In this document: positions 1 through 64,000 of the stretch, in pieces | Position numbering within the stretch: the stretch's first letter is position 1 | How the letters are laid out: every line of letters starts with the position of its first letter | Source: Thiobacillus denitrificans | GTDB taxonomy: Bacteria > Pseudomonadota > Gammaproteobacteria > Burkholderiales > Thiobacillaceae | NCBI RefSeq assembly: GCF_001530125.1 | Contig: NZ_LDUG01000021.1 | Coordinates: forward strand, 1-64,000 | Direction of reading: 5' to 3' | DNA: 64,000 nt | Made by a program: the position numbers and the translations under genes | Notes under the pieces: model-generated | What the model was told of the DNA's origin: nothing | Seen by the model: the letters and a program-made list of their open reading frames with translations, nothing else | Database searches by the model: none

Positions 1-104
1 CCTTTCAGATACCAGCGCGCTGGCTGACTACGGTCCGCATGCGACAGCGCTTTTACCAGTTCGTCGCAATACGCTTCAAACCGCGATTCAAGACTCAGCC
101 CCAT
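1..104 (-). CDS. IS701-type transposase, N-terminal fragment (runs off window)
   Basis: The first 34 codons of a gene that continues beyond the left edge. The ATG at 104 follows a strong ribosome binding site (AGGTGGAGG). The visible peptide starts MGLSLESRFEAYCDELVKAL and continues with an HADR motif, which resembles the N-terminus of IS701-family DDE transposases. Only the start is visible, so the family call rests on a short stretch and the terminal inverted repeat cannot be checked. It suggests an insertion sequence borders the narXL-nos region. Confidence 0.55.
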   Translation of the reverse strand, partial: MGLSLESRFEAYCDELVKALSHADRSQPARWYLK

Positions 105-520
105 GTAGCCTCCACCTCGCTAATTCCTATGCCTGAATCATCGCATTATTTATAACACAGTAGAACTAACAATCAGTCTGGATTTTACTGCGATTGGGTT
201 TCGTGTGTCTTGATGAATGTGAACGGCAGGAATGGCCGATCATCAGGAGTACGCGCCGATTTCACGACCGACCGCTTACTGGCCTACACCGACCGCCCAG
301 TAAAGTATTTTTACCGCTCCGCCAGTGACGGCTGATGGCCGGTTTTTGCCTGACAGCCCCCCCCTAAACTTGAACTGTCAATCAGGCCAAGTCTGAATTT
401 CTACATTTCATGTACGGTCAGCCGCTTCGCGTTGCCGCTCGTGTTCCTTGTTTGAACGGACCTGCTATTCAAGATAGTCGACTCCGGCAAACCAGTTGGC
501 ACGACCAGTTCTCGCAAATG
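105..520. other. gene-free stretch between IS end and narL
   Basis: No supported gene. Part of this must be the left end of the IS701-like element. A short open frame ending at the TGA at 333-335 reads TDRLLAYTDRPVKYFYR and may be a transposase remnant, but I cannot assign it to a family. No convincing terminator for narL was seen. Confidence 0.4.
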
Positions 521-1180
521 TCAGGGCTTGGCCTGGCGCCGGCAGCGGTCGGCCCATACCGCGGCTTCCACCCGCGAACGCAGGTTGAGCTTCTTCAGCA
601 AATGTTTGACGTGGACTTTCACCGTGCCCTCGGCGATGCCCATGTCGCGGGCGATCAGCTTGTTGCTCTTGCCGCCGATCAGGTGGTCGAGGATGCGGCT
701 TTCCTGTTCGGTCAGCCCGGCCTCGGCGAGGCTGGTGGGACGATCCTTTTCGCGCAGCGAAGCCACCAGCAATTGCGTCAGGCGCTCGCTGATGGTGATC
801 TTGCCACGCGCCGCCTCGGCCAGTTGCTGCATCAGGTCTTCCGGCTCCATGTCCTTCAGCAGGTAGCCATCGGCGCCGGCCTGCAGCGCGGCCATCAGGT
901 CTTCCGCATGATCCGACACGGTCAGCATGATGATGCGTGAATCGAGGCCGGCGTCCTTGAGCGTTTTCAGCACCTCGACCCCGTTCATGTCTTTCATGTT
1001 CAGATCGAGCAGGATCATGTCCGGCTGCAGGCTGTGGGCGAGCGCAATGCCCTCCCGGCCGCTTGGGGCCTCGCCGACAAAACGGAATTCGGGTGCGGCC
1101 TGGATCAGCTGGATCACACCCTTGCGAAACAGCGGGTGGTCATCGACGATGAGGATGCTCTGGGGCTCTGCCGGGTTCAT
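521..1180 (-). CDS. narL: Nitrate/nitrite response regulator NarL
   Basis: Two-component response regulator of the NarL/FixJ family. The N-terminal receiver domain has the acidic pair D13-D14, the phospho-acceptor Asp59 in LLDLNM and the conserved Lys109 in LLKDMEPED. The LuxR-type helix-turn-helix near the C-terminus reads GTVKVHVKHLLKKL, followed by SRVEAAVW, a close match to enterobacterial NarL. I chose the ATG at 1180 because the protein then begins right before the receiver domain; an upstream GTG at 1234 would add 18 unconserved residues. The start lies 10 nt after the stop of narX on the same strand, so the two form an operon. It is expected to bind TACYYMT heptamers, which are present before narX and narK1 in this window. 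Confidence 0.9.
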   Translation of the reverse strand: MNPAEPQSILIVDDHPLFRKGVIQLIQAAPEFRFVGEAPSGREGIALAHSLQPDMILLDLNMKDMNGVEVLKTLKDAGLDSRIIMLTVSDHAEDLMAALQAGADGYLLKDMEPEDLMQQLAEAARGKITISERLTQLLVASLREKDRPTSLAEAGLTEQESRILDHLIGGKSNKLIARDMGIAEGTVKVHVKHLLKKLNLRSRVEAAVWADRCRRQAKP

Positions 1181-1190
1181 GAATGTCGGG

Positions 1191-3098
1191 TCAGGTGACG
1201 GGTTGAATGGGGATGGTAACGTCGTGTCCGGCACTCGGCATGAAATGCAGGGTCACGCGGGTGCCGAGTGTAGGCAGATTCTCGACCGTCAGCCGGCCGC
1301 CCAGGTTTTTTGCCCGCTCGTCCATGATGGTCATGCCGTAATGGTGCGCGCCGGCGGCCTGGCGGATGCCGAGGCCGTCGTCGGTAACACTGGCCGACAC
1401 CGAGCCGTCGCTGTTGCACACCACCCTGACCTCGGCCTTTTGCGCCTTGGCATGGTTGAGCACGTTGGACAGCGCCTCGCGAATGATCTGCAGGGCGTGA
1501 ATTTCCTCGTTGGGGCTGAGCGTGCAGCCGGCCAGATGCACGTCCAGCGTGATCGGGATGCCGCCACGGCCAGAAAACTCGGTCACCGTGGTGCGCAGGG
1601 CGGCAGCCAGCCCTTCGCCCTCGATGCGCAGGCGGAAGGTGGTGAGCAGCTCGCGCAACTGGCGATAGGCGCTGTTCAAGCCTTCACGCAGCTCGGCCAA
1701 CACGTCCCTGGCCTCGTCTCCCCGCTGCGGATTGTCCACCAGCGGCTTCAGGCGGCTGACCTGGATTTTCATGTAGGCGAGCGACTGCGCCAGCGAATCG
1801 TGCAGGTCGCGCGCCAGCGCGGCGCGTTCTTCCAGCAGCGACACCCGGCGGCTTTGTTCGGTGCGCCGCGCAGTGCCGATGGCGATGCCGATGTGGCGCG
1901 ACAGCGCGTCCAGCAACTGGGTCTGCCATTGCGCCAGTTCCTTGCCCGGCGGCATTTCCAGCTGCAGCACGCCGTACTGGTGCTCGGTGTCCTTCAACGG
2001 CAATGACAGCACGCGCCGGCCATCCTTGAGCGGGTGCACGGCCAGTGCCGGGTGGGCCAGGCACTCGGCGCAACTCATCAGGCCGCACAGGTCAGCATCG
2101 CCATGCTGCAGCTGCAGCGTGCTGGCGATCACCCGCGCATGTTTGTCGCCGGCTTCCACCAGGCAGGCCCGCCCGTGCCCGACGCCCAGCACATTTTCCA
2201 GATCCTTCAGCAGGATGGCGTAGGTGTCCGGCGCCACCGGCCCGTTGTAAAGCCGGGCGATCGAGTGATAGAGCAGCTCCAGCGAGCGGTTGGCAATGGT
2301 GAGCTCGGCGGTCTTTTCCGTTACCCGCGCTTCCAGATTCCGGTACAGCCTGGAAAGGTCTTCCGCCATATGGTTAAAAGCCTGGCCCAGCCGTCCCAGT
2401 TCGTCGCTGCCGGTGTGCTCGGTGCGCACCGCGAGATTGCCGCGCCCGACATTTGAAGCAAATGCCAGCAGGTTGCGCAGCGGCAGGATCAGGTCATTGC
2501 GCGCCAGAATCAGGGTGAGCGCGCCGATCAGCAGGGTCATCAGCAGAGCCGCCCCCAGCACCATCCGCAGCACCAGGATTTTCGCCTCGGTGTCGCGCTC
2601 GATCTGCTTGACCAGGTCGTTGATCTCGTCGACGAACCGGGTGATGTCCTCGAACAGCAGCGTGCCGCTTTCCGTTAAACTTTCCGGTAAAGACGACCCG
2701 TCTGCCGCTTCCGAAAGAAAACGCGGCTTCACCCGCGTGTGCCAGCGCTCCAGCACCGCCGCATAGCTGCGCGCGAGCGCGGTATCGGCCTGGCTGGGCA
2801 TTACCGTGATGATGCGCGCATCGGTGAGTGTGGACTCGAAACTGTCGATCGCGGCGCGCAGCCGAGTGGATGCTTCGACGCCCCCTGGCTGGCGTGCCGT
2901 CAACGCGAGGCTGGTCATCTTGTAGGCCTGCATGCGCAGGCTGCCTGCCAGGTTGATCGCTTCGCCGCTGCCCTGCACCGACTCGGCGATGATGCCCGAG
3001 CTGGCCATGCCGAGGATGGCGAAACTAGCGATCAGCGCCAGCATGCCGCCCAGCTTGAGCAGCAGCGAATGCTGCAGGAAACCGCGTTTTTCTTTCAT
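1191..3098 (-). CDS. narX: Nitrate/nitrite sensor histidine kinase NarX
   Basis: Membrane sensor kinase that pairs with the adjacent NarL. Order of domains: a transmembrane helix around residues 13-33; a periplasmic segment with the P-box-like sequence AGSLRMQAYKMTSL, typical of NarX/NarQ nitrate sensing; a second transmembrane helix; a HAMP linker; a GAF-like region; then a HisKA_3 dimerisation domain with the phospho-accepting His in ARDLHDSLAQSLAYM; then the HATPase_c domain (IREALSNVLNHA, DDGLG). The ATG at 3098 is preferred over a TTG at 3149 because it has an AAGAGGCG ribosome binding site and starts directly before the first helix. It is divergent from nosZ. Two heptamer sites upstream suggest autoregulation by NarL. 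Confidence 0.9.
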   Translation of the reverse strand: MKEKRGFLQHSLLLKLGGMLALIASFAILGMASSGIIAESVQGSGEAINLAGSLRMQAYKMTSLALTARQPGGVEASTRLRAAIDSFESTLTDARIITVMPSQADTALARSYAAVLERWHTRVKPRFLSEAADGSSLPESLTESGTLLFEDITRFVDEINDLVKQIERDTEAKILVLRMVLGAALLMTLLIGALTLILARNDLILPLRNLLAFASNVGRGNLAVRTEHTGSDELGRLGQAFNHMAEDLSRLYRNLEARVTEKTAELTIANRSLELLYHSIARLYNGPVAPDTYAILLKDLENVLGVGHGRACLVEAGDKHARVIASTLQLQHGDADLCGLMSCAECLAHPALAVHPLKDGRRVLSLPLKDTEHQYGVLQLEMPPGKELAQWQTQLLDALSRHIGIAIGTARRTEQSRRVSLLEERAALARDLHDSLAQSLAYMKIQVSRLKPLVDNPQRGDEARDVLAELREGLNSAYRQLRELLTTFRLRIEGEGLAAALRTTVTEFSGRGGIPITLDVHLAGCTLSPNEEIHALQIIREALSNVLNHAKAQKAEVRVVCNSDGSVSASVTDDGLGIRQAAGAHHYGMTIMDERAKNLGGRLTVENLPTLGTRVTLHFMPSAGHDVTIPIQPVT

Positions 3099-3472
3099 GT
3101 TCGCCTCTTGGCCAGGACAGATCACCCGGAATATTAAGGAGTACCTCAAGGATATTTAAGGGGTACCTCTATATGTCACGAGCCTTGGAGCCAAGCTTGA
3201 ATAAGCCAATTCTTTAACGTTAAAACAAGCAGTTAACTCCGTACGCCCAGTGTCAGTCACAGAAAGGCTTACTCGATAGTGTGAACTTCGCTGTCGGCCT
3301 TCTGCTCCGATCAATGGACTTGGTTGTCTCTTTTTGCTAAGGTCGAAGCGTGACATATTGTCGCAGCGGCGGGCACCCTCGACAGTCCCGCATTTCGATC
3401 GATCCGGGTGGGTTCTTGCTTCCGCGAATCGATGGTCAGCGCTTAATTTTTGATACATGGAGCTAGGCAATC
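3099..3472. promoter_or_regulatory. Divergent narX / nosZ control region
   Basis: This 374-nt region drives narXL leftwards and the nos operon rightwards. It contains two NarL heptamer-like boxes near narX and a perfect 12-bp palindrome TTTAACGTTAAA at 3213-3224. There is a lone half-site TTGAT just before nosZ but no complete FNR/Dnr box (TTGAT-N4-ATCAA). The nosZ ribosome binding site is GGAG, about 10 nt before its ATG. Confidence 0.55.
3142..3170 (-). promoter_or_regulatory. Two NarL heptamer-like boxes upstream of narX
   Basis: TACCTCA (3142-3148) and TACCTCT (3164-3170) are directly repeated 22 nt apart. The second fits the NarL consensus TACYYMT in full, the first in six of seven positions. 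They lie 44-72 nt upstream of the narX ATG, a suitable place for autoregulation. The match is seen in the sequence; binding is inferred. Confidence 0.45.
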
Positions 3473-5413
3473 ATGACACAGGACGACATCAAAACGCTAG
3501 ACACCCCGCCTGACCTGGGCCGCCGCAAATTCCTGAATACCGCCGCTCTGGTTGGCCTGTCCGGCGCAGGGCTTTCAGTCGGTCTGTCGGCCTGCAAGAA
3601 CGAATCGGTTCCCTCAGAGGCTGCCCCGGGCGCCCCAGCCGCCAGCGCCAAGGGCGATCACGGCAAGTACGAGGTGCCACCAGGCGAACTCGATGAATAT
3701 TACTCATTTTCCAGTGGCGGCCATTCGGGCGAGGTGCGCATTTACGGCCTGCCGTCCGGCCGCGAGCTGAAGCGTATCCCGGTCTTCAACATGGACTGTC
3801 TGGTGGGCTGGGGAGTCACCAACGAATCCAAGGCCATCCTGGGTACCAAGCCCGACGGCACGCCGAAGTACACCACGGGCGATACCCACCACGTGCACCA
3901 GAGTTACAAAGACGGCACCTACGACGGCAAATACATGTTCGTGAACGACAAGATCCATGGCCGTCTGGCACGTATCCGCATGGATACCATGGAATGCGAC
4001 AAGATCATCGAACTGCCCAACATCCAGGGCTTTCACGGCACCTTTACCGACAAGCGCGACCCGGTCGATCCCAACATCAATCACACCACGCGGGTGTTCT
4101 GTGGCGCAGAGTTCGCGATTCCGCTGCCCAACGATGGACGCGACATGGAGGATGGGAGCCAGTACAAAACGCTATTCAGCTGTGTCGATTCCGAGACCAT
4201 GGAAATGCGCTGGCAGGTGTTGATCGACGGCAATTGCGACTTGGTGGCAACTTCCTACGACGGCAAGCTGGCGGCGACCAACCAGTACAACACCGAGAAA
4301 GGCGTCCATTACGAAGACATGATGGCAGCGGAGATGGATGCTTGCCTGTTCTTCAACGTGGCGCGCATTGAAGATGCGGTAAAGGCCGGCAAGGTAAGCT
4401 ACATAGGGGGTTCCAAGGTTCCGGTGGTCGACGGCACAAGAGCCTCCAACCAGGATCCGAAAACCGCCCTGACCTGCTACGTGCCGATTTCGAAGAACCC
4501 ACATGGCGTGAACATCAGCCCGGACGGCAAGTATTACGTCTGCGCGGGCAAGCTTTCGCCGACGGCTTCGGTGATCGACCATGCCCTGATGCTGAAATGG
4601 TTCGATGGCGGCGTGGCCTCGGCCCGCGATACAGTGGTTGCCGAAGCCGAGATCGGCCTGGGACCGTTGCACACCGGATTCGACAACAAGGGCAATGCTT
4701 ATACCACCTTGTTCCTCGACAGCCAGATCGTGAAATGGAACGTGGAAGCGGCGATCAAATCGTTCAAGGGCGACAAGAATGCCAAGATAATCCTGGACCG
4801 CATCGACGTGCATTACCAGCCGGGGCATGGTTTCACCTCGATGGGCGAGACGAAGGAATCGGACGGCCGCTACTTTATTTCCGACAATAAGTTCTCCAAG
4901 GACCGCTTCCTGCCCGTGGGGCCGCTCCATGCCGAGACTGCTCAGCTGATCGACATCAGCGGCGACAAGATGAAGCTGGTGGCCGACCACTCGGTGTACT
5001 CGGAGCCACACGATTCGATTATCGTCCGGCGGGACATCATCAAGACGCGTCAGATCTACGACCTTGACGAGTTCCCTCTGGCGGTGAAGGATCCGAAGGA
5101 GTCTGGTGTTTTTCGCAATGGCAAAAAGGTGACCGTCAAGCTCACCAGCCAGGCCCCGGCTTTCAGCCTGCGGGAGTTCAAGGTCAAGAAGGGCGATGAG
5201 GTGACCATCATCCTGACCAACCTCGACAAGGTGGAGGACCTGACCCACGGCTTCGCGGTTCCCAAGTACGACATCCAGTTCATCGTCAGCCCGCAGGAGA
5301 CCAAGTCGGTCACGTTCGTTGCCGACAAACCGGGGGTGTACTGGTGTTACTGCACCAACTTCTGCCACGCCTTGCACCTGGAAATGCGTAGCCGGATGAT
5401 TGTCGAAGTTTGA
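3473..5413 (+). CDS. nosZ: Nitrous oxide reductase NosZ (Tat-exported)
   Basis: Terminal enzyme of denitrification, reducing N2O to N2 in the periplasm. A 646-aa protein with a twin-arginine signal (RRKFLN at 17-22, then a hydrophobic stretch), placing it with the Tat-exported clade I enzymes. The beta-propeller contains the DTHHVH motif (His139-His140) and later His residues expected to bind the CuZ tetracopper cluster. The C-terminal cupredoxin domain has the CuA site CTNFCHALHLEM, with Cys627, Cys631, His635 and Met638 as ligands. The usual Trp between the two Cys is Asn629, and an extra Cys625 precedes the motif. It is the first gene of the operon, ahead of nosR rather than behind it as in many denitrifiers. 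Confidence 0.97.
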   Translation: MTQDDIKTLDTPPDLGRRKFLNTAALVGLSGAGLSVGLSACKNESVPSEAAPGAPAASAKGDHGKYEVPPGELDEYYSFSSGGHSGEVRIYGLPSGRELKRIPVFNMDCLVGWGVTNESKAILGTKPDGTPKYTTGDTHHVHQSYKDGTYDGKYMFVNDKIHGRLARIRMDTMECDKIIELPNIQGFHGTFTDKRDPVDPNINHTTRVFCGAEFAIPLPNDGRDMEDGSQYKTLFSCVDSETMEMRWQVLIDGNCDLVATSYDGKLAATNQYNTEKGVHYEDMMAAEMDACLFFNVARIEDAVKAGKVSYIGGSKVPVVDGTRASNQDPKTALTCYVPISKNPHGVNISPDGKYYVCAGKLSPTASVIDHALMLKWFDGGVASARDTVVAEAEIGLGPLHTGFDNKGNAYTTLFLDSQIVKWNVEAAIKSFKGDKNAKIILDRIDVHYQPGHGFTSMGETKESDGRYFISDNKFSKDRFLPVGPLHAETAQLIDISGDKMKLVADHSVYSEPHDSIIVRRDIIKTRQIYDLDEFPLAVKDPKESGVFRNGKKVTVKLTSQAPAFSLREFKVKKGDEVTIILTNLDKVEDLTHGFAVPKYDIQFIVSPQETKSVTFVADKPGVYWCYCTNFCHALHLEMRSRMIVEV

Positions 5414-5419
5414 ACGACA

Positions 5420-5444
5420 CCCCGTTTCCGCAAAGGAAACGGGG
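5420..5444 (+). other. Hairpin between nosZ and nosR
   Basis: CCCCGTTTCC (5420-5429) pairs perfectly with GGAAACGGGG (5435-5444) around a 5-nt loop, six nt after the nosZ stop. No U-tract follows, so it is more likely a transcript-stability or attenuating stem than a full terminator. It could let nosZ be expressed above the distal genes. Confidence 0.6.
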
Positions 5445-5535
5445 GGGCTGCAAAAATTCATGAACCCTACGGCGCAATGGACTGCGGTCCATTGCGCGTG
5501 TTCCAGTTGGCATTCCGAGGTTCGCCGGTTTTTTC

Positions 5536-8199
5536 ATGATTTCTCCTTCCGGCCATTTTTCCCGTTTTCTGACGGCTCTTTATCTGTGCTGCGCCTGGGG
5601 CCTGGCTGCCGGCGGCAGCTATGAGACGCCCCTACCCGCGCAGTTGTCCACTGATCCGGATCTTTGCGCGCATATTCCATGCAAGGATGTGCTGCCTGGC
5701 GCTGACAGCTTTTCCCACCGCATGGGCAAGCCGGCTTATGTCGAGGCCTACCGCAGCAAGAAAGACGATCACGCCGACAAAAAGGGCGACAGCGGCGAAG
5801 AAGCGCACATCGAGAAGGATGACGACAGCGAGAAAGACGACCGTGAACTGATCGGTTACGTATTCCTGTCCACCGACATCGTGGACATCCCCGCCTACTC
5901 GGGAAAACCGGTGGTGACCCTGATCGGGATGGACACTCGCGGCATCGTCACCGGCGTCCGGGTGCTGCGTCATTCCGAGCCGATCCTGCTGCTGGGAATC
6001 CCGGAGACCGAACTCACCAAGTTCATCTTTCAGTACGTCGGCAAGTTCGTCGGCGACAAGATCACCGTGGGCAAGGGCAACGCCAATCAGGGAATGATCG
6101 GTCTGGACGCGATCACCGGCGCCACGGTAACCGTGATTGCGGAGAACCAGGTCATTTTGCGCAGCGGCCTGGCGATCGCCAGGCAGGTGGGCATCATCAA
6201 GCCCACCATCCACCCCCAGGCAAAGTTCACCGAGGTGGCCGGCAAGCTGAATTGGCAGGCGCTCCTCGAAGAGGGCAGTATCCAGCGACTCAAGGTCGAC
6301 ACCACAGAGGTCGGGATGCCACGTTCGGACCTGCCCTACATCGACATTTATTTTGGGTACCTCAATGCCCCGGCGGTGGGGCGCAGCGTGCTCGGCGATT
6401 CTGTCTATCAAAGCCTGATGTCCCGACTCAAGCCCGGCGACCATGCCATCTTCCTCATCGCCAACGGTGTGGAATCGTTCAAGGGCTCGGGCTTTGTGCG
6501 CGGCGGCATCTATGACCGGGTGCAGGTGGCACAGGACATGGACACCTTCACTTTTCGCGATCTGGATTATCTCAACTTGTACAAGATCGAGGCGGCCGGC
6601 GCGCCCCCCTACCGGGAGTCGGCCATCTTCATCATCCGCTCGCCAATATTCAGCGCGGCCTACCCCTGGAACCTGGTGTTTTTGGCTAACAAGATGGACC
6701 AGCAGACGGGTACCCGGACCTTTGTCAACTTTAGCCGCGAGTACTGGCTGCCCAGCCGTTACCTTGAGGGAGGACGGCCCGAAATCGTCAAGCCGGAAGC
6801 AACCTGGGTGACGGTGTGGAAATCACGCAAGGTCGAGACTGTGCTGTTTCTGTTCTGGCTCGCTGCCGCGGGAACGGTCTATGCGCTGCGGGACACGCTG
6901 GTCAGGCGCTCAACGCTCAAGGACAAGCGCTGGAAGGACATCCCCAAATATATTCTATGGGCAACGTCGATCGGCTTCGTCGGGTTCTACCTGCTGGCGG
7001 TGCCTTCCATTACGCAGGTGCTGACCTGGTTCCATGCCATCCTGTTCGAATGGCGTTGGGAACTCTTCCTCTCCGATCCATTCGTCTTCCTGTTCTGGAT
7101 TTTCATCATCGTCTCCGTGTTCTTCTGGGGGCGCGGGATGTTCTGCGGCTGGATGTGCCCCTACGGCTCACTCTCGGAGATCGTCTACCATGTGGCCGGC
7201 AAATTGGGGCTGAAACGCTATCAGCGCCATCTGCTGCCACAACGCTGGCATGATCGTTTGAAGTGGATCAAATACGGCATCTTTGCCGGCCTGCTCGGGG
7301 TGTCCTTCTATTCCATGGGGCTGGCCGAGAAACTCGCAGAGATCGAGCCGTTCAAAACCACCTTCCTGGTGGGGGTGTGGAACCGCTCCTGGCCCTTCGT
7401 GACCTTCTGGACGGTTTTGCTGGTCGCCTCGGTTTTTTTCGAGCGCCCGTTCTGCAAGTATCTGTGTCCGCTCGGCGCCGCCCTGGCGGTGCCCTCCACT
7501 TTCCGCTGGTGGGGGCTCAAGCGCAAGCAGGAGTGCGGGCCCTGTGCCGCGTGCGCAGTCGGCTGCGGCTCGCAGGCCATCGACGAAACCGGCCGTATCG
7601 ACCAGCGCGAATGCCTGCTGTGCCTGGACTGCCAGGTGCTCTATTACGACGACCATGCCTGCCCGCCGCTGGTCCAGGAGCGCAAGCGCCGCACCAAGGC
7701 CGGTGAGCCGCTGACCGCGATCGGCGCGGACGGCTACTTCATCCCGATCGTTCCAGCCGCCGCGGCGGCCGCTCCTGTTGCGGCGGCGCGGCAAAGCCTG
7801 CCCAAGTTTATCGGACAGGAGTTCTTCGATCACGTGTTTCCCTGGAGCCGCAAGGTGCTGCAGCAGCCGATCCTGCTACAGGCAACCACGTTCGCGCTCG
7901 TGGTCCTGGTAAGCTGGGTCTGGGTGCTCGGCGCGGCCGGGAGAATCGGCCCCGGCATCGTCCTCGGATGGTGGCTGGCCTGGAGCGTGTACGAGCTGGT
8001 GGTGCGGATGCGCTGCAAACCCTACGTCAAGGATGGGCCGTGGTGGGGCCGCAACCTGCGCCCGGCTTCGTGGGCCGACATGGCCTCCTACGTGGCGTTC
8101 AAGAATCTGCTGATCGCCGCGGCATTGTTCCTTGTAATGAAAGGCACCGGGGTACTGGACTATCTGAGCGGACTGCCCGCATTGCAATGGCTGTACTGA
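5536..8199 (+). CDS. nosR: NosR, membrane flavo-/iron-sulfur electron donor to NosZ
   Basis: Polytopic membrane protein needed for nosZ expression and electron delivery. A signal-like N-terminus leads into a periplasmic FMN-binding domain (roughly residues 110-220, with the flavin-type GLDAITGATVT motif), several membrane helices, two CxxxCP motifs (FCGWMCPYG near 536, FCKYLCPLG near 640) and a cytoplasmic ferredoxin-like region (CGPCAACAVGC, CLLCLDCQVLYYDDHACPP) near 668-715. Two unusual parts: a highly charged Asp/Lys/Glu-rich insert at about residues 74-105, and a long C-terminal tail after the ferredoxin region with an alanine-rich linker and further membrane helices. At 887 aa it is longer than the roughly 720-aa Pseudomonas protein. 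Confidence 0.95.
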   Translation: MISPSGHFSRFLTALYLCCAWGLAAGGSYETPLPAQLSTDPDLCAHIPCKDVLPGADSFSHRMGKPAYVEAYRSKKDDHADKKGDSGEEAHIEKDDDSEKDDRELIGYVFLSTDIVDIPAYSGKPVVTLIGMDTRGIVTGVRVLRHSEPILLLGIPETELTKFIFQYVGKFVGDKITVGKGNANQGMIGLDAITGATVTVIAENQVILRSGLAIARQVGIIKPTIHPQAKFTEVAGKLNWQALLEEGSIQRLKVDTTEVGMPRSDLPYIDIYFGYLNAPAVGRSVLGDSVYQSLMSRLKPGDHAIFLIANGVESFKGSGFVRGGIYDRVQVAQDMDTFTFRDLDYLNLYKIEAAGAPPYRESAIFIIRSPIFSAAYPWNLVFLANKMDQQTGTRTFVNFSREYWLPSRYLEGGRPEIVKPEATWVTVWKSRKVETVLFLFWLAAAGTVYALRDTLVRRSTLKDKRWKDIPKYILWATSIGFVGFYLLAVPSITQVLTWFHAILFEWRWELFLSDPFVFLFWIFIIVSVFFWGRGMFCGWMCPYGSLSEIVYHVAGKLGLKRYQRHLLPQRWHDRLKWIKYGIFAGLLGVSFYSMGLAEKLAEIEPFKTTFLVGVWNRSWPFVTFWTVLLVASVFFERPFCKYLCPLGAALAVPSTFRWWGLKRKQECGPCAACAVGCGSQAIDETGRIDQRECLLCLDCQVLYYDDHACPPLVQERKRRTKAGEPLTAIGADGYFIPIVPAAAAAAPVAAARQSLPKFIGQEFFDHVFPWSRKVLQQPILLQATTFALVVLVSWVWVLGAAGRIGPGIVLGWWLAWSVYELVVRMRCKPYVKDGPWWGRNLRPASWADMASYVAFKNLLIAAALFLVMKGTGVLDYLSGLPALQWLY

Positions 8200-9458
8200 C
8201 CCGGATCGGCGCCCTGCTCTGCCTGTTGGCCGCCGGGAGTGGGCTGGCCGCGGAGATTACGGTTGGCAAAGCGCAGTCCATCGCCGCGGCCATAGCACGT
8301 GCCCTGCCCGGTGATGTGATCCGCGTGGAAAGAGGTTACTACCAGGAGCGACTGGTGATCGACAAGCCTCTGACCCTGAAGGGAATCGATCGACCTACGA
8401 TAAGCGGCGGACTGGAAGGGGATACGATCCGTGTCACCGCTCCGGACGTCGTCATCGAAGGGCTGAACGTGCGCGATTCGGGCGACAGCCTGCTCGACCA
8501 GAATGCCGGTATCTACATCTGGCCGGGTGCGCACCGTGCAGTGGTGCGCAACTGTGACCTCGCCTACAACCTGTTCGGCCTGTGGATCGAGAAGGCCAAC
8601 GACGTGCGCATCGAAAACAACCTCATTACCGGCAAGCGCGATTACCGATCCTCGCAGCGCGGCAACGGCATTCAGCTTTACAACACGACTGGCGCACATA
8701 TTATTGGCAACCACATCAGCTTCGTGCGGGATGCGATCTATGTCGATGTCTCGCACCATGCAATCTTTCGTGGCAACCGGATGCATCACAGCCGCTATGG
8801 CACGCACTACATGAATTCCTATTACAACCTGTGGGAAGGCAACGACTCCTGGTTGAACCGGGGCGGACTGGCGCTGATGGAAGTACGCAACCAGGTGGTG
8901 CGCAAGAATCGCGCGTGGGCCAATTCCGACCACGGCATCATGTTGCGTACCATCCAGGATTCGGTGGTGGAAGACAACGTGGTGGCCGGCAATGCCCGGG
9001 GATTCTTCATTTACGACGCCGAATACAATACCTTGCGCGGCAATCTGGTGGTCGACAACATCGTCGGCATGCATGTGTGGGCGGGGTCGAAGAACAACCA
9101 GGTCGAACGCAACGAGTTCATCAGCAACCGCGAGCAGGTGCGTTATGTGGCTGCGCGCGATGAGCTGTGGGGGATCAAGGAAGGCAATTACTGGAGCAAT
9201 TATCTGGGCTGGGACCGCAACGGAGACGGCGTCGGTGACGTACCCTATGAGGCGAACGACATAGTCGACCGGCTCTCATGGCGCCATCCGATGATGAAGT
9301 TGCTGCTCGCAAGCCCGGCCGTGCAAACCCTGCGCATGGTGGGTCAGCAGTTTCCGCTGCTGCGCGCGCCCAGCATCGTGGATCCCAAGCCGCGCATGCG
9401 CCCTGACACGGAAGATTGGAGAAACTGGCTTGGCAAGCATTATCCCGGCACCCGCTGA
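8187..9458 (+). CDS. nosD: NosD, periplasmic beta-helix protein for CuZ assembly
   Basis: A 423-aa protein with a cleavable signal peptide (hydrophobic LLCLLAAGSGLAA). The rest is a right-handed beta-helix of CASH/NosD repeats rich in N-x-I/V-x-x-N patterns such as NLITGK, GNHISF and GNRMHHSRYG. It works with the NosFY ABC transporter to deliver what is needed for the CuZ centre of NosZ. The ATG at 8187 overlaps the nosR stop by 13 nt, indicating translational coupling; the frame is open further upstream but only in antisense-like sequence inside nosR. Confidence 0.92.
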   Translation: MAVLTRIGALLCLLAAGSGLAAEITVGKAQSIAAAIARALPGDVIRVERGYYQERLVIDKPLTLKGIDRPTISGGLEGDTIRVTAPDVVIEGLNVRDSGDSLLDQNAGIYIWPGAHRAVVRNCDLAYNLFGLWIEKANDVRIENNLITGKRDYRSSQRGNGIQLYNTTGAHIIGNHISFVRDAIYVDVSHHAIFRGNRMHHSRYGTHYMNSYYNLWEGNDSWLNRGGLALMEVRNQVVRKNRAWANSDHGIMLRTIQDSVVEDNVVAGNARGFFIYDAEYNTLRGNLVVDNIVGMHVWAGSKNNQVERNEFISNREQVRYVAARDELWGIKEGNYWSNYLGWDRNGDGVGDVPYEANDIVDRLSWRHPMMKLLLASPAVQTLRMVGQQFPLLRAPSIVDPKPRMRPDTEDWRNWLGKHYPGTR

Positions 9459-10380
9459 CCCCCGCATTGCGGCTGAAGCCGTTGTAAGCGCACGTGCCGT
9501 CACCAAGCATTACGGCGCCGTGCATGCAGTTGACGGCATCGATCTCGACATCGCCCGCGGCGAACTGTTCGGCCTGATCGGCCACAACGGTGCAGGCAAG
9601 AGCACCCTGTTCAAGATGATGCTGGGCCTGACCCCGCTGACCTCGGGAGCGATCCTCATCGACCATGCGTCCGTGTCCGGCAGCGGGTTTCGCGCAGTGC
9701 GGCGCAAGATTGGCTATCTTCCCGAAAACATCGTGCTCTACGACAACTTGACCGGGCTGGAAACCCTGCAATTCTTTTCGCGGCTGAAAGGCGCGCCCTT
9801 GCAGGATTGCGCCCCTGCCCTCGACCGCGTCGGACTGACCCACGCAGCCAAACGGCGCGTACGCGAATATTCCAAGGGCATGCGCCAGCGCCTCGGTTTT
9901 GCCCAGGCCCTGCTCGGCCGACCACAAATCCTGTTTCTCGACGAGCCGACCACCGGCCTGGATCCCGAAGCGATCCGCGATTTCTACGCCATCCTGCGCG
10001 GGCTCAGAACGGAAGGCGTGACGATGGTGCTGACCTCGCACATCCTTGCCGAGATCCAGGAGCGGGTCGACCGCCTCGCCATCATGGCCGAGGGCAGAAT
10101 CCGTGCCATCGGCACCGTCCAGGCACTGCGCGAGCAGATGGACCTGCCGCTATGGTTCGATGTCCGGATTGCCCCCGAACACTTCGACGCGGTGCGCACT
10201 GCACTCGGCCATCTGCCGATCAGCGCCATTGAAGCGCACGATGGCCATGTTTCGGTGCAGTGCCGCCGCGAAACCAAGATGGCCGTGCTCGAAGCCCTCG
10301 CCACCCTCGACGGTCGGGTGCTCGACCTGCATGTGCGCGAGCCTTCACTCGAAGACGTATTCTTCGGTTTTTCTGATTAA
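9430..10380 (+). CDS. nosF: NosF, ABC transporter ATPase
   Basis: ATP-binding subunit of the NosDFY maturation system. Walker A GHNGAGKS at residues 51-58, signature-like SKGMRQRLGF and Walker B ILFLDEPTTGLD are all intact. The best start is a TTG at 9430, because GGAG sits 8 nt upstream and no in-frame ATG or GTG occurs before the ATPase domain begins. This gives a 29-nt overlap with nosD. A C-terminal extension of about 90 residues follows the ATPase core, as in other NosF proteins. Confidence 0.92.
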   Translation: MASIIPAPADPRIAAEAVVSARAVTKHYGAVHAVDGIDLDIARGELFGLIGHNGAGKSTLFKMMLGLTPLTSGAILIDHASVSGSGFRAVRRKIGYLPENIVLYDNLTGLETLQFFSRLKGAPLQDCAPALDRVGLTHAAKRRVREYSKGMRQRLGFAQALLGRPQILFLDEPTTGLDPEAIRDFYAILRGLRTEGVTMVLTSHILAEIQERVDRLAIMAEGRIRAIGTVQALREQMDLPLWFDVRIAPEHFDAVRTALGHLPISAIEAHDGHVSVQCRRETKMAVLEALATLDGRVLDLHVREPSLEDVFFGFSD

Positions 10381-10395
10381 GGGGGCAACGCAACG

Positions 10396-11211
10396 ATGGA
10401 ATTCGCACAAATCGGCACCATCGCCGGCAAGGAATTCTGGGATCGCATCCGCAACCGCTGGGTGCTCGCCGTGGCGCTGGTGTTTACCGTCTTCGCGCTG
10501 GCCATCGCCTACTTTGGCGGAGCGCAACAGGGTACGGTCGGGTTTCGCTCGATTGAGTTCACCATTGCCAGCCTGGTCAGCCTGGTGATTTATCTGATTC
10601 CGCTGATCGCGCTGATTCTTGGCTTCGATGCCATCGTCGGCGAGCGGGAGCGCGGCTCGCTTGATTTGTTGCTGTCGATGCCGATCACCCGCTTTGAACT
10701 CCTGCTCGGCAAATACCTCGGCCTGGCAGCCGCGCTGGCATTTTCCACCGTGGCGGGCTTTGGCCTGGTCGCCGTCGTACTGTCCACGAAGCTTGGCCTG
10801 GCTGAACTGCTTCACTACTTCGGCTTCATGATCAGCTCGGTTCTGCTCGGCATGGCTTTCCTCAGTCTCGCCGTGATGGTGTCGGTATTTGCTGCGGATC
10901 GCACCCGCGCCTCGGGCATGGCGATTGCGCTGTGGTTCTTCTTCGTGCTGGTGTTCGACCTGTTGCTGCTGGGCGCGCTGGTCGTCACGGGCGGCAGCTA
11001 CGGCGGCGAGATTTTCCCCTACTTGCTGCTGGCGAACCCGGCCGACGTGTTCCGCATCCTGAATATTTTTGCCCTGGACGATGTGCGTACGCTATATGGG
11101 CTGTCAACTGTTTTCCCGCGTGCGCTGGCCGAGCCCTGGCTGCTGAGCCTGGTGATGCTCGCCTGGATCGCCGCGCCGCTGGGAATTGCCACCTGGAGAT
11201 TCCGCCAATGA
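10396..11211 (+). CDS. nosY: NosY, ABC-2 type permease
   Basis: A 271-aa integral membrane protein with six predicted helices. It belongs to the ABC-2 permease family and forms the membrane channel with NosF; NosD docks on the periplasmic face. The N-terminal cytoplasmic segment GKEFWDRIRNRWVLA and the GERERGSLDLLLSMP loop are typical of the family. It begins 16 nt after nosF and overlaps nosL by 4 nt (ATGA). Confidence 0.92.
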   Translation: MEFAQIGTIAGKEFWDRIRNRWVLAVALVFTVFALAIAYFGGAQQGTVGFRSIEFTIASLVSLVIYLIPLIALILGFDAIVGERERGSLDLLLSMPITRFELLLGKYLGLAAALAFSTVAGFGLVAVVLSTKLGLAELLHYFGFMISSVLLGMAFLSLAVMVSVFAADRTRASGMAIALWFFFVLVFDLLLLGALVVTGGSYGGEIFPYLLLANPADVFRILNIFALDDVRTLYGLSTVFPRALAEPWLLSLVMLAWIAAPLGIATWRFRQ

Positions 11212-11729
11212 ACCCTGTACTCCGTCAACTCATGCTTGCCGCCCTGGCAGCGACCGCGCTCACTGGCTGCGAGCAATCCGCAACCTCGACTGCGGTTGCC
11301 CCGGTGGAGATCAACCACGGCACGTCCTGCGCCCTCGACGGCATGCTGCTCGCCGACTACCCCGGCCCCAAGGCGCAGATCCATTATGCCGGGCAGGCGG
11401 AGCCGGATTTCTTCTGCGACACGGTGGAAATGTTCAACATCTACCTCAGTCCCGAGCAGGTCAGGGCCGTGCATGGCCTTTTCGTGCAGGACATGGGCAA
11501 GGCCGACTGGGATGTCCCTCGCGATCACTGGATCGATGCGAAGAACGCGTACTACGTCCACGGGAGCAAGCGGCGCGGCTCCATGGGATCGACGATCGCG
11601 AGTTTCGCGCAGGAGAACGACGCGGTGAAATTTGCCGCCGAGTACGGCGGCAAGGTCTATCGTTTCGCCGACATCACGCCCGACATGGTGGCGCTGGATG
11701 GCGGCGCGCTCCACGACAGCAACATGTAA
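11208..11729 (+). CDS. nosL: NosL-like copper lipoprotein (first copy)
   Basis: Small outer-face copper chaperone of the nos operon, 173 aa. The signal peptide ends in the lipobox LTGC (Cys20). The mature part keeps the NosL pattern: an N-terminal copper site region SCALDGMLLADYPGPKAQI, a central FFCDTVEMF and the HGSKRRGSMGS segment. The metal-binding motif is not the usual CxxCGM; only one Cys remains there, with FFCDT nearby. A second NosL with a canonical motif lies three genes downstream. The ATG at 11208 shares bases with the nosY stop. Confidence 0.85.
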   Translation: MNPVLRQLMLAALAATALTGCEQSATSTAVAPVEINHGTSCALDGMLLADYPGPKAQIHYAGQAEPDFFCDTVEMFNIYLSPEQVRAVHGLFVQDMGKADWDVPRDHWIDAKNAYYVHGSKRRGSMGSTIASFAQENDAVKFAAEYGGKVYRFADITPDMVALDGGALHDSNM

Positions 11730-11734
11730 GCATC

Positions 11735-12004
11735 ATGACGAATTTTTTCGAGAACCTGGAGCCTGATGTGGCAACGGAACTCCAACTGTTGTCACAGTTG
11801 GTCTATGAACTGCGCGAGAACCGCAATGCCGTTCTCAAGCCCTACGCTGTAGAGGACGAGGCGGCGCTGCTGCAGCATATCCAGTCCGGCGCGGTGGCCG
11901 AGCATCCTACCTATGAACATTACCTGGCTGCCAGGATTCTGGCCGACACCCGCGAATCGGCCCGCGCCATGCTCGGCGAATGCCTGAAGGAGGCCAATCG
12001 ATAA
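11735..12004 (+). CDS. Small helical protein, putative antitoxin partner of TumE-like protein
   Basis: An 89-aa, probably all-helical, acidic protein (FFENLEPDVATELQLLSQLV near the start, then an ARILADTRESAR helix). I do not recognise a named domain. Its stop overlaps the next start (TAATG), so both are made from the same transcript. A small helical protein directly before a DUF6516/TumE-like protein fits a type II antitoxin, but this is inference from arrangement. It lies five nt after nosL, inside the nos operon. Confidence 0.45.
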   Translation: MTNFFENLEPDVATELQLLSQLVYELRENRNAVLKPYAVEDEAALLQHIQSGAVAEHPTYEHYLAARILADTRESARAMLGECLKEANR

Positions 12005-12369
12005 TGAGCCTGCACCTTGAACTGGGTTCGGCGATCGATGCAGCCTTTGGCGATGACCTCGATTCCCCGGTCGAACAGAAGCAGGATGCAATGATCGTCC
12101 ACCTGAAGAATGGCGTGACGCTGAACGTGCGCTATGCCGCACCCGATGCCTATTCGCTGCGCTGGGTTTATGGCGATGCCGAATCCGGCATCGATACCGC
12201 CCCCCTGCACCACGGGCTTGCGACCTTCCCCAACCACTTTCACCATGCAGGTGGCCGCATCGTTGCGGACCCGATCACCCGCCCCGATGCCCCGCCGGAA
12301 GACAATCTGAACAGACTGATCGGGGCCTTGCTCGACGACCCCATGCTCGGGATCAGAGACAGCACCTGA
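12004..12369 (+). CDS. TumE/DUF6516-like protein, putative toxin
   Basis: A 121-aa protein. The C-terminal half reads IDTAPLHHGLATFPNHFHH followed by GGRIVADP, which resembles the TumE (DUF6516) toxin pattern of an Asp, a His pair and an FPxHxH motif. The N-terminal half is a short alpha-beta region ending in HLKNGVTLNVRYAAPD. The gene overlaps its upstream partner by one nt and the downstream nosL-like gene by three (TGATG), so it is translationally coupled in the operon. It could also be a genuine nos accessory protein that has diverged from the toxin family. Confidence 0.5.
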   Translation: MSLHLELGSAIDAAFGDDLDSPVEQKQDAMIVHLKNGVTLNVRYAAPDAYSLRWVYGDAESGIDTAPLHHGLATFPNHFHHAGGRIVADPITRPDAPPEDNLNRLIGALLDDPMLGIRDST

Positions 12370-12974
12370 TGCGCCGTTCGGCGAGGCTATTCTCGCTGGC
12401 GGGTGGCGTGCTGGCGATCGCAACTGCTGCCCTCTTGCTGCTGCCCCTTGGCAAGCAAGCGGCACGCGACGCCAACCTGTTCACGAATGATCTTTGCATC
12501 GTTGCACCCGCAACGCCCCATGATCCCGCTTCAGGGCTGGCGATGCTCGCACCGCGGCCGATCCCCGCCGATGCACGCTGCCTGGTATGCGGCATGTATC
12601 CCGCCCGCTTTCCGCGCTGGGCCGCGCAAAGCCTATTCAAGGATGGCGCTGCCCACTACTTCGACTCTCCGCTCGACTTGTTTGTCTTTCTGCAGAAGGT
12701 CAATCGCCATGACAGGCGCTACGACCAGGACGATGTTGCTGTGAGCTTTGTCACCGACTTCGAAACCGGGCAATGGATCGAGGCCCACGACGCTTTCTTC
12801 GTCCACGGCTCCAGTGTCTTCGGTCCGATGCGCGATGCTGACCTGCCCGCCTTTTCCAGCCGCGAAACGGCTGCCACCCTGACCCGCAGCCGCGGCGGCC
12901 GCGTGCTGGGATTTACCGATGTGACTCCCGAGCTGATCCTGTCACTGAACCGCAGCGTGCATCACCGCCACTGA
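12369..12974 (+). CDS. NosL family protein, membrane-anchored (second copy)
   Basis: A 201-aa NosL-family protein distinct from the first. It carries the canonical metal motif CLVCGM near residue 74 and the conserved HGSSVFGPMRDADLPAFSS segment. It has an uncleaved-looking N-terminal hydrophobic helix (residues 8-27) and no lipobox, so it is likely anchored in the inner membrane facing the periplasm. The last gene of the operon; a strong terminator follows. Having one lipoprotein NosL with a reduced motif and one membrane NosL with a full motif suggests a division of labour in copper delivery. Confidence 0.8.
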   Translation: MRRSARLFSLAGGVLAIATAALLLLPLGKQAARDANLFTNDLCIVAPATPHDPASGLAMLAPRPIPADARCLVCGMYPARFPRWAAQSLFKDGAAHYFDSPLDLFVFLQKVNRHDRRYDQDDVAVSFVTDFETGQWIEAHDAFFVHGSSVFGPMRDADLPAFSSRETAATLTRSRGGRVLGFTDVTPELILSLNRSVHHRH

Positions 12975-13000
12975 GGTCGAGTTGCCGGATTCATGAATAA

Positions 13001-13034
13001 AAAAACGGGGGAGATCTGTATCTCCCCCGTTTTT
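13001..13034. terminator. Bidirectional intrinsic terminator
   Basis: AAAAACGGGGGAGAT (13001-13015) pairs perfectly with ATCTCCCCCGTTTTT (13020-13034) around a CTGT loop, with further T's on the right and A's on the left. It ends the nos operon from the left and the cytochrome c gene from the right. Confidence 0.95.
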
Positions 13035-13055
13035 GTTTTTCAAAGCCGCAATAGT

Positions 13056-13478
13056 TTATTTCGACTGGGCAACCATGTAGTCCACCGCCGCCTTGACGTC
13101 GTCATCCGACAGGGTGGTGGAACCCCCACGCGCCGGCATCATGCCTTTTGCACCCGTGAATCCTTCGATCGCATGCTGGTAGAGCACGTCCATGCCCTGC
13201 GCGATGCGCGGCGTCCAGTCAGCTTGATCACCAGGCTTCGGCGCGCCGGCAGCACCCACCGCGTGGCACATTGAGCAGACGTTGCCATAAACCTTCTTGC
13301 CCAGGTCGCTCCCCGCTGCCATCGGTTCCACCGCCGGAGCCGGAGCCGGAGCCGGTGCAGCCGCCTCCGGCACTGCGGGGGCGGGCGCGGATTCTTCCGG
13401 CGCGGCAGGCTCCTGCTTCCCGCAAGCGCCCAACAAAACCGCCAGTGAAAAGGCAAGAACGAATGGTGTCATCTTCAT
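13056..13478 (-). CDS. Lipoprotein class I cytochrome c (c5-like)
   Basis: A 140-aa electron carrier. The signal peptide ends in the lipobox LLGAC, followed by a Pro/Ala/Glu-rich flexible tether of about 45 residues and then a small c-type cytochrome domain with haem motif CSMCH and the distal Met in GMMPARGG. This is the c5/c555 layout, a tethered periplasmic shuttle. The ATG at 13478 has an AGGAG ribosome binding site. Its place between nos and narK suggests it feeds electrons to a periplasmic denitrification enzyme, possibly NosZ, but its partner is inferred. It shares its upstream region with narK1. Confidence 0.88.
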   Translation of the reverse strand: MKMTPFVLAFSLAVLLGACGKQEPAAPEESAPAPAVPEAAAPAPAPAPAVEPMAAGSDLGKKVYGNVCSMCHAVGAAGAPKPGDQADWTPRIAQGMDVLYQHAIEGFTGAKGMMPARGGSTTLSDDDVKAAVDYMVAQSK

Positions 13479-13873
13479 GAATATCTCCTGTTGTGCCGGG
13501 TTCGGCTTGAGCGTCCCGGAATGGGGGGAGCCGATACGACAGGCTTTCATCATGAAGCATCCTGTCTGCTGGCTTCAGGGTTGAAACCTGGAGCAGCGGC
13601 ACCGGCACTGTTCAAAATATAGCATGCCTATTCCCGACATATCACCGGGGCTGAAGAGCTACCTCCATTATTAAAAGTGCCTGGTTCCATGCCGGCCGAT
13701 ATCCCGGAACTCCCCGATAAAACATGGGCTCAAGCCACTACCCCCTCTACCTATTTGGAGGTAGATCGCTGCTGTTCAGCCGGATTCGGGCCTCTTTTCA
13801 TCTACGTTCATAGGCATACACTTCGATCAGCATTTCGGATAAACAAGTCCATATTTTTCATAAAGGACGCGAC
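13479..13873. promoter_or_regulatory. Divergent cytochrome c / narK1 control region
   Basis: A 395-nt gene-free region between two divergent genes. It holds a cluster of NarL-type heptamers (13660-13666 and 13739-13763) upstream of narK1. The narK1 ribosome binding site AAAGGA lies about 8 nt before its ATG. I see no full FNR/Dnr box. Confidence 0.55.
13739..13763. promoter_or_regulatory. NarL 7-2-7 binding site with an extra heptamer
   Basis: TACCTAT (13748-13754), TT, GGAGGTA (13757-13763) is an inverted pair of NarL heptamers with a 2-nt spacer, the 7-2-7 arrangement bound by NarL/NarP. The left heptamer matches TACYYMT in full. A third near-match TACCCCC lies 9 nt upstream at 13739. It sits 111-135 nt before the narK1 ATG. 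Confidence 0.65.
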
Positions 13874-15127
13874 ATGGCCACCCAGACCCAGCAGCAGATT
13901 TCCGTACTCAGCATGAGCACACTGGCGTTCACCATGTGCTTCGCCGTATGGGTGATGTTCTCCATCATCGGCATTCCGATCAAGACCAGCCTCGGGCTGA
14001 ACGAAACCCAGTTCGGCCTGCTCGCCGCCACCCCCATCCTCACCGGTTCGCTGATCCGCCTGCCGCTCGGCATGCTCACCGACAAGGTCGGCGGCCGCAT
14101 TGTCTTCTTCATATTGATGCTGTCCACGGTCATCCCGATCTATCTCATCAGCTTTGCCACCGCGTACTGGCACTTCCTGGTGCTCGGCCTCTTCATCGGC
14201 GTGGCCGGCGGCTCGTTCTCGGTCGGCATCTCCTACGTGGCGCGCTGGTTTCCCAAGAAGCGCCAGGGCTTTGCCATGGGCATCTTCGGCGCCGGCAACG
14301 CCGGTGCGGCAGTGACCAAGTTCGTCGCGCCCGCGCTGGTGGTGGCCTATGGTTGGCAGGCGGTGCCGCAGGTGTATGCCATCGCCATGCTGGTGATGGC
14401 CATATTGTTCTGGATCTTCACCTACACCGACACCGCGCACCATGTGTCGAGCCAGATCACCATCAGGGAGCAGCTCGCCGCGCTGAAGGATCCCAACGTG
14501 TGGAAGCTGTGCCAGTACTACTCCATCGTGTTCGGCGGCTACGTTGCCCTGAGCCTGTGGATGACCAAGTACTACATTACCGAATACGGCTTCGGCATGC
14601 AGACCGCCGCACTTTTGGCCGCCATTTTCGTGTTGCCGTCCGGCGTGATTCGCGCGATGGGCGGCTGGCTGTCCGACAAAGTCGGCGCGCACCGTATGAC
14701 CTGGTGGGTGATGTGGGTGTCCTGGATCTGCCTGTTCCTGTTGTCGTATCCGCAAACCGAGATGGTCGTGCAGACTACCAAGGGCCAGATGTCATTGCAC
14801 CTTGGCCTCAACGTCTGGATGTTCACCGCCCTGCTGTTCATCCTGGGGATTTCCTGGGGCTTCGGCAAGGCCAGCGTGTTCAAGTACATCTCCGACGAAT
14901 ACCCCGACAACATCGGCGTCATCTCCGGCATCGTCGGCCTGGTCGGCGGTCTCGGCGGTTTCGTGCTGCCCATCATGTTCGGCGCCATCGTCGACCTCAC
15001 TGGCATCAACAGCGGCATCTTCATGCTGATGTATGGCGTCACCTGGGTGTCACTGATCTGGATGTACCTGACCGAAGTGCGCAAGGTGCCGATGATCAAG
15101 ACGGCTGCGGCTGACACTCTCGAATAA
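13874..15127 (+). CDS. narK1: Nitrate transporter NarK1
   Basis: A 417-aa major facilitator with 12 predicted helices. It carries the nitrate-porter signature motifs GVAGGSFSVGISYVARWFP and GLVGGLGGFVLPIMFG, the glycine-rich helices that line the nitrate path. NarK1-type proteins are thought to work as proton/nitrate symporters that start nitrate uptake. First gene of the narK1-narK2-narGHJI operon, 31 nt before narK2. Confidence 0.93.
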   Translation: MATQTQQQISVLSMSTLAFTMCFAVWVMFSIIGIPIKTSLGLNETQFGLLAATPILTGSLIRLPLGMLTDKVGGRIVFFILMLSTVIPIYLISFATAYWHFLVLGLFIGVAGGSFSVGISYVARWFPKKRQGFAMGIFGAGNAGAAVTKFVAPALVVAYGWQAVPQVYAIAMLVMAILFWIFTYTDTAHHVSSQITIREQLAALKDPNVWKLCQYYSIVFGGYVALSLWMTKYYITEYGFGMQTAALLAAIFVLPSGVIRAMGGWLSDKVGAHRMTWWVMWVSWICLFLLSYPQTEMVVQTTKGQMSLHLGLNVWMFTALLFILGISWGFGKASVFKYISDEYPDNIGVISGIVGLVGGLGGFVLPIMFGAIVDLTGINSGIFMLMYGVTWVSLIWMYLTEVRKVPMIKTAAADTLE

Positions 15128-15158
15128 TTCCCGACCTTATCCAACCCAGGAGCGATCT

Positions 15159-16769
15159 ATGCCCACCAATATCAAGGAATGGAACCCGGAAGACCCGACC
15201 TTCTGGGAAACGACCGGCAAGAAGATCGCCTACCGCAATCTGTGGATCTCGGTTCCCAGCCTGCTCAATGGCTTCGCCATCTGGCTGATGTGGGGAATCA
15301 TCACCGTGCAGATGCTGAACCTGGGCTTCCCCTTCACCAAGGACGAGATGTTCACGCTGACGGCCATTTCCGGCCTGGCAGGCGCAACCCTGAGAATCCC
15401 AGCCTCCTTCTTCATCCGCATCGCGGGCGGCCGCAACACCATTTTCCTCACCACCGCGCTGCTGATGATTCCAGCCATCGGCACCGGCATCGCGTTGCAG
15501 GACAAGGAAACACCGCTGTGGGTGTTCCAGCTGCTGGCGCTGCTTTCCGGCATCGGCGGCGGCAACTTCGCCTGCTCCATGTCGAACATCTCGACCTTCT
15601 TCCCCAAGCGCCTGCAGGGCACCGCGCTGGGGATCAACGCCGGCCTCGGCAACTTCGGCGTCACCACCATGCAGATCCTGATCCCGCTGGTGATGACGGC
15701 AGGCATCTTCGGCGCCGCCGCCGGCGGCTCGATGGAACTGATAAAGGACAGCGGCTGGATCCTCGGCAAGATTGTCGCCGGCACTCCCACCTACATCCAG
15801 AACGCCGGCTATGTCTGGTTGCTGCTGCTGGTGCCGCTGGCTTTCCTCGGCTACTTCGGCATGAACAACCTGCTGACGGTCACGCCCAACATCGGCTCCA
15901 CGCTCATGGCATTCGCCAAGGTGCTGTGGCTGTATGGCCTGGCCTTCGTCACCGCGGCGGTCGGCCTCTATCTGTATCTGCCCGCGCCCACCGGCCTCGG
16001 CCTGCTCAACATGTGGCTGGCGCTGCCGCTCATCATGGTCGTCACCCTGATGGTGATGAAACTCGCCGCCTTCGGCGAGATGAAGGGCAACATCGCCAAG
16101 CAGTTCGAAATCTTCTCGAACAAGCACACCTGGTCGATGACCGCGCTCTACCTCGTCACCTTCGGTTCCTTCATCGGCTTCTCGATGGCCTTGCCGCTGT
16201 CGATTACGGTGATTTTCGGCGACACCCATAGCCTCGATGCCGCCACCGGCCTGTGGACGCACGTCAAGAACCCCAACGCACCGTCTGCGCTGCAATACGC
16301 CTGGATCGGCCCCTTCGTCGGCGCGCTGATCCGGCCGGTGGGCGGCTGGATCTCGGACAAGGTCGGCGGCTCCATCGTCACCCAGATCATCTCGGCCATC
16401 ATGGTCGCGGCCTCCGCCTACGCTGGCTGGATCATGATGCAGGCCTACCAGTCGGCCACCCCCGAAGTGTATTTCGCCCAGTTCATCATCACCTTCGTCG
16501 TGCTGTTCGCCGCCACCGGAATCGGCAACGGCTCTACCTTCCGCACCGTCGGCGTGGTGTTCGACCGTGTGCAGGCCGGCCCGGTGCTGGGCTGGACCTC
16601 GGCGGTGGCCGCCTACGGCGCCTTCATCGCTCCGGTGGTGATCGGCGAGCAGATCAAGGCCGGCACCCCGCAAAACGCCATGTACGGTTTTGCCATCTTC
16701 TACGCCCTGTGCCTGGTGCTGAACTGGTGGTTTTACCTGCGCAAGAACGCCTACATCAAGAATCCGTAA
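15159..16769 (+). CDS. narK2: Nitrate/nitrite antiporter NarK2
   Basis: A 536-aa major facilitator, longer than NarK1, with an N-terminal cytoplasmic extension (NIKEWNPEDPTFWETTGKKI) and an enlarged central loop. It has the same paired glycine-rich nitrate signatures (GIGGGNFACSMSNISTFFP; GIGNGSTFRTV near the C-terminus). NarK2-type proteins exchange nitrate for nitrite, which suits a membrane-bound Nar with its active site inside the cell. The ribosome binding site AGGAG is 8 nt before the ATG. Confidence 0.93.
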   Translation: MPTNIKEWNPEDPTFWETTGKKIAYRNLWISVPSLLNGFAIWLMWGIITVQMLNLGFPFTKDEMFTLTAISGLAGATLRIPASFFIRIAGGRNTIFLTTALLMIPAIGTGIALQDKETPLWVFQLLALLSGIGGGNFACSMSNISTFFPKRLQGTALGINAGLGNFGVTTMQILIPLVMTAGIFGAAAGGSMELIKDSGWILGKIVAGTPTYIQNAGYVWLLLLVPLAFLGYFGMNNLLTVTPNIGSTLMAFAKVLWLYGLAFVTAAVGLYLYLPAPTGLGLLNMWLALPLIMVVTLMVMKLAAFGEMKGNIAKQFEIFSNKHTWSMTALYLVTFGSFIGFSMALPLSITVIFGDTHSLDAATGLWTHVKNPNAPSALQYAWIGPFVGALIRPVGGWISDKVGGSIVTQIISAIMVAASAYAGWIMMQAYQSATPEVYFAQFIITFVVLFAATGIGNGSTFRTVGVVFDRVQAGPVLGWTSAVAAYGAFIAPVVIGEQIKAGTPQNAMYGFAIFYALCLVLNWWFYLRKNAYIKNP

Positions 16770-16775
16770 TAAAAC

Positions 16776-16800
16776 GTGGGGTGCGCATGGCGCACGCCAC
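16776..16800 (+). other. Hairpin between narK2 and narG
   Basis: GTGGGGTGCGC (16776-16786) pairs with GCGCACGCCAC (16790-16800) with one G-G mismatch around an ATG loop. There is no U-tract. It is probably an RNA-processing or stability stem separating the transporter and reductase parts of the message. Confidence 0.5.
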
Positions 16801-16834
16801 TAAAGCTGAATCCTGCAACTGAAAGGAGCAAACA

Positions 16835-19800
16835 ATGAGCCACTTCCTTGATCGACTGACCTTCTTCAAGAAGACCGTCGCCGAGTTTTCCAACGGCCAC
16901 GGCGCCGTCACCAACGAAGACCGCAGCTGGGAAAACGCCTACCGCAGCCGCTGGCAGACCGACAAGATCGTGCGTTCCACCCACGGCGTGAACTGCACCG
17001 GGTCGTGCAGCTGGAAAATCTTCGTCAAGAACGGTCTGATCACCTGGGAAATCCAGCAGACCGACTACCCGCGCACCCGCCCCGACCTGCCCAACCACGA
17101 ACCGCGCGGCTGCCCGCGCGGCGCCAGCTACTCCTGGTACGTGTATTCGGCGCAGCGCGTGAAATACCCGCTGATCCGCGGCCGCCTGATGGAAATGTGG
17201 CGCGAGGCGAGGAAGACGATGGACCCGGTGGAAGCCTGGAAATCGGTCAGCCAGGATCCGGAGAAAGCCAAGCGCTACAAGTCGGTGCGCGGCCTGGGTG
17301 GCTTCGTGCGCGCCAAGTGGGACGAGGTGACGGAAATGATCGCCGCCGCCAACGTTTTCACCATCAAGGAATTCGGCCCGGATCGCGTCGCCGGCTTCTC
17401 GCCGATTCCCGCCATGTCGATGGTGAGCTACGCCGCCGGCTCGCGTTACCTGTCGCTGATCGGCGGCACGCCGCTGTCGTTCTACGACTGGTACTGCGAC
17501 CTGCCGCCGGCCAGCCCGCAGGTGTGGGGCGAGCAGACCGACGTGCCGGAATCGGCCGACTGGTACAACTCGACCTACCTGATGGTGTGGGGCTCCAATG
17601 TGCCGCAGACCCGCACCCCCGACGCCCACTTCTACACCGAGGTTCGGTACAAGGGCACCAAGACCGTGGCGGTTTCGTCGGATTACGGCGAGATGGTCAA
17701 GTTCGGCGACATCTGGCTGGCCCCAAAACAAGGCACCGACGCCGCGCTGGCGCTGGCCATGGGCCACGTCATCCTGTCCGAATTCCACGTCAAGAACCGC
17801 AGCGAATACTTCGATTCCTATTGCCGCCAGTACAACGACATGCCGATGCTGGTGATGCTGAAGGAACACGAGGGCACGCTGATCGCCGACCGTTACCTGC
17901 GCGCCTCCGACCTCAGCGGCAACATGGGCCAGGACAACAACCCCGAATGGAAGACGGTGCTGTACGACGAAAACACCGGCTACCTGGTGGCACCCAACGG
18001 GTCCATTGGATTCAGGTGGGGCCAGTCCGGCGCGTGGAACCTCGAAATGCGCGACGGCTATTCGAACAAGGAAGTGAAGCCGCAGCTCACGCTGCTGGGC
18101 AGCCATGACGAAGTCGTCGAGGTGGCGCTGCCCTACTTCGGTGGCGATCATCAAGAACTGCTGGCGCGCAACCTGCCGGTGAAGGTGATCAACGTGGGGG
18201 GCCGTGACGTGCGCATCGCCACCGTCTACGACCTGACGCTGGCCAACTACGGCGTCGACCGCGGCCTCGGCGGACCGAACCTGCCCACCAGCTACGACGA
18301 CGACGTGCCCTATACCCCGGCCTGGGCCGAGAAGCACTGCGGGGTGCCGCGCGCCGACATCATCACGGTGGCGCGCGAGTTCGCCGACAACGCCGACAAG
18401 ACCCACGGCAAGTCCATGGTCATCCTCGGCGCGGCGTTGAACCACTGGTACCACAACGACATGATTTACCGCGGCATCATCAACATGCTGATGATGTGCG
18501 GCTGCATCGGCCAGTCGGGCGGCGGCTGGGCGCACTACGTCGGGCAGGAAAAACTGCGGCCGCAGACCGGCTGGGCGCCGCTGGCGTTCGGCCTCGACTG
18601 GCACCGGCCGTCGCGGCAGATGAACGGCACCTCGTACTTCTATGCCCACACCAGCCAGTGGCGCCACGAGAAGCTGGCGGCGTCCGAGATCCTCTCGCCC
18701 ACCGCGAACAAGAACCTGGGCGACTACCGGCTGATCGACTTCAATGTGCGCGCCGAGCGCATGGGCTGGCTGCCGTCCGCGCCGCAACTGGAAACCAATC
18801 CGCTGGAAATCACCAAGGCCGCCGATGCTGCAGGCATCGATCCGGTCAAGTATGCGGTCGAGCAGATCAAGAGCGGCGCGCTCAAATTTTCCTGCGAAGA
18901 TCCGGACAACCCGAAGAACTTCCCGCGTAATTTATTTGTGTGGCGCTCGAACCTGCTGGGTTCGTCCGGCAAGGGCCACGAGTATTTTCTGAAGTACCTG
19001 CTCGGAACCCAGAACGCGGTGCTGGGGCCGGACCTCGGCGAACTGGGCGAAGCCAAGCCGAAGGAAGTGGTGTGGCATGACAAGGGCGCCGAAGGCAAGC
19101 TCGACCTGCTGGTGACGCTCGACTTCCGCATGTCCACCACCTGTCTGTATTCCGACATCGTGCTGCCGTCATGCACCTGGTACGAGAAGGACGACCTCAA
19201 CACCTCGGACATGCACCCCTTCATCCATCCCCTGTCCGAAGCAGTGCAGCCGCTGTGGGAATCGAAGTCCGACTGGGATATCTACAAGACCATCGCGAAG
19301 AAGTTCTCCGAACTCGCGGCCACCCATCTGGGCACCCAGAAGGATCTGGTGCTCACCCCGCTGATGCACGACACGCCGTCCGAACTGGGTCAGAGCATGG
19401 CGGTGCGCGACTGGAAAAAGGGCGAGGTCGATGCCATCCCCGGCAAGACCATGCCGAACATGACGGTGGTGACGCGTGACTACGGCGACACCTACAAGAA
19501 GTTCACTTCGCTGGGGCCGCTGCTGACCAAGATCGGCAACGGCGGCAAGGGCATCAGCTGGAACACGGAAGATGAGGTCCATCAGCTGGGCGAACTGAAC
19601 TACACCGTCACCGAAGACGGCATCAGCCAAGGCTTGCCGAAGATCGAGTCGGCCATCGACGCCTGCGAGGTCATTCTCATGCTGGCGCCGGAAACCAATG
19701 GCCAGGTCGCGGTGAAGGCCTGGGAAGCGCTGTCGAAGATCACCGGCCGCGACCATACCCATCTGGCCCGCCCGCGCGAGGACGACAAGATCCGCTTCCG

Positions 19801-20533
19801 CGACGTCGTCGCGCAGCCGAGGAAGATTATTTCCTCGCCCACCTGGTCCGGGCTGGAATCGGAGCATGTGTCGTACAACGCCGGCTACACCAACGTCCAC
19901 GAGCTGATCCCATGGCGCACCCTCACCGGCCGCCAGCAGTTCTACCAGGATCACCAGTGGATGCTGGATTTCGGCGAGGGCCTGTGCGTGTACAAGCCGC
20001 CGGTCGACACCAAGACGATTGCACCGATGCTGGGCAAGAAGCCCAACGGCAACCACGAGCTGGTGCTCAACTGGATCACCCCGCACCAGAAGTGGGGCAT
20101 CCACAGCACCTACACCGACAACCTGCGCATGCTGACGCTGTCGCGCGGCGGCCCCCACGTCTGGGTGTCCGAGCCGGAGGCAAAGGAAGCCGGGCTGGTC
20201 GACAACGACTGGGTCGAGGTGTTCAACGTCAACGGCACGCTGACGGCGCGCGTGGTGGTCAGCCAGCGGGTGCCCAAGGGCATGTGCCTGATGTATCACG
20301 CTCAGGAAAAGATCATCAACGTGCCGGGCGCGGAGGTGAGCGGCTTCCGCGGCGGCATCCACAACTCGGTGACGCGCACCATCACCAAGCCGACCCACAT
20401 GATCGGCGGCTACGCGCATCTGGCTTACGGCTTCAACTACTACGGCACGGTCGGCTCCAATCGCGATGAATATGTGATCGTGCGCAAGATGAAGAAGGTG
20501 GACTGGATGGAAGGTCCGCTGGTCGAGCGCTGA
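16835..20533 (+). CDS. narG: Respiratory nitrate reductase alpha subunit NarG
   Basis: Catalytic subunit that reduces nitrate to nitrite on the cytoplasmic side, 1232 aa. The N-terminal FS0 [4Fe-4S] site uses the His-ligand motif HGVNCTGSC (His50, Cys54, Cys58) and a later Cys in EPRGCPRG. Molybdopterin guanine dinucleotide binding regions such as YNSTYLMVWGSN and the C-terminal HAQEKIINVPG are present, and the length matches the family. There is no twin-arginine export signal, consistent with the cytoplasmic type. The ribosome binding site AAAGGAG precedes the ATG. Confidence 0.98.
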   Translation: MSHFLDRLTFFKKTVAEFSNGHGAVTNEDRSWENAYRSRWQTDKIVRSTHGVNCTGSCSWKIFVKNGLITWEIQQTDYPRTRPDLPNHEPRGCPRGASYSWYVYSAQRVKYPLIRGRLMEMWREARKTMDPVEAWKSVSQDPEKAKRYKSVRGLGGFVRAKWDEVTEMIAAANVFTIKEFGPDRVAGFSPIPAMSMVSYAAGSRYLSLIGGTPLSFYDWYCDLPPASPQVWGEQTDVPESADWYNSTYLMVWGSNVPQTRTPDAHFYTEVRYKGTKTVAVSSDYGEMVKFGDIWLAPKQGTDAALALAMGHVILSEFHVKNRSEYFDSYCRQYNDMPMLVMLKEHEGTLIADRYLRASDLSGNMGQDNNPEWKTVLYDENTGYLVAPNGSIGFRWGQSGAWNLEMRDGYSNKEVKPQLTLLGSHDEVVEVALPYFGGDHQELLARNLPVKVINVGGRDVRIATVYDLTLANYGVDRGLGGPNLPTSYDDDVPYTPAWAEKHCGVPRADIITVAREFADNADKTHGKSMVILGAALNHWYHNDMIYRGIINMLMMCGCIGQSGGGWAHYVGQEKLRPQTGWAPLAFGLDWHRPSRQMNGTSYFYAHTSQWRHEKLAASEILSPTANKNLGDYRLIDFNVRAERMGWLPSAPQLETNPLEITKAADAAGIDPVKYAVEQIKSGALKFSCEDPDNPKNFPRNLFVWRSNLLGSSGKGHEYFLKYLLGTQNAVLGPDLGELGEAKPKEVVWHDKGAEGKLDLLVTLDFRMSTTCLYSDIVLPSCTWYEKDDLNTSDMHPFIHPLSEAVQPLWESKSDWDIYKTIAKKFSELAATHLGTQKDLVLTPLMHDTPSELGQSMAVRDWKKGEVDAIPGKTMPNMTVVTRDYGDTYKKFTSLGPLLTKIGNGGKGISWNTEDEVHQLGELNYTVTEDGISQGLPKIESAIDACEVILMLAPETNGQVAVKAWEALSKITGRDHTHLARPREDDKIRFRDVVAQPRKIISSPTWSGLESEHVSYNAGYTNVHELIPWRTLTGRQQFYQDHQWMLDFGEGLCVYKPPVDTKTIAPMLGKKPNGNHELVLNWITPHQKWGIHSTYTDNLRMLTLSRGGPHVWVSEPEAKEAGLVDNDWVEVFNVNGTLTARVVVSQRVPKGMCLMYHAQEKIINVPGAEVSGFRGGIHNSVTRTITKPTHMIGGYAHLAYGFNYYGTVGSNRDEYVIVRKMKKVDWMEGPLVER

Positions 20534-20542
20534 AATGCATTA

Positions 20543-20647
20543 ACCACAGAGGCACAGAGATATGCCCCGCAGGGGCGGTATCCCTCGGGACACAGAGGAA
20601 AACAAAAAAACTCAGGGGGGTTCTCCGTGCCTCTGTGTCTCTGTGGT
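20543..20647. repeat. Dispersed palindromic repeat, family A (copy 1), narG-narH gap
   Basis: Outer arms ACCACAGAGGCACAGAGA (20543-20560) and CTCTGTGTCTCTGTGGT (20631-20647) are inverted. The interior has a second small hairpin GCCCCGCAGGGGC and a partial arm CACAGAGG at 20591. The same outer sequence occurs at 23055-23152 and 49475-49872. The repeat ends 31 nt before the narH ATG. Confidence 0.85.
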
Positions 20648-20678
20648 GAAAGATTTTAAGGTTTATAGGAGTCACAAC

Positions 20679-22223
20679 ATGAAAGTGCGTGCGCAAATTG
20701 CCATGGTGCTGAACCTCGACAAGTGCATCGGCTGCCATACCTGCTCGATCACGTGCAAGAACGTGTGGACCTCGCGCGAAGGCATGGAATACGCGTGGTT
20801 CAACAACGTCGAAACGAAGCCCGGCATCGGCTATCCCAAGCAGTGGGAAAACCAGGACATCTGGAACGGCGGCTGGAAGCTCAAGGGCGACGGCAAGTTA
20901 GAGCCGCGCCAGGGCAGCCGCCTGAAAATCCTCGCCAACATCTTCGGCAACCCCAACCTGCCGGAGATCGACGACTACTACGAGCCCTTTACCTACGACT
21001 ACCAGCACCTGCAGAAGGCGCCGCTGTCCGAGACACCGCCCACCGCGCGCCCCATCTCCGCCATCACCGGCAAGAAGATGGACAAGATCAACTGGGGCCC
21101 CAACTGGGAAGACGATCTCGGCGGCGAGTTTTCCTCGCGCGGCCGCGACAAGAACTTCGACAACGTGCAGAAGGAAATGCACTCGACGTTTGAAAACACC
21201 TTCATGATGTATTTGCCGCGGCTGTGCGAACACTGCCTCAACCCGACCTGCGTCGCCTCCTGCCCCTCGGGCTCGATCTACAAGCGCGAAGAGGACGGCA
21301 TCGTGCTGGTCGACCAGGACAAGTGCCGCGGCTGGCGCATGTGCATCTCCGGCTGCCCCTACAAGAAGATCTATTTCAACTGGAAGTCCGGCAAGGCCGA
21401 GAAGTGCATCTTCTGCTACCCGCGCATCGAGGCGGGCCAGCCCACCGTGTGCTCGGAGTCCTGCGTCGGCCGCATCCGCTACCTCGGCGTGATCCTGTAT
21501 GACGCCGACCGCATCGAGGAAGCCGCCAGCGTGGTGGATGAGAAGGAACTCTATGAAGCGCAACTGAAGATATTCCTCGACCCCAACGACCCTGAAGTCA
21601 TCGCCGCCGCGCGCGCCGAAGGCGTCCCGGAGGCCTGGCTCGACGCCGCGGTGGCGTCGCCGGTATACAAGATGGCCATCGACTGGAAGATCGCCTTCCC
21701 GCTGCACCCGGAATACCGCACCCTGCCGATGGTGTGGTACGTGCCGCCGCTCTCGCCCATCCAGTCGGCCGCCGAATCCGGCAAGATGGGGATGAACGGC
21801 ATCATTCCCGATACAAAGTCGCTGCGCATCCCGATCACCTATCTCGCCAACCTGCTCACCGGCGGCAAGGAAAAGCCGATCGTCACCGCGCTCGACCGCC
21901 TGCTGGCGATGCGCGCCTACATGCGCGGCAAATCGGTGGAAGGCATCCCCAACACCGCCGCGCTCGACCAGGTGGGGCTGACCTCCGCGCAGGCCGACGA
22001 GATGTACCGCTACCTCGCGATTGCCAACTACGAGGACCGTTTCGTGATTCCCACGACGCACCGCGAAGAGGCCCTCAACACCTTCGAGGAAAAGTCGAGT
22101 TGCGGCTTCACCTTCGGCAACGGCTGCTCGGACGGCGTCTCCAAACCGAGCCTGTTCGGCAACCGCAAAAATTCGGTGCCGGTCGATCTGTCGCAGCTGC
22201 ACGCCAAGAAGAAAACCGGTTAA
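20679..22223 (+). CDS. narH: Respiratory nitrate reductase beta subunit NarH
   Basis: Electron-transfer subunit with four iron-sulfur clusters, 514 aa. The first motif is CIGCHTCSITCKNVW at residues 16-30; CEHCLNPTCVASCPSG and CRGWRMCISGCPYKK follow. In the latter, Trp replaces a Cys, as expected for the [3Fe-4S] cluster. CIFCYPRIEAGQPTVC completes the set. The ATG at 20679 is chosen because MKVRAQIAMVLNLDKCIGCH is the conserved start and ATAGGAG lies in front. An open frame extends upstream into the repeat but is not coding. Confidence 0.97.
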   Translation: MKVRAQIAMVLNLDKCIGCHTCSITCKNVWTSREGMEYAWFNNVETKPGIGYPKQWENQDIWNGGWKLKGDGKLEPRQGSRLKILANIFGNPNLPEIDDYYEPFTYDYQHLQKAPLSETPPTARPISAITGKKMDKINWGPNWEDDLGGEFSSRGRDKNFDNVQKEMHSTFENTFMMYLPRLCEHCLNPTCVASCPSGSIYKREEDGIVLVDQDKCRGWRMCISGCPYKKIYFNWKSGKAEKCIFCYPRIEAGQPTVCSESCVGRIRYLGVILYDADRIEEAASVVDEKELYEAQLKIFLDPNDPEVIAAARAEGVPEAWLDAAVASPVYKMAIDWKIAFPLHPEYRTLPMVWYVPPLSPIQSAAESGKMGMNGIIPDTKSLRIPITYLANLLTGGKEKPIVTALDRLLAMRAYMRGKSVEGIPNTAALDQVGLTSAQADEMYRYLAIANYEDRFVIPTTHREEALNTFEEKSSCGFTFGNGCSDGVSKPSLFGNRKNSVPVDLSQLHAKKKTG

Positions 22224-22246
22224 GAACATGCTCAATCACGCTGCAC

Positions 22247-22335
22247 CGTCATTGCGAGCAACGCGAAGCGATCCAGGATGCCAGCAGCATCAACGGACTC
22301 TGGATCGCCACGGCTCTGCGAGCCTCGCGATGACG
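22247..22335. repeat. Dispersed palindromic repeat, family B (copy 1), narH-narJ gap
   Basis: Begins CGTCATTGCGAG (22247-22258) and ends CTCGCGATGACG (22324-22335), with an inner GATCCAGG/CTCTGGATC pair. This is the widespread CATTGCGAGC...AATCCA type of interspersed hairpin. Two more copies lie at 33373-33460 and 33500-33587. Confidence 0.85.
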
Positions 22336-22368
22336 GCTTGCCCAACCTTTGAATAAGGAAACGATCCG

Positions 22369-23034
22369 ATGAAAACCTTCAAAGTGATTTCCCTGCTGCT
22401 GTGCTACCCCGAGTCGGACTGGCTGGCGGCCTTGCCTGACCTCAAAGAGGCGCTGGCGTCGGAGGCCGACGTCAACGGCGATGCCGCTGCCCACATGGCG
22501 CCGCTGTTCGCGCAGCTGCGGGACACCAGCCTGATCGCACTGCAGGAAAACTACGTCGCTACCTTCGACCGCAACCCCTCGCACTCACTGCACCTGTTCG
22601 AGCACATCCACGGCGAATCGCGCGACCGCGGCTCGGCGATGATCGACCTGCTGAACGAGTACTGGAAGCACGACTTCGACGCCAGTGCCTCGGAACTGCC
22701 GGACTACGTGCCGCTGTTCCTCGAGTTCCTGTCGCTGCTGCCGACCGACGAGGCCCTCGAACTGCTCGGCGACGCCGTGCACGTGCTCGCCACCATCGGC
22801 CGCAAGCTCGACGCCAACGGCAGCCCCTATGCCACCGCCTTCCAGGTGCTGGAAGCGCTGTCGCCGGTGGCGGCGCAGGAACTGGCCGAGCCGCCGGTGC
22901 GCGACATGGACGAGGCGATGGAGATGTTCGGCCCGTCGGTCGACGGCGTCGAGCCTTTGATGAATCCCGGCGCGCAGGTGTCGGTGGTGCAGATGCCGGC
23001 CTCGCGCCGCCAGGCCCCCACTGCAGCGCAATGA
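22369..23034 (+). CDS. narJ: Nitrate reductase assembly chaperone NarJ
   Basis: A 221-aa TorD/NarJ-family chaperone that binds apo-NarG and helps cofactor insertion and membrane docking. The core is all-helical, with the characteristic segments LLLCYPESDW near the start, FEHIHGESRDRGSAMIDLL, and DYVPLFLEFLSLLP. It lies 33 nt downstream of a family B repeat and 148 nt before narI. Confidence 0.95.
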   Translation: MKTFKVISLLLCYPESDWLAALPDLKEALASEADVNGDAAAHMAPLFAQLRDTSLIALQENYVATFDRNPSHSLHLFEHIHGESRDRGSAMIDLLNEYWKHDFDASASELPDYVPLFLEFLSLLPTDEALELLGDAVHVLATIGRKLDANGSPYATAFQVLEALSPVAAQELAEPPVRDMDEAMEMFGPSVDGVEPLMNPGAQVSVVQMPASRRQAPTAAQ

Positions 23035-23054
23035 TTAATCATGAAAACCGTTGA

Positions 23055-23152
23055 ACCACAGAGGCACAGAGACACAGAGAAAAAGTCAATTATTACGACA
23101 CACTGCTCTCTTCGATCGAACGGGTTTCTCTGTGTCTCTGTGCCTCTGTGGT
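23055..23152. repeat. Dispersed palindromic repeat, family A (copy 2), narJ-narI gap
   Basis: The cleanest copy: a perfect 28-bp inverted repeat (23055-23082 and 23125-23152; arm starts ACCACAGAGGCACAGAGACA) around a 42-nt unrelated centre. The right arm ends 30 nt before the narI ATG. The narI ribosome binding site lies outside the repeat. Confidence 0.9.
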
Positions 23153-23182
23153 GAAGAATTTAGGTTAAAGGAGTATCTGAAA

Positions 23183-23866
23183 ATGTCCTACTCGCAAACT
23201 TTCCTGTTCGGGATCTATCCCTACATCGCCCTGACGGTATTCCTGCTGGGCAGCCTGATCCGCTTCGACCGCGAGCAGTACACGTGGAAGAGCGACTCGT
23301 CGCAGATGCTCAAGCGCGGCCAGCTCAGGCTGGGCAGCAACCTGTTCCACATCGGGGTGCTGTTTCTGTTCTTCGGTCATTTGTTCGGCATACTGACGCC
23401 GCACTTCATCTACGAGCCCTTCCTCAGCTCGGGCGACAAGCAGATCCTCGCCATGGTCACGGGCGGCATCGCGGGCGTACTGGCCTTCATCGGCCTCACG
23501 CTGCTGCTGCACCGCAGGCTGACCGAGCCGCGCATCCGCATCACCTCGAAGCCCAGCGACATCCTGATCCTGCTGCTGCTGTGGCTGCAGCTGCTGCTCG
23601 GCCTGGCGACCATCCCGCTGTCGGCGCAGCACCTCGACGGCAGCATGATGATCCGCCTGGCCGAATGGGCGCAGCGCATCGTCACCTTCCGCGGCGGCGC
23701 GGTCGAATTACTGGCAGGCGCAGGCTGGATTTTCAAGACGCACCTGTTCCTCGGCATGACGATCTTCCTCGTCTTTCCATTCACCCGTCTGGTGCATGTG
23801 TGGAGCGGCTTTGCCGCAGTGACCTACGTGGTACGTGCCTGGCAGCTGGTGCGTCCGCGCGGCTGA
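23183..23866 (+). CDS. narI: Respiratory nitrate reductase gamma subunit NarI
   Basis: Dihaem cytochrome b membrane anchor that oxidises quinol and passes electrons to NarH, 227 aa with five predicted helices. Four His at residues 56, 66, 187 and 205 match the haem-ligand positions of the E. coli subunit exactly. The ATG at 23183 (MSYSQTFLFGIYPYIALT) has AAAGGAG upstream; an open frame continues into the repeat but does not encode family sequence. Confidence 0.96.
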   Translation: MSYSQTFLFGIYPYIALTVFLLGSLIRFDREQYTWKSDSSQMLKRGQLRLGSNLFHIGVLFLFFGHLFGILTPHFIYEPFLSSGDKQILAMVTGGIAGVLAFIGLTLLLHRRLTEPRIRITSKPSDILILLLLWLQLLLGLATIPLSAQHLDGSMMIRLAEWAQRIVTFRGGAVELLAGAGWIFKTHLFLGMTIFLVFPFTRLVHVWSGFAAVTYVVRAWQLVRPRG

Positions 23867-23891
23867 CCCAAACTGATCAAAGGAGACTGAA

Positions 23892-25439
23892 ATGACTCAT
23901 GTTGTCATCCTGGGTGCCGGCATCGCGGGTGTATCCGCCGCCTACGCACTGAAAGCCAAACTGGGCCCGCGCGACGAAGTGACCGTGGTCTCGGACAAGC
24001 CCTACTTCCACTTCGTGCCGTCGAATCCGTGGGTCGCCATGGGTTGGCGCGAGCGGTCCGACATCGCCTTCCCGATTGGGCCCTATCTCGAATCGCGCGG
24101 CATCAAGTTCATCCACAGCGCGGTCAAGCGCATCCAGCCAGACGTTATCCAGGTCGACCTGGAAAACGGTGACGTGCTGTTCTACGACTATCTTCTGATC
24201 GCCACCGGCGTGACCGGCATGACCGATGAGATTCCCGGCCTCGCCGAGCACACTCATTCGGTGATTCACGTTGACCAGGCCGAGCGCGCCCTGGCGGCGT
24301 ATCGCGAGTTTGTGCGCCATCCAGGCCCCATCGTGGTGGGCGCGGCGCCAGGCGCCAGCGTACTGGGGCCGCTCTACGAATACGCCTTCCTGGTCGACGC
24401 CGACCTCAAGCGGCGCAACATCCGCGAGCGGGTGCCGATCACCCTGGTGACCCCGGAACCCTGGCCCGGCCACCTCGGCCTCGGCGGCGAAGGCGCCAGC
24501 CGCGGCGCCGTGACCGCCGCATTGATGGATACCAAAATCAGCGTGATCTGCAATGCCCGCACGCTGCGCATCAACAAGGACACCATCGAGGTAGTCGAGC
24601 TCGACGCCGCCGGCAACGAAAAGCAGACCCATACCCTGCCCTATGCTTATTCGGTGTACTGGCCGGCCTTCGGCGGCGTGCCGGGGGTGCGCAACTCGCC
24701 CGGGCTGGTCAACGAGCGCGGGCTGGTGGTGGTGGACGAGTATCTGCGTAACCCCGACTACCCCAATGTGTTCGCCCTCGGCGCCTGCGTGTCGCAGCCG
24801 CCGGTGGAAAAAACGCCGGTGCCGGTGGGCGCGCCCGACTCGGTGTATTCGATCCAGAAGGCCGGCGAGATCGTGGTGCAGAACATCCTCGCCCAGCTCG
24901 GCGATGCGCCGCTGGTGAGCCACGTGCCGCAACGCGCCAAGTGGCTGACCGACATGGGCAATACCGGTGCCGCCTATCTGTCGGAACCGCAGGTGCCGCT
25001 GCGCGACATCAACTGGATGCGCCAGGGCCGCTGGGTGCACCAGGCCAAGGTCGATTTCGAAAAGTACTTCGTCAACAAGATCCGCCTGCAGCCTGCGGAC
25101 CAGGCCCCCTCGGCGGCCTCCCGGATTGCCGGCGTGATGAGCCGGCTGCTGGCGGAACCGGGCGGCACGCCTGCGCCAGTGACCGTATCCGGCGGCGGCA
25201 AGCCACTGGAAATCCGCCTGCCGCAGGATCCCTGCATCGAACTGCGGGCGCTCGCCAAATCGCTGGGACGCGAGCCCAACGCGCTGGCGGCCGAGTTGCT
25301 GGCCGCCGCGGTGTCCGACGCCAAGTTATATCTGAACGAAGACGGGGTCGAGGCGATGGCGCGCTCGCGACGCGAACTGCTGGTGGAAGACCTGCCGGAG
25401 CGCCAGCCTGGAGTCGAGTTCCACGGCGGCGGCACCTGA
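23892..25439 (+). CDS. SQR/FCC-like FAD oxidoreductase with a C-terminal extension
   Basis: A 515-aa flavoprotein of the sulfide:quinone oxidoreductase/flavocytochrome c family. The FAD-binding Rossmann motif VILGAGIAGVSAAYAL is at the start, and YDYLLIATG and FALGACVSQPP mark the second half. Sulfide-oxidising relatives normally have a pair of redox Cys. Here the second is present in GACVSQPP, but the first position, usually Cys in an A-S-C-F/Y context, is Val in GASVLGPLYEYAF. A C-terminal segment of about 85 residues (from SGGGKPLEIRLPQDPC) looks like a separate small helical domain. It is 25 nt after narI and 48 nt before a DsrC-like gene. Its substrate is unknown; sulfide oxidation should not be assumed. 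Confidence 0.75.
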   Translation: MTHVVILGAGIAGVSAAYALKAKLGPRDEVTVVSDKPYFHFVPSNPWVAMGWRERSDIAFPIGPYLESRGIKFIHSAVKRIQPDVIQVDLENGDVLFYDYLLIATGVTGMTDEIPGLAEHTHSVIHVDQAERALAAYREFVRHPGPIVVGAAPGASVLGPLYEYAFLVDADLKRRNIRERVPITLVTPEPWPGHLGLGGEGASRGAVTAALMDTKISVICNARTLRINKDTIEVVELDAAGNEKQTHTLPYAYSVYWPAFGGVPGVRNSPGLVNERGLVVVDEYLRNPDYPNVFALGACVSQPPVEKTPVPVGAPDSVYSIQKAGEIVVQNILAQLGDAPLVSHVPQRAKWLTDMGNTGAAYLSEPQVPLRDINWMRQGRWVHQAKVDFEKYFVNKIRLQPADQAPSAASRIAGVMSRLLAEPGGTPAPVTVSGGGKPLEIRLPQDPCIELRALAKSLGREPNALAAELLAAAVSDAKLYLNEDGVEAMARSRRELLVEDLPERQPGVEFHGGGT

Positions 25440-25487
25440 CCGCAATCGCCGCAAGACTTTTTTAACCGCCGCACAGGAGAACCCAGC

Positions 25488-25808
25488 ATGCGCACCGACC
25501 TGCCCGAACGCGACGCCGAAGGCTATTTGATCGACCCTGCCGACTGGAACGAGGACGTGGCCCGCGCCCTGGCCGAGGAGGAGAACATCCAGTTGAACGA
25601 CGACCACTGGGACGTCATTCGCTTCATGCGCGAGTACTACGAGGAACATCAGGTCGCGGCCGACGCGCGCTTCGTCATCAAGCATCTGGCCGAACGCATG
25701 GGCCGGGAAGCGCAGAAGAAGCTGTTCGAGCTGTTTCCCTATGGCTACGTGAAGCAGGCCTGTAAGATTGCCGGCATGCGGCGCCCGCGCGCCTGGAGCA
25801 CGGGCTGA
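25488..25808 (+). CDS. DsrC/TusE-family protein lacking the terminal Cys
   Basis: A 106-aa member of the DsrC/TusE family, recognisable from GYLIDPADWNEDVARALA, LNDDHWDVIRFMREYY and FPYGYVKQACKIAG. DsrC carries sulfur as a trisulfide between two C-terminal Cys. Here only the inner one (in KQACKIAG) remains; the penultimate Cys position is Trp in RRPRAWSTG. It therefore cannot act as a normal DsrC or TusE sulfur carrier and may be a regulatory homologue of the kind described as RspA. Its position behind the SQR-like gene and narGHJI suggests a link between sulfur status and nitrate respiration. Confidence 0.82.
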   Translation: MRTDLPERDAEGYLIDPADWNEDVARALAEEENIQLNDDHWDVIRFMREYYEEHQVAADARFVIKHLAERMGREAQKKLFELFPYGYVKQACKIAGMRRPRAWSTG

Positions 25809-25850
25809 TCGCCCGCACCCGGATACCTTGACCACAAATCAATACCAAGT

Positions 25851-27044
25851 ATGGCCTTGCTTCCTCTCGACGATCTCGACAAACATCCCCCGCTCACCGG
25901 CTGGGCCCCCTTCGCACTCGGCTTCCGGCCTTTCTTCCTCGCCGCCGGCGTCTTCGCCGTGCTGCTGATGGCGCTGTGGCTGCTGGTGCTGCGCGGCAGC
26001 CTCGACCTCGGCGAACTGCCGCCGCAGGTCTGGCACGGACACGAAATGCTGTTCGGCTTCGCCGTGGCGGTGATCGCCGGCTTTCTGCTCACCGCCGCGC
26101 AGAACTGGACCGGCATCCCCATACTGTCCGGCCCGCCGCTCGCCGCGCTGTTCCTGCTATGGCTGGCCGGGCGGCTGGGCTTCCTGGTGCCGGGCCTGCC
26201 GGCGGAGCTGGTTGCGCTGGTCGACTTGGCGTTCCTGCCTGCGGTGGCGCTGGTGCTTGCCGTGCCCATCCTCAAGGCAAGGCAGTTGCACAACGCCCCC
26301 TTCCCCGTCCTGTTGCTGGTGCTGACGGCGGCCAATGCGCTGGTGCATCTGCAAGCGCTCGGCTGGGCAGACACGGCCGGTCTTGGCTTGCACCTCGCCA
26401 CCTACGTGGTGGTGACGATGATGGTGTTGATGGGCGGGCGGGTGATTCCCAGCTTCACCGACAACAAGCTGAACACCCGCGCGCGGCGCTGGAAAACCAT
26501 CGAAATCCTGGCGCCGGTCGCCACCGTTGGCGCGTTGCTTGCCGCGCTGGCCGCACCCTATTCGCTCGTCACCGCCCTGTTCGCGGCGATCGCAGCGGCG
26601 GTGCATGTCATCCGGCTGGTGGGCTGGTATACGCACAAATTCTGGTCGGTGCCGCTGCTGTGGATCCTGCACCTGGGCTATGCCTGGATCGCGCTCGGCT
26701 TCGCGCTGCTGGCCCTGTCGGCAGCCGGAATCAGCACCGCTGCCGTCAGTGCGCTGCATGCCTTCACCACCGGCGGCATCGGCGTGCTGACTCTGGGCAT
26801 GATGGCGCGGGTCTCGCTCGGCCACACCGGGCGGGTGCTGGAAGCAGCGCCGCTGATGACGCGGGCCTTCGTCGCAATCAATCTCGCGGCGCTGCTGCGC
26901 GTCGCGCTACCGCTGCTTTTCCCGGGCGTGTATACGCAGAGCATGACGGCTGCCGGACTGCTGTGGATGGCCGCGTTCGGTCTGTTCGTCGTGGTGTATG
27001 CCCCCATGCTGCTGCGCCCGCGGGTCGACGGCAAGCCGGGCTGA
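25851..27044 (+). CDS. nnrS: NnrS family haem-copper membrane protein
   Basis: A 397-aa polytopic membrane protein with about 12 helices. Family landmarks include FALGFRPFFLAAGVFA, the WHGHEMLFGFAVAVIAGFLL segment and GGRVIPSFTDN. NnrS binds haem and copper and protects cells against nitric oxide during denitrification, fitting its place after the nitrate reductase genes. No strong ribosome binding site precedes the ATG at 25851. Confidence 0.92.
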   Translation: MALLPLDDLDKHPPLTGWAPFALGFRPFFLAAGVFAVLLMALWLLVLRGSLDLGELPPQVWHGHEMLFGFAVAVIAGFLLTAAQNWTGIPILSGPPLAALFLLWLAGRLGFLVPGLPAELVALVDLAFLPAVALVLAVPILKARQLHNAPFPVLLLVLTAANALVHLQALGWADTAGLGLHLATYVVVTMMVLMGGRVIPSFTDNKLNTRARRWKTIEILAPVATVGALLAALAAPYSLVTALFAAIAAAVHVIRLVGWYTHKFWSVPLLWILHLGYAWIALGFALLALSAAGISTAAVSALHAFTTGGIGVLTLGMMARVSLGHTGRVLEAAPLMTRAFVAINLAALLRVALPLLFPGVYTQSMTAAGLLWMAAFGLFVVVYAPMLLRPRVDGKPG

Positions 27045-27347
27045 ATAAGCGTTCTGTCCGGGCGCATCGGCACCTCCAGTCGTGCCATGCAGAACGGCGC
27101 GATAGCCGTCAGGGTGCGCATGCGGGCCACACCCGAAGGGGCTATTGGTGAACCGAATGCCCATGTGGCCAGATATCGGCCGTAGTGTGCTGCAACACGC
27201 CGCTTGCTCGCTCAACGCGGAATCTCAACGTTTACAATAACCGGGGCAGGCGGATAAGCAGCGACGACTACGGGCCGTAACCAGACCCCGAACGGTTCTG
27301 TTTTTCTGCTATCAACCCCTCGGTCATTCAACGTGAAGCACACCCCT
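27045..27347. other. Gene-free stretch between nnrS and trhP
   Basis: No gene is supported. A possible -10 element (TACAAT) near 27232-27238 could belong to the trhP promoter, but no well-spaced -35 was found. Confidence 0.4.
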
Positions 27348-28643
27348 ATGCGCCAACCCGAGTTGCTGGCACCCGCCGGCTCCCAAACCATGCTCGAAAC
27401 CGCGCTCGCCTTCGGTGCCGACGCGGTTTATGCCGGCCAGCCGCGCTACAGCCTGCGCGTCCGCAACAACAGCTTCCGTGACGAAATTACGCTGGGCGTC
27501 GGCATCGAATACGCGCACAGCCGGGGCAAGCAGTTCTTTGTCGTCAGCAACATCTTTCCGCACAACTCCAAGCTGAAAACCTACCTGGCCGACATGGCGC
27601 CGGTCATCGCCCTCAAGCCGGACGCGCTGATCATGGCCGACCCGGGCCTGATCGACATGATTCGAGAAACCTGGCCCGACATGCCCATCCACCTGTCCGT
27701 ACAGGCCAACACCGTCAACTACGCGGCGGTGCGTTTCTGGAAAAAACTCGGCATCCGCCGCGTCATTCTTTCGCGTGAACTCTCGCTCGACCAGGTCGCC
27801 GAGATCCGCCAGGAATGCCCGGACATGGAACTTGAAGTCTTCGTGCATGGCGCGCTGTGCATCGCCTATTCCGGCCGCTGCCTGCTCTCGGGCTACTTCA
27901 ACCACCGCGACCCCAACCAGGGCGCCTGCACCAACTCCTGCCGCTGGGAATACAACCCCCTCCCCGGCAAGGAAGCACCGGACGGCGACGTGTATTTGCT
28001 GGAAGAAAAACAGCGCGCCGGCAGCTACATGCCCATCGAAGAAGACGAGCACGGCACCTACATCCTCAACTCGAAAGACCTGCGCGCCATTGAACACGTG
28101 CAGCGGCTGACCGAAATCGGCATCGACTCACTCAAGATCGAAGGCCGCACCAAGTCGCCCTACTATGTGGCGCGCACCTGCCAAACCTATCGCCAGGCCA
28201 TCGACGATGCCGTCGCCGGCCGCCCGCTCGATCCGGGCTTGCTGCGCGAACTCGACGGCCTGGCCAACCGGGGCTATACCGGCGGCTTCTACGAACGCCA
28301 CCCGGATCGCGAATACCAGAGCTACCTGAAGAGCCATTCCGAGTCGGACCGCAGCCTCTATGTCGGCGATGTCATGGCGTATGACGCGGCAGGCCTGGCT
28401 GAAATCGACGTGAAGAACCGGTTTTCGGTCGGCGACCGCATCGAACTCATTCACCCCAGGGGCAACCTGGAACTGACGATTACCACCATGCAAGGCAAAG
28501 ACAGCACCCCGGTCAACGTCGCACCGGGCAGCGGCCATCGCGTCAGCATTCCCATACCAGCGGGCTATGAGGGCGCATTCGTCGCGCGTTTTGTCGCAGA
28601 GCACGACCAAACACCTGCCATCCTGCCCAACGCCCCAGTCTGA
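27348..28643 (+). CDS. trhP: tRNA 5-hydroxyuridine synthesis protein TrhP (YegQ, peptidase U32 family)
   Basis: A 431-aa member of the U32 family that makes 5-hydroxyuridine at position 34 of certain tRNAs, using prephenate. The match to E. coli YegQ runs end to end: PELLAPAG, GADAVYAGQPRYSLRVRNN, LSVQAN, VFVHGALCIAYSGRCLLSGY and DPNQGACTNSCRWEY. The last two supply the Cys that bind an iron-sulfur cluster. I chose the ATG at 27348 by comparison with YegQ; a GTG at 27333 would add five residues. Confidence 0.93.
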   Translation: MRQPELLAPAGSQTMLETALAFGADAVYAGQPRYSLRVRNNSFRDEITLGVGIEYAHSRGKQFFVVSNIFPHNSKLKTYLADMAPVIALKPDALIMADPGLIDMIRETWPDMPIHLSVQANTVNYAAVRFWKKLGIRRVILSRELSLDQVAEIRQECPDMELEVFVHGALCIAYSGRCLLSGYFNHRDPNQGACTNSCRWEYNPLPGKEAPDGDVYLLEEKQRAGSYMPIEEDEHGTYILNSKDLRAIEHVQRLTEIGIDSLKIEGRTKSPYYVARTCQTYRQAIDDAVAGRPLDPGLLRELDGLANRGYTGGFYERHPDREYQSYLKSHSESDRSLYVGDVMAYDAAGLAEIDVKNRFSVGDRIELIHPRGNLELTITTMQGKDSTPVNVAPGSGHRVSIPIPAGYEGAFVARFVAEHDQTPAILPNAPV

Positions 28644-28653
28644 TGGCTGCTTA

Positions 28654-28707
28654 GCCGATGAGCCGGTGTTTCGCGTACCGGCTGGCAAGGCCGGCTCATC
28701 GGCCTTT
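28654..28707 (+). terminator. Probable terminator after trhP
   Basis: GCCGATGAGCCGG (28654-28666) pairs with CCGGCTCATCGGC (28691-28703), followed by CTTTGCT. The loop carries a second stem. It lies 11 nt after the trhP stop. The U-tract is short, so termination may be partial. Confidence 0.7.
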
Positions 28708-28817
28708 GCTAACGGTCACCGCCGCCTGATACCCAACACTCGGCAGTGACTGCTTTCGATCATGCTGAATTGGCGCTTTCGACCCATTTCGGACTGTCAG
28801 GCTGGGCAATCCTTATG

Positions 28818-28865
28818 TCTGGTTCTCGGCCTTATGCAAAGCTTTCCATAAGGCCGAAAACCAGA
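28818..28865. repeat. Long inverted repeat
   Basis: TCTGGTTCTCGGCCTTATG (28818-28836) and CATAAGGCCGAAAACCAGA (28847-28865) are inverted with one mismatch around a 10-nt centre. It belongs to no gene. It could be a terminator for the toxin-antitoxin pair (minus strand), or part of a mobile hairpin element. Confidence 0.6.
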
Positions 28866-28992
28866 CGCCTGCAACAACTGCCCTGAATGACCGTTCCTGG
28901 CCGGCAACTGCCCCAGGCAGACGAAGCCACTTTGTGCACGCAGGGTTCACTTGGGACCGGAAAATAAAGCCCGGCAAACGTTGCAACTTACC

Positions 28993-29274
28993 CTATGCAG
29001 CTTCCAGCACACGCATTTCGACGTGCAGGCCTGCGGCTGCCGCCATGTTGACCAGGGCATCCAGGGCAAACAAGTCGATCTTGCCGCGCATGAGGTCAGA
29101 GACGCGCGGCTGCGTGACGCCGAACAGCTTGGCAGCTTGCGACTGGCTGATGCCGACGCGGGCGATATGATTTTTCAAGGCCATCATCAAGACCGAGCGG
29201 AGCTTCATGTTTGCCGCTTCCTCGGGCGTGTCCTCGATGGCATCCCACACGCTGGCAAATCGTTTATTGCTCAT
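28993..29274 (-). CDS. XRE-type antitoxin (HigA-like)
   Basis: A 93-aa helix-turn-helix protein. The DNA-binding helices are GISQSQAAKLFGVTQPRVSDLMRG. It is encoded directly after its toxin with an ATGA overlap, the usual toxin-first order of HigBA-type systems. It should bind the palindrome upstream of the toxin gene to repress the pair, and neutralise the toxin by contact. Confidence 0.88.
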   Translation of the reverse strand: MSNKRFASVWDAIEDTPEEAANMKLRSVLMMALKNHIARVGISQSQAAKLFGVTQPRVSDLMRGKIDLFALDALVNMAAAAGLHVEMRVLEAA

Positions 29275-29609
29275 TGTTCTATCTCCTTCAACAAATCCCG
29301 GTAGCGTTTCGCTGCCAAGTCGATATCCGTCTTGCTGGTTTTCTGCGTTTTTTTCTGAAAGCAGTGCAGCACATAGACGGCATCGGCAAACTTGGCGACA
29401 TAGATCACCCGATACGCGCCGACTTCATCCCGAATCCGGATTTCCCGCACGCCCTGGCCTACCGTTGTCATCGGTTTCCAATCATCCGGTTCGCCGCCTT
29501 GCTGTACCTGGCCGATCTGGTGTCCAGCCTCGCGCCGCGCCGAGATGGGGAAGACACGCAGATCATCGAGGGCGCTGCCCCGGAACTCGACCGGCTTGGT
29601 ATCTATCAT
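29271..29609 (-). CDS. RelE/HigB-type toxin (Gp49 family)
   Basis: A 112-aa protein of the phage-related RelE-fold toxin group. Landmarks: FPISARREAGHQIGQVQQG, then REIRIRDEVGAYRVIYVAKFADAVYVLHCFQKKTQ, with basic residues of the kind used for ribosome-dependent mRNA cleavage. It overlaps the antitoxin start by 4 nt. The start at 29609 follows an AT-rich promoter with a palindromic operator. Confidence 0.88.
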   Translation of the reverse strand: MIDTKPVEFRGSALDDLRVFPISARREAGHQIGQVQQGGEPDDWKPMTTVGQGVREIRIRDEVGAYRVIYVAKFADAVYVLHCFQKKTQKTSKTDIDLAAKRYRDLLKEIEQ

Positions 29610-29619
29610 TGGTTTAATT

Positions 29620-29635
29620 ATACAAATATTTGTAT
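29620..29635 (-). promoter_or_regulatory. Palindromic operator/promoter of the toxin-antitoxin pair
   Basis: ATACAAATATTTGTAT is a perfect 16-bp palindrome, 10 nt upstream of the toxin ATG. On the minus strand it overlaps a TATAAT-like -10 element, so antitoxin binding would block RNA polymerase. Confidence 0.7.
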
Positions 29636-29922
29636 GTAGCGCAAGCCCTTACTGGGCCCTATTTTCCGTTCCTGGAGACAACCCCATCAAAAAGCCGCTC
29701 GCACATGACGAGGTCAGGCTTTCGAGGCCAAAGGAGGAATGCTACGAAATCGCAGTAGCGTTCGGCAATCATCATGTTGGGGGTGATGCCGGCACGGAAC
29801 TGTCATTGCGCCTGCAGATGAAACCCGGCTGCAACTCCAGAACAGGCCATCGCAGCCCGCGCATTGACGCGCGCGGCCAAACCAGTGCAGGCTTGGGGCT
29901 CTCCCGTTATTCGCCGACATCC

Positions 29923-31755
29923 ATGTCCCTCCGCTCGCTTTGCACGCGCTGGCTCGCGCTCTTCGCTTTGTTTTCCACCTCGGTACTGGCCGCCTCGCCC
30001 GACGGCGTGGTGGCGGTATCGCACCCGGCGGCGGCCGCTGCCGGCGCGCGCATGCTGGCTGCGGGCGGCAACGCCATCGATGCGGCGGCGGCGGTGCAGT
30101 TCGCGTTGAACGTGGTCGAGCCGCAGTCGTCCGGCATCGGCGGCGGCGGTTTCATGCTGATTCATCTGGCGAAAACCAGCGAAACCTTCATCGTCGATTC
30201 ACGTGAGCGTGCGCCGGCTGCGGCCAGCGCCGACATGTTCGCGCCGGACGGCTTGCCGATGCAGTTTCCGCTGGCTTCGACCAGCGGCCTTGCGGTGGGC
30301 GTGCCGGGCACTCTGCGCGGCGTCGACACCGCGCTCACCCGCTGGGGCACGAAGACGCTGGCGGACACGCTGGCGCCGGCGATCGAGCTCGCCGAACAGG
30401 GCTTTCGCGTCAACCGCTTCCTTGCCGCCGACATCGCCCATGACGGCGGTCGCACCCGGATTCATCCCGAAACCGCGGCAATTTTCCGCCCCGGCGGCGT
30501 GCCCTTGGCCGAGGGCGACTGGCTGGTGCAGCCCGAGCTCGCCAAAACCCTCAAACGCATCGCCGCCAAAGGGCCGGATGCCTTCTATCGCGGCGCCCTC
30601 GCACGGGCGATCGTCAAGGCGCAGCAGCGCACGCGCAGCGAACTGGGCGCAGCCGGAAAAGGCCGCATGACGCTGGCCGATCTCGCGCAGTATGAGGTCG
30701 CGATCCGTCAACCCCTGGTCGGCCACTACCGCGGCTGGACGCTGGCGGGCATGCCGCCGCCCTCTTCCGGCGGCCTCACCGTGCTGCAGATGCTGGGCCT
30801 CTTGGAGCATTTTCCGCTCGGCGACGCCGCGCAGGGCTACGGCTTCGGCAGCCCGAAAACCCTGCACACCATGATCGAGGCGATGCGTCTGGCGTTCGCC
30901 GACCGCGCGCTGTGGATCGGCGACGACGATGCCGCGCCGCTACCGCGACAGGGCCTGCTGCATCCCGACTATCTGGCGACGCGCGCTGCGCTGATCAAAA
31001 CAGACAGCCGCATGGACCCGCCGCAGGCGGGCGATCCGCTGCCCTGGGATTCGTCCACCGCCGTGCGGCCGAAACCATCGCGCACCCCGCAGGAAAGCCC
31101 TCACACCACGCATTTTTCCATCGTCGATCGCTGGGGCAATGTGGTGAGCTACACCAGCACCATCGAATACACCTGGGGGGCGGGCATCACCGTACCGGGA
31201 TACGGCTTCCTGCTCAACAACGAGCTCACCGATTTCAACTTCATGCCCGCAGCCGACGCCGCCGAAGGCAACCCCGGCGCCAATGACGTCGCGCCCCACA
31301 AGCGCCCGCGCTCCAGCATGGCGCCCACGCTGCTGTTCAAAAACGGCAAGCCGGTCGCCGCCTACGGCTCGCCCGGCGGCGCCACCATCATCAACACCGT
31401 GCTCAATGTCACCCTCAACTTGATCGACCACGGCATGAGCATGCAGCAGGCCATCGCCGCCCCGCGCCTGTCGGTCACCCACGCGGCGGGCCAGGTGAAG
31501 TGCGAAGGCGGCGCGCCCTTCATGCAGCCGCGTTTCAGCGTCGCCACGCAGGACGCCTTGCGCAAGATGGGGCATGCGAGATTGGGCGAAGCGGGGACCG
31601 AGGGCTGCCAGGAAACGATCGGGGCGGTGCAGGCAGTCGTCATCGACCTCGCGTCCGGCACCCATCACGGCGCCGCCGACCCGCGCCGCGAAGGAACAGT
31701 GGTTCAGGTCGGCCAGCGCCTTGACGGAAACCAGGCTCGGAAGAACTACCCGTAA
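29923..31755 (+). CDS. ggt: Gamma-glutamyltransferase (periplasmic)
   Basis: A 610-aa Ntn-hydrolase that splits glutathione and transfers the gamma-glutamyl group. The signal peptide (hydrophobic LALFALFSTSVLAA) sends it to the periplasm. The precursor is expected to self-cleave before Thr395, the nucleophile at the start of TTHFSIVD. Substrate-site motifs SSGIGGGGFMLIH and YGSPGGATIIN are intact. I chose the ATG at 29923 because it starts the signal peptide; the frame is open upstream to 29545 over unrelated sequence and across the toxin promoter. It stands alone. Confidence 0.92.
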   Translation: MSLRSLCTRWLALFALFSTSVLAASPDGVVAVSHPAAAAAGARMLAAGGNAIDAAAAVQFALNVVEPQSSGIGGGGFMLIHLAKTSETFIVDSRERAPAAASADMFAPDGLPMQFPLASTSGLAVGVPGTLRGVDTALTRWGTKTLADTLAPAIELAEQGFRVNRFLAADIAHDGGRTRIHPETAAIFRPGGVPLAEGDWLVQPELAKTLKRIAAKGPDAFYRGALARAIVKAQQRTRSELGAAGKGRMTLADLAQYEVAIRQPLVGHYRGWTLAGMPPPSSGGLTVLQMLGLLEHFPLGDAAQGYGFGSPKTLHTMIEAMRLAFADRALWIGDDDAAPLPRQGLLHPDYLATRAALIKTDSRMDPPQAGDPLPWDSSTAVRPKPSRTPQESPHTTHFSIVDRWGNVVSYTSTIEYTWGAGITVPGYGFLLNNELTDFNFMPAADAAEGNPGANDVAPHKRPRSSMAPTLLFKNGKPVAAYGSPGGATIINTVLNVTLNLIDHGMSMQQAIAAPRLSVTHAAGQVKCEGGAPFMQPRFSVATQDALRKMGHARLGEAGTEGCQETIGAVQAVVIDLASGTHHGAADPRREGTVVQVGQRLDGNQARKNYP

Positions 31756-31933
31756 TTCAAGGAACGCCGACGAAATGTCGCATTGAGAAAATCGGTGCTG
31801 CGCTCGCAACACGTCCTTTTGGGCCGCGCGTATGCCCACTTTAAAAACGCGGATAGTTTGCTAAAGTGAATGAAGTGAGTGGCATCCCCCGGTCTTTTTT
31901 CAATCCGGCTGCCCGGGGTCAAGGAGGTGAACA

Positions 31934-32161
31934 ATGGATATTGTTGACATGATCGTCCATGTAAACGAGACGATTCCCACCGAGAGAATGCACGAGCTGG
32001 AAGACGTGGTGCGGACCGATGCCTGCGTCATCAGCGCCTGCAGTTCGAACGAGAATCCCCATCTGCTGATGGTGACCTACAACCCCGCGTGCACGAGTTC
32101 CGGCTACGTCTTGAATATGATTCAGGCGCAAGGCGTTCACGCCAATCTGGTCGGGCTCTAG
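31934..32161 (+). CDS. Small HMA-like (ferredoxin-fold) protein
   Basis: A 75-aa protein with a beta-alpha-beta-beta-alpha-beta pattern like heavy-metal-associated domains: an N-terminal strand DMIVHVNE, helix RMHELEDVVR, strands ACVISACS and HLLMVTYNP, and a last helix. The HMA metal motif CxxC is missing, though three Cys occur elsewhere. It has a strong AAGGAGGTG ribosome binding site. It is the first of five small genes in the same direction. A CACTTTA/TAAAGTG inverted pair at 31837-31868 lies upstream and may be a regulatory site. Confidence 0.65.
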   Translation: MDIVDMIVHVNETIPTERMHELEDVVRTDACVISACSSNENPHLLMVTYNPACTSSGYVLNMIQAQGVHANLVGL

Positions 32162-32281
32162 CAAGCACCTTCGCGGCGGCGTTTCGCCTCCGATACGGTA
32201 TCGCGCAACGCGCCGCGAGCCCCGCTGGATTTCATGCACCTACGCTTAGCTTCAACACGCTTAGCTTCAAGGAGGACTCCC

Positions 32282-32581
32282 ATGAAACACATGACCATCG
32301 ACATGCCGATCGTATCCGAATGCCTGGCGAGTGAATGCGCCTACAACGTCGACATGAATTGCCACGCCAAGGCGATCACCGTGGGCAATAGCCTGCATGC
32401 AGGCTGCGATACCTTTTTTTCGGGTTCGGGCCACACCAGGGCGACCACCCGGACGGCAGGAATCGGCGCCTGCAAATCCACCAACTGCGCATTCAACGAG
32501 GATCTGGAGTGCATGACGGACAGCATTCGCGTGGCCCCGGCAGGTCAGGCGGTCAACTGCATGACTTACTCGCCGCGCTAA
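32282..32581 (+). CDS. DUF1540 domain protein (two Cys-rich repeats)
   Basis: A 99-aa protein with two copies of the DUF1540 motif: CLASECAYNVDMNCHAKAIT near the start and CKSTNCAFNEDLECMTDSI further on. A spacer with HAGCDTFF and a final Cys near the end complete the pattern. DUF1540 proteins probably bind metal through these Cys; their function is not established. A perfect AAGGAGG ribosome binding site precedes the ATG. Just before it, a tandem duplication of ACGCTTAGCTTCAA occurs at 32242-32271. Confidence 0.85.
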   Translation: MKHMTIDMPIVSECLASECAYNVDMNCHAKAITVGNSLHAGCDTFFSGSGHTRATTRTAGIGACKSTNCAFNEDLECMTDSIRVAPAGQAVNCMTYSPR

Positions 32582-32645
32582 TCGGCAACCGCCCCGGCCA
32601 AGGCGCCATCCAAGTTTACGATCTACAAACCGTGGAGGGATGCCT

Positions 32646-33002
32646 ATGTCACGATCATCCGAATTACTCAAGCTGCCTGGCGCGGTTGCCGCGGGTCTCT
32701 TTTCCCGCAAGGGGTTTTTGGAAGAGTTCGAAGGCCCTTTCCCTGCCAGCGAGGCTGCCGGGCTGGCAGGCTTGTGTTCCGCCATTACGCTGACAATGGA
32801 AATGCAGGGGCTGCTGCTGGAACGCTTAACCGGGGAACCCGGCTGGGCAGGCTGTTACGGCTGGGCAGCGTGGGGGCCAGGAAGCGCCATCGTCGCGGTG
32901 GACGACAGCATGTGCATTGTGCAGACACCGGCAACATCCTTCGACGAAGTGTTCTCGGCCATGCGAACGGCAGCGGGCGTCGAGGTCAGTGAAACCGAAT
33001 AA
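32646..33002 (+). CDS. DUF2173 family protein (paralogue 1)
   Basis: A 118-aa protein of the DUF2173 family, with the N-terminal motif LLKLPGAVAAGLFSRKGFL and a roadblock/profilin-like alpha-beta layout. The ATG at 32646 is preferred over 32640 because GGAGG then sits 7 nt upstream. The biological role of the family is unknown; I infer from gene content that it belongs with sulfur-oxidiser accessory genes. It lies 12 nt before paralogue 2. Confidence 0.75.
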   Translation: MSRSSELLKLPGAVAAGLFSRKGFLEEFEGPFPASEAAGLAGLCSAITLTMEMQGLLLERLTGEPGWAGCYGWAAWGPGSAIVAVDDSMCIVQTPATSFDEVFSAMRTAAGVEVSETE

Positions 33003-33014
33003 AAGGAGAATAAG

Positions 33015-33362
33015 ATGCCGACCCTGGATCAACTCATGCAGCTGCCGGGCGCTTATGGCGCGATCGAATTTTCCTGCGCGGGCGAGTTGGGTGACATGCG
33101 CGGCGAGCTGGAGCCGGATTTCGCCGAAATCGTCGCGCAGATGTGCGCCGCCAACATGGCCATCTATCGCATGCAAGCCACGGGCTGGGCGAAGCATACC
33201 GGTCAGCGGGGCTTCCTGCCCGAACGCGGCTTTGCCTTCCTGAGTCTCGACCATGTGATGATGGGGATGGACGGAAAGGCTGTCCTCGGACATAGCCTGG
33301 GGTTCAACTACGACCGGGCTTACCAGCTCTTCAATGAAAATGCCCAGGGAGACGCCGAATAA
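33015..33362 (+). CDS. DUF2173 family protein (paralogue 2)
   Basis: A 115-aa relative of the neighbouring gene, starting MPTLDQLMQLPGAYGAIEFS and containing the family segment VAQMCAANMAIYRMQATGW. It has a good ribosome binding site (AAAGGAG) and follows paralogue 1 by 12 nt. Sequence is clearly diverged from paralogues 1 and 3, so the triplication is old and the copies probably differ in role. Confidence 0.75.
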   Translation: MPTLDQLMQLPGAYGAIEFSCAGELGDMRGELEPDFAEIVAQMCAANMAIYRMQATGWAKHTGQRGFLPERGFAFLSLDHVMMGMDGKAVLGHSLGFNYDRAYQLFNENAQGDAE

Positions 33363-33372
33363 TTCACTATTT

Positions 33373-33460
33373 GTCATTGCGAGCGCAGCGAAGCAATCCA
33401 GAATGCCAGCGGAATCAAAGAACTCTGGATCGCCACGGCCCTGCGGGCCTCGCGATGACG
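33373..33460. repeat. Dispersed palindromic repeat, family B (copy 2)
   Basis: Starts GTCATTGCGAGCGCAGCGAA and ends CTCGCGATGACG, with inner CTCTGGATCG. It closely matches the copy in the narH-narJ gap. It sits between DUF2173 paralogues 2 and 3. Confidence 0.85.
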
Positions 33461-33478
33461 AAATCAATCAGCGCTTCC

Positions 33479-33617
33479 CTAGGGAGACGCTGATTAATCC
33501 GTCTTTGCGAGGAGCGAAGCGACGCGGCAATCCAGAAATGCCTGCTTAATCAATGCGCTGGATTGCCGCGCTTCGCTCGCAATGACGGTTATATCGAATT
33601 AATCAGTGTTTCCCTAG
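33479..33617. repeat. Family B repeat (copy 3) nested in another inverted-repeat element
   Basis: Outer inverted arms CTAGGGAGACGCTGATTAAT (33479-33498) and ATTAATCAGTGTTTCCCTAG (33598-33617) match in 18 of 20 positions. Between them lies a full family B hairpin (33500-33587; CTTTGCGAGGAGCGAAGCGA at the left, CGCTCGCAATGACG at the right). A third, inverted copy of the outer arm (ATCAGCGCTTCCCTAG) abuts on the left. Confidence 0.75.
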
Positions 33618-33655
33618 CAGCCCGGAGGCGATGGTGTCACAGAAGGAGATAGACC

Positions 33656-33991
33656 ATGACGGATCTAGCGAGTCTGCTTGAGATCAAGGGCGTGGTCGCA
33701 GCCCTGCGCTTTTATGATGACGGCACTCTGATGGAGGCGGCAGGCGAGATCGATCCGCTGCATACGGACCTTGCCGCGGAGTTGTGTTATGCCAATGGGC
33801 GCATCCTGCATCACAGCAGCGATGTCCTCACGACCATTTCCGGCAAGGCTGGCTGGCCGCCGCGGGGATGGATGATGATGGGTGACGAGCTGTCCATCTG
33901 CACCATCGCGAATGTGGTGTGTTTCGTGAAAAATAGCGAGGTGTCTTTCAACGAAACATTGAAAGTCCTGTCTGAGATTGAAAGTCAATAA
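33656..33991 (+). CDS. DUF2173 family protein (paralogue 3)
   Basis: A 111-aa family member: SLLEIKGVVAALRFYDDGTL at the start, then AAELCYANGRIL and GWMMMGDELSICTIANVVCF. The ribosome binding site AAGGAG is present. It is separated from paralogues 1 and 2 by about 290 nt of inserted repeats, and probably was once part of the same operon. Confidence 0.72.
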   Translation: MTDLASLLEIKGVVAALRFYDDGTLMEAAGEIDPLHTDLAAELCYANGRILHHSSDVLTTISGKAGWPPRGWMMMGDELSICTIANVVCFVKNSEVSFNETLKVLSEIESQ

Positions 33992-34089
33992 AAACAACAT
34001 CCTGGACAGGACAGACAGAACGCCGACCCGACTTGCCTGCACCCGCACCATAGAATTGCCCATCCTCAACCACCTTGCGGGTCGACAGA

Positions 34090-34959
34090 TCAGCGCGACC
34101 CCGCCATGGACCGGTTGAAACTGTCGATGCAGTTCTTCAGGTTCTGGGTGACGCTTGCCTTGTCGCTCACCTGACAATCTCCGGCGTCGATGCCGGGACG
34201 GCGGTCGGCAACAGCACTGCCGACTGCTGAAAAAGCGGGGGCGTCTGCAGGCACAGGGGCGGGAGCGTCCGCTGCCCTTTCCTTCGCGACGCCTGTCTGT
34301 TCAAGTTTTTTTTGCATCGCCAGCAGTTTCGCCTGGAGGTGTTCTTTTTCCTGCGCGGATTGCAGCAGCATCAAAGCCATCGCGCCGATCAACACCAGCA
34401 GCATGGCACTTGCCCCCGGTATCCACACCCATTTGTTCGACAGCATGGCAAGCACGCGCCGGATGCGGCCAGGCTGCACCGTGTCCTCATCGCTGTCTGA
34501 ATCGTCCTCGCTGAACGCTGTCGCGTCCCTGTTCCGTCCCGCGCCGGGGATTGACTCGTCCGCCTCGAGCACTTCCGGTTTGGGCTGTTGGCGGAATGTG
34601 GTTTTCAGCCGCGCCAGCAAAGACCGTTGGGGCGCGGACGCTTCTTCCTCGATGGCACTTGCATCGGCTTGTTCCCGGGCGGGCGCTTCACCGAGCGCGG
34701 CTTGATCCGGCTCCACGGGCTGTTCCGGAACAGGCTTATGCCCCCGGCTGAAGAATTGTTTCAGGCGTTCGAAGCGGCCGACCTGGGGTTCGGCGGTGTC
34801 AGCGGCGGCGCCCGGTTCTGCCTCGACCTCGACCGGCCGCACGTCCATCGACGCTTCCGGGTCAGGTGTTTCCAGTTGTTCCGGGAACGCCGCAGCCGGC
34901 TTGCGCCAAAAGGCGAGCCGGGAAAACCCATGCACGAGTTTTGCAGTTAATCGGTTCAA
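34090..34959 (-). CDS. Hypothetical single-helix membrane protein
   Basis: A 289-aa protein that I do not recognise. A long acidic, low-complexity N-terminal part (about 170 residues, rich in Glu, Pro and Ala, with two similar RxxRLKxxF-type stretches near 62 and 115) is followed by one membrane helix (WIPGASAMLLVLIGAMALML). A short coiled coil (KEHLQAKLLAMQKKLEQ) and a C-terminal tail with two Cys come after it. The layout suggests a cytoplasmic N-terminus and a periplasmic C-terminus. Confidence 0.65.
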   Translation of the reverse strand: MNRLTAKLVHGFSRLAFWRKPAAAFPEQLETPDPEASMDVRPVEVEAEPGAAADTAEPQVGRFERLKQFFSRGHKPVPEQPVEPDQAALGEAPAREQADASAIEEEASAPQRSLLARLKTTFRQQPKPEVLEADESIPGAGRNRDATAFSEDDSDSDEDTVQPGRIRRVLAMLSNKWVWIPGASAMLLVLIGAMALMLLQSAQEKEHLQAKLLAMQKKLEQTGVAKERAADAPAPVPADAPAFSAVGSAVADRRPGIDAGDCQVSDKASVTQNLKNCIDSFNRSMAGSR

Positions 34960-34986
34960 AGAGAGCGTCCCTTGCCGGTGCGTGTA

Positions 34987-35224
34987 AACCTAGAAACCGC
35001 AGTTGGACGCGCTCGATGGTGCGTCTGGGCGGGTGGATGCCGCGAAGCGAGGAGGCGGCAGGCCGGGGCCTGCAACGACGGGCGACCAAGGCAGGCGAAC
35101 GACCAGGCGTGCCAGCGGGTGCGTAGCGGACTCACCCTGTAGGGGGGCGTGGCCGAGGGCAGAAAAACCAATATCCATGCTGCATTCCTCAGGGTGATGC
35201 GCGGTCAACTGCGGTTTTTAGGTT
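34987..35224. repeat. MITE-like repeat, family C (copy 1)
   Basis: A 238-bp element with terminal inverted repeats: AACCTAGAAACCGCAGTTG on the left and CAACTGCGGTTTTTAGGTT on the right (18 of 19 match). Near-identical flanks and core recur at 55615-55952 and 62429-62780. It encodes no transposase. It lies between pepN and the hypothetical membrane protein. Confidence 0.88.
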
Positions 35225-35299
35225 CAATATGTTTTGTTTTAATAGCGGCTAAAACGCGGCCAAGTTGAGCGGGAAGCCGCGCCCGGCAAGGCGCTTGTC

Positions 35300-38011
35300 T
35301 TACTTCAAGGCGTTGCCGACAACTTCGGCTACGTCTTTCGCCAGGTTCTCGCAGGCTCTGATCCGATCCAGCGCAGCCCGTGCGTGGCCCTGGCGCACGG
35401 CATCGAACTGGCGCCAGCGGTCGAAGCTGCGCGCCAGGCGCGAAGCCACCTGCGGGTTGATCGCCTGCAGTTCGATGATGACGTCGGCCGCCAGCGCGTA
35501 GCCGCTGCCGTCCGCCGCGTGGAAGTGGCGGGGGTTGGCGGCGCAGAAGCTGCGCACCAGGGCATAGACCTTGTTCGGATTCTTCAGGTCGAAGGCCGGG
35601 TGCTGCATGAGTTCGCGCACCCGCGCCACGGTGCCGGGCAGGCGCGACGTCGCCTGGACCTGCAGCCACTTGTCGACTACCAGCGCTTCGCCCTGCCAGT
35701 GCGCGTGGAACGCCGCGAGGGCGGTCTCGCGTTCGGGCAGATCGAGATTGGCGAGGGTGGCCAGCGCCGCGATGACGTCGGTCATGTTGCCGCGCTGCCC
35801 GGACTGGGCCAGCAGGCGCGGCAGCACGGCGGCGCGCAGAGTGGCGTCGTCGCTTTCGGCAAGGTAGCCAAGGCAGAGGTTGCGCAAGGCGCGGCGGCCG
35901 ACCTGGGCACCATCCGGGGCGTAGGGTTCGGACGGCGCGAGCGCCGTCCACACGGCCTCGAAACGTTCGCGCAGTTGGGTGGCGAGGTGGCGCCGCAGGT
36001 TGACGCGGGCGCGATGGATCGCTTCGGGATCGATAATCTCGCCGCGACCGGCCATCGCCTCGGCCAGCACCTGCTCGGCCGGCAGGACCAGGGCCTCGGC
36101 GGTCAGCGCGGGGGCGTCGGTGAGGCCGGCATCGAGCACGCGGCCGCAGGCGGCGACGAAGTCAGCTGGAATCCAGGCGTCGCCCTCGCCGCCGGCCGCG
36201 ATGCCGGCGAGCAGGACGCGGGTGGCGAGGCGCTGGCCGGCTTCCCAGCGGTTGAACGCATCGGTGTCGTGTGCCATCAGGTGGGCGAGTTCGGCATCGG
36301 TCTGCTCAAAATCAAGCTGCACCGGCGCGGAAAAGTCACGCAGCAGCGAGGCGACCGGCGCGGCCGGAATGTCCTCGAAAACGAAGGTTTGCGTGGCAGC
36401 GGTAAGCGACAGCACGCGCGTGGTGCCCTGCGGCGCGGTCTCGCCTGCAAGACGTAACGGCGCATCCGTGCCGTCGGGCAGCACCAGACCAAGGGCGACC
36501 GGGAAATGCAGCGGGCCTTCGACGATCGGCATGCCCGCATCCGCCAGGCGCTGCTCGTAGGCGGTCGCGGCGAGGCTTTGCGTGAGGGTCAGCGTGTAAC
36601 GCCGGGACGCTGCGTCCCATGCACCCTCGGCTTTCAGGCGCGGCGTGCCGGCGCGGGCATACCAGCGGCGGAACTGGGTGAGGTCAACGCCTGCGGCATC
36701 CTGCATGGCGGCGACGAAATCCTCGCAGGTGACGGCCTGGCCGTCGTGGCGCTGGAAATAGAGATCCATGCCCTGGCGAAACGCCTCGCGCCCGATCAGC
36801 GTGTGGATCATGCGAACGACTTCGGCGCCCTTGTTGTACACCGTGGCGGTGTAGAAATTGTTGATCTCGGCGTAGGACGCCGGACGCACCGGATGCGCCA
36901 TCGGGCCGGCATCCTCGGGGAACTGACCGACGCGCAGGGCGCGCACCTCCTGGATGCGGGTAACGGCGCGCGAATGCGTGTCGGCGCCGAATTCCTGGTC
37001 GCGGAAGACGGTGAGGCCTTCCTTCAGGGACAACTGGAACCAGTCGCGGCAGGTGACGCGGTTGCCGGTCCAGTTGTGGAAGTACTCGTGGGCGACGACG
37101 CGGTCGATGGCCTGGTAGTCGCCGTCGGTTGCGGTATCGGGGCGGGCCAGCACGTACTTGGTGTTGAAGATGTTGAGGCCCTTGTTTTCCATCGCTCCCA
37201 TGTTGAAGTCGCTCACCGCGGCGATCATGTAGTGGTCAAGGTCCATCTCCAGGCCGAAGCGTTCCTCGTCCCAGCGCATCGCCTTCTTCAACGCAGCCAT
37301 GGCGTGGCCGCACTGGTCGAGCTTGCCGGGTTCGACATACACCGCGAGGCGCACCGTGCGGCCGGAGCGGGTGACGAATTCATCCTCCAGCATGTCCAGA
37401 CTGGCGGCGACCAGCGCGAACAGGTAGGCCGGCTTGGGAAAGGGATCCTCCCAGCGCGCCCAGTGGCGTGAGGCATCGTGCTCGCAGGTGCCGGATGCAA
37501 CCCGGTTGCCGTTGGACAGCAGCTGCGGGAAGCGCTCGCGTTCAGCCTCGATGGTGCAGGTGAAGCGCGCCATCACGTCGGGGCGGTCCGGGAAGAAGGT
37601 GATGCGGCGAAAACCCTGGGCCTCGCATTGCGAGAAGTAGCCGTCCTTGGAACGGTAGAGGCCGGAGAGCTGGGTATTGCTGTCCGGCTCGATGCGCACC
37701 ACGGTTTCGAGCAGGAAGGCATCCGGCAACGGGCCGGCATCCTCACCCATGATGCTCAGCGTGTCATCGGCAACGGTATAGCGCGCGGGGGCGAGCGCGT
37801 CGCCGTCGAGGCTGACCGCCTGCAACGCGAGTGCCTCGCCATTCAGAACCAGGGTGCCGCCGGCCCCCTGCGGATTGCGCCGGCAGGCAAGCCGGGCGCG
37901 GACTTCAGCGTGACCTTGATGGATCGCGACATGGAGATCGACCGTGTCGACCAGCCAGGTGGGGGGCGTGTAGTCCTTGAGGTAGATCGTGTTCGGGGTT
38001 TCGGTGCGCAT
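35300..38011 (-). CDS. pepN: Aminopeptidase N
   Basis: A 903-aa cytoplasmic zinc aminopeptidase of the M1 family that removes N-terminal residues from peptides. The exopeptidase motif GAMEN is at 272-276, the zinc site is HEYFH at 308-312 and the third ligand is Glu331 in KEGLT. The C-terminal all-helical domain is complete. It is slightly longer than the E. coli enzyme. Confidence 0.96.
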   Translation of the reverse strand: MRTETPNTIYLKDYTPPTWLVDTVDLHVAIHQGHAEVRARLACRRNPQGAGGTLVLNGEALALQAVSLDGDALAPARYTVADDTLSIMGEDAGPLPDAFLLETVVRIEPDSNTQLSGLYRSKDGYFSQCEAQGFRRITFFPDRPDVMARFTCTIEAERERFPQLLSNGNRVASGTCEHDASRHWARWEDPFPKPAYLFALVAASLDMLEDEFVTRSGRTVRLAVYVEPGKLDQCGHAMAALKKAMRWDEERFGLEMDLDHYMIAAVSDFNMGAMENKGLNIFNTKYVLARPDTATDGDYQAIDRVVAHEYFHNWTGNRVTCRDWFQLSLKEGLTVFRDQEFGADTHSRAVTRIQEVRALRVGQFPEDAGPMAHPVRPASYAEINNFYTATVYNKGAEVVRMIHTLIGREAFRQGMDLYFQRHDGQAVTCEDFVAAMQDAAGVDLTQFRRWYARAGTPRLKAEGAWDAASRRYTLTLTQSLAATAYEQRLADAGMPIVEGPLHFPVALGLVLPDGTDAPLRLAGETAPQGTTRVLSLTAATQTFVFEDIPAAPVASLLRDFSAPVQLDFEQTDAELAHLMAHDTDAFNRWEAGQRLATRVLLAGIAAGGEGDAWIPADFVAACGRVLDAGLTDAPALTAEALVLPAEQVLAEAMAGRGEIIDPEAIHRARVNLRRHLATQLRERFEAVWTALAPSEPYAPDGAQVGRRALRNLCLGYLAESDDATLRAAVLPRLLAQSGQRGNMTDVIAALATLANLDLPERETALAAFHAHWQGEALVVDKWLQVQATSRLPGTVARVRELMQHPAFDLKNPNKVYALVRSFCAANPRHFHAADGSGYALAADVIIELQAINPQVASRLARSFDRWRQFDAVRQGHARAALDRIRACENLAKDVAEVVGNALK

Positions 38012-38376
38012 GGGTCATTCCTGGAAAATACGTTCAAAACAGTGGGCACCGCGACACGGCGCTCGGATTATGGGTGCCATGTAGGAGGCCCGCCCTCGGG
38101 CCGAATGCGGGCGGTGGTGCGGCGCTGGCATTCGCGGCGGGGGCGCCGGTGCGTGATTGTTGCCGATTTATCGGTTTTACCTTGGGCCTATCCGGTTTGT
38201 TGCCAAAACCAATTCCCTGTAGATACCGCCTTGGGTACGCTCAATCACTTTGGCAACAAACCGGATAGGCAAGGTTTTTACAACCACGGCCTACCCCTTG
38301 CAAGTGCTCCCACAAAGGCTTGTTGGAGGCCCGCCCCGGATGAGTTTATGCAGCAATAGGCAATTCCGGATTGGCC
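38012..38376. repeat. Repeat-filled gap between pepN and the ferritin-like gene
   Basis: No gene. From about 38148 it holds a family E hairpin (GATTGTTGCCGATTTATCGG at the left, TACAACCACGGCC at the right), also seen inside the family D and C elements. It is split by the palindromic element at 38180-38274. Confidence 0.65.
38180..38274. mobile_element. Palindromic miniature element with probable target duplication
   Basis: A perfect 22-bp inverted repeat (38186-38207 and 38249-38270; GCCTATCCGGTTTGTTGCCA at the left). The outer CCTTG/CAAGG ends extend it to 38180-38274 with one extra G on the left side. It interrupts a family E repeat, and TTTTA is found on both sides, consistent with a target-site duplication of about 5 bp. 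Confidence 0.65.
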
Positions 38377-39207
38377 TCAGGCGGCCGCGAGCATCTGCTT
38401 GCGGTACTTGTTGAGTTCGCGCACGTTCTCGAACGGCTGGCCTAGCAAGCTCGACAGGTTGCGAAGAATACCGCCTACCACCTTGTTTTCCCAGGTTTCG
38501 TCGAAGCATATCTGCTCGTCGAGCCAGTGTTCGAGCCATTCCGGATTGGGCAGGCGCGACTGGATGGTGTCCTGCGGGAACAGGGCTTCGTTGACGTGCA
38601 GGTTGGTGGGGTGCAGCGCCTTGTCGGAGCGCTGGCTCGACGCCATCAGGAAACCGATCTTGGCGAACGCGGCGGCGACGCCCGGCCCGCCCTGCTTCAG
38701 CGCGCGCTTCATGTATTGCAGATAGGCGCCGCCGTGACGCCCCTCGTCGCGCGAGATAGTTTCGTAGATGCGCTTGATCACCGGTTCGGTATGCCATTCC
38801 GAGGCGCGCTTGTACCACTGGGTGAGGCGCACTTCGCCGCAGAAATGCAGCATCAGGGTTTCCATCGGCGGTGCCGGGTCGAACGGGAAGCGGATCGCGT
38901 GCAGCTCTTCCTCGGTCGGCGCGAGTTCGGGCTTGAAGCGGCGCAGGTATTCCATCAGTACCAGCGCGTGCTTCTGCTCCTCGTAGAACCAGATCGACAT
39001 GAAGGCGGAAAAATCGCTGTCGTGCACGAAGTCGCGCAGGAACATTTCGGTGGCCGGCAGTGCCGCCCACTCGGTGATGGCGTTCATCTTGATGGTCAGC
39101 GCCTGCTCGTCGGTCAGCTTGCTGGCGTCGAACGTGTCCCACGGAATGTCGGTTTCCATATTCCAGCGAGCGCGTTCGAGGGATTTGAAGAGGTCGATGT
39201 AGAGCAT
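38377..39207 (-). CDS. Ferritin-like diiron protein (acyl-ACP desaturase-like)
   Basis: A 276-aa helical protein with two diiron-type motifs: EEQKHALVLMEYL near residue 76 and DEGRHGGAYLQYM near 153, with Glu residues upstream (TEMFLRD, GEVRLTQWY). The arrangement resembles ferritin-like and type 2 fatty acid desaturase proteins. It lacks any membrane segment. The exact reaction is unknown. Confidence 0.7.
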   Translation of the reverse strand: MLYIDLFKSLERARWNMETDIPWDTFDASKLTDEQALTIKMNAITEWAALPATEMFLRDFVHDSDFSAFMSIWFYEEQKHALVLMEYLRRFKPELAPTEEELHAIRFPFDPAPPMETLMLHFCGEVRLTQWYKRASEWHTEPVIKRIYETISRDEGRHGGAYLQYMKRALKQGGPGVAAAFAKIGFLMASSQRSDKALHPTNLHVNEALFPQDTIQSRLPNPEWLEHWLDEQICFDETWENKVVGGILRNLSSLLGQPFENVRELNKYRKQMLAAA

Positions 39208-39595
39208 GTCGGTTGTGGGCGCGGGAGGGTCAAAACGCTACCCGGTACGCCTTGGTTGACGGAGTGGAGGACATTTTAGTTTCAAACTGCCGGTTTGCCG
39301 TCCTTTGCCGTCCGCCAGCTGGCCGGCAAACAAATCCTGAAATTCGGGCACCAGCCACACGCCGACGCTCGGCTTGCGGATCGGCTTGACGCCGTAACCA
39401 CCTGCCCACAGTTGCAGCCGCGACTACCGGGACGCCGCCGAGGAACACTATTCCCGCCTGCCGGTGCTGAAATGGCTGATGCGCGGCCTCGCACGCCAGG
39501 CAGCCACGCCTTGTAGGCAGCATTGCTTACGGCCATCTGCCGCATTTTCAGCATCCGGGAAATGGCATAATCAAATCCCCTGTTCGCACCCGACC
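39208..39595. other. Gap with possible gene remnants
   Basis: No intact gene. On the minus strand a stretch near 39250-39420 reads AGGYGVKPIRKPSVGVWLVP and then EFQDLFAGQLADGKG. On the plus strand RDYRDAAEEHYSRLPVLKWL ends at a stop near 39515. Either may be the end of a decayed gene; I cannot name a family. Confidence 0.3.
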
Positions 39596-40471
39596 ATGAT
39601 GAATCCCGACCTCACCCACATTGCACCGCCCAACACGTTCGCCCTGTCCGAGGGCGCGTTGATCACGCTGCAGACTCAGGCCGCGCAGACACTGGGCTTG
39701 CCGGACGTGCATTTTCACGACGCGCGCTCCGACGGCAGCGCCGCGCCGGAACTCGCGGTCATTCCGGCGGGCATATTTGAATACGGCGCAGCGCCGGAGG
39801 AGGCCGCACCCGAGCAGGAACGCCCGCGCAAAGCCGCACTGATCGAGCGCGGCTTTGCCATCGGGGTGAATCCGGTCACCACCGAAGAGTTCGAGGCCTA
39901 TGCCCGTGCCAGCGGCTGGAAGCCGCGCGAGGAACTGCTGTGGCTGTCGGGCCGCATGCCGGTGATCGATGTGCGGCAGACCGATGCGCGCGATTACTGC
40001 GCCTGGCTGTCCAGCGAAACCGGCCAGCACTACCGCTTGCCCACCGAGATGGAATGGGAATATGCCTGCCGCGCAGGGGCCACCACGACGTACCCATACG
40101 GCGACAACATCGGCCCGGACGAAGCGGTCTACAACGTCAGAAAGGATCTTGATGCAACCCGCCCCCAAAGCCCGCAACAGCTGACGAGCCGCATGGCCCG
40201 CTGCGGCGTGAAAGAGGCCGGCAGGCTACGCCCCAATCGCTGGGGCCTTTTCGACATGGCGGGCAATGTGTGGGAATTCACCGCCAGTCCGTGGACCCGC
40301 GACCATGCCAGCCTGCCCGACCGTCCCCAGCCCGGTGGGCCGCAGGCCGTCGTCACCAAGGGCGGTTCCTGGTTCGACGGCCCCGAGGACTGCCGCGCCG
40401 CTGCACGCCGACGCCGGCTGGAGAACGAGCTCGACATCAATCTGGGCTTTCGCGTAGCACGCGAGGTTTAG
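39596..40471 (+). CDS. Formylglycine-generating-enzyme-like (SUMF1 domain) protein
   Basis: A 291-aa protein whose C-terminal two thirds form the FGE-sulfatase fold: YRLPTEMEWEYACRAGATT, NRWGLFDMAGNVWEFTASPW, KGGSWFDG and NLGFRVARE. The N-terminal 70 residues are extra. Relatives include NirV of denitrifiers and ergothioneine-type enzymes, so the substrate is open. No signal peptide is present. A second ATG three nt downstream is equally possible. Confidence 0.8.
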   Translation: MMNPDLTHIAPPNTFALSEGALITLQTQAAQTLGLPDVHFHDARSDGSAAPELAVIPAGIFEYGAAPEEAAPEQERPRKAALIERGFAIGVNPVTTEEFEAYARASGWKPREELLWLSGRMPVIDVRQTDARDYCAWLSSETGQHYRLPTEMEWEYACRAGATTTYPYGDNIGPDEAVYNVRKDLDATRPQSPQQLTSRMARCGVKEAGRLRPNRWGLFDMAGNVWEFTASPWTRDHASLPDRPQPGGPQAVVTKGGSWFDGPEDCRAAARRRRLENELDINLGFRVAREV

Positions 40472-40571
40472 AACAGCCGGGTGATGCGCGAAATTCAAGA
40501 TGGCTGCGTGGTGCGGCACCTGATTATTCCGGCGCAGCTTGCGGAATAACTGTCCGATTAATAACAGGTTT

Positions 40572-41468
40572 ATGAACATATGCATGTCTAACCTGCCCAC
40601 CGAAACCGATACGTTCGTCGCCGAGCTCGATGCGGCCGTCGAGGCGCATATGAACTGGACCCGCCGGATTCTCCGCTGCGCCGTACTGCGCTTGACGCCC
40701 GGCGAGGATGTGCTCGATCCATGGCGCACACCCTGTGCCGTTTCAGCGCCTGGTTCGTGGAAAACCGGGACCAGTTCGTGGCGCTGGATGCACCTGCCGC
40801 CCACCGCGTCGAAACGGTGCACCACAGACCATGCATGACGCCATACGATCGCTGTGCACCCATGTCATGACCGGCGCAACGGGGCATTTCGTTGATCTGG
40901 ACTGTTTTGAACAGTCGCAATCCGAACTGATCGGCCTGCTGGCCAGTTTCAAGACCCTGATCCTTTCCAGATCCGTGCGAAGCGATCCGCTGACCGAACT
41001 GCCCCTGCGCTACGGCATCGAGAACGACTTCGCCCTGTACCAGAAGGAAGCCCGGCGCAACCGCACCCTGCTGTATGTCGTGTTGATCGATGTGGACCAT
41101 TTCAAACCGATCAACGACACTACGGGCACCACGTGGACGACATGGTTTTGCGCCACCTCGCCGGCACGCTGAAGCAGAGCTTGCGCATCGACGAGCCGCT
41201 GTATCGTTATGGCGGGGAAGAATTTATCTGGCTACTGAAAAGCAAATCCGCCGAAGAGGCCATCAAGTCCGCACGTCGCGTCCTGGCAACCGTCGGCACG
41301 ACCCCGGTGCCGATCGCCTACGACGAAACCCTGAGGCTAACCATCACCCTTGGTTTGGCACTGGCCGATGAAATGGAGGATATCTCCAGCGTCATCAAGC
41401 GTGCCGACATGGCGCTGTATGAAGGCAAGCGAAGCGGACGCAATCGTTACGTCATCGCCGAGCCCTGA
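40572..41468 (+). pseudogene. Diguanylate cyclase with zinc-sensing CZB domain (DgcZ-like), frameshifted
   Basis: Three reading frames together encode a DgcZ/YdeH-like protein. The first carries the start of the CZB domain (ELDAAVEAHMNWTRRILRCA), the next continues with AHTLCRFSAWFVENRDQFVA, then MHDAIRSLCTHVMTGATGHF into the GGDEF domain (VLIDVDHFKPINDT), and the last has YRYGGEEFIWLL and YEGKRSGRNRYVI. Breaks lie near 40716, 40825 and 41125. The catalytic GGEEF survives, but no full-length protein can be made without shifting frame. Confidence 0.8.
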
Positions 41469-41837
41469 CCGGGTTCCCACGCGGCTGCCCGCCCCGGCGA
41501 ACGAGACAACCGCAATACTTGAGTCATGAATTTCTCGCCCTCTCAAACCTGCATGTGTTCACTGATTCCGCGTGCTTACCCTGATTTCGGCGCATGGGTG
41601 CCGGCATCACGGCTTGATCGTGCGTGCACTAGTGTTGCGAACCGGAAATAACGGAACAAATGAAACAGATGGATTTTTTCGCCAGGCTAGGCGCAGAACA
41701 GCAGCCGTATGGGGTATACGGCAATGGGCTGCAACGACGCATGGCGGAAAAAGATGCTGTTTCATGTTTCGTTATTTCCGGTTCGTGACACTAGACTTCA
41801 GTCATAGAAAGCCCAGCCGCGAACACAAGGAACCCGC
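41469..41837. other. Gap between the cyclase pseudogene and cbpA
   Basis: Contains the miniature element at 41629-41794 and otherwise no recognisable feature. The cbpA promoter must lie in or right after the element. Confidence 0.5.
41629..41794. mobile_element. Miniature inverted-repeat element, family F
   Basis: A 166-bp palindromic element. The left end CTAGTGTTGCGAACCGGAAA runs on through ATAACGGAACAAATGAAACA; the right end is its near-complement (ATGTTTCGTTATTTCCGG, then TTCGTGACACTAG). The inverted ends extend for about 50 bp with a few mismatches and include GGCGGAAAAAGAT/TTTTTTCGCC. The centre has a further stem around CCGTATGGGGTATACGG. It holds no gene. Confidence 0.75.
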
Positions 41838-42791
41838 ATGCAGTTCAAGGACTATTATCAGACCCTGGGCGTGGCGCGCGACGCCACCGCAGACGAAATC
41901 AAGAAGGCCTTCCGCAAGCTCGCGCGCAAGTACCATCCGGATATCTCCAAGGAGGCGGATGCCGAGTTGCGGATGAAGGAGGTGAACGAGGCCAACGCCG
42001 TGCTCTCGGATACGGAGAAACGCGCCGCCTACGACCAGCTCGGGCGTGGCTATCAGCCCGGCCAGGATTTCCGTCCCCCGCCGGACTGGGACGCCGGTTT
42101 CGAATTTACCGGCCAGGGGTATTCGCCCCGCGAAGCCGCCGACTTCAGCGATTTCTTTGCCGAGTTGTTCGGCCGCATGGGCGGCACGCACGCGGGTGCC
42201 CGACCCACCCACGCCGGTTTTCGGGCGCAGGGCGAGGATCACCACGCCAAGGTGCTGCTCGATCTGGAGGACGCCTTCAGCGGTGCCACCCGGCAGATTG
42301 CCCTGCGGGTGCCGCAGATGAACGCTCAAGGCCGGGTTCAACTGGCGATACGCACCCTCAACGTGAAGATTCCCAAAGGCGTTCGCGCAGGTCAGGTGAT
42401 CCGGCTGGCGGGTCAGGGCGCGCCGGGGATGGGCGGATCACCCGCGGGCGACCTGTTGCTCGAAGTGCAGTTCAAACCGCATCCGCGCTTCCGGGTGGAC
42501 GGACGCGATCTCCACCTGAACCTGCCGGTGGCGCCATGGGAAGCCGCCCTCGGGGCCATCGTTGCGGTGGACCTGCCGCATGGCAGCGTCAAGGTGCGCA
42601 TCCCCAAGGGCGCCCAGAGCGGACGGCAATTGCGGGTGCGCGGTCACGGCATTCCCGGCCAGCCGCCCGGCGACCTGCTGCTCGATCTTCAGGTGGTGCT
42701 GCCGCCGGCCGACACCCCAAAGGCGCGGGAATTGTATGAAACCATGGCGCACGAACTGGCGTTCGACCCGCGCCATCAAGGGAGGGCGTGA
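41838..42791 (+). CDS. cbpA: Curved DNA-binding protein CbpA (DnaJ-type co-chaperone)
   Basis: A 317-aa J-domain protein. The N-terminal J domain (DYYQTLGVARDATADEIKKA) carries the HPD motif (KYHPDIS). A Gly/Phe-rich linker and two DnaJ C-terminal substrate-binding domains (VKIPKGVRAGQVIRLAGQG, VRIPKGAQSGRQLRVRGHG) follow. There is no zinc-finger domain, which separates CbpA from DnaJ. It stimulates DnaK and is controlled by CbpM, encoded 3 nt downstream. Confidence 0.93.
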   Translation: MQFKDYYQTLGVARDATADEIKKAFRKLARKYHPDISKEADAELRMKEVNEANAVLSDTEKRAAYDQLGRGYQPGQDFRPPPDWDAGFEFTGQGYSPREAADFSDFFAELFGRMGGTHAGARPTHAGFRAQGEDHHAKVLLDLEDAFSGATRQIALRVPQMNAQGRVQLAIRTLNVKIPKGVRAGQVIRLAGQGAPGMGGSPAGDLLLEVQFKPHPRFRVDGRDLHLNLPVAPWEAALGAIVAVDLPHGSVKVRIPKGAQSGRQLRVRGHGIPGQPPGDLLLDLQVVLPPADTPKARELYETMAHELAFDPRHQGRA

Positions 42792-42794
42792 GCC

Positions 42795-43088
42795 ATGCGT
42801 GACGATGACATCCTGATTGGCAGCCTGATGGAAGATTCCTGGCTGACCCTGGAACAGGTGGCCGCCGCCTGCAGGGTGGAACCGGCCTGGCTTATCCGCC
42901 ATATCGAGGAAGGTCTCTTCCCCTGTGCCGAAAGCGTGGCGAATACCTGGCGCTTTTCCGGTGCAAGCCTGCTGCGCGCACGGCGCATGCGGCAATTGGA
43001 GCGCGATTTCGATGCCGTGCCCGAACTGGCCGCCCTGGTGGCTGATCTGCTGGAAGAAATGGACGCGCTGCGCACGCGACTGCGTTAA
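42795..43088 (+). CDS. cbpM: Chaperone modulator CbpM
   Basis: A 97-aa MerR-like helix-turn-helix protein that binds the J domain of CbpA and blocks its action. Landmarks are LTLEQVAAACRVEPAWLIRH and the C-terminal helix LVADLLEEMDALRTRL. It directly follows cbpA. Confidence 0.9.
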   Translation: MRDDDILIGSLMEDSWLTLEQVAAACRVEPAWLIRHIEEGLFPCAESVANTWRFSGASLLRARRMRQLERDFDAVPELAALVADLLEEMDALRTRLR

Positions 43089-43207
43089 ACGGAAGACCGA
43101 CATGGCGACAGAAAGCGCGCGAACATACACGATGGCATTGCGGTCAGGTGCATTTGCTGCTCGTGTGACGAGGATGAGGACGCCCCGCTCCATACTGGAC
43201 TGCCGGT

Positions 43208-44173
43208 TCAGATCACCAGCTCTTCCCTGGCCTGAATCAGCGCCTGCGCCAATCTCACACCGCTTTCCCAGGCACGCTCGACCCCCGCACCGGCGATGCC
43301 GTCGCCAATCAGGGCGACCCGGTTTTCGCGATCACCCAGCCAGAAGCCGCCGACCGTGGATTCCGGCTGGGCGTAGCGCCACAGGTGGGTCGCCTCGACC
43401 TCAACCGGCCACGGCAGCCCCAGCAAGCCCATCAAGGCCGAGGCTGCGCGGGTGCTGGCTTCCTCGACCGAGGCTTCGAGATAGGTTTCGGCAAATTCAT
43501 GGCTGCTGTGCACCGCCCACAGGCCGGGGCCGTCGGCGGTCTGGCGCACCGCCAGATCCAGCAGATGGTCGTCGAACTTGATGACGTCGGCCTGGGGGCC
43601 GCCTTCCCAACGCATCAGGAACGACCAGATCGGGCGGTAACGCACCTCGCCCAGGCGTTCGCGCAGCAGCGGCAGCGCGTCGAGCATGGGGATGGCTTGC
43701 GGGGTGGGCACGCTGCAGATCACGCAGTCGAAATCGCCGAACACCCGGCCGTCTTCCATGGTGATGGTGCGTGGCTGCAGGGTGGCAACGCGTGCCAGGG
43801 TGTGCAGGCGCGCGTTGCCCAGCAGTTGGTGCACCAATTGCGAGGGTTCGATGGTGGGCCGGTAATGGTTTGGGAGCTGCACCTGCGACCACGACAGGTT
43901 GGCGCGCCCTTGCAGGACGTCGCCCCGCACCGGGGTCAGCCAGCCCTGGCGCACCCAGTCACGCAGCTGACTGCGGAAGGGATCACGCTTGGCCGAAATA
44001 AAGGGACTTCCCAACGTGGCCCAGCCCTGTTCGGTGCGCCGGGTCGACAAACGCCCGCCCGCGCCGTGGGCCTTGTCGAACACCTCCACGTCCCAGCCTG
44101 CTGATGCGAGCGTTCCTGCGCAACTGGCGCCGGAGATGCCCGCGCCAACGATGCCTGCCCTGAGTCTTGCCAT
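43208..44173 (-). CDS. FAD-dependent oxidoreductase (renalase/amine oxidase-like)
   Basis: A 321-aa flavoprotein. The N-terminus GIVGAGISGASCAGTLASAG is the FAD-binding fold, with AGGRLSTRR as the second motif and RVALIGDGIAGAGVERAWESG binding the flavin near the C-terminus. Similar proteins are annotated as renalase-like or deaminating oxidases. The substrate is unknown. The ATG at 44173 has AGGTAAG upstream; an open frame to 44239 adds no family sequence. Confidence 0.82.
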   Translation of the reverse strand: MARLRAGIVGAGISGASCAGTLASAGWDVEVFDKAHGAGGRLSTRRTEQGWATLGSPFISAKRDPFRSQLRDWVRQGWLTPVRGDVLQGRANLSWSQVQLPNHYRPTIEPSQLVHQLLGNARLHTLARVATLQPRTITMEDGRVFGDFDCVICSVPTPQAIPMLDALPLLRERLGEVRYRPIWSFLMRWEGGPQADVIKFDDHLLDLAVRQTADGPGLWAVHSSHEFAETYLEASVEEASTRAASALMGLLGLPWPVEVEATHLWRYAQPESTVGGFWLGDRENRVALIGDGIAGAGVERAWESGVRLAQALIQAREELVI

Positions 44174-44360
44174 ATTTTTGCTTACCTCTGTTGTGACGTG
44201 CGGGATGTTCGTGAATCCGTGAGGCCGGGTCACTGCCACTGAAACGAGACGTGGCCGGCAACGCGCAGCCTATGCGAACCCAATATTATTCATGACGAAC
44301 TCTATCAGTAAATTCTTACATGCCAATGCAATAAGCCTGATCCGCTTGATGATGTTGCGC

Positions 44361-44789
44361 TCAGGTCAGTTTTTTATGCATGACCACGTGCGGGATACCG
44401 GCCTCTTCGTATTCTTCCCCCATGGAGACAAAGCCTGCGCGCACGTAAAAATCGGCGGCGTGCGTCTGCGCGCTGAGCTGGACAAGGGCGTGTCCACGCG
44501 CCAGCGCCGCACTCAAGGCCGCCGTCAGCAAGGCACGGCCGACGCCGCGACCGCGCCAGGCCGGCAGCACCGCCATGCGACCGATGTGGCCGTCGGGCAG
44601 CAGGCGGGCGCAGCCGATGGCTTCTCCCTGATCGTCGATGGCGAGCAGGTGCACGGCGCCGGCATCGTCGGCGTCCCATTCCAGGTCCTCGGGCACGCCC
44701 TGCTCGTCGACGAACACCGCGCGCCGGACGCGGGACAGCCGCGCCTGCTCGTGCGCCCAGTCGGTGAGCAGGATGCTGAAGTCAGGCAT
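44361..44789 (-). CDS. GNAT N-acetyltransferase
   Basis: A 142-aa acetyltransferase of the GNAT fold. The acetyl-CoA site is MAVLPAWRGRGVGRALL; the RRAVFVDEQGVP start and the AADFYVRAGFVSMGEEYEE end are typical of the YjcF/ElaA-like subgroup. It overlaps the MFS gene by 8 nt as the last gene of a three-gene operon. Confidence 0.88.
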   Translation of the reverse strand: MPDFSILLTDWAHEQARLSRVRRAVFVDEQGVPEDLEWDADDAGAVHLLAIDDQGEAIGCARLLPDGHIGRMAVLPAWRGRGVGRALLTAALSAALARGHALVQLSAQTHAADFYVRAGFVSMGEEYEEAGIPHVVMHKKLT

Positions 44790-46077
44790 GCTCGGCCTCC
44801 AATGTGAAGCGATGCGCCGCGCGGCGGCCGCGGTCGGCCCGGATCCCGCGCAGCACCCATAGGCCGGCGACGAACCAGGCAGCGGTGATCAGCAAGGCCT
44901 GGCGATGGTCGCCGGCCGTCAGCCAGCTGGCGATGCCATAGGTCAGCGGCCCGACGATCGAGGCGCATTTCACCGCCAGCCCCCACAGGCCGAAGAACTC
45001 GGCCTGGTGCGCGGGGGGTGCCAGCAGTGCGACCATCGCCCGGCCCGCCGACTGCGACGCACCCATGCACAGCCCGGCGATGTTCGCCGCCAGCCAGAAC
45101 AGCCCCTCGCCTGGCGCGGCCCAGGCGATCAGCACCATCGCGATCCAGCCGGCGAGCGTCAGGGCAATCGCCCGCACATGGCCGATGCGGTCCTGCACAT
45201 AGCCGAATGCGAACGCGCCGATCGCCGCGGTAATGTTGACCACCAGCACCAGCACAATGGTCCGCTGCGTGTCGAAGTGAAACACCTGGCTGGCATAAAT
45301 CGCCGCCAGCGTGATGACCGCCTGGATGCCGGCCTGATACAGCACAGTACAAATCAGAAAGCGCTTAAGGTCGGGCAACTGGCTCAGATGACCAAGGGTG
45401 TAGCGCACCTGCCGCCAGGCGTTGCGCGGGGTGTGCTTAGGCTGCGGCGTGGCGCGCTCGCGCAGCATCAAGAGCGTGGGCAGGCTCGCCAGCATGAAGA
45501 TCGCGGCGGTGATCAGCATCGCCACCGGCACGAAATTGGCTGCGCCCAGCCCCTGTGCCTGCGCCCAATTGATGTACGCGAGGCTGGCGCCGAGCGACAC
45601 CAGCCCGCCAACATAGCCGAGCGACCAGCCCCAGCCCGAGACGCGGCCGAGCGCGCGCGGACGCGCAAGCTCGGGCAGGAAGGCTGCGATGAGATTTTCG
45701 CCGGTGCCGAAGAAATAGTTGGAGAGGATGAGCGCAGCGATCGCCAGCCCCAGCGCGCCCGGCGCGGCGAAGGATAGGGAGGCGGTAAAGCCGACGCAGC
45801 CCAGCGTGGTCAGCCACAGCAGCTTTTTCTTGCTGGCGTGGGCGTCGGCCCAGGCGCCGATCAACGGTGCGGTCAGCATCACCAGCGCGTAGGACACCGC
45901 CAGCGCCAGGGTCCAGGCGAGGGTCGCCCACGGCGCATTGCCGGCGACGACGGCGACGAAATACGCACTGAACACGGCGGTGATGACGACCGTGGTGTAG
46001 CCCGAGTTGGCGAAGTCGTACATCGCCCACGCCCACACTTCGCGGCGCGGCACGCCGGGCTGCAGCAGCTTTTCCAT
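44782..46077 (-). CDS. MFS transporter, UMF1 family
   Basis: A 431-aa membrane protein with about 12 helices. The start REVWAWAMYDFANSGYTTVV and the GLVSLGASLAYINWAQ region identify the UMF1/Atg22-like group of the major facilitator superfamily. The substrate is unknown. The ATG overlaps the TGA of the upstream ABC gene (TGATG), so translation is coupled. Confidence 0.88.
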   Translation of the reverse strand: MEKLLQPGVPRREVWAWAMYDFANSGYTTVVITAVFSAYFVAVVAGNAPWATLAWTLALAVSYALVMLTAPLIGAWADAHASKKKLLWLTTLGCVGFTASLSFAAPGALGLAIAALILSNYFFGTGENLIAAFLPELARPRALGRVSGWGWSLGYVGGLVSLGASLAYINWAQAQGLGAANFVPVAMLITAAIFMLASLPTLLMLRERATPQPKHTPRNAWRQVRYTLGHLSQLPDLKRFLICTVLYQAGIQAVITLAAIYASQVFHFDTQRTIVLVLVVNITAAIGAFAFGYVQDRIGHVRAIALTLAGWIAMVLIAWAAPGEGLFWLAANIAGLCMGASQSAGRAMVALLAPPAHQAEFFGLWGLAVKCASIVGPLTYGIASWLTAGDHRQALLITAAWFVAGLWVLRGIRADRGRRAAHRFTLEAEHA

Positions 46078-47879
46078 CAGTCCGCGCCGTCCTCGGCCTC
46101 GGCCTGCTGCTGCAGCGCCCACATGTGCGCGTACACGCCATTTCTCGCCAGCAGCTCGGGATGCCGCCCCCGCTCGACGATGCGGCCGCCTTCGATCACC
46201 AGGATCTCGTCGGCTTCGACCACGGTGGACAGGCGGTGCGCGATGATGAGGCTGGTGCGGCTTTTGGCGATTTCCAGCAGCTCGGCCTGGATGGCCTTTT
46301 CGGTCTTGGTGTCGAGCGCCGAGGTGGCTTCGTCCAGGATCAGGATGGCCGGATTTTTCAGCAGGGTGCGGGCAATCGCCACCCGCTGCTTTTCGCCGCC
46401 CGACAGCTTGAGACCGCGCTCGCCCACCACCGTATCCCAGCCCTGCGGCAGGCTTTCGATGAACTGCAGGATGTGCGCGGCACGCGCGGCCTCGATCACT
46501 TCATCGCGGCAGGCGTCCGGCCGGCCGTAGGCGATGTTGTAGTAGATGCTGTCGTTGAACAGCACAGTGTCCTGCGGCACCACGCCGATGGCGGCGCGCA
46601 GGCTGTCCTGCGTGACCTGGCGGATGTCCTGGCCGTCGATGCGGACGCTGCCGGCGCCCACGTCGTAAAAGCGGAACAGCAGCCGGGCCAGCGTCGACTT
46701 GCCGGCGCCGCTGGACCCCACCGCCGCCACCGTCTTGCCGGCGGGAATGGTGAAGCTGACGTCGTGCAGGATCGGTCGGTCGGGGTTGTAGGCAAAGTTT
46801 ACCTGCTCGAATTTCACCTCGCCGGCAATCACGTCGAGCGCCTGCGCATCCTGCGCGTCCTCGACTTCGCGCGGCCGCTGCAACAGCGCGAACATGCGCT
46901 CGACATCGGTGATCGATTCCTTGATCTGGCGGTACATCACGCCAAGAAAGCTCAGCGGCTGGAACATCTGCAGCAGGAAGGCGTTGACCATCACCAGATC
47001 GCCCAGCGTCAGCGTGCCCTCGACCACGCCGTCGGCGGCGAGCAGCACCATCAGGGTGACGCCGATGGCGATCACCCCCGCCTGCGCAATATTCAGCAGG
47101 CCCAGCGAGCGCTGCGACTTGAGCGCCATGTTCTCCCACTCGATCAGGCTGTTGTCGTAGCGACGCGCCTCGTATTTTTCGTTGCCGAAATACTTGACCG
47201 TCTCGTAGTTCAGCAGGCTGTCGATGGCGCGGCCATACGCTTCGGAATCCAGCGCATTGGCGCGTCGCACGAACTGGGTGCGCCACTCGGTGATGGTGAT
47301 GGTGAAGCCGATGTAGGCCGCCAGCGTCACCAGGGTAATCAGCCCGAACACCCAGTTGAGTTTGACGAAGAGGATGCCCGCCACCATCAGGATTTCCAGA
47401 ATGGTCGGGGTGATGCGGAACAGCAGATAGCCGACCAGGCTCGACATCGCCTTGGAACCGCGCTCGATGTCGCGGGTGATGCCGCCGGTTTGCCGCTCGA
47501 GATGAAAGCGCAGCGACAGCGCGTGTAAATGCTGGAACACCGCCATGCTGATGCGGCGCATCGCACGCTGCGTGACCTTGGCAAACACCACGTCGCGCAG
47601 GTCGGAAAACGAGGTGCTGGCAAAGCGCAAGATGCCGTAGCCCAGGATGAAGGCCAGCGGCAGCACCAGTTCCGGGCGCGGCTGGTCGAGCGCGTCGATG
47701 ATTTCCTTCAGCACCAGCGGCACCGCCACCGAGGCCAGCTTGGCGCCGATCAGCAGCGCCAGCGCCAGCAGCACGCGGCCGCGGAATTCCCACAGATAGG
47801 GGAACAGGCGGCCGATCGAGCGCAGGCTGGGTTCGCCGATTGGCGGTGGCGGAGAATGGGAATGATCGGGATGGAACAT
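46077..47879 (-). CDS. Atm1-type ABC exporter (fused permease-ATPase)
   Basis: A 600-aa half-transporter: six membrane helices, then an ATPase domain with Walker A GSSGAGKST, signature LSGGEKQRVAIAR, Walker B ILILDEATSALD and the switch His in AHRLST. The segment LRFHLERQTGGITRDIERG is characteristic of the Atm1/HMT1 group, which exports glutathione-linked sulfur or metal species. It heads a three-gene operon with the MFS and GNAT genes, and is divergent from the yffB-dapE-prmB group. Confidence 0.92.
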   Translation of the reverse strand: MFHPDHSHSPPPPIGEPSLRSIGRLFPYLWEFRGRVLLALALLIGAKLASVAVPLVLKEIIDALDQPRPELVLPLAFILGYGILRFASTSFSDLRDVVFAKVTQRAMRRISMAVFQHLHALSLRFHLERQTGGITRDIERGSKAMSSLVGYLLFRITPTILEILMVAGILFVKLNWVFGLITLVTLAAYIGFTITITEWRTQFVRRANALDSEAYGRAIDSLLNYETVKYFGNEKYEARRYDNSLIEWENMALKSQRSLGLLNIAQAGVIAIGVTLMVLLAADGVVEGTLTLGDLVMVNAFLLQMFQPLSFLGVMYRQIKESITDVERMFALLQRPREVEDAQDAQALDVIAGEVKFEQVNFAYNPDRPILHDVSFTIPAGKTVAAVGSSGAGKSTLARLLFRFYDVGAGSVRIDGQDIRQVTQDSLRAAIGVVPQDTVLFNDSIYYNIAYGRPDACRDEVIEAARAAHILQFIESLPQGWDTVVGERGLKLSGGEKQRVAIARTLLKNPAILILDEATSALDTKTEKAIQAELLEIAKSRTSLIIAHRLSTVVEADEILVIEGGRIVERGRHPELLARNGVYAHMWALQQQAEAEDGAD

Positions 47880-47963
47880 CAGGTCGGTTAGAATCGAGGC
47901 TTGTTTTCTTTCCCGATTTTACGTCCATGCGCGGATGATTCCGCCCCGGACGACAGAAATGGC

Positions 47964-48311
47964 ATGAAGCTCTACGGCATACCCAACTGCACCACGGTGA
48001 AAAAAGCGCGCGCCTGGCTGGCCGATCACGCGCTCGACGTCGCCTTCCACGACTTCAAGAAACAGGGCGTCGATGCCGCATGGCTGCGCGCGGTTGTGGC
48101 GCAAACCGGCTGGCAGGCGCTGGTCAACACGCGCGGCACCACCTGGCGCAAACTCACCGATGCGGAAAAAGCCGCCGTCGCCGACGAGGCCAGCGCGATT
48201 GCATTAATGATTTCGCAGCCCAGCGTGATCAAACGGCCGCTGCTGGAACGCGACGGGACATATCATCTGGGTTTCGCCGAAGACCAGTACCAAACTTTAT
48301 TTGGAGCATGA
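47964..48311 (+). CDS. ArsC/Spx-family protein (YffB-like)
   Basis: A 115-aa thioredoxin-fold protein. It starts MKLYGIPNCTTVKKARAWL, keeping one redox Cys (Cys9) without the second Cys of thioredoxins. The C-terminal SQPSVIKRPLLERDG is the family hallmark. The ATG at 47964 follows this pattern. It is 6 nt before dapE, the common yffB-dapE arrangement. Confidence 0.9.
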   Translation: MKLYGIPNCTTVKKARAWLADHALDVAFHDFKKQGVDAAWLRAVVAQTGWQALVNTRGTTWRKLTDAEKAAVADEASAIALMISQPSVIKRPLLERDGTYHLGFAEDQYQTLFGA

Positions 48312-49448
<1,137 letters not shown>

Positions 49449-49474
49449 TAGCGATGGATTAACCTAAATTCTTT

Positions 49475-49872
49475 ACCACAGAGACACAGAGACACAGAAA
49501 AAACGACTGAATCCTTGCGCTGATTGGACCCGGCTTTCATCAGAAAGGTGATCGGGCCAAGTACCGCAATGTTTGTTTTTGGCTCTTTCATCGTTATTTG
49601 TTGGTGTTGGCCAGCGCTGTGGGCGGGGCGCCCTCGCCCCGATTTGCGCACCGTCGCAACCGCCACGGCATCGGCCCGGGGCGGGCGTGCGTGGTTGTTG
49701 CCGACGCGTCGGCTTTTACAACCACGGCCTCCTCCTCGTGGGGGCTCCTACAACAGCAGACCCCTGTGGGAGGCCGAAGGATGGGCGCCTCATCAGAGGG
49801 AACAAGACATGACTTCAACAACTAACCGTGACATAGCCTTGTTTTTCCTCTGTGTCTCTGTGCCTCTGTGGT
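49475..49872. repeat. Dispersed palindromic repeat, family A (copy 3), interrupted
   Basis: Left arm ACCACAGAGACACAGAGACA begins at 49475 and right arm CTCTGTGTCTCTGTGCCTCT ends in GTGGT at 49872. In the copy at 23055 the two arms are 42 nt apart; here they are separated by about 340 nt, because a family D element occupies the centre. Confidence 0.8.
49569..49847 (+). mobile_element. MITE-like element, family D (copy 1)
   Basis: About 279 bp, almost identical to the inverted copy at 57301-57579; I see about four differences in the 261-bp core. The ends form imperfect inverted repeats (TTTTGGCTCTTTCATCG on the left; the complement of GACATAGCCTTG on the right). Inside is a family E hairpin (GGTTGTTGCCGACGCGTCGG, 49692-49730) and a CTACAACAGCAGACCCCTGT segment. 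Short open frames occur but have no coding character. Confidence 0.8.
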
Positions 49873-49905
49873 TCAACTGCTTTTCCCCAGGATTATTCCA
49901 ACACG

Positions 49906-50811
49906 ATGAAACATTTCGACGACACCGAATCCCTCATCACCGTGCGCGACTGGCTGCGCTTTGCAGCGTCGCGCTTCAACGAGGCCAAGCTGTTTTTCGG
50001 CCACGGCTCCGACAACGCCTTCGATGAGGCGGCCTACCTGATCCTGCACACCCTGCATCTTCCGCTCGAGCGGCTGGAGCCCTTCCTCGACGCCAGCCTC
50101 ACGCATGGCGAATCGGAAGAGGTGCAGGCGGTGATCGAGCGCCGGGTGCGCGAGCGCATCCCGGCTGCCTATCTGACGAACGAGGCCTGGCTGGGCGAGC
50201 ACCGTTTCTATGTCGACGAACGGGTGATCGTGCCGCGCTCCTTCATCGCCGAGCTGCTGCACGAGCAACTGACGCCATGGATTGAAGCGCCGGACGAAGT
50301 GACGCGCGCGCTCGACCTCTGCACCGGCTCGGGCTGCCTCGCCATCCTGGCGGCGCTGGCCTTTCCCAATGCCGAAGTCGATGCTGTGGATTTGTCGGCC
50401 GATGCGCTGGAAGTCGCCGCCAAGAACGTCGCCGATTACGGCCTCACGGACCGCATCGAGCTGGTCGAGTCGGACCTGTTTGCGGCGCTGGAAGGCCGCA
50501 CCTACGACGTCATCCTCAGCAACCCGCCCTATGTGAACGCCGAATCAGTCGCCGCCCTGCCGCCGGAATACCAGGCGGAACCGGCGCTGGCGCTGGGCTC
50601 GGGCGAAGACGGCCTGGACGCCACCCGGCAGATCCTCGCCAAGGCCAGGGATCACCTCAACCCCGGCGGTCTGCTGGTGGTGGAAATCGGCCACAACCGT
50701 GATGCCCTCGAAGCCGCCTACCCCACCTTGCCCTTCATCTGGCTCGACACCGAAAGCGGCGACCAGTTCGTCTTCATGCTTCGGCGCGAAGATCTCACGG
50801 ATCTATCGTAA
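49906..50811 (+). CDS. prmB: 50S ribosomal protein L3 glutamine methyltransferase
   Basis: A 301-aa SAM-dependent methyltransferase that modifies a Gln of ribosomal protein L3. The catalytic motif NPPYV is present, preceded by the SAM-binding LDLCTGSGCLAI. The N-terminal helical domain (DDTESLITVRDWLRFAASRF) matches PrmB rather than PrmC. The ATG at 49906 is used; the frame is open upstream into the repeat. No clear ribosome binding site is seen. Confidence 0.94.
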   Translation: MKHFDDTESLITVRDWLRFAASRFNEAKLFFGHGSDNAFDEAAYLILHTLHLPLERLEPFLDASLTHGESEEVQAVIERRVRERIPAAYLTNEAWLGEHRFYVDERVIVPRSFIAELLHEQLTPWIEAPDEVTRALDLCTGSGCLAILAALAFPNAEVDAVDLSADALEVAAKNVADYGLTDRIELVESDLFAALEGRTYDVILSNPPYVNAESVAALPPEYQAEPALALGSGEDGLDATRQILAKARDHLNPGGLLVVEIGHNRDALEAAYPTLPFIWLDTESGDQFVFMLRREDLTDLS

Positions 50812-50845
50812 TCCCTGACCGTCGGTGCAGGCAGGCAGGTGCTGT

Positions 50846-53095
50846 CTAGCCGATGCTGACGATGGCATGCTGGCCCAGCATGGCAGCCAGATTGTCCGCC
50901 GCTTGCGGCCGGCTCATCAGATAGCCCTGGCCGAATTCGCAGCCGTGGTCACGCAGGAAGTCGTACTGTTCCTGGGTTTCGATGCCTTCGGCGATGACCT
51001 GCAATTCAAACCCTTTTGCCAGCGCCAGAATCGTCGTGACGATCTGACGGTCGCCCGACTGTCCCGGGATTTTGCTGACAAACGACTGGTCGATCTTGAG
51101 CGTATGAAACGGTAGCTCTTTGAGGTAACCCAGGCTGGAATAGCCGGTGCCGAAATCGTCGAGCGACAGCCGCACGCCCATGTCGCGCAAGGTTTCGAGG
51201 CTACTGCGCACCTCGTCGTTCATGATCAGCATCACGTTCTCGGTAATCTCCAGTTCGAGGCATTCCGGTGCCAGACCGGTGCGTGACAGCGCCTGCTCGA
51301 CCGATTTCACCAGACGCCGCCCTTCGAACTGGCGGGTGGACACGTTCACCGCCAGCGTCATCCCGTCTGCCTTGCCCTGCTTCTGCCAGTCGCGCAGCTG
51401 GGTACACCCGGCTTCCAGCACCCATTCGCCGAGGGGAACGATCAAGCCGGTGTCCTCGGCTGCGGAAATGAATGCGCCCGGCATCACCAGGCCACGATCC
51501 GGATCGTTCCAGCGCACCAGCGCCTCGACCCCGACGATATTCCGGCTGCCCAACGCTACAATCGGCTGGTAATGCAATAGCAGTTCGTCGCGTTCCAGCG
51601 CCTGGCGCAAGCGGGTGTCGAGCGTCAACCGTTCGACCACGCGTGCGGTCTGCTGCGCGTGATAGAACAGGAGGCGGTTACCGCCCATTTCCTTCGCCTG
51701 ATACATAGCCGTGTCGGCATGCTTGAGCAGCGCCTCCTGCGACGTCGCATCGTCCGGATAGAACGCGATGCCGATGCTGGCACTGCTGTATATCTGGGTG
51801 GCGCCGATATCGATCGGCATGGCGAGGCTTTGCAGCAATCGGGTTGCCACCAGTTCGGCATCCGAAGCTTCGCCGATCTCGGACACGATCACCACGAACT
51901 CATCGCCGCCGAAGCGGCTCAGATGATCGTGCGCGCGCAGCACCGATTGCAGGCGTATGGCGATCTGCTGCAGCAGCAAATCGCCGGCGCCGTGCCCAAG
52001 CCCGTCGTTGATGTTTTTCAGGCGGTCGACATCGAGGAATAGCAGGGCCAGGCGTTCATTGGTGCCCTGCAAGCCGGCCAGCGTCTGATTCAGCGCGATG
52101 CGAAAGCCCTCGCGATTCGGCAGACCAGTCAGCTCGTCGAAATAGGCCAACTGATTCAGATGCGCCTGGGCCTGTACGCGTTGTTCGATCTCGGACTGCA
52201 GCTGATCCGCACGCCGCTGCAGTTCGCCGGTCTGCCGCTGTACCTGATGACGCAGAAATCCGGCGATGGCCAGCGCCAGGACAAGCAGGCAGCCGGCAGC
52301 CGCTGCGGACCACGGCACCCAGTTTGGAATCCGGTCTGCCGGCACCGCTTCGAGCCATTGCCGCAAGGAATCGTAGTAGGCCGACTGGTGGTCCGCCTTG
52401 AGGGCAGCCAGGTGGCGGTCGAGCGCCTGCAGCAAGGCTGGGCTGGCGCCCTTCGGTGCCGCGTAGTGAACAAAAACGGGATTAAAGACAATGCTGGTCG
52501 CAACCAGGTCGGGCTGATGCGCATGCAGCGCGGCGAACACCCGGTTTACCGCACCGGCGTCGGCGCGGCGTTCGGCAATCGCGTCCAGCACCTGGGGAAA
52601 GTTGTCCACATAGACCGGGATAAACGGCGCGTCGAACTGCCTCGACAGCTCGATCAGCGCCTGGCTGTGCGTGCCGCTGCGCATCAGCGCGACGCGTTTT
52701 CCCTTGAGATCGGGCAGCGAATGGATGTCAGCCTCGGCATGGCGGAATACCATCCCCCAGTTGCCGATCAGACTTTGTTGCGTGAACTGGAAACGCTTGG
52801 CGCGTCCGTCACTATAGGCGATAACCGCGAGCAGATCGATATCGCCCTTGTCCAGGCGTGCAACGAGATTGTCAAAGGAATCGGGGACATAGGTGACCTG
52901 CCAGCTTTCCCGTTCGGCCACCCAGCGGATCATGTCGATCGCGATGCCTTCTGGAAAAGCGTCGGCTGCCGCACTGACAATCGGCGGATTCTCGAATACG
53001 CCTACCCGGACCGGAATCCGGTCTGGCGCGGCCCACGCCGGAGAAAACGACACCAGCCAAAACAGGCAGGCCTGCAAAAAAGGTCGGAACGCCAC
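50846..53095 (-). CDS. Substrate-binding sensor with GGDEF and EAL domains
   Basis: A 749-aa cyclic-di-GMP protein. A signal peptide and periplasmic SBP_bac_3-type binding domain (RVGVFENPPIVSAAADAFPE) lead to a membrane helix near residue 276-295 and then a GGDEF domain (RFGGDEF, with the inhibitory-site RAHD five residues upstream). A full EAL domain follows (GVEALVRW, ELEITENV, DDFGTGYSSL, KIDQSF, AEGIETQEQ). Both catalytic motifs look intact, so it may make and degrade c-di-GMP in response to a small molecule. I prefer a GTG start at 53095, which begins the signal peptide and has AAGGA upstream; an ATG at 53209 would add 38 unlikely residues. Confidence 0.88.
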   Translation of the reverse strand: MAFRPFLQACLFWLVSFSPAWAAPDRIPVRVGVFENPPIVSAAADAFPEGIAIDMIRWVAERESWQVTYVPDSFDNLVARLDKGDIDLLAVIAYSDGRAKRFQFTQQSLIGNWGMVFRHAEADIHSLPDLKGKRVALMRSGTHSQALIELSRQFDAPFIPVYVDNFPQVLDAIAERRADAGAVNRVFAALHAHQPDLVATSIVFNPVFVHYAAPKGASPALLQALDRHLAALKADHQSAYYDSLRQWLEAVPADRIPNWVPWSAAAAGCLLVLALAIAGFLRHQVQRQTGELQRRADQLQSEIEQRVQAQAHLNQLAYFDELTGLPNREGFRIALNQTLAGLQGTNERLALLFLDVDRLKNINDGLGHGAGDLLLQQIAIRLQSVLRAHDHLSRFGGDEFVVIVSEIGEASDAELVATRLLQSLAMPIDIGATQIYSSASIGIAFYPDDATSQEALLKHADTAMYQAKEMGGNRLLFYHAQQTARVVERLTLDTRLRQALERDELLLHYQPIVALGSRNIVGVEALVRWNDPDRGLVMPGAFISAAEDTGLIVPLGEWVLEAGCTQLRDWQKQGKADGMTLAVNVSTRQFEGRRLVKSVEQALSRTGLAPECLELEITENVMLIMNDEVRSSLETLRDMGVRLSLDDFGTGYSSLGYLKELPFHTLKIDQSFVSKIPGQSGDRQIVTTILALAKGFELQVIAEGIETQEQYDFLRDHGCEFGQGYLMSRPQAADNLAAMLGQHAIVSIG

Positions 53096-53218
53096 GAGTT
53101 TTTTTATCCTTGGGATTTTTGAGTCAAGTACCTCTGTAACGGCAAGAATAACCTGATATTGATAGCAAGAATTAGAAGGCGCATCCGGCGTCAACCACCT
53201 TTCGGGCATGCGTCCCGA

Positions 53219-53686
53219 TCATGCTTGCAGAAGCGTGGCGATCAGGTCGGCGGCAATACACCGGGCAAGTTGCTGCGCCGCTGCCTGAATGTCGTCTCCC
53301 GCTTGTTCGCCGGGATTCGCCGAGCCGATTTCGATTCTGTACAGGTCGATCCGCGACGGCAGGCGGCCGAGTTCGCGTGCCAGCGACAGCGCATCGATCA
53401 CGCCGAAGCCATGAGTGGACAGTCCCTTCGTGTACCGTGGCCAATCCTTCTGATCGAAGCGCTGGATGCGGCCGGCCGGTCCGCTTCCCTGCATGGCGTC
53501 GACCAGAATCACCCAGGCGGTGTTGTCCAGCAAAGGAATCAGGTTGGCACCAGGGCGATCCAGCTTTTCAATGACCATCGCATCATCGCATTGCAAGCCG
53601 GCTGCCAGCAGGGCATCGATGGTCAGCCAGCCAGCCTGGTCGTCGCCCGACGACGAGCCGATGCCGAATATGCGCACCCTGCTCAT
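53219..53686 (-). CDS. Hydrogenase maturation protease
   Basis: A 155-aa endopeptidase of the HycI/HoxW family that trims the C-terminus of a NiFe-hydrogenase large subunit after nickel insertion. The FGIGSSSGDDQAGW motif near the start, VILVDAMQG and the STHGFG segment supply the nickel-sensing acidic and His residues. The ATG overlaps the stop of the decayed large-subunit gene (ATGA). The gene appears intact although its substrate is broken. Confidence 0.83.
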   Translation of the reverse strand: MSRVRIFGIGSSSGDDQAGWLTIDALLAAGLQCDDAMVIEKLDRPGANLIPLLDNTAWVILVDAMQGSGPAGRIQRFDQKDWPRYTKGLSTHGFGVIDALSLARELGRLPSRIDLYRIEIGSANPGEQAGDDIQAAAQQLARCIAADLIATLLQA

Positions 53687-54331
53687 CCGCGCTCGACGTT
53701 CATCCGCAGGAAATGGGTGGCGCAGGAGATGCAGGGGGTAGTTGCGGATGACTTTTTCGCAGTGCAGGCGCAGCGCGTCGTCAGGATGGTCGAGCCCGAA
53801 GCTCAGCAGCGACAGCCGCAGATCTTCCTCGATGCGCTCCGGGTTCTGGCTGGTCGGCGGCGCGATGCGGGCATTGACCACGCGGCCGTCGTCGTCCATT
53901 TCGTAGCGATGCCACAACAGGCCGCGCGGCGCTTCGGTGCAGCCGCTGGCGACGCCGGCACGCGGGCTGACCGTGATAGCTGCTGAACAGCGCAGTCGAA
54001 TGCGCCTGGTGCTGCTCGGCAAAGTGGTCGTCGAAGGCGTCTGCCTCGATGCGCAGTCCGTCGCTGACGCCGATCAGGCCGCGCTCGATGGCGTAGCATC
54101 GCACCCGAGACGAAAGCCTGGTCGTCCTGCGGCATCGCAATGCCCGCCGCCCAGCGGATCAGGGCTTCGGCCTCCGGCAGAGCGGCGCGCAGTTTTTTCC
54201 CGGATGTCCCTGACGCGAGCCAGCGACGGCGCGCCATGGAAGCCGCCGATGCGCACGCCCACCGGATGCACCGAGCGGGCGCCGAACAGCTCCATCAATT
54301 CGTTGTCGAGCGACTGGATGCGCAGGCCCCG
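53683..54331 (-). pseudogene. NiFe-hydrogenase large subunit (HoxH-like), truncated and frameshifted
   Basis: Fragments in different frames line up with the C-terminal half of a cytosolic (group 3-like) large subunit. They include ELMELFGARSVHPVGVRIGG, AIERGLIGVSDGLRIEADAF, ASGCTEAPRGLLWHRYEMDD and, after a final shift near 53735, PCISCATHFLRMNVERG, the nickel-binding C-terminus. The N-terminal half, including the first CxxC, is gone. At least four frame changes are needed to read it. Confidence 0.8.
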
Positions 54332-54556
54332 GCGCAGCGATTCGATGGCGTCGAAGTCGGATTTGCCGGTACACAACAGACCGACATAGGCCTTGAGCAG
54401 GCTGCTGGTGGCAATGCCGCCCTGGCCAGAAATGGGAAAGCGCGGGTCGATGATCTGGTCGATCTGGGCAAAGCGTTTGAGGTATTGCCCGACCAGCGAC
54501 AACCCGGCCTGCGCTGTCAGATTGTAGGGCAGGCGTTTGATTTGGAAGTCGGTCAT
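54332..54556 (-). pseudogene. IS1380-type transposase N-terminal remnant fused to the hydrogenase fragment
   Basis: About 75 codons resembling the N-terminus of an IS1380-family transposase (IKRLPYNLTAQAGLSLVGQY, then LLKAYVGLLCTGKSDFDAIE). The frame runs on without a stop into the hydrogenase fragment (SLRRGLRIQSLDNELMEL). Neither the rest of the transposase nor a right end is present here, so an insertion followed by deletion is likely. Confidence 0.65.
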
Positions 54557-54778
54557 GGCGGCGGTGGGAAATTCAATGCCGCCATTATCTCAGGCCACCC
54601 CACCGGCTTCACCCACTGGGTGCGGGTAAATTTGCCTGCAACCCGCTCTGGCGCTGGGCTTACGCGAAAACGATCACGGATTCAGGTCATTGTCAGCCCG
54701 CCGATGTCGGAAAGCCGGGAAAGCCATCCCGATCGATTCGCTATAATCCATTTTTTCAAGCAGTAGAAGGAGCGTGCC

Positions 54779-55444
54779 ATGCAGCAACAATTCGACGTGT
54801 TCGTCGCCTCCCTGACCACCTTCTGGACGCAGCTGGCAAGTTTTGTGCCGCAATTGCTGGCAGCGCTGCTGCTGCTGTTCGTTGGCTGGCTGTTCGCCAA
54901 TCTTGCACGCACGGGGGTAACCAAGCTGCTGGACCTGCTGCGCTTTGACCGGCTGGCTGAAAAGACCGGCATCGAAGCCTTTCTCAAGCAGGGCAATCTG
55001 GATGTGTCGCTCTCGCGGCTGCTCGCCAAACTGGCCTACTGGATTGTCATCTTCATCGTGGTCGTCACCGTGGCCAACAGCCTGGGCCTGCACATGGTGG
55101 CCGAACTGTTCAACAAGGTCGTGCTCTACATCCCCAACATCATCGTCGCCATTCTGGTGCTGGTGTTCGGCGTGCTGGTGGCGCGTTTTATCAACAGCAT
55201 GGTGTTCGCCTACCTCAACAACATCGGCGTGCAGGGCGCGCTCACCATCAGCACGCTGGCGGAGTATGCGACCATCATCTTTGTAGTGTTTGTGGCGCTG
55301 GAACAGCTGGCGATCGGCACCACGCTGCTGACCGCCGCCTTCCAGATCGGCTTCGGTGCGATCGGCCTGGCCCTAGCGCTGGCGTTCGGGCTGGGCGGCC
55401 GCGAATGGGCGGCAGGCGTAATCAAGAAACTGACCGAGAAATAA
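54779..55444 (+). CDS. MscS-like membrane protein (conserved TM helix family)
   Basis: A 221-aa membrane protein with about four or five helices (for example LLAALLLLFVGWLFANLA and WIVIFIVVVTVANSLGL). It ends at the GLALALAFGLGGREWAAGVI segment that resembles the pore helix of MscS-type channels. The large cytoplasmic domain of true MscS is missing. The role is unknown, perhaps an osmotic-stress accessory protein. GAAGGAG precedes the ATG. Confidence 0.75.
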   Translation: MQQQFDVFVASLTTFWTQLASFVPQLLAALLLLFVGWLFANLARTGVTKLLDLLRFDRLAEKTGIEAFLKQGNLDVSLSRLLAKLAYWIVIFIVVVTVANSLGLHMVAELFNKVVLYIPNIIVAILVLVFGVLVARFINSMVFAYLNNIGVQGALTISTLAEYATIIFVVFVALEQLAIGTTLLTAAFQIGFGAIGLALALAFGLGGREWAAGVIKKLTEK

Positions 55445-55529
55445 AACAAACGGTGCCCGCGGCCGTTGCCTTGATGGCTAGGGACAGACGCGTGAAACGC
55501 CTGGTCGGGTTTTAAATCGGGAAATAAAT

Positions 55530-55563
55530 AAATATGGCGTGGAATTTCCACGCCATATTTTTT
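55530..55563 (+). terminator. Intrinsic terminator
   Basis: AAATATGGCGTGGAA (55530-55544) pairs with TTCCACGCCATATTT (55546-55560), followed by a T-run to 55563. It lies about 85 nt after the MscS-like gene and, with its A-rich left side, could also work in reverse. Confidence 0.9.
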
Positions 55564-55614
55564 GCATTGGGAAGCCGTTTGATGCAAATTTCGTTATGAA
55601 CGGGGTTTCAATTC

Positions 55615-55952
55615 AACCTGGAAACCGCAGTTGGACGCGCCCGATGGTGCGTCTGGGCGTGTGTCTGCCGCATACGATTCCACATGGGCTTCAGCCCATA
55701 GTGGATCGGAGTCCTTTAGGGCGAAGCAACGAGGCGGCAGGCCGGGGCCTGCAACGAGGCGCGACAAAGGCAGGCGCGCGACCAGACGTGCCAGCGGGTG
55801 CGTAGCGGTGTCACCCAAAAGGTGAACGCGAACATATTGCGCGAGGACGCCACATCCCATATTGCGCGAGGACGCCACATCCGAAGGCGGAAAACTCAGT
55901 ATTCACGCGGCTTCCATTGAGGTGATGAGCGGTCAACTGCGGTTTTTGGGTT
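55615..55952. repeat. MITE-like repeat, family C (copy 2)
   Basis: A 338-bp copy with ends AACCTGGAAACCGCAGTTG and CAACTGCGGTTTTTGGGTT. Compared with the 238-bp copy it has two extra stretches: one around 55668-55720 (CACATGGGCTTCAGCCCATA) and one holding a 25-bp tandem duplication at 55833-55882. The shared core includes GGCGGCAGGCCGGGGCCTGC. Confidence 0.85.
55833..55882. repeat. 25-bp tandem duplication inside family C copy 2
   Basis: The unit, starting CATATTGCGCGAGGACGCCA, occurs twice without a gap (55833-55857 and 55858-55882). Neither of the other two family C copies has it. Confidence 0.85.
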
Positions 55953-56050
55953 CAATCTAGCTTTGCATCGACACGGAGCAAGCCCGAACAAGAACGAGCG
56001 GCGCAAAACCGCCTATTTTTAGAGTGGATCGACACACAAGGAGAATGACG

Positions 56051-56323
56051 ATGGCTGTTGTGAATATTGGTCACTACTATGCCGAGTGGATGCCCTCCGG
56101 CTCGCCCGACAAACCCGGCCGCGGGCGCATCATCCTGCGCAGCGCAACCCGGCTCACCGAACTGTTCCGCCTGACCAACCTGGGCTCGGAGGATTACCGC
56201 AACCTGCTCCACATGCTGCAGACCGAAAAGCCGGTGTTCTGGGACAGCGAGGCAGGCTGGCTGCGCACCGCGCATCCGCAGATGCATGACGCCGAGCCCG
56301 TGGGGGAGCAGGAAGGAAACTGA
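56051..56323 (+). CDS. Hypothetical protein
   Basis: A 90-aa soluble protein not recognised. It starts MAVVNIGHYYAEWMPSGSPD and contains ILRSATRLTELFRLTNLGSE and a KPVFWDSEAGWLRTAHP stretch. The ATG at 56051 is preferred over 56045 because AGGAG then sits 7 nt upstream. The codon use looks like the rest of the genome. Confidence 0.6.
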   Translation: MAVVNIGHYYAEWMPSGSPDKPGRGRIILRSATRLTELFRLTNLGSEDYRNLLHMLQTEKPVFWDSEAGWLRTAHPQMHDAEPVGEQEGN

Positions 56324-56427
56324 GAAGCGGGCTGCCTGGCCATGCTGCCGGCTCCGCCCCCAACAGCCGGGCAGATCAGGCAGACGAGGATGAATCCAGA
56401 GGCTTGCGCATGCCCGCAAAGCACATG

Positions 56428-56735
56428 TCAGGCTGGGCGCATGCCCTTGCAATCCGGGTGTCGTGAGCAGCGCCAATACTTCTTGCCCGCATTTGTACCG
56501 TGCTTGGCTTTACGCATCACCATCCGGCTTTGGCATTCCGGGCAATAAGGCGCGCCTGCCGTCGTGATGCTCAGTAGATCCCGAAAAAACTTGACGGGCG
56601 CACTCCCCCCGCGAATCAGCGCATGCAGCGCCTTGCCATCTATCAGCTCGATGTTCTTGCCCCGGGCAAATGCACAGGCTTCATCCGTAAATACGCCGGA
56701 CGTCACCACAAACCCACCGGCGGCGGCCCCGGGCT
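56428..56735 (-). pseudogene. Mrr-like restriction endonuclease, C-terminal remnant
   Basis: About 100 codons. They begin GGFVVTSGVFTDEACAFARG, the end of the Mrr catalytic domain, and finish with a topoisomerase-type zinc ribbon (YCPECQ, then CSRHPDCKGM). The N-terminal catalytic part is missing; two stops near 56740 mark the break, where an IS5 transposase remnant begins on the other strand. The remnant is unlikely to be active. Confidence 0.7.
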
Positions 56736-56739
56736 GTCA

Positions 56740-57213
56740 TCAGCCCATCGAGCTCTCGCACGGTGTTCATGACGGACGGTGGTCAACGCCATGGTCACCA
56801 CCGCCGATGGCTTCGCCGAGCGCGAAGCGGCCAAGGCGATGATCAACGACGCCCGGCAAGCGACAGACAACCCGCAGGCAGAAATCACGCTGGGAGCCGA
56901 CAAGGGCTATGACGCCAAAGAGTTCATTGATGCGCTGCAGGAAATGAACGTCGTTCCTCACGTCGCGCAGAACACCTCGGGGCGCCGCTCGGCTGTACCC
57001 GACGCCATCGCGGCCAGTGCGGGCTACGCCATTTCGGTGCAGAAGAGAAAGCTCATCGAGCAGGGCTTTGGCTGGGCAAAGACCGTCGGGCCTATCCGCC
57101 AGGTCATGGTGCGCGGGTTGAAGAAGGTTGATCAGATGTTTGTGCTGACCATGGCGGCTTACAACCTCACACGCATGCACACGCTGGGGAAAATCCGTCT
57201 TCAACCGGCGTGA
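56740..57213 (+). pseudogene. IS5-family transposase, C-terminal remnant
   Basis: The open part (from a GTG at 56779) carries the C-terminal half of an IS5-type transposase: EITLGADKGYDAKEFIDALQ, TSGRRSAVPDAIAASAGYAI and QGFGWAKTVGPIRQVMVRGL. The first includes one catalytic Asp and the last the catalytic Glu region. Upstream the frame is broken by a TGA at 56770 and the DDE N-terminus is absent. It can supply no functional transposase. Confidence 0.8.
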
Positions 57214-57625
57214 AGGGCAGAAAATGCGGGGAAACGAAGCTCAAAATGAAGAAAACAAGCCCAAACAGGCTGAAAATTCCATAATGCGAGCGGCTGAAGT
57301 GAAAATCAAGGCTATGTCACTGTTAGTTGTTGAAGTCATGTCTTGTCCCCTCTGATGAGGCGCCTATCCTTCGGCCTCCCACAGGGGTCTGCTGTTGTAG
57401 GAGCCCCCGCGAGGAGGAGGCCGTGGTTGTAAAAGCCGACGCGTCGGCAACAACCACGCACGCCCGCCCCGGGCCGATGCCGTGGCGGTTGCGACGGTGC
57501 GCAAATCGGGGCGAGGGCGCCCCGCCCACAGCGCTGGCCAACACCAACAAATAACGATGAAAGAGCCAAAATCAAATATCCCGAGCAAGGTGCCACGAAT
57601 CCGTGCGGGGTATTTCAGCAGCCTG
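57214..57625. other. Gap between the IS5 remnant and hipA
   Basis: Holds the probable 3' end of the IS5 element (57214-57300, no clear terminal repeat identified) and then family D copy 2. No gene is supported. Confidence 0.5.
57301..57579 (-). mobile_element. MITE-like element, family D (copy 2)
   Basis: The inverted, near-identical counterpart of 49569-49847, with the same core length (261 bp between CAAGGCTATGTCAC at 57307 and AAAGAGCC ending at 57567). It carries the same family E hairpin. It lies just downstream of an IS5 transposase remnant, but its ends do not reveal whether that IS mobilised it. Confidence 0.8.
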
Positions 57626-58899
57626 TTAAAGCAGTTCTTGATATGCAGCAATGTGCGTCACTTCAGCTCCTGCCACTTCGGCCTCTCCAGCAAAACGTGG
57701 CCACTGCCTCACTGCATCAATCACCTTCTCAAAGAGCACCTTTGGCTGGTTTACATCAAATTTCGAACCCAGCTCCAGCAAATCGTCACGCGTAATCCCG
57801 TGCCCCTTGCCGGCCACCAGCATCTGGTGCTGGCGCGTCCATTTGTCCGGGGCCGGGTTATATGTGAAAAGCAAACGTCATACGCGGGCGAGAGGCTCCA
57901 CTGACCCGTTTCGTCCATGATGAAAGCGAGATTTTTGGTGTGGTCATCGCAGTTCCTGGCAGCAATATTGAATACGCAGCGGATCCATGCCTGCGCAAGC
58001 GCGTCTGCGCCTAAATCCATTTCCAATATTGTTCTAAAATACTGTTCGTAGCTGTGCACGTAGGGGGCATTGAAGTCCAAATGCTGCAGACCGCAAAGTG
58101 AATGGACATGCAGCTTTTCGTTGCCTTTCCTGTCGAACCGTTGCGTCATGAAATGCGCCCTGTCGTTTTCTTCCAGCAATCGGCAGGGGCTCATTGCCAC
58201 GCCTGCGGCGGTTGCCATGAGGTAATGCGCATACTCAACGCGGCCAAACCCTCTGGTCTTGCCCAGTTGCCCGTCGTCCCCCACGCCATCGAATTTAAGC
58301 AGCCAATGTTCAAAGCCTGACGGGACGTCGAATTGACCTGAAACAATTTTGTTGGTCGCCGGGTTCCAGCCGATTACGGCTTTGGCCCGCGCGCCCCCGG
58401 CGGAACTGCCGACGTCGATAATGTCCTGGGCAACTGTTGAGAATTCTCCGCGCAAAGCACGTCTGGCGTCCTCTACCAGATGAGCCATTTCCAACGGGGT
58501 GGCGACACTTGGCGCTCTCAATTCCCGGGAGGCCGGCTCAAACTCAAGGGCGCCCATCGCTCTCCTGCCGACATACATAAAGCGCTGGAGGGCGGTAATG
58601 TCTCCATTACGCATCCCATGGCGAACGAGATATTCGTCTATCAGCGCATTACCGAACCGGTCCGGAAGCGCATCCGCTATCAAGCCTGGAAGCCCGTGAA
58701 AGGTTTCCGTCTGCAAACTGGTAAAGCTGTAGCGCTTTGTCAGATGGAGTGGCATTTTGAGCGGTGAAAGCTCAAGACCCGCCCGAACAAACGAAGAGGC
58801 ATATTGAAACTCGTAAAAACCAGGCTTACCTCGCAACGGCGCCAACGCCCCTACTTGACGCCCCCAGACGCGAACTTCGACGGCACGTATTTCAGCCAT
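57626..58899 (-). pseudogene. hipA: HipA-type toxin kinase with a single frameshift
   Basis: A serine/threonine kinase toxin of the HipBA system. The N-terminal domain and most of the kinase are in one frame: the glycine-rich SSAGGARAKAVI and the catalytic NCDDHTKNLAFIMDE are intact. After SPAYDVCF near 57868 the sequence shifts frame and continues YNPAPDKWTRQHQMLVAG, finishing at 57626. As read, the last 80 residues are replaced by unrelated sequence. A short A/T run lies at the break, so a sequencing error is possible. Confidence 0.82.
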
Positions 58900-59263
58900 G
58901 CTTGCGCGTCCTGTCTTGACCGGGCCCTTTTTGATCTCGCGTAGACGTCGAGCGCGGCGCCCGTTGTCTTTGTGTCTTGGCCCGATCGGTCTTTAATAAT
59001 TCGAGTGGGCCTGGCGATCCCGGTTCGGGCACAAGGTCTTCCAGTCTGTCCAACAGGTCAAGGGCACGAAAAATTGCCACCAGATTTGAAAGCGTGGTGC
59101 CGCCGGTTTTTTCAAACCGCTTGAGTGGCGTCAGGCCAACTCCGCTTTTTCGGCACAGCTCCGCCTGCGTCATGCCGGCGCCGTTCGGGTCCACGCGCCA
59201 GGCACGGAGCGAACGCGCGAGCCGCAGGGCTATTTCCTGGTTAGTCAGATGCTTGATTGACAT
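58892..59263 (-). CDS. hipB: HipB-type XRE antitoxin/repressor
   Basis: A 123-aa helix-turn-helix protein. The DNA-binding helices read MTQAELCRKSGVGLTPLKRF, followed by the SNLVAIFRALDLLDRLEDLV dimer region. A charged, low-complexity tail of about 35 residues ends the protein. It overlaps hipA by 8 nt and is upstream of it, the normal hipB-hipA order. Four matching boxes upstream are its probable operators. Confidence 0.85.
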   Translation of the reverse strand: MSIKHLTNQEIALRLARSLRAWRVDPNGAGMTQAELCRKSGVGLTPLKRFEKTGGTTLSNLVAIFRALDLLDRLEDLVPEPGSPGPLELLKTDRAKTQRQRAPRSTSTRDQKGPGQDRTRKHG

Positions 59264-59268
59264 GGTCC

Positions 59269-59406
59269 AATATTAGGCCTCTATAAAGATTAACAAAACA
59301 TAAAAATCCAATATTAGTCTACATTACTTATCGCAACGCGTAAGGATTCAATAGTCTAATATTAACCTTATAATTAATTAATATTAACACAACAGCTTAA
59401 TATTAG
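59269..59406. promoter_or_regulatory. Four AATATTAG boxes upstream of hipBA
   Basis: AATATTAG occurs at 59269-59276, 59310-59317 and 59399-59406, and in inverted form (CTAATATT) at 59356-59363. The spacing is 41-46 nt, about four helical turns. The whole 140-nt stretch is strikingly AT-rich compared with its surroundings. The first box is just upstream of the hipB ATG. Confidence 0.65.
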
Positions 59407-59514
59407 ACCTTATTTTATTAAGCCCTAACGGATCATCGACGTGCCCAGCAACCGCTTCCCCAGTTTTTTTCAGGCAGTGCTGGCATAGGCAGAACAGGGT
59501 TGTAACGTTCATAC

Positions 59515-59907
59515 GCCCAAGCCGTTGCGGTGAGGCGGCACGGGCGACAATCCCGGCATGTTCATCCGCCATGCGCTGCAGCGCATGATCAATATCGCCA
59601 GACTCCGGCGGATACCTGCGCACCACGGCAACATAGCGCTTGCTCTTCACCGCGTTCGAACTGGCGACTCAACAAACGTCCGACCTCCGATCCAACGCAA
59701 ACAACAGCACGCCGGAAGTCCTCTTGTCGAGTCAATGCGCCGGATAAACCGGTTGGCCGATCTGGTCGCGCAGCATCTGCAACGCGAAACGAGTTTCATG
59801 GCGATCCAGCACGCTGCGATGCACGAGCACCCCGCCGGCTTGTGAATGGCAATCAGGCTGTCATCGCGGTAAATGATTGGCAGCGATTCGGACGCACCCT
59901 CGGGCAC
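59515..59907 (-). pseudogene. tRNA pseudouridine synthase C (TruC-like), decayed
   Basis: The N-terminal part SLPIIYRDDSLIAIHKPAG matches TruC. The catalytic region, normally HRLDRPTSG, is degraded to RFIRRIDSTRG. A frameshifted continuation reads KRYVAVVRRYPPESGDIDHA, then loses similarity. The C-terminal half is missing. No functional enzyme can be made. Confidence 0.72.
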
Positions 59908-60071
59908 GCTATTTCCTGCCCTCGCACGGGAAATGCTCTGTCAGCGCCTTCTGCAACACCTCACCGGCCGGCTGGGTCAAAGAACAGGCCGACCCATACA
60001 GCCAGGATGGCCGGCAAGAAACGGGTTTTGACCACAGTTGAATGCATAAAGAAGGGACTCTCAATGGCACT

Positions 60072-60401
60072 TCAGGAAGTGTGCATATGTATCGGCTTGC
60101 TGGGCAATAGACGTAATCGCTCACCCATACACTCGTAATCGCCCACCTGATATTCGCGGCAGACGTTCGGCCGCCGCTCGTAGATGGTGCATCGCAGGGT
60201 GTTTCGATCCAGCGCTGCGCACCAGCCGTCCTCGAGGCGGCGCATCACCCACCCGCCCCACTGATCCTGGGCGGTCAGCCGCGTCGGGACGTCGTCCTCG
60301 CCCATCAGCAAAACTTCCAGCCGGCAACAGCAGGCTTCACAGGTGGCGCACGAGATGGCAGCGCTGTCGTCCGTATCGTTTGTAGCGTTCATGTGCTGCA
60401 T
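60072..60401 (-). CDS. YkgJ family cysteine-cluster protein
   Basis: A 109-aa small protein with the zinc/iron-cluster pattern of the family: ISCATCEACCCRLEV near the N-terminus and CTIYERRPNVCREYQVGDYEC in the second half. The function of the family is not known. The start is uncertain between 60401 and 60392. It is divergent from the phosphoribosyltransferase gene. Confidence 0.8.
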   Translation of the reverse strand: MQHMNATNDTDDSAAISCATCEACCCRLEVLLMGEDDVPTRLTAQDQWGGWVMRRLEDGWCAALDRNTLRCTIYERRPNVCREYQVGDYECMGERLRLLPSKPIHMHTS

Positions 60402-60462
60402 TGTCCCATTCAAGCAGGGATTTCTGTCTAGGATGAAAGAGACAAATACTGAGGGGGTCATC

Positions 60463-61092
60463 ATGTCTTTTGCCAATCGCAATCAGGCCGCCGACCGGCT
60501 GGCCGAAGCCTTGGCGGCGTACAAGGGACAGCATCCGCTGATCCTTGCCATTCCGCGCGGGGCGGTGCCGATGGGGCAGCGACTGGCCAAGGCGCTGGAC
60601 GGCGATCTTGACGTGGTGCTGGTGCGCAAGCTGCGCGCGCCGTTCAACCCGGAATTCGCCCTCGGCTCGATCGACGAATCGGGCTGGACCTATATTTCGG
60701 ACTATGCGGAATCGGCCGGCGGCACGCCCGCCTATCTGGAACAGGAAAAGCAGGCCCAGCTTGCAACGATCCGCAAGCGGCGCGCGCAGTACACGCCGCT
60801 GCGTCCGCCGATCGATCCGGCGGGGCGCATCGTGATCGTGGTCGATGACGGGCTGGCCACCGGGGCGACCATGATTTCGGCGCTGCATGCGCTGCGCGCC
60901 AAGAAACCGGCGCGCCTGATCTGTGCGGTGCCGGTGGCGCCGCCGGACACGCTGGAAAAGATCGAGGGATATGCCGACGAGGTGGTGTGCCTGCAGGCGC
61001 CGGCATTCTTTCAGGCGGTGGGGCAGTTCTATGCGGATTTTCCGCAAGTCGAGGACAGCGAAGTCGAGGCCATCCTCAAGCAGACTGACTGA
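60463..61092 (+). CDS. Phosphoribosyltransferase family protein
   Basis: A 209-aa protein. The PRPP-binding loop reads IVIVVDDGLATGATMISALH, with the LAIPRGAVPMG and LDVVLVRKLRAPFNPEFALG segments typical of the family often found beside heat-shock or ABC genes. The base or sugar substrate is unknown. The ATG at 60463 has a GAGGGGG ribosome binding site. Confidence 0.85.
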   Translation: MSFANRNQAADRLAEALAAYKGQHPLILAIPRGAVPMGQRLAKALDGDLDVVLVRKLRAPFNPEFALGSIDESGWTYISDYAESAGGTPAYLEQEKQAQLATIRKRRAQYTPLRPPIDPAGRIVIVVDDGLATGATMISALHALRAKKPARLICAVPVAPPDTLEKIEGYADEVVCLQAPAFFQAVGQFYADFPQVEDSEVEAILKQTD

Positions 61093-61099
61093 TTATTCC

Positions 61100-61198
61100 C
61101 CTGTGTGGGAACGGGTCTCTGCGCAAGTTTAACGCTAATAATGGCACCATTAATTGGTCTTCTCAACCCATTCGCCCCGGGACGAGTCTCCCACAAGG
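61100..61198. repeat. Small inverted repeat
   Basis: CCTGTGTGGGA (61100-61110) with GGGTCTC nearby is roughly complementary to GAGTCTCCCACAAGG (61184-61198). It resembles the TGTGGGAGC-type interspersed repeats of proteobacteria. It sits between convergent genes and may serve as a terminator. Confidence 0.45.
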
Positions 61199-61224
61199 CC
61201 CCAAGCCTGTTGGATTACCCATGT

Positions 61225-62418
61225 TCAACGCAGTTTCACCCGCGTGCCGTCGCTGATCTTGTCGTCGGGATGGGTAATCACCTGCTCGCCCGCGTCCAGG
61301 CCGGACAGTACCTGCGCGATGAGTCCGGCGCGCTGGCCGACTTCGACCGGCTTCAGCTTGGCGCGCCCGGCTTCGAGCACAAACGCGGCCCAGCCCTCGC
61401 CCTGGCGAAACAAGGCGCTGGCGGGCAGCTGCAGGACGTCGGCATCTTCCCAGATCACGAAGCGGGCTTCCACCCGATAGCCGTCGCCGAGGCGGTGCCA
61501 GGCCTCGCGCGGGCTGGTGAAATCCACGATCACCCGCACCCGCTGCTCTTCGACGCCGAGCGCGGAGATTTTGGTGAAGCCGGTCGGCTCGACCACGCGC
61601 ACGCTGCCTTCGACGGCTGAGTCGCCGCCCCAGCGGTCGAGGATCACCCGCGAGCCGGGGGTGATTTTCACCGCATGGGTGGACAGCACTTCCACTTCCA
61701 CTTCCAGCGACTCGGGATTGCCGATCTCGATCAGGGGCTGGCCGGCCAGCACCGCGCCTTCGCTTTCGCGCACCAGCTTGAGCACGCGCGCCTCGACCGG
61801 GGCGCGCACGCTCAGCCGTTCGGCCGGCGCGCCGGCCTGCAGCCAGGCGGTGCTGGCGGCGGCCGCGTGCGCCATTTCCAGTTCGAAGCGCGCCACCTTG
61901 ACGGCGTGATCCGCGGCCTGCTGCACGGCGCGGGCACGGGTCTCCGCCGTGCGGGCGGTATCCAGCGCCTGCGCGGAAAGAAAATTCGACTCGCGCAGGG
62001 TTTCGGCGCGAGCGCGTTCCTGCTGCGCCAGCTGCAGGGCCGCCGCGGTCGCGCGGGCGTTTTCCTGCGCCACCGCCAGGGCGGCCTGGGCGGCGCCCGC
62101 CTGCGCTTGCGCCTGCGCGCGGGTGCGCGGATCCAGCGCATCCGAACGTACCGGCTCGATCTCCGCAATCACCTGGCCCGGCTTGACCGCGTCGCCGGCC
62201 TTCAGCGTGATGCGCCGCAGCGTGCCGCTCACCGGGGCGGAGACGACGTAGCGTTCCATCACCCGCGTCTTGCCCTCCTCCTCGACGGTGACGACGAACG
62301 GCCCGGTCTCGACCGCCGCGACGTCGACCGGCACCGCGCGCGGCATGAAGCCGTAGACGAGTCCCGCCACGACGAGCGCCGCGAGGGCCAGCATGCCGAG
62401 TTTTGTGCGCACCTGCAT
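61225..62418 (-). CDS. Efflux periplasmic adaptor (HlyD/MacA-like)
   Basis: A 397-aa membrane-fusion protein. One N-terminal helix anchors it; a lipoyl-like domain half (VVSAPVSGTLRRITLKAGDA) is followed by a long coiled-coil hairpin rich in Ala, Gln and Arg. The second lipoyl half (LSVRAPVEARVLKLV) and a beta-barrel come next. It pairs with the permease gene upstream on the same strand; a family C repeat lies between them. The substrate is unknown. The ATG at 62418 was chosen to begin at the anchor. Confidence 0.88.
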   Translation of the reverse strand: MQVRTKLGMLALAALVVAGLVYGFMPRAVPVDVAAVETGPFVVTVEEEGKTRVMERYVVSAPVSGTLRRITLKAGDAVKPGQVIAEIEPVRSDALDPRTRAQAQAQAGAAQAALAVAQENARATAAALQLAQQERARAETLRESNFLSAQALDTARTAETRARAVQQAADHAVKVARFELEMAHAAAASTAWLQAGAPAERLSVRAPVEARVLKLVRESEGAVLAGQPLIEIGNPESLEVEVEVLSTHAVKITPGSRVILDRWGGDSAVEGSVRVVEPTGFTKISALGVEEQRVRVIVDFTSPREAWHRLGDGYRVEARFVIWEDADVLQLPASALFRQGEGWAAFVLEAGRAKLKPVEVGQRAGLIAQVLSGLDAGEQVITHPDDKISDGTRVKLR

Positions 62419-62428
62419 GGTTCGTATC

Positions 62429-62780
62429 AACCTAGAAACCGCAGTTGGACGCGCTCGATGGTGCGTCTGGCCGTGCGCATGCCGCGAAGCGAGGAGGCGG
62501 CAGGCCGGGGCCTGCAACGACGTGCGTGGTTGTTGCCGCTTTAGCGGCTTTAGTGCGCGGTTGTTGCCGGCTCGCCGGCTTTACAACCGCGGCCTCCCCC
62601 TTGCGGGGACAACCACGGCCTACCCCTTGCGGGTGGAGCGACCAAGGCAGGCGCACGACCAGGCGTGCCAGCGGGTGCGTAGCGGACTCACCCTGTAGGG
62701 GGGCGTGGCCGAAGGCAGAAAAACCAATATCCATGCTGCATTCCTCAGGGTGATGCGCGGTCAACTGCGGTTTTTAGGTT
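62429..62780. repeat. MITE-like repeat, family C (copy 3)
   Basis: A 352-bp copy with ends AACCTAGAAACCGCAGTTG and CAACTGCGGTTTTTAGGTT. Near the middle it carries about 115 bp absent from copy 1, made of two family E hairpins (GCGTGGTTGTTGCCGCTTTA and GCGCGGTTGTTGCCGGCTCG). It fills the gap between the permease and adaptor genes and lies only 10 nt upstream of the adaptor ATG. Confidence 0.88.
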
Positions 62781-62786
62781 GAATCC

Positions 62787-64000
62787 TTATTCACGCGTTT
62801 TAAGCACCGCCACCAGATCCAGCCGGCCGAGGCGCAGCCACATCAAGAGCCCCGAAAGCACAGCCGAAACGATGACGACCGAGGCGCCCATGGCGTAGTT
62901 TCCCGGCGTCAGGATCAGCGGTAGCCGGTAAAGGTCGCTCTCGAAGGCCAGCACCAGGATGCCGACCAGGCCGGTGCCGACCAGGAATCCCACCGGGATC
63001 GCCGCCAGCGTCAGCAACGCCAGTTCTCCCAGCAAAATATAGGCGATCTCGCCCTGGGTGAAGCCCAGCACGCGCAGGCTGGCCAGTTCGCGCCCGCGTT
63101 CTGACAGCGCGATGCGCGCGCTGTTGTAGACCACGCCGAAACCGATCGAGCCGGCGAGCAGGGTCGCCACCAGATTGTAGAACAGGATGAACTCGCCGAT
63201 GGTTTCGTAGAAGCTCTGGATGGCCGAGAGATTGGCGACCATGCCGAGCACGCGCGGACGCTCGTTCAAGCTGGCGTAAACCGCCTCCTCGGCGCCGGGC
63301 TCGATCGCGAGATAGGCGCCGGTCACCACATGCCCCTCGCGCATCAGGGCATTCAGCGAATCCTTCTGCATGTAGGCCGACAAGCCCAGGAACTGCTGGG
63401 TGATGCCGAGCACCGGCACCTGCAGCACCGGCCGGCTGCCTTCCAGCACCTCCACCGTCAGCATGTCGCCCGGCTTGACGTGCAAGATGTTGCGCGCCAG
63501 ATGGTCGGTCAGCACCACGCCGCCCGGCGGCACCGCGACCGGCTGGTAATCGTGGTCGAACGAGCGGTGCAGCTGGCCTTCCGGCTCGATGCCGAAAATC
63601 GCCGACCGGTAGCGGTAATGACCAAAGCGCAGGATCGCCGGCACGTCACGATAGCCCTCCACGTAGCCGACGCCCGGCACCGCGGCCAGCTCGTGCAGCG
63701 CGCGGCCCGAGGTGGGCTCGATGAAGGTGAGCGTCAGGTCCTCGCGCGCCGCCTGGCGGAATTGCAGATCGACCATGAAATCGATCGCGCCCTTCTGGTA
63801 GTTGCCCACCATCATCAGGCCGCAGGCGCAGGAAATGCCGAGCACGGTCAGCATCGACTTCAGCGGGCGCCGCTCGATGTGGCGCAGGATCATCCGCGTC
63901 GGCGCGCCGAACCAGCGCTGCAGGCCGATGCGCTCGACCAGGGTGGCGCGATAGGCCTCCGGCATTTCCGCACGCATGCCTTCGGCCGCCGGCAGCCGCA
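62787..64000 (-). CDS. ABC transporter permease, FtsX/MacB type (5' end beyond window)
   Basis: At least 404 codons of a membrane protein; the frame is still open at the right edge, so the N-terminal part is missing. The visible part starts within a linker, then RMILRHIERRPLKSMLTVLG opens a membrane segment. A periplasmic domain and three C-terminal helices follow (NLVATLLAGSIGFGVVYNSA, LGELALLTLAAIPVGFLVGT and the end region). The pattern ALSERGRELASLRVLGFTQG is the FtsX-domain signature. With the adaptor downstream it should form an export system; an ATPase gene is expected to the right. Confidence 0.85.
   Translation of the reverse strand, partial: RLPAAEGMRAEMPEAYRATLVERIGLQRWFGAPTRMILRHIERRPLKSMLTVLGISCACGLMMVGNYQKGAIDFMVDLQFRQAAREDLTLTFIEPTSGRALHELAAVPGVGYVEGYRDVPAILRFGHYRYRSAIFGIEPEGQLHRSFDHDYQPVAVPPGGVVLTDHLARNILHVKPGDMLTVEVLEGSRPVLQVPVLGITQQFLGLSAYMQKDSLNALMREGHVVTGAYLAIEPGAEEAVYASLNERPRVLGMVANLSAIQSFYETIGEFILFYNLVATLLAGSIGFGVVYNSARIALSERGRELASLRVLGFTQGEIAYILLGELALLTLAAIPVGFLVGTGLVGILVLAFESDLYRLPLILTPGNYAMGASVVIVSAVLSGLLMWLRLGRLDLVAVLKTRE

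Follow-up and report, generated by a model that had tools for sequence, protein, structure and literature searches.

Roadblock proteins are known as regulators of small GTPases and as scaffolds of motors or lysosomes. For the DUF2173 family, a search by name gave a single paper, PMC11323534, on an archaeal member with several membrane spans; it reports a DUF2173 gene upregulated on sulfur in two Sulfolobaceae, by 99-fold and 32-fold. DUF1540 proteins of Firmicutes are treated in another study as single-membrane-span relatives of cydX (PMC5322542). In the open-licence PMC literature no description of a three-gene DUF2173 operon was found, papers that mention roadblock together with sulfur oxidation or Thiobacillus being judged by title and the start of the abstract, and no paper joins LC7 or HMA with sulfur terms. 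Here, we compare these systems with a group of five small genes in the window, the whole 64,000-nt stretch of DNA analysed. SoxB and DsrA are present in its genome, and the window itself contains narH and nnrS, in agreement with an earlier assignment to a sulfur-oxidising denitrifier.

All five open reading frames are located on the + strand at 31934-33991, and each has a Shine-Dalgarno-like sequence upstream, which bears out the sequence-only reading of five small same-strand genes with ribosome binding sites. They encode HMA75, an HMA-like protein of 75 aa without CxxC (31934-32161), a putative metal-binding protein of 99 aa with two DUF1540 repeats (32282-32581), and three DUF2173 proteins, namely R1 (118 aa, 32646-33002), R2 (115 aa, 33015-33362) and R3 (111 aa, 33656-33991). 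The intergenic gaps are 120, 64, 12 and 293 nt in this order. Compared with up to four relatives, dN/dS of the five genes is 0.07-0.35, indicating purifying selection; the genes are thus maintained, and chance reading frames are excluded. A terminator scan of the locus gave five terminator-like sites with 2.8 expected and is uninformative.

The most notable feature of the locus is that its DUF2173 genes form a fixed-order triplet and that a second, paralogous triplet is present in the same genome. R1, R2 and R3 match PF09941 (cut-off 26.1 bits) with 87.5, 102.5 and 108.8 bits (E 8.7e-25, 1.9e-29 and 2.1e-31). Such triplets are the rule: of the 102 complete and distinct DUF2173 clusters retrieved, 99 consist of three genes on one strand and three are pairs. 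Seven further clusters lie within 500 nt of an end of the fetched sequence, and the count omits identical copies, L042, L043 and L045-L048 (genomes already among the named loci), L053 (contig end) and four of the 34 DUF2173-positive genomes of the class sample (G102 and G236 with one copy each, G198 and G309 with three each). The 80 named loci were found via a pattern of the position-2 protein. Two types of triplet can be told apart, a core S type that mostly adjoins a divergent RDD gene, and a scattered R type, to which the triplet of the window belongs. In the tree, the position-2 proteins (37 rows, including R2, in the S2 clade) form one clade across both types with an SH-aLRT of 99, and so do the position-3 proteins (37 rows, including R3, in the S3 clade) with 98. 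The order R1-R2-R3 consequently predates the split between S and R types. R1 is of the position-1 type by similarity and order, a position that the tree leaves unresolved; single position-1 rows were left out of the joint alignment because MAFFT placed them on the second domain. Neither R2 nor R3 has a DUF2173 match in 72,556 plasmid records. Read from the sequence, ccoN and bioD adjoin the loci L077 and L086 only.

The gap between R2 and R3 (33363-33655, + strand) carries a REP-like repeat insert with strong hairpins. Its arms at 33373-33401 and 33558-33586 are 90% complementary and its RNA folding gives z = -8.0, while most other R-type triplets have about 30-40 nt between the matched R2 and R3 domains. 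Repeats inserted before the last gene, as noted previously, are therefore present. The exact repeat core occurs in 5 of 216 loci, all of which overlap the window itself; diverged versions of the insert are found in the related loci L117 and L118 and a short remnant in L119, so the insert is older than the genome of the window. R2 of the window also extends five residues beyond the end of R2 in these three loci, which have the stop codon TAG where the window has CAG.

Upstream of the triplet, HMA75 is identified by its reading frame, ribosome binding site, family alignment and a profile match in the PDB. On its own the protein has no match in Pfam. In the PDB, the profile of the family hits copper-ATPase HMA domains with E values from 1.9e-11 to 6e-6, and one of 18 single members reaches PF00403 (HMA) in Pfam (E 0.0025). 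Three of the 18 match BRCT (best E 0.0012), which counts against the HMA reading. His 9 and His 43 are invariant among the 18 aligned members, and the CxxC metal site is absent from all of them. Of the earlier proposal of an HMA-like protein with a ferredoxin fold, the HMA likeness stands at the level of sequence, and CxxC is missing.

The neighbouring 99-aa protein scores 39.4 bits against PF07561 (cut-off 22.1, E 6.6e-10) in two matched stretches, so that all Pfam matches behind the reported set of three different DUF2173 paralogues and a DUF1540 protein with two repeats are over their cut-offs. Its repeats have the patterns C-x4-C-x7-C-x14-C and C-x4-C-x7-C-x15-C, and all eight Cys are kept in five of five aligned orthologues. 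DUF1540 is rare in the genus (5/25 genomes) and was found in a control set of 14 only in Bacillus subtilis and Deinobacterium chartae. Searching the PDB with its profile returned one uninformative match, a CRISPR Cse4 chain at E 0.02.

The sequence-only reading had combined all five genes into one metal-binding or regulatory module, which would be co-transcribed. This is favored by the common strand, by the gaps given above, by the identical gene order in the window, L117, L118 and L119, and by a promoter scan that found a single promoter-like site (33334-33363) versus 1.2 expected, not above chance. However, these four close genomes are the only ones in which the full neighbourhood was found. 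A conserved neighbourhood in relatives thus exists in this narrow circle, whereas, of the 18 named loci with an R-type triplet, 15 have neither HMA75 nor DUF1540 in the fetched flanks, and in G001 and G010 the fetched stretch has the HMA75/DUF1540 pair but no triplet. In six of six genomes the two genes share a strand, with HMA75 upstream of DUF1540; in the five other than the window, the distance widens to 335-1,702 nt, and in G010 an EAL-HDOD gene sits between the two, which counts against their pairing. A single module is very unlikely in our view. The likeliest reading is that the cluster consists of two separate, independently conserved units, which became neighbours in a single Thiobacillus clade. 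Among marker-positive genomes, HMA75 is not associated with DUF2173 (16/34 versus 30/92, p = 0.15).

HMA75 and DUF2173 are each strongly associated with markers of sulfur oxidation. In a sample of 274 genomes of the class, SoxB or DsrA is present in 34 of 34 DUF2173-positive genomes versus 92 of 240 negatives, with SoxB counted at E < 1e-110 (114 genomes, 112 over cut-off) and DsrA at E < 1e-30 (94 genomes, 87 over cut-off and seven fragments). Taking one genome per family, the comparison is 20/20 versus 53/139 (p = 3e-8); deeper kinship is left uncorrected in all of these association tests. HMA75 is present in 46 of the 274 genomes, and all 46 have SoxB or DsrA, G248 being counted on a DsrA fragment alone. 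In a named set, which comprises the genomes of 49 of the 80 loci (all 18 of R type, 13 Competibacteraceae without L179, and 18 others), HMA75 occurs in 31 of 34 genomes with a marker and in none of 15 without. DsrA was checked here in the 20 genomes lacking a full SoxB, and of five positives two, G315 and G328, are fragments below cut-off. Some genomes, such as those of L166 and L178, belong to both this set and the class sample, so the two are not fully independent. A strict dependence of the triplet on sulfur oxidation was considered and is rejected: the 13 named Competibacteraceae genomes keep an S-type triplet in the absence of SoxB, DsrA and HMA75. The genomes of L124 and L132 have an R-type triplet and neither marker.

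What the triplet may do is best approached through its predicted structure. AlphaFold modelled a read-through fusion of R1 and R2 as a confidently placed pair (pLDDT 83, pTM 0.81), the structure prediction that had been suggested as a check, and a fused-pair pTM of this kind does not separate hetero-dimers from homodimers. The triple fusion reached a pTM of only 0.66, which counts against the heteromeric reading. Foldseek matched the R1-R2 model best to roadblock/LC7 (E 6.3e-5) and MglB (E 1.2e-4). With VIA, the R1 part aligned to 3kye with Z 13.4 (rmsd 1.9, 104 aligned), to Ragulator and MP1-p14 entries with Z 11.7-12.3 and to MglB entries with Z 10.6-11.3, and the third domain of the L134 model, a relative of R3, reached Z 13.2 to a Ragulator entry also matched by R1. 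The models predict a roadblock fold for the R1 and R3 types; R2 has the same order of helices and strands in the model, the VIA rows covering the R1 part only. By sequence, R1 stays below the cut-off of Pfam Robl_LC7 (PF03259, 13.5 versus 23 bits; R2 and R3 unreported), and the DUF2173 profile found one chance-level match among PDB sequences (E 0.97).

Since the fold is that of MglB by both Foldseek and VIA, the triplet might be an MglB-like system regulating a Ras-like small GTPase encoded elsewhere, and a broad connection of roadblock proteins with small GTPases is described in two sources (PMC4316618, PMC9481161). We regard this as quite unlikely, however, as none of the eight Pfam-scanned neighbours in the window is a GTPase. 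Nor is there an enrichment of PF00025, which we take to capture MglA: among the matches listed, one of at least 34 bits in a short frame is found in 2 of 34 DUF2173 genomes (G088 and G171, frames of 183 and 165 aa) versus 20 of 240 others. A further 12 of the 34 have a listed match in a frame of at least 474 aa, 17 have only matches weaker than those listed, and the search gave none in G059, G083 and G309.

Another possible partner is the divergent RDD membrane protein of the S type. The triplet would then serve envelope or membrane physiology, with the sulfur link as lineage history. Of 76 distinct S-type triplets, 59 have a divergent RDD gene no more than 1.5 kb upstream, in many loci followed further out by lptF/lptG and pepA, and the Competibacteraceae have retained the triplet while lacking the sulfur markers. 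On the other hand, RDD is upstream of none of 20 R-type triplets (22 sites without RDD are listed, the window and L044 lying outside the RDD search), and the 17 S-type sites without it include 13 of 13 tested Competibacteraceae, so the lineage without sulfur markers is also without the RDD neighbour. RDD beside lptG may be the older arrangement. Two of the RDD genes were checked with Pfam, and the open-licence PMC literature gave no paper joining roadblock with the RDD family. We consider an RDD partnership unlikely. R-type triplets have no conserved neighbour among the neighbour families, so no partner is pointed to.

Taken together, we give about even weight to a reading in which the triplet forms a heteromeric roadblock scaffold, HMA75 and DUF1540 an adjoining metal-handling pair, and both serve sulfur chemolithotrophy, any link between the units being presumptive. 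R1-R2-R3 would be the second copy of a presumably co-transcribed three-gene operon for three different roadblock-fold proteins. By analogy with Ragulator, these most likely assemble into one soluble heteromeric scaffold, which could act, in cells that live on reduced sulfur, as an adaptor or as a platform for regulation, with a partner that is probably something other than an MglA-like GTPase. The two small upstream proteins may form a pair that binds metal; the most likely role of HMA75 is in metal buffering, delivery or sensing while sulfur is oxidised, because it lacks CxxC and is seen only in marker-bearing genomes. A fixed-order trio in sulfur oxidisers, with no sign of GTPase enrichment, would be a new mode of use for roadblock proteins, and the restriction of HMA75 to genomes with SoxB or DsrA (46/46 in the class, 31/31 in the named set) marks it as a candidate for a missing component of a pathway that has been studied in detail. 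More tentative, and in our judgement rather doubtful, is the wider proposal that dissimilatory sulfur oxidation is organised by a bacterial heteromeric scaffold of three different roadblock proteins, the products of one fixed-order operon, which would operate independently of an MglA-type GTPase, with the CxxC-less HMA protein as a new and almost exclusive component of it.

Compared with known systems, the triplet shares the roadblock fold with MglB. MglB is a homodimer according to PMC9481161, whereas the triplet consists of three different paralogues, has no GTPase gene among its scanned neighbours and occurs in genomes with few stand-alone Arf-type matches. Ragulator and MP1-p14 resemble it in fold and in using several different roadblock proteins per system, but Ragulator is eukaryotic, acts with Rag GTPases and has no sequence-profile match to DUF2173. 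The archaeal DUF2173 protein described in PMC11323534 is a membrane protein, from which the DUF2173 proteins of the window differ. The DUF1540 protein is like PF07561 in its two repeats and its score over the cut-off. Finally, HMA75 resembles the HMA domain (PF00403) of copper ATPases and CopZ by profile similarity (E down to 1.9e-11); in contrast to these, it is a stand-alone protein without CxxC that is confined, in our sample, to genomes with SoxB or DsrA.

The five-gene cluster at 31934-33991 is real, but it was mis-framed by the sequence-only reading, which took it for one module: in other genomes the HMA-like/DUF1540 pair and the R triplet (the DUF2173 genes R1, R2 and R3) part company. 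All five open reading frames lie on the + strand, each with a good ribosome binding site, and Pfam likewise bears out DUF1540, matched in two stretches, and all three DUF2173 assignments. The 75-aa first protein has no Pfam match, and none of the five proteins has a match in NCBIfam. Their dN/dS values of 0.07-0.35, against the loci L117, L118 and L119 (for R1-R3 also L121), indicate that all five genes are maintained. Judged by R2, Thiobacillus and 'Hydrogenophilales' MAGs are the named relatives closest to the window genome (3.29 Mb in 86 contigs). This genome contains both SoxB and DsrA, and narH and nnrS lie within the window, in agreement with the proposed sulfur-oxidising denitrifier. 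Elsewhere in the window, on the - strand at 28993-29609, an HTH_37 protein adjoins a Gp49-like (DUF891) protein; we take this to resemble a HigB/HigA-type toxin-antitoxin pair. Two parts of the cluster stand out, each in its own right: a conserved set of three roadblock genes and an HMA-like protein specific to sulfur oxidisers; in their mechanism, which we infer, we have moderate confidence.

The HMA-like (31934-32161) and DUF1540 (32282-32581) genes are a unit apart from the triplet. In all six genomes viewed for both (the window genome, G001, G010 and those of L117, L118 and L119) DUF1540 follows the HMA-like gene in the same orientation, 120 to 1,702 nt downstream. In G010 one strand carries an HMA-like gene, an EAL-HDOD gene, DUF1540 and a second HMA-like copy (L051:5410-7941), and the stretches fetched around the pair in G001 and G010 hold no DUF2173 gene. 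The co-occurrence of DUF1540 and DUF2173 suggested as a check amounts to adjacency in just three of 18 named R-type loci (L117-L119), the only ones in which the pair stands beside the triplet within the fetched flanks. By profile, the 75-aa family is similar to the HMA domains of copper ATPases. His 9 and His 43 are invariant among its 18 aligned members, and CxxC occurs in none of them; searched singly in Pfam, members gave poor matches to BRCT (3/18, best E 0.0012) and HMA (1/18, 0.0025). Two further HMA-like copies are found on contigs C58 and C30 of the window genome. DUF1540, counted in the genus and order samples, occurs in 5/25 genomes of the genus and in 0/16 other genomes of the order. 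Passages of PMC5322542 liken Firmicutes DUF1540 proteins to cydX.

Both families are associated with sulfur oxidation. SoxB or DsrA is present in 34/34 DUF2173-positive versus 92/240 negative genomes (Fisher 2e-13; 274 genomes; DsrA alone, 25/34 versus 69/240; SoxB alone, 32/34 versus 82/240), and with one genome per family in 20/20 versus 53/139 (3e-8). The HMA-like gene occurs in 46/126 marker-positive and 0/148 marker-negative genomes (1e-18), or 30/73 versus 0/86 with one genome per family; deeper relatedness is uncorrected in these tests. A prediction tested on 49 named genomes, that those lacking SoxB and DsrA would lack the HMA-like gene, held: the gene is present in 31/34 marker-positive genomes, with marker fragments counted as present, and in 0/15 marker-negative ones. 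The three marker-positive genomes without it are G317, G353 and G359. In G323 it lies ~100 nt from dsrA (C59:27702-27932) and in G304 ~2 kb from soxB (C21:52084-52305), the listed coordinates revealing no other such proximity. Within the marker-positive set, the two families occur independently of each other, the HMA-like gene being present in 16/34 with DUF2173 versus 30/92 without (p = 0.15). The triplet itself is not bound to these markers: it occurs without SoxB and DsrA in thirteen Competibacteraceae, in the Contendobacter MAG of L124 and in L132. PMC11323534, the one open paper found to name DUF2173, places a membrane protein of this family among the genes that two Sulfolobaceae induce most on sulfur (by 99-fold and 32-fold). 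Titles, abstract starts and passages of the open literature yielded no description of a three-gene DUF2173 operon.

DUF2173 matches were found in 22/25 genomes of the genus (G005 counted on a mere piece at a contig end), in none of 16 genomes of other families in the order, and in 34/274 genomes of the class sample. Copies number three or six in 31 of these 34, two in G101 and one each in G102 and G236. The fetched loci, which include 80 named ones, hold 102 clusters that are complete and distinct: 99 are triplets on a single strand and three are pairs (L058 of G101, L160 and L186), the single-copy genomes standing outside this count. L160 and L186, with no position-1 gene readable upstream, consist of positions 2 and 3 alone, natural two-gene reductions. 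Contig C78 of the window genome carries another triplet, S1-S2-S3. A tree was built for the 111 proteins of 37 triplets (alignment of 112 columns, support by SH-aLRT only). It places the 37 position-2 proteins in a single clade (99) and the 37 position-3 proteins in another (98), each across R and S types; the order 2-3 therefore predates the R/S split. S1, S2 and S3 are each a single clade (100, 99 and 100). R-type position 1 does not resolve in this tree, for which the program flagged few columns and long branches; gene order and pairwise similarity suggest that position 1 may belong to the ancient order too. A locus labelled 'Rhizobium sp.' (L126), probably wrongly, has an R-type triplet, and one labelled 'Synechococcaceae' (L174) has a triplet of Competibacteraceae type.

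The two types differ in setting. Of the distinct S-type triplets for which 700 nt or more of upstream sequence was available, 59/76 have a divergent RDD gene within 1.5 kb upstream, versus 0/20 R-type triplets. The 17 S-type triplets without it comprise 13 from Competibacteraceae plus L174, L064, L073 and L079. Gene families that include L138's pepA, lptF, lptG and holC turn up in 31, 29, 28 and 26 of the 80 named loci, S type without exception, and R-type neighbours differ between species. We read the S type as vertically kept and the R type as mobile. In the 14 Competibacteraceae-type triplets without an RDD neighbour (L148, L151, L159, L161, L165, L174, L176, L180, L181, L185, L187, L190, L191 and L195), the C-terminal part of the position-2 protein lies outside the family profile's main match (14/14). 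S-type position-1 proteins end in Leu/Met then Val/Ile in 25/25 translated cases (e.g. L138:5599-5955), possibly a recognition tail; the Thiobacillus S1 proteins are longer and lack this end. The repeats noted before the last gene of the window cluster are indeed there: the R2-R3 gap of 293 nt, versus the ~30-40 nt that separate the matched domains at most other R-type loci, carries strongly folding (z -8.0) REP-like inverted repeats. The insert predates the window genome, given the related sequence in L117 and L118 and the remnant in L119. In the window, R2 extends five residues beyond the relatives' stop codon position.

Passages of PMC9481161 and PMC4316618 describe roadblock proteins as GTPase regulators and members of heteromeric complexes. 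R1 and R2 share one frame, so their read-through translation could be modelled, aligned with 27 read-through pairs of relatives. The model (pLDDT 83.2; pTM 0.81, which cannot separate hetero- from homodimer) contains the roadblock-domain helix-strand order twice and suggests that R1-R2 may be a defined roadblock-style dimer. Foldseek ranks Streptomyces roadblock/LC7 and MglB entries highest for this model, with 21 hits at E <= 0.001. PF00025, which we take to be the family capturing MglA, was searched over the 274 class genomes. Among listed matches of at least 34 bits, short-frame ones occur in 2/34 DUF2173 genomes (G088, G171) and 20/240 genomes without DUF2173; 12 more of the 34 have a listed match in a frame of at least 474 aa, 17 have only weaker matches outside the list, their best E values running from 5e-6 to 8e-4, and G059, G083 and G309 have none. 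With so few short-frame matches among those listed, a classical MglA/MglB arrangement is unlikely for most DUF2173 genomes. VIA, covering the R1 part with R2 outside it, aligned predicted R1 with 3kye (Z 13.4, rmsd 1.9, 104 residues). In fold, predicted R1 also matches the MglB entry 6hjm (Z 11.3) and the Ragulator entry 5y39 (Z 12.3), the latter likewise matched by the third domain of a triple read-through model of the R-type locus L134 (pLDDT 76.9, pTM 0.66; Z 13.2).
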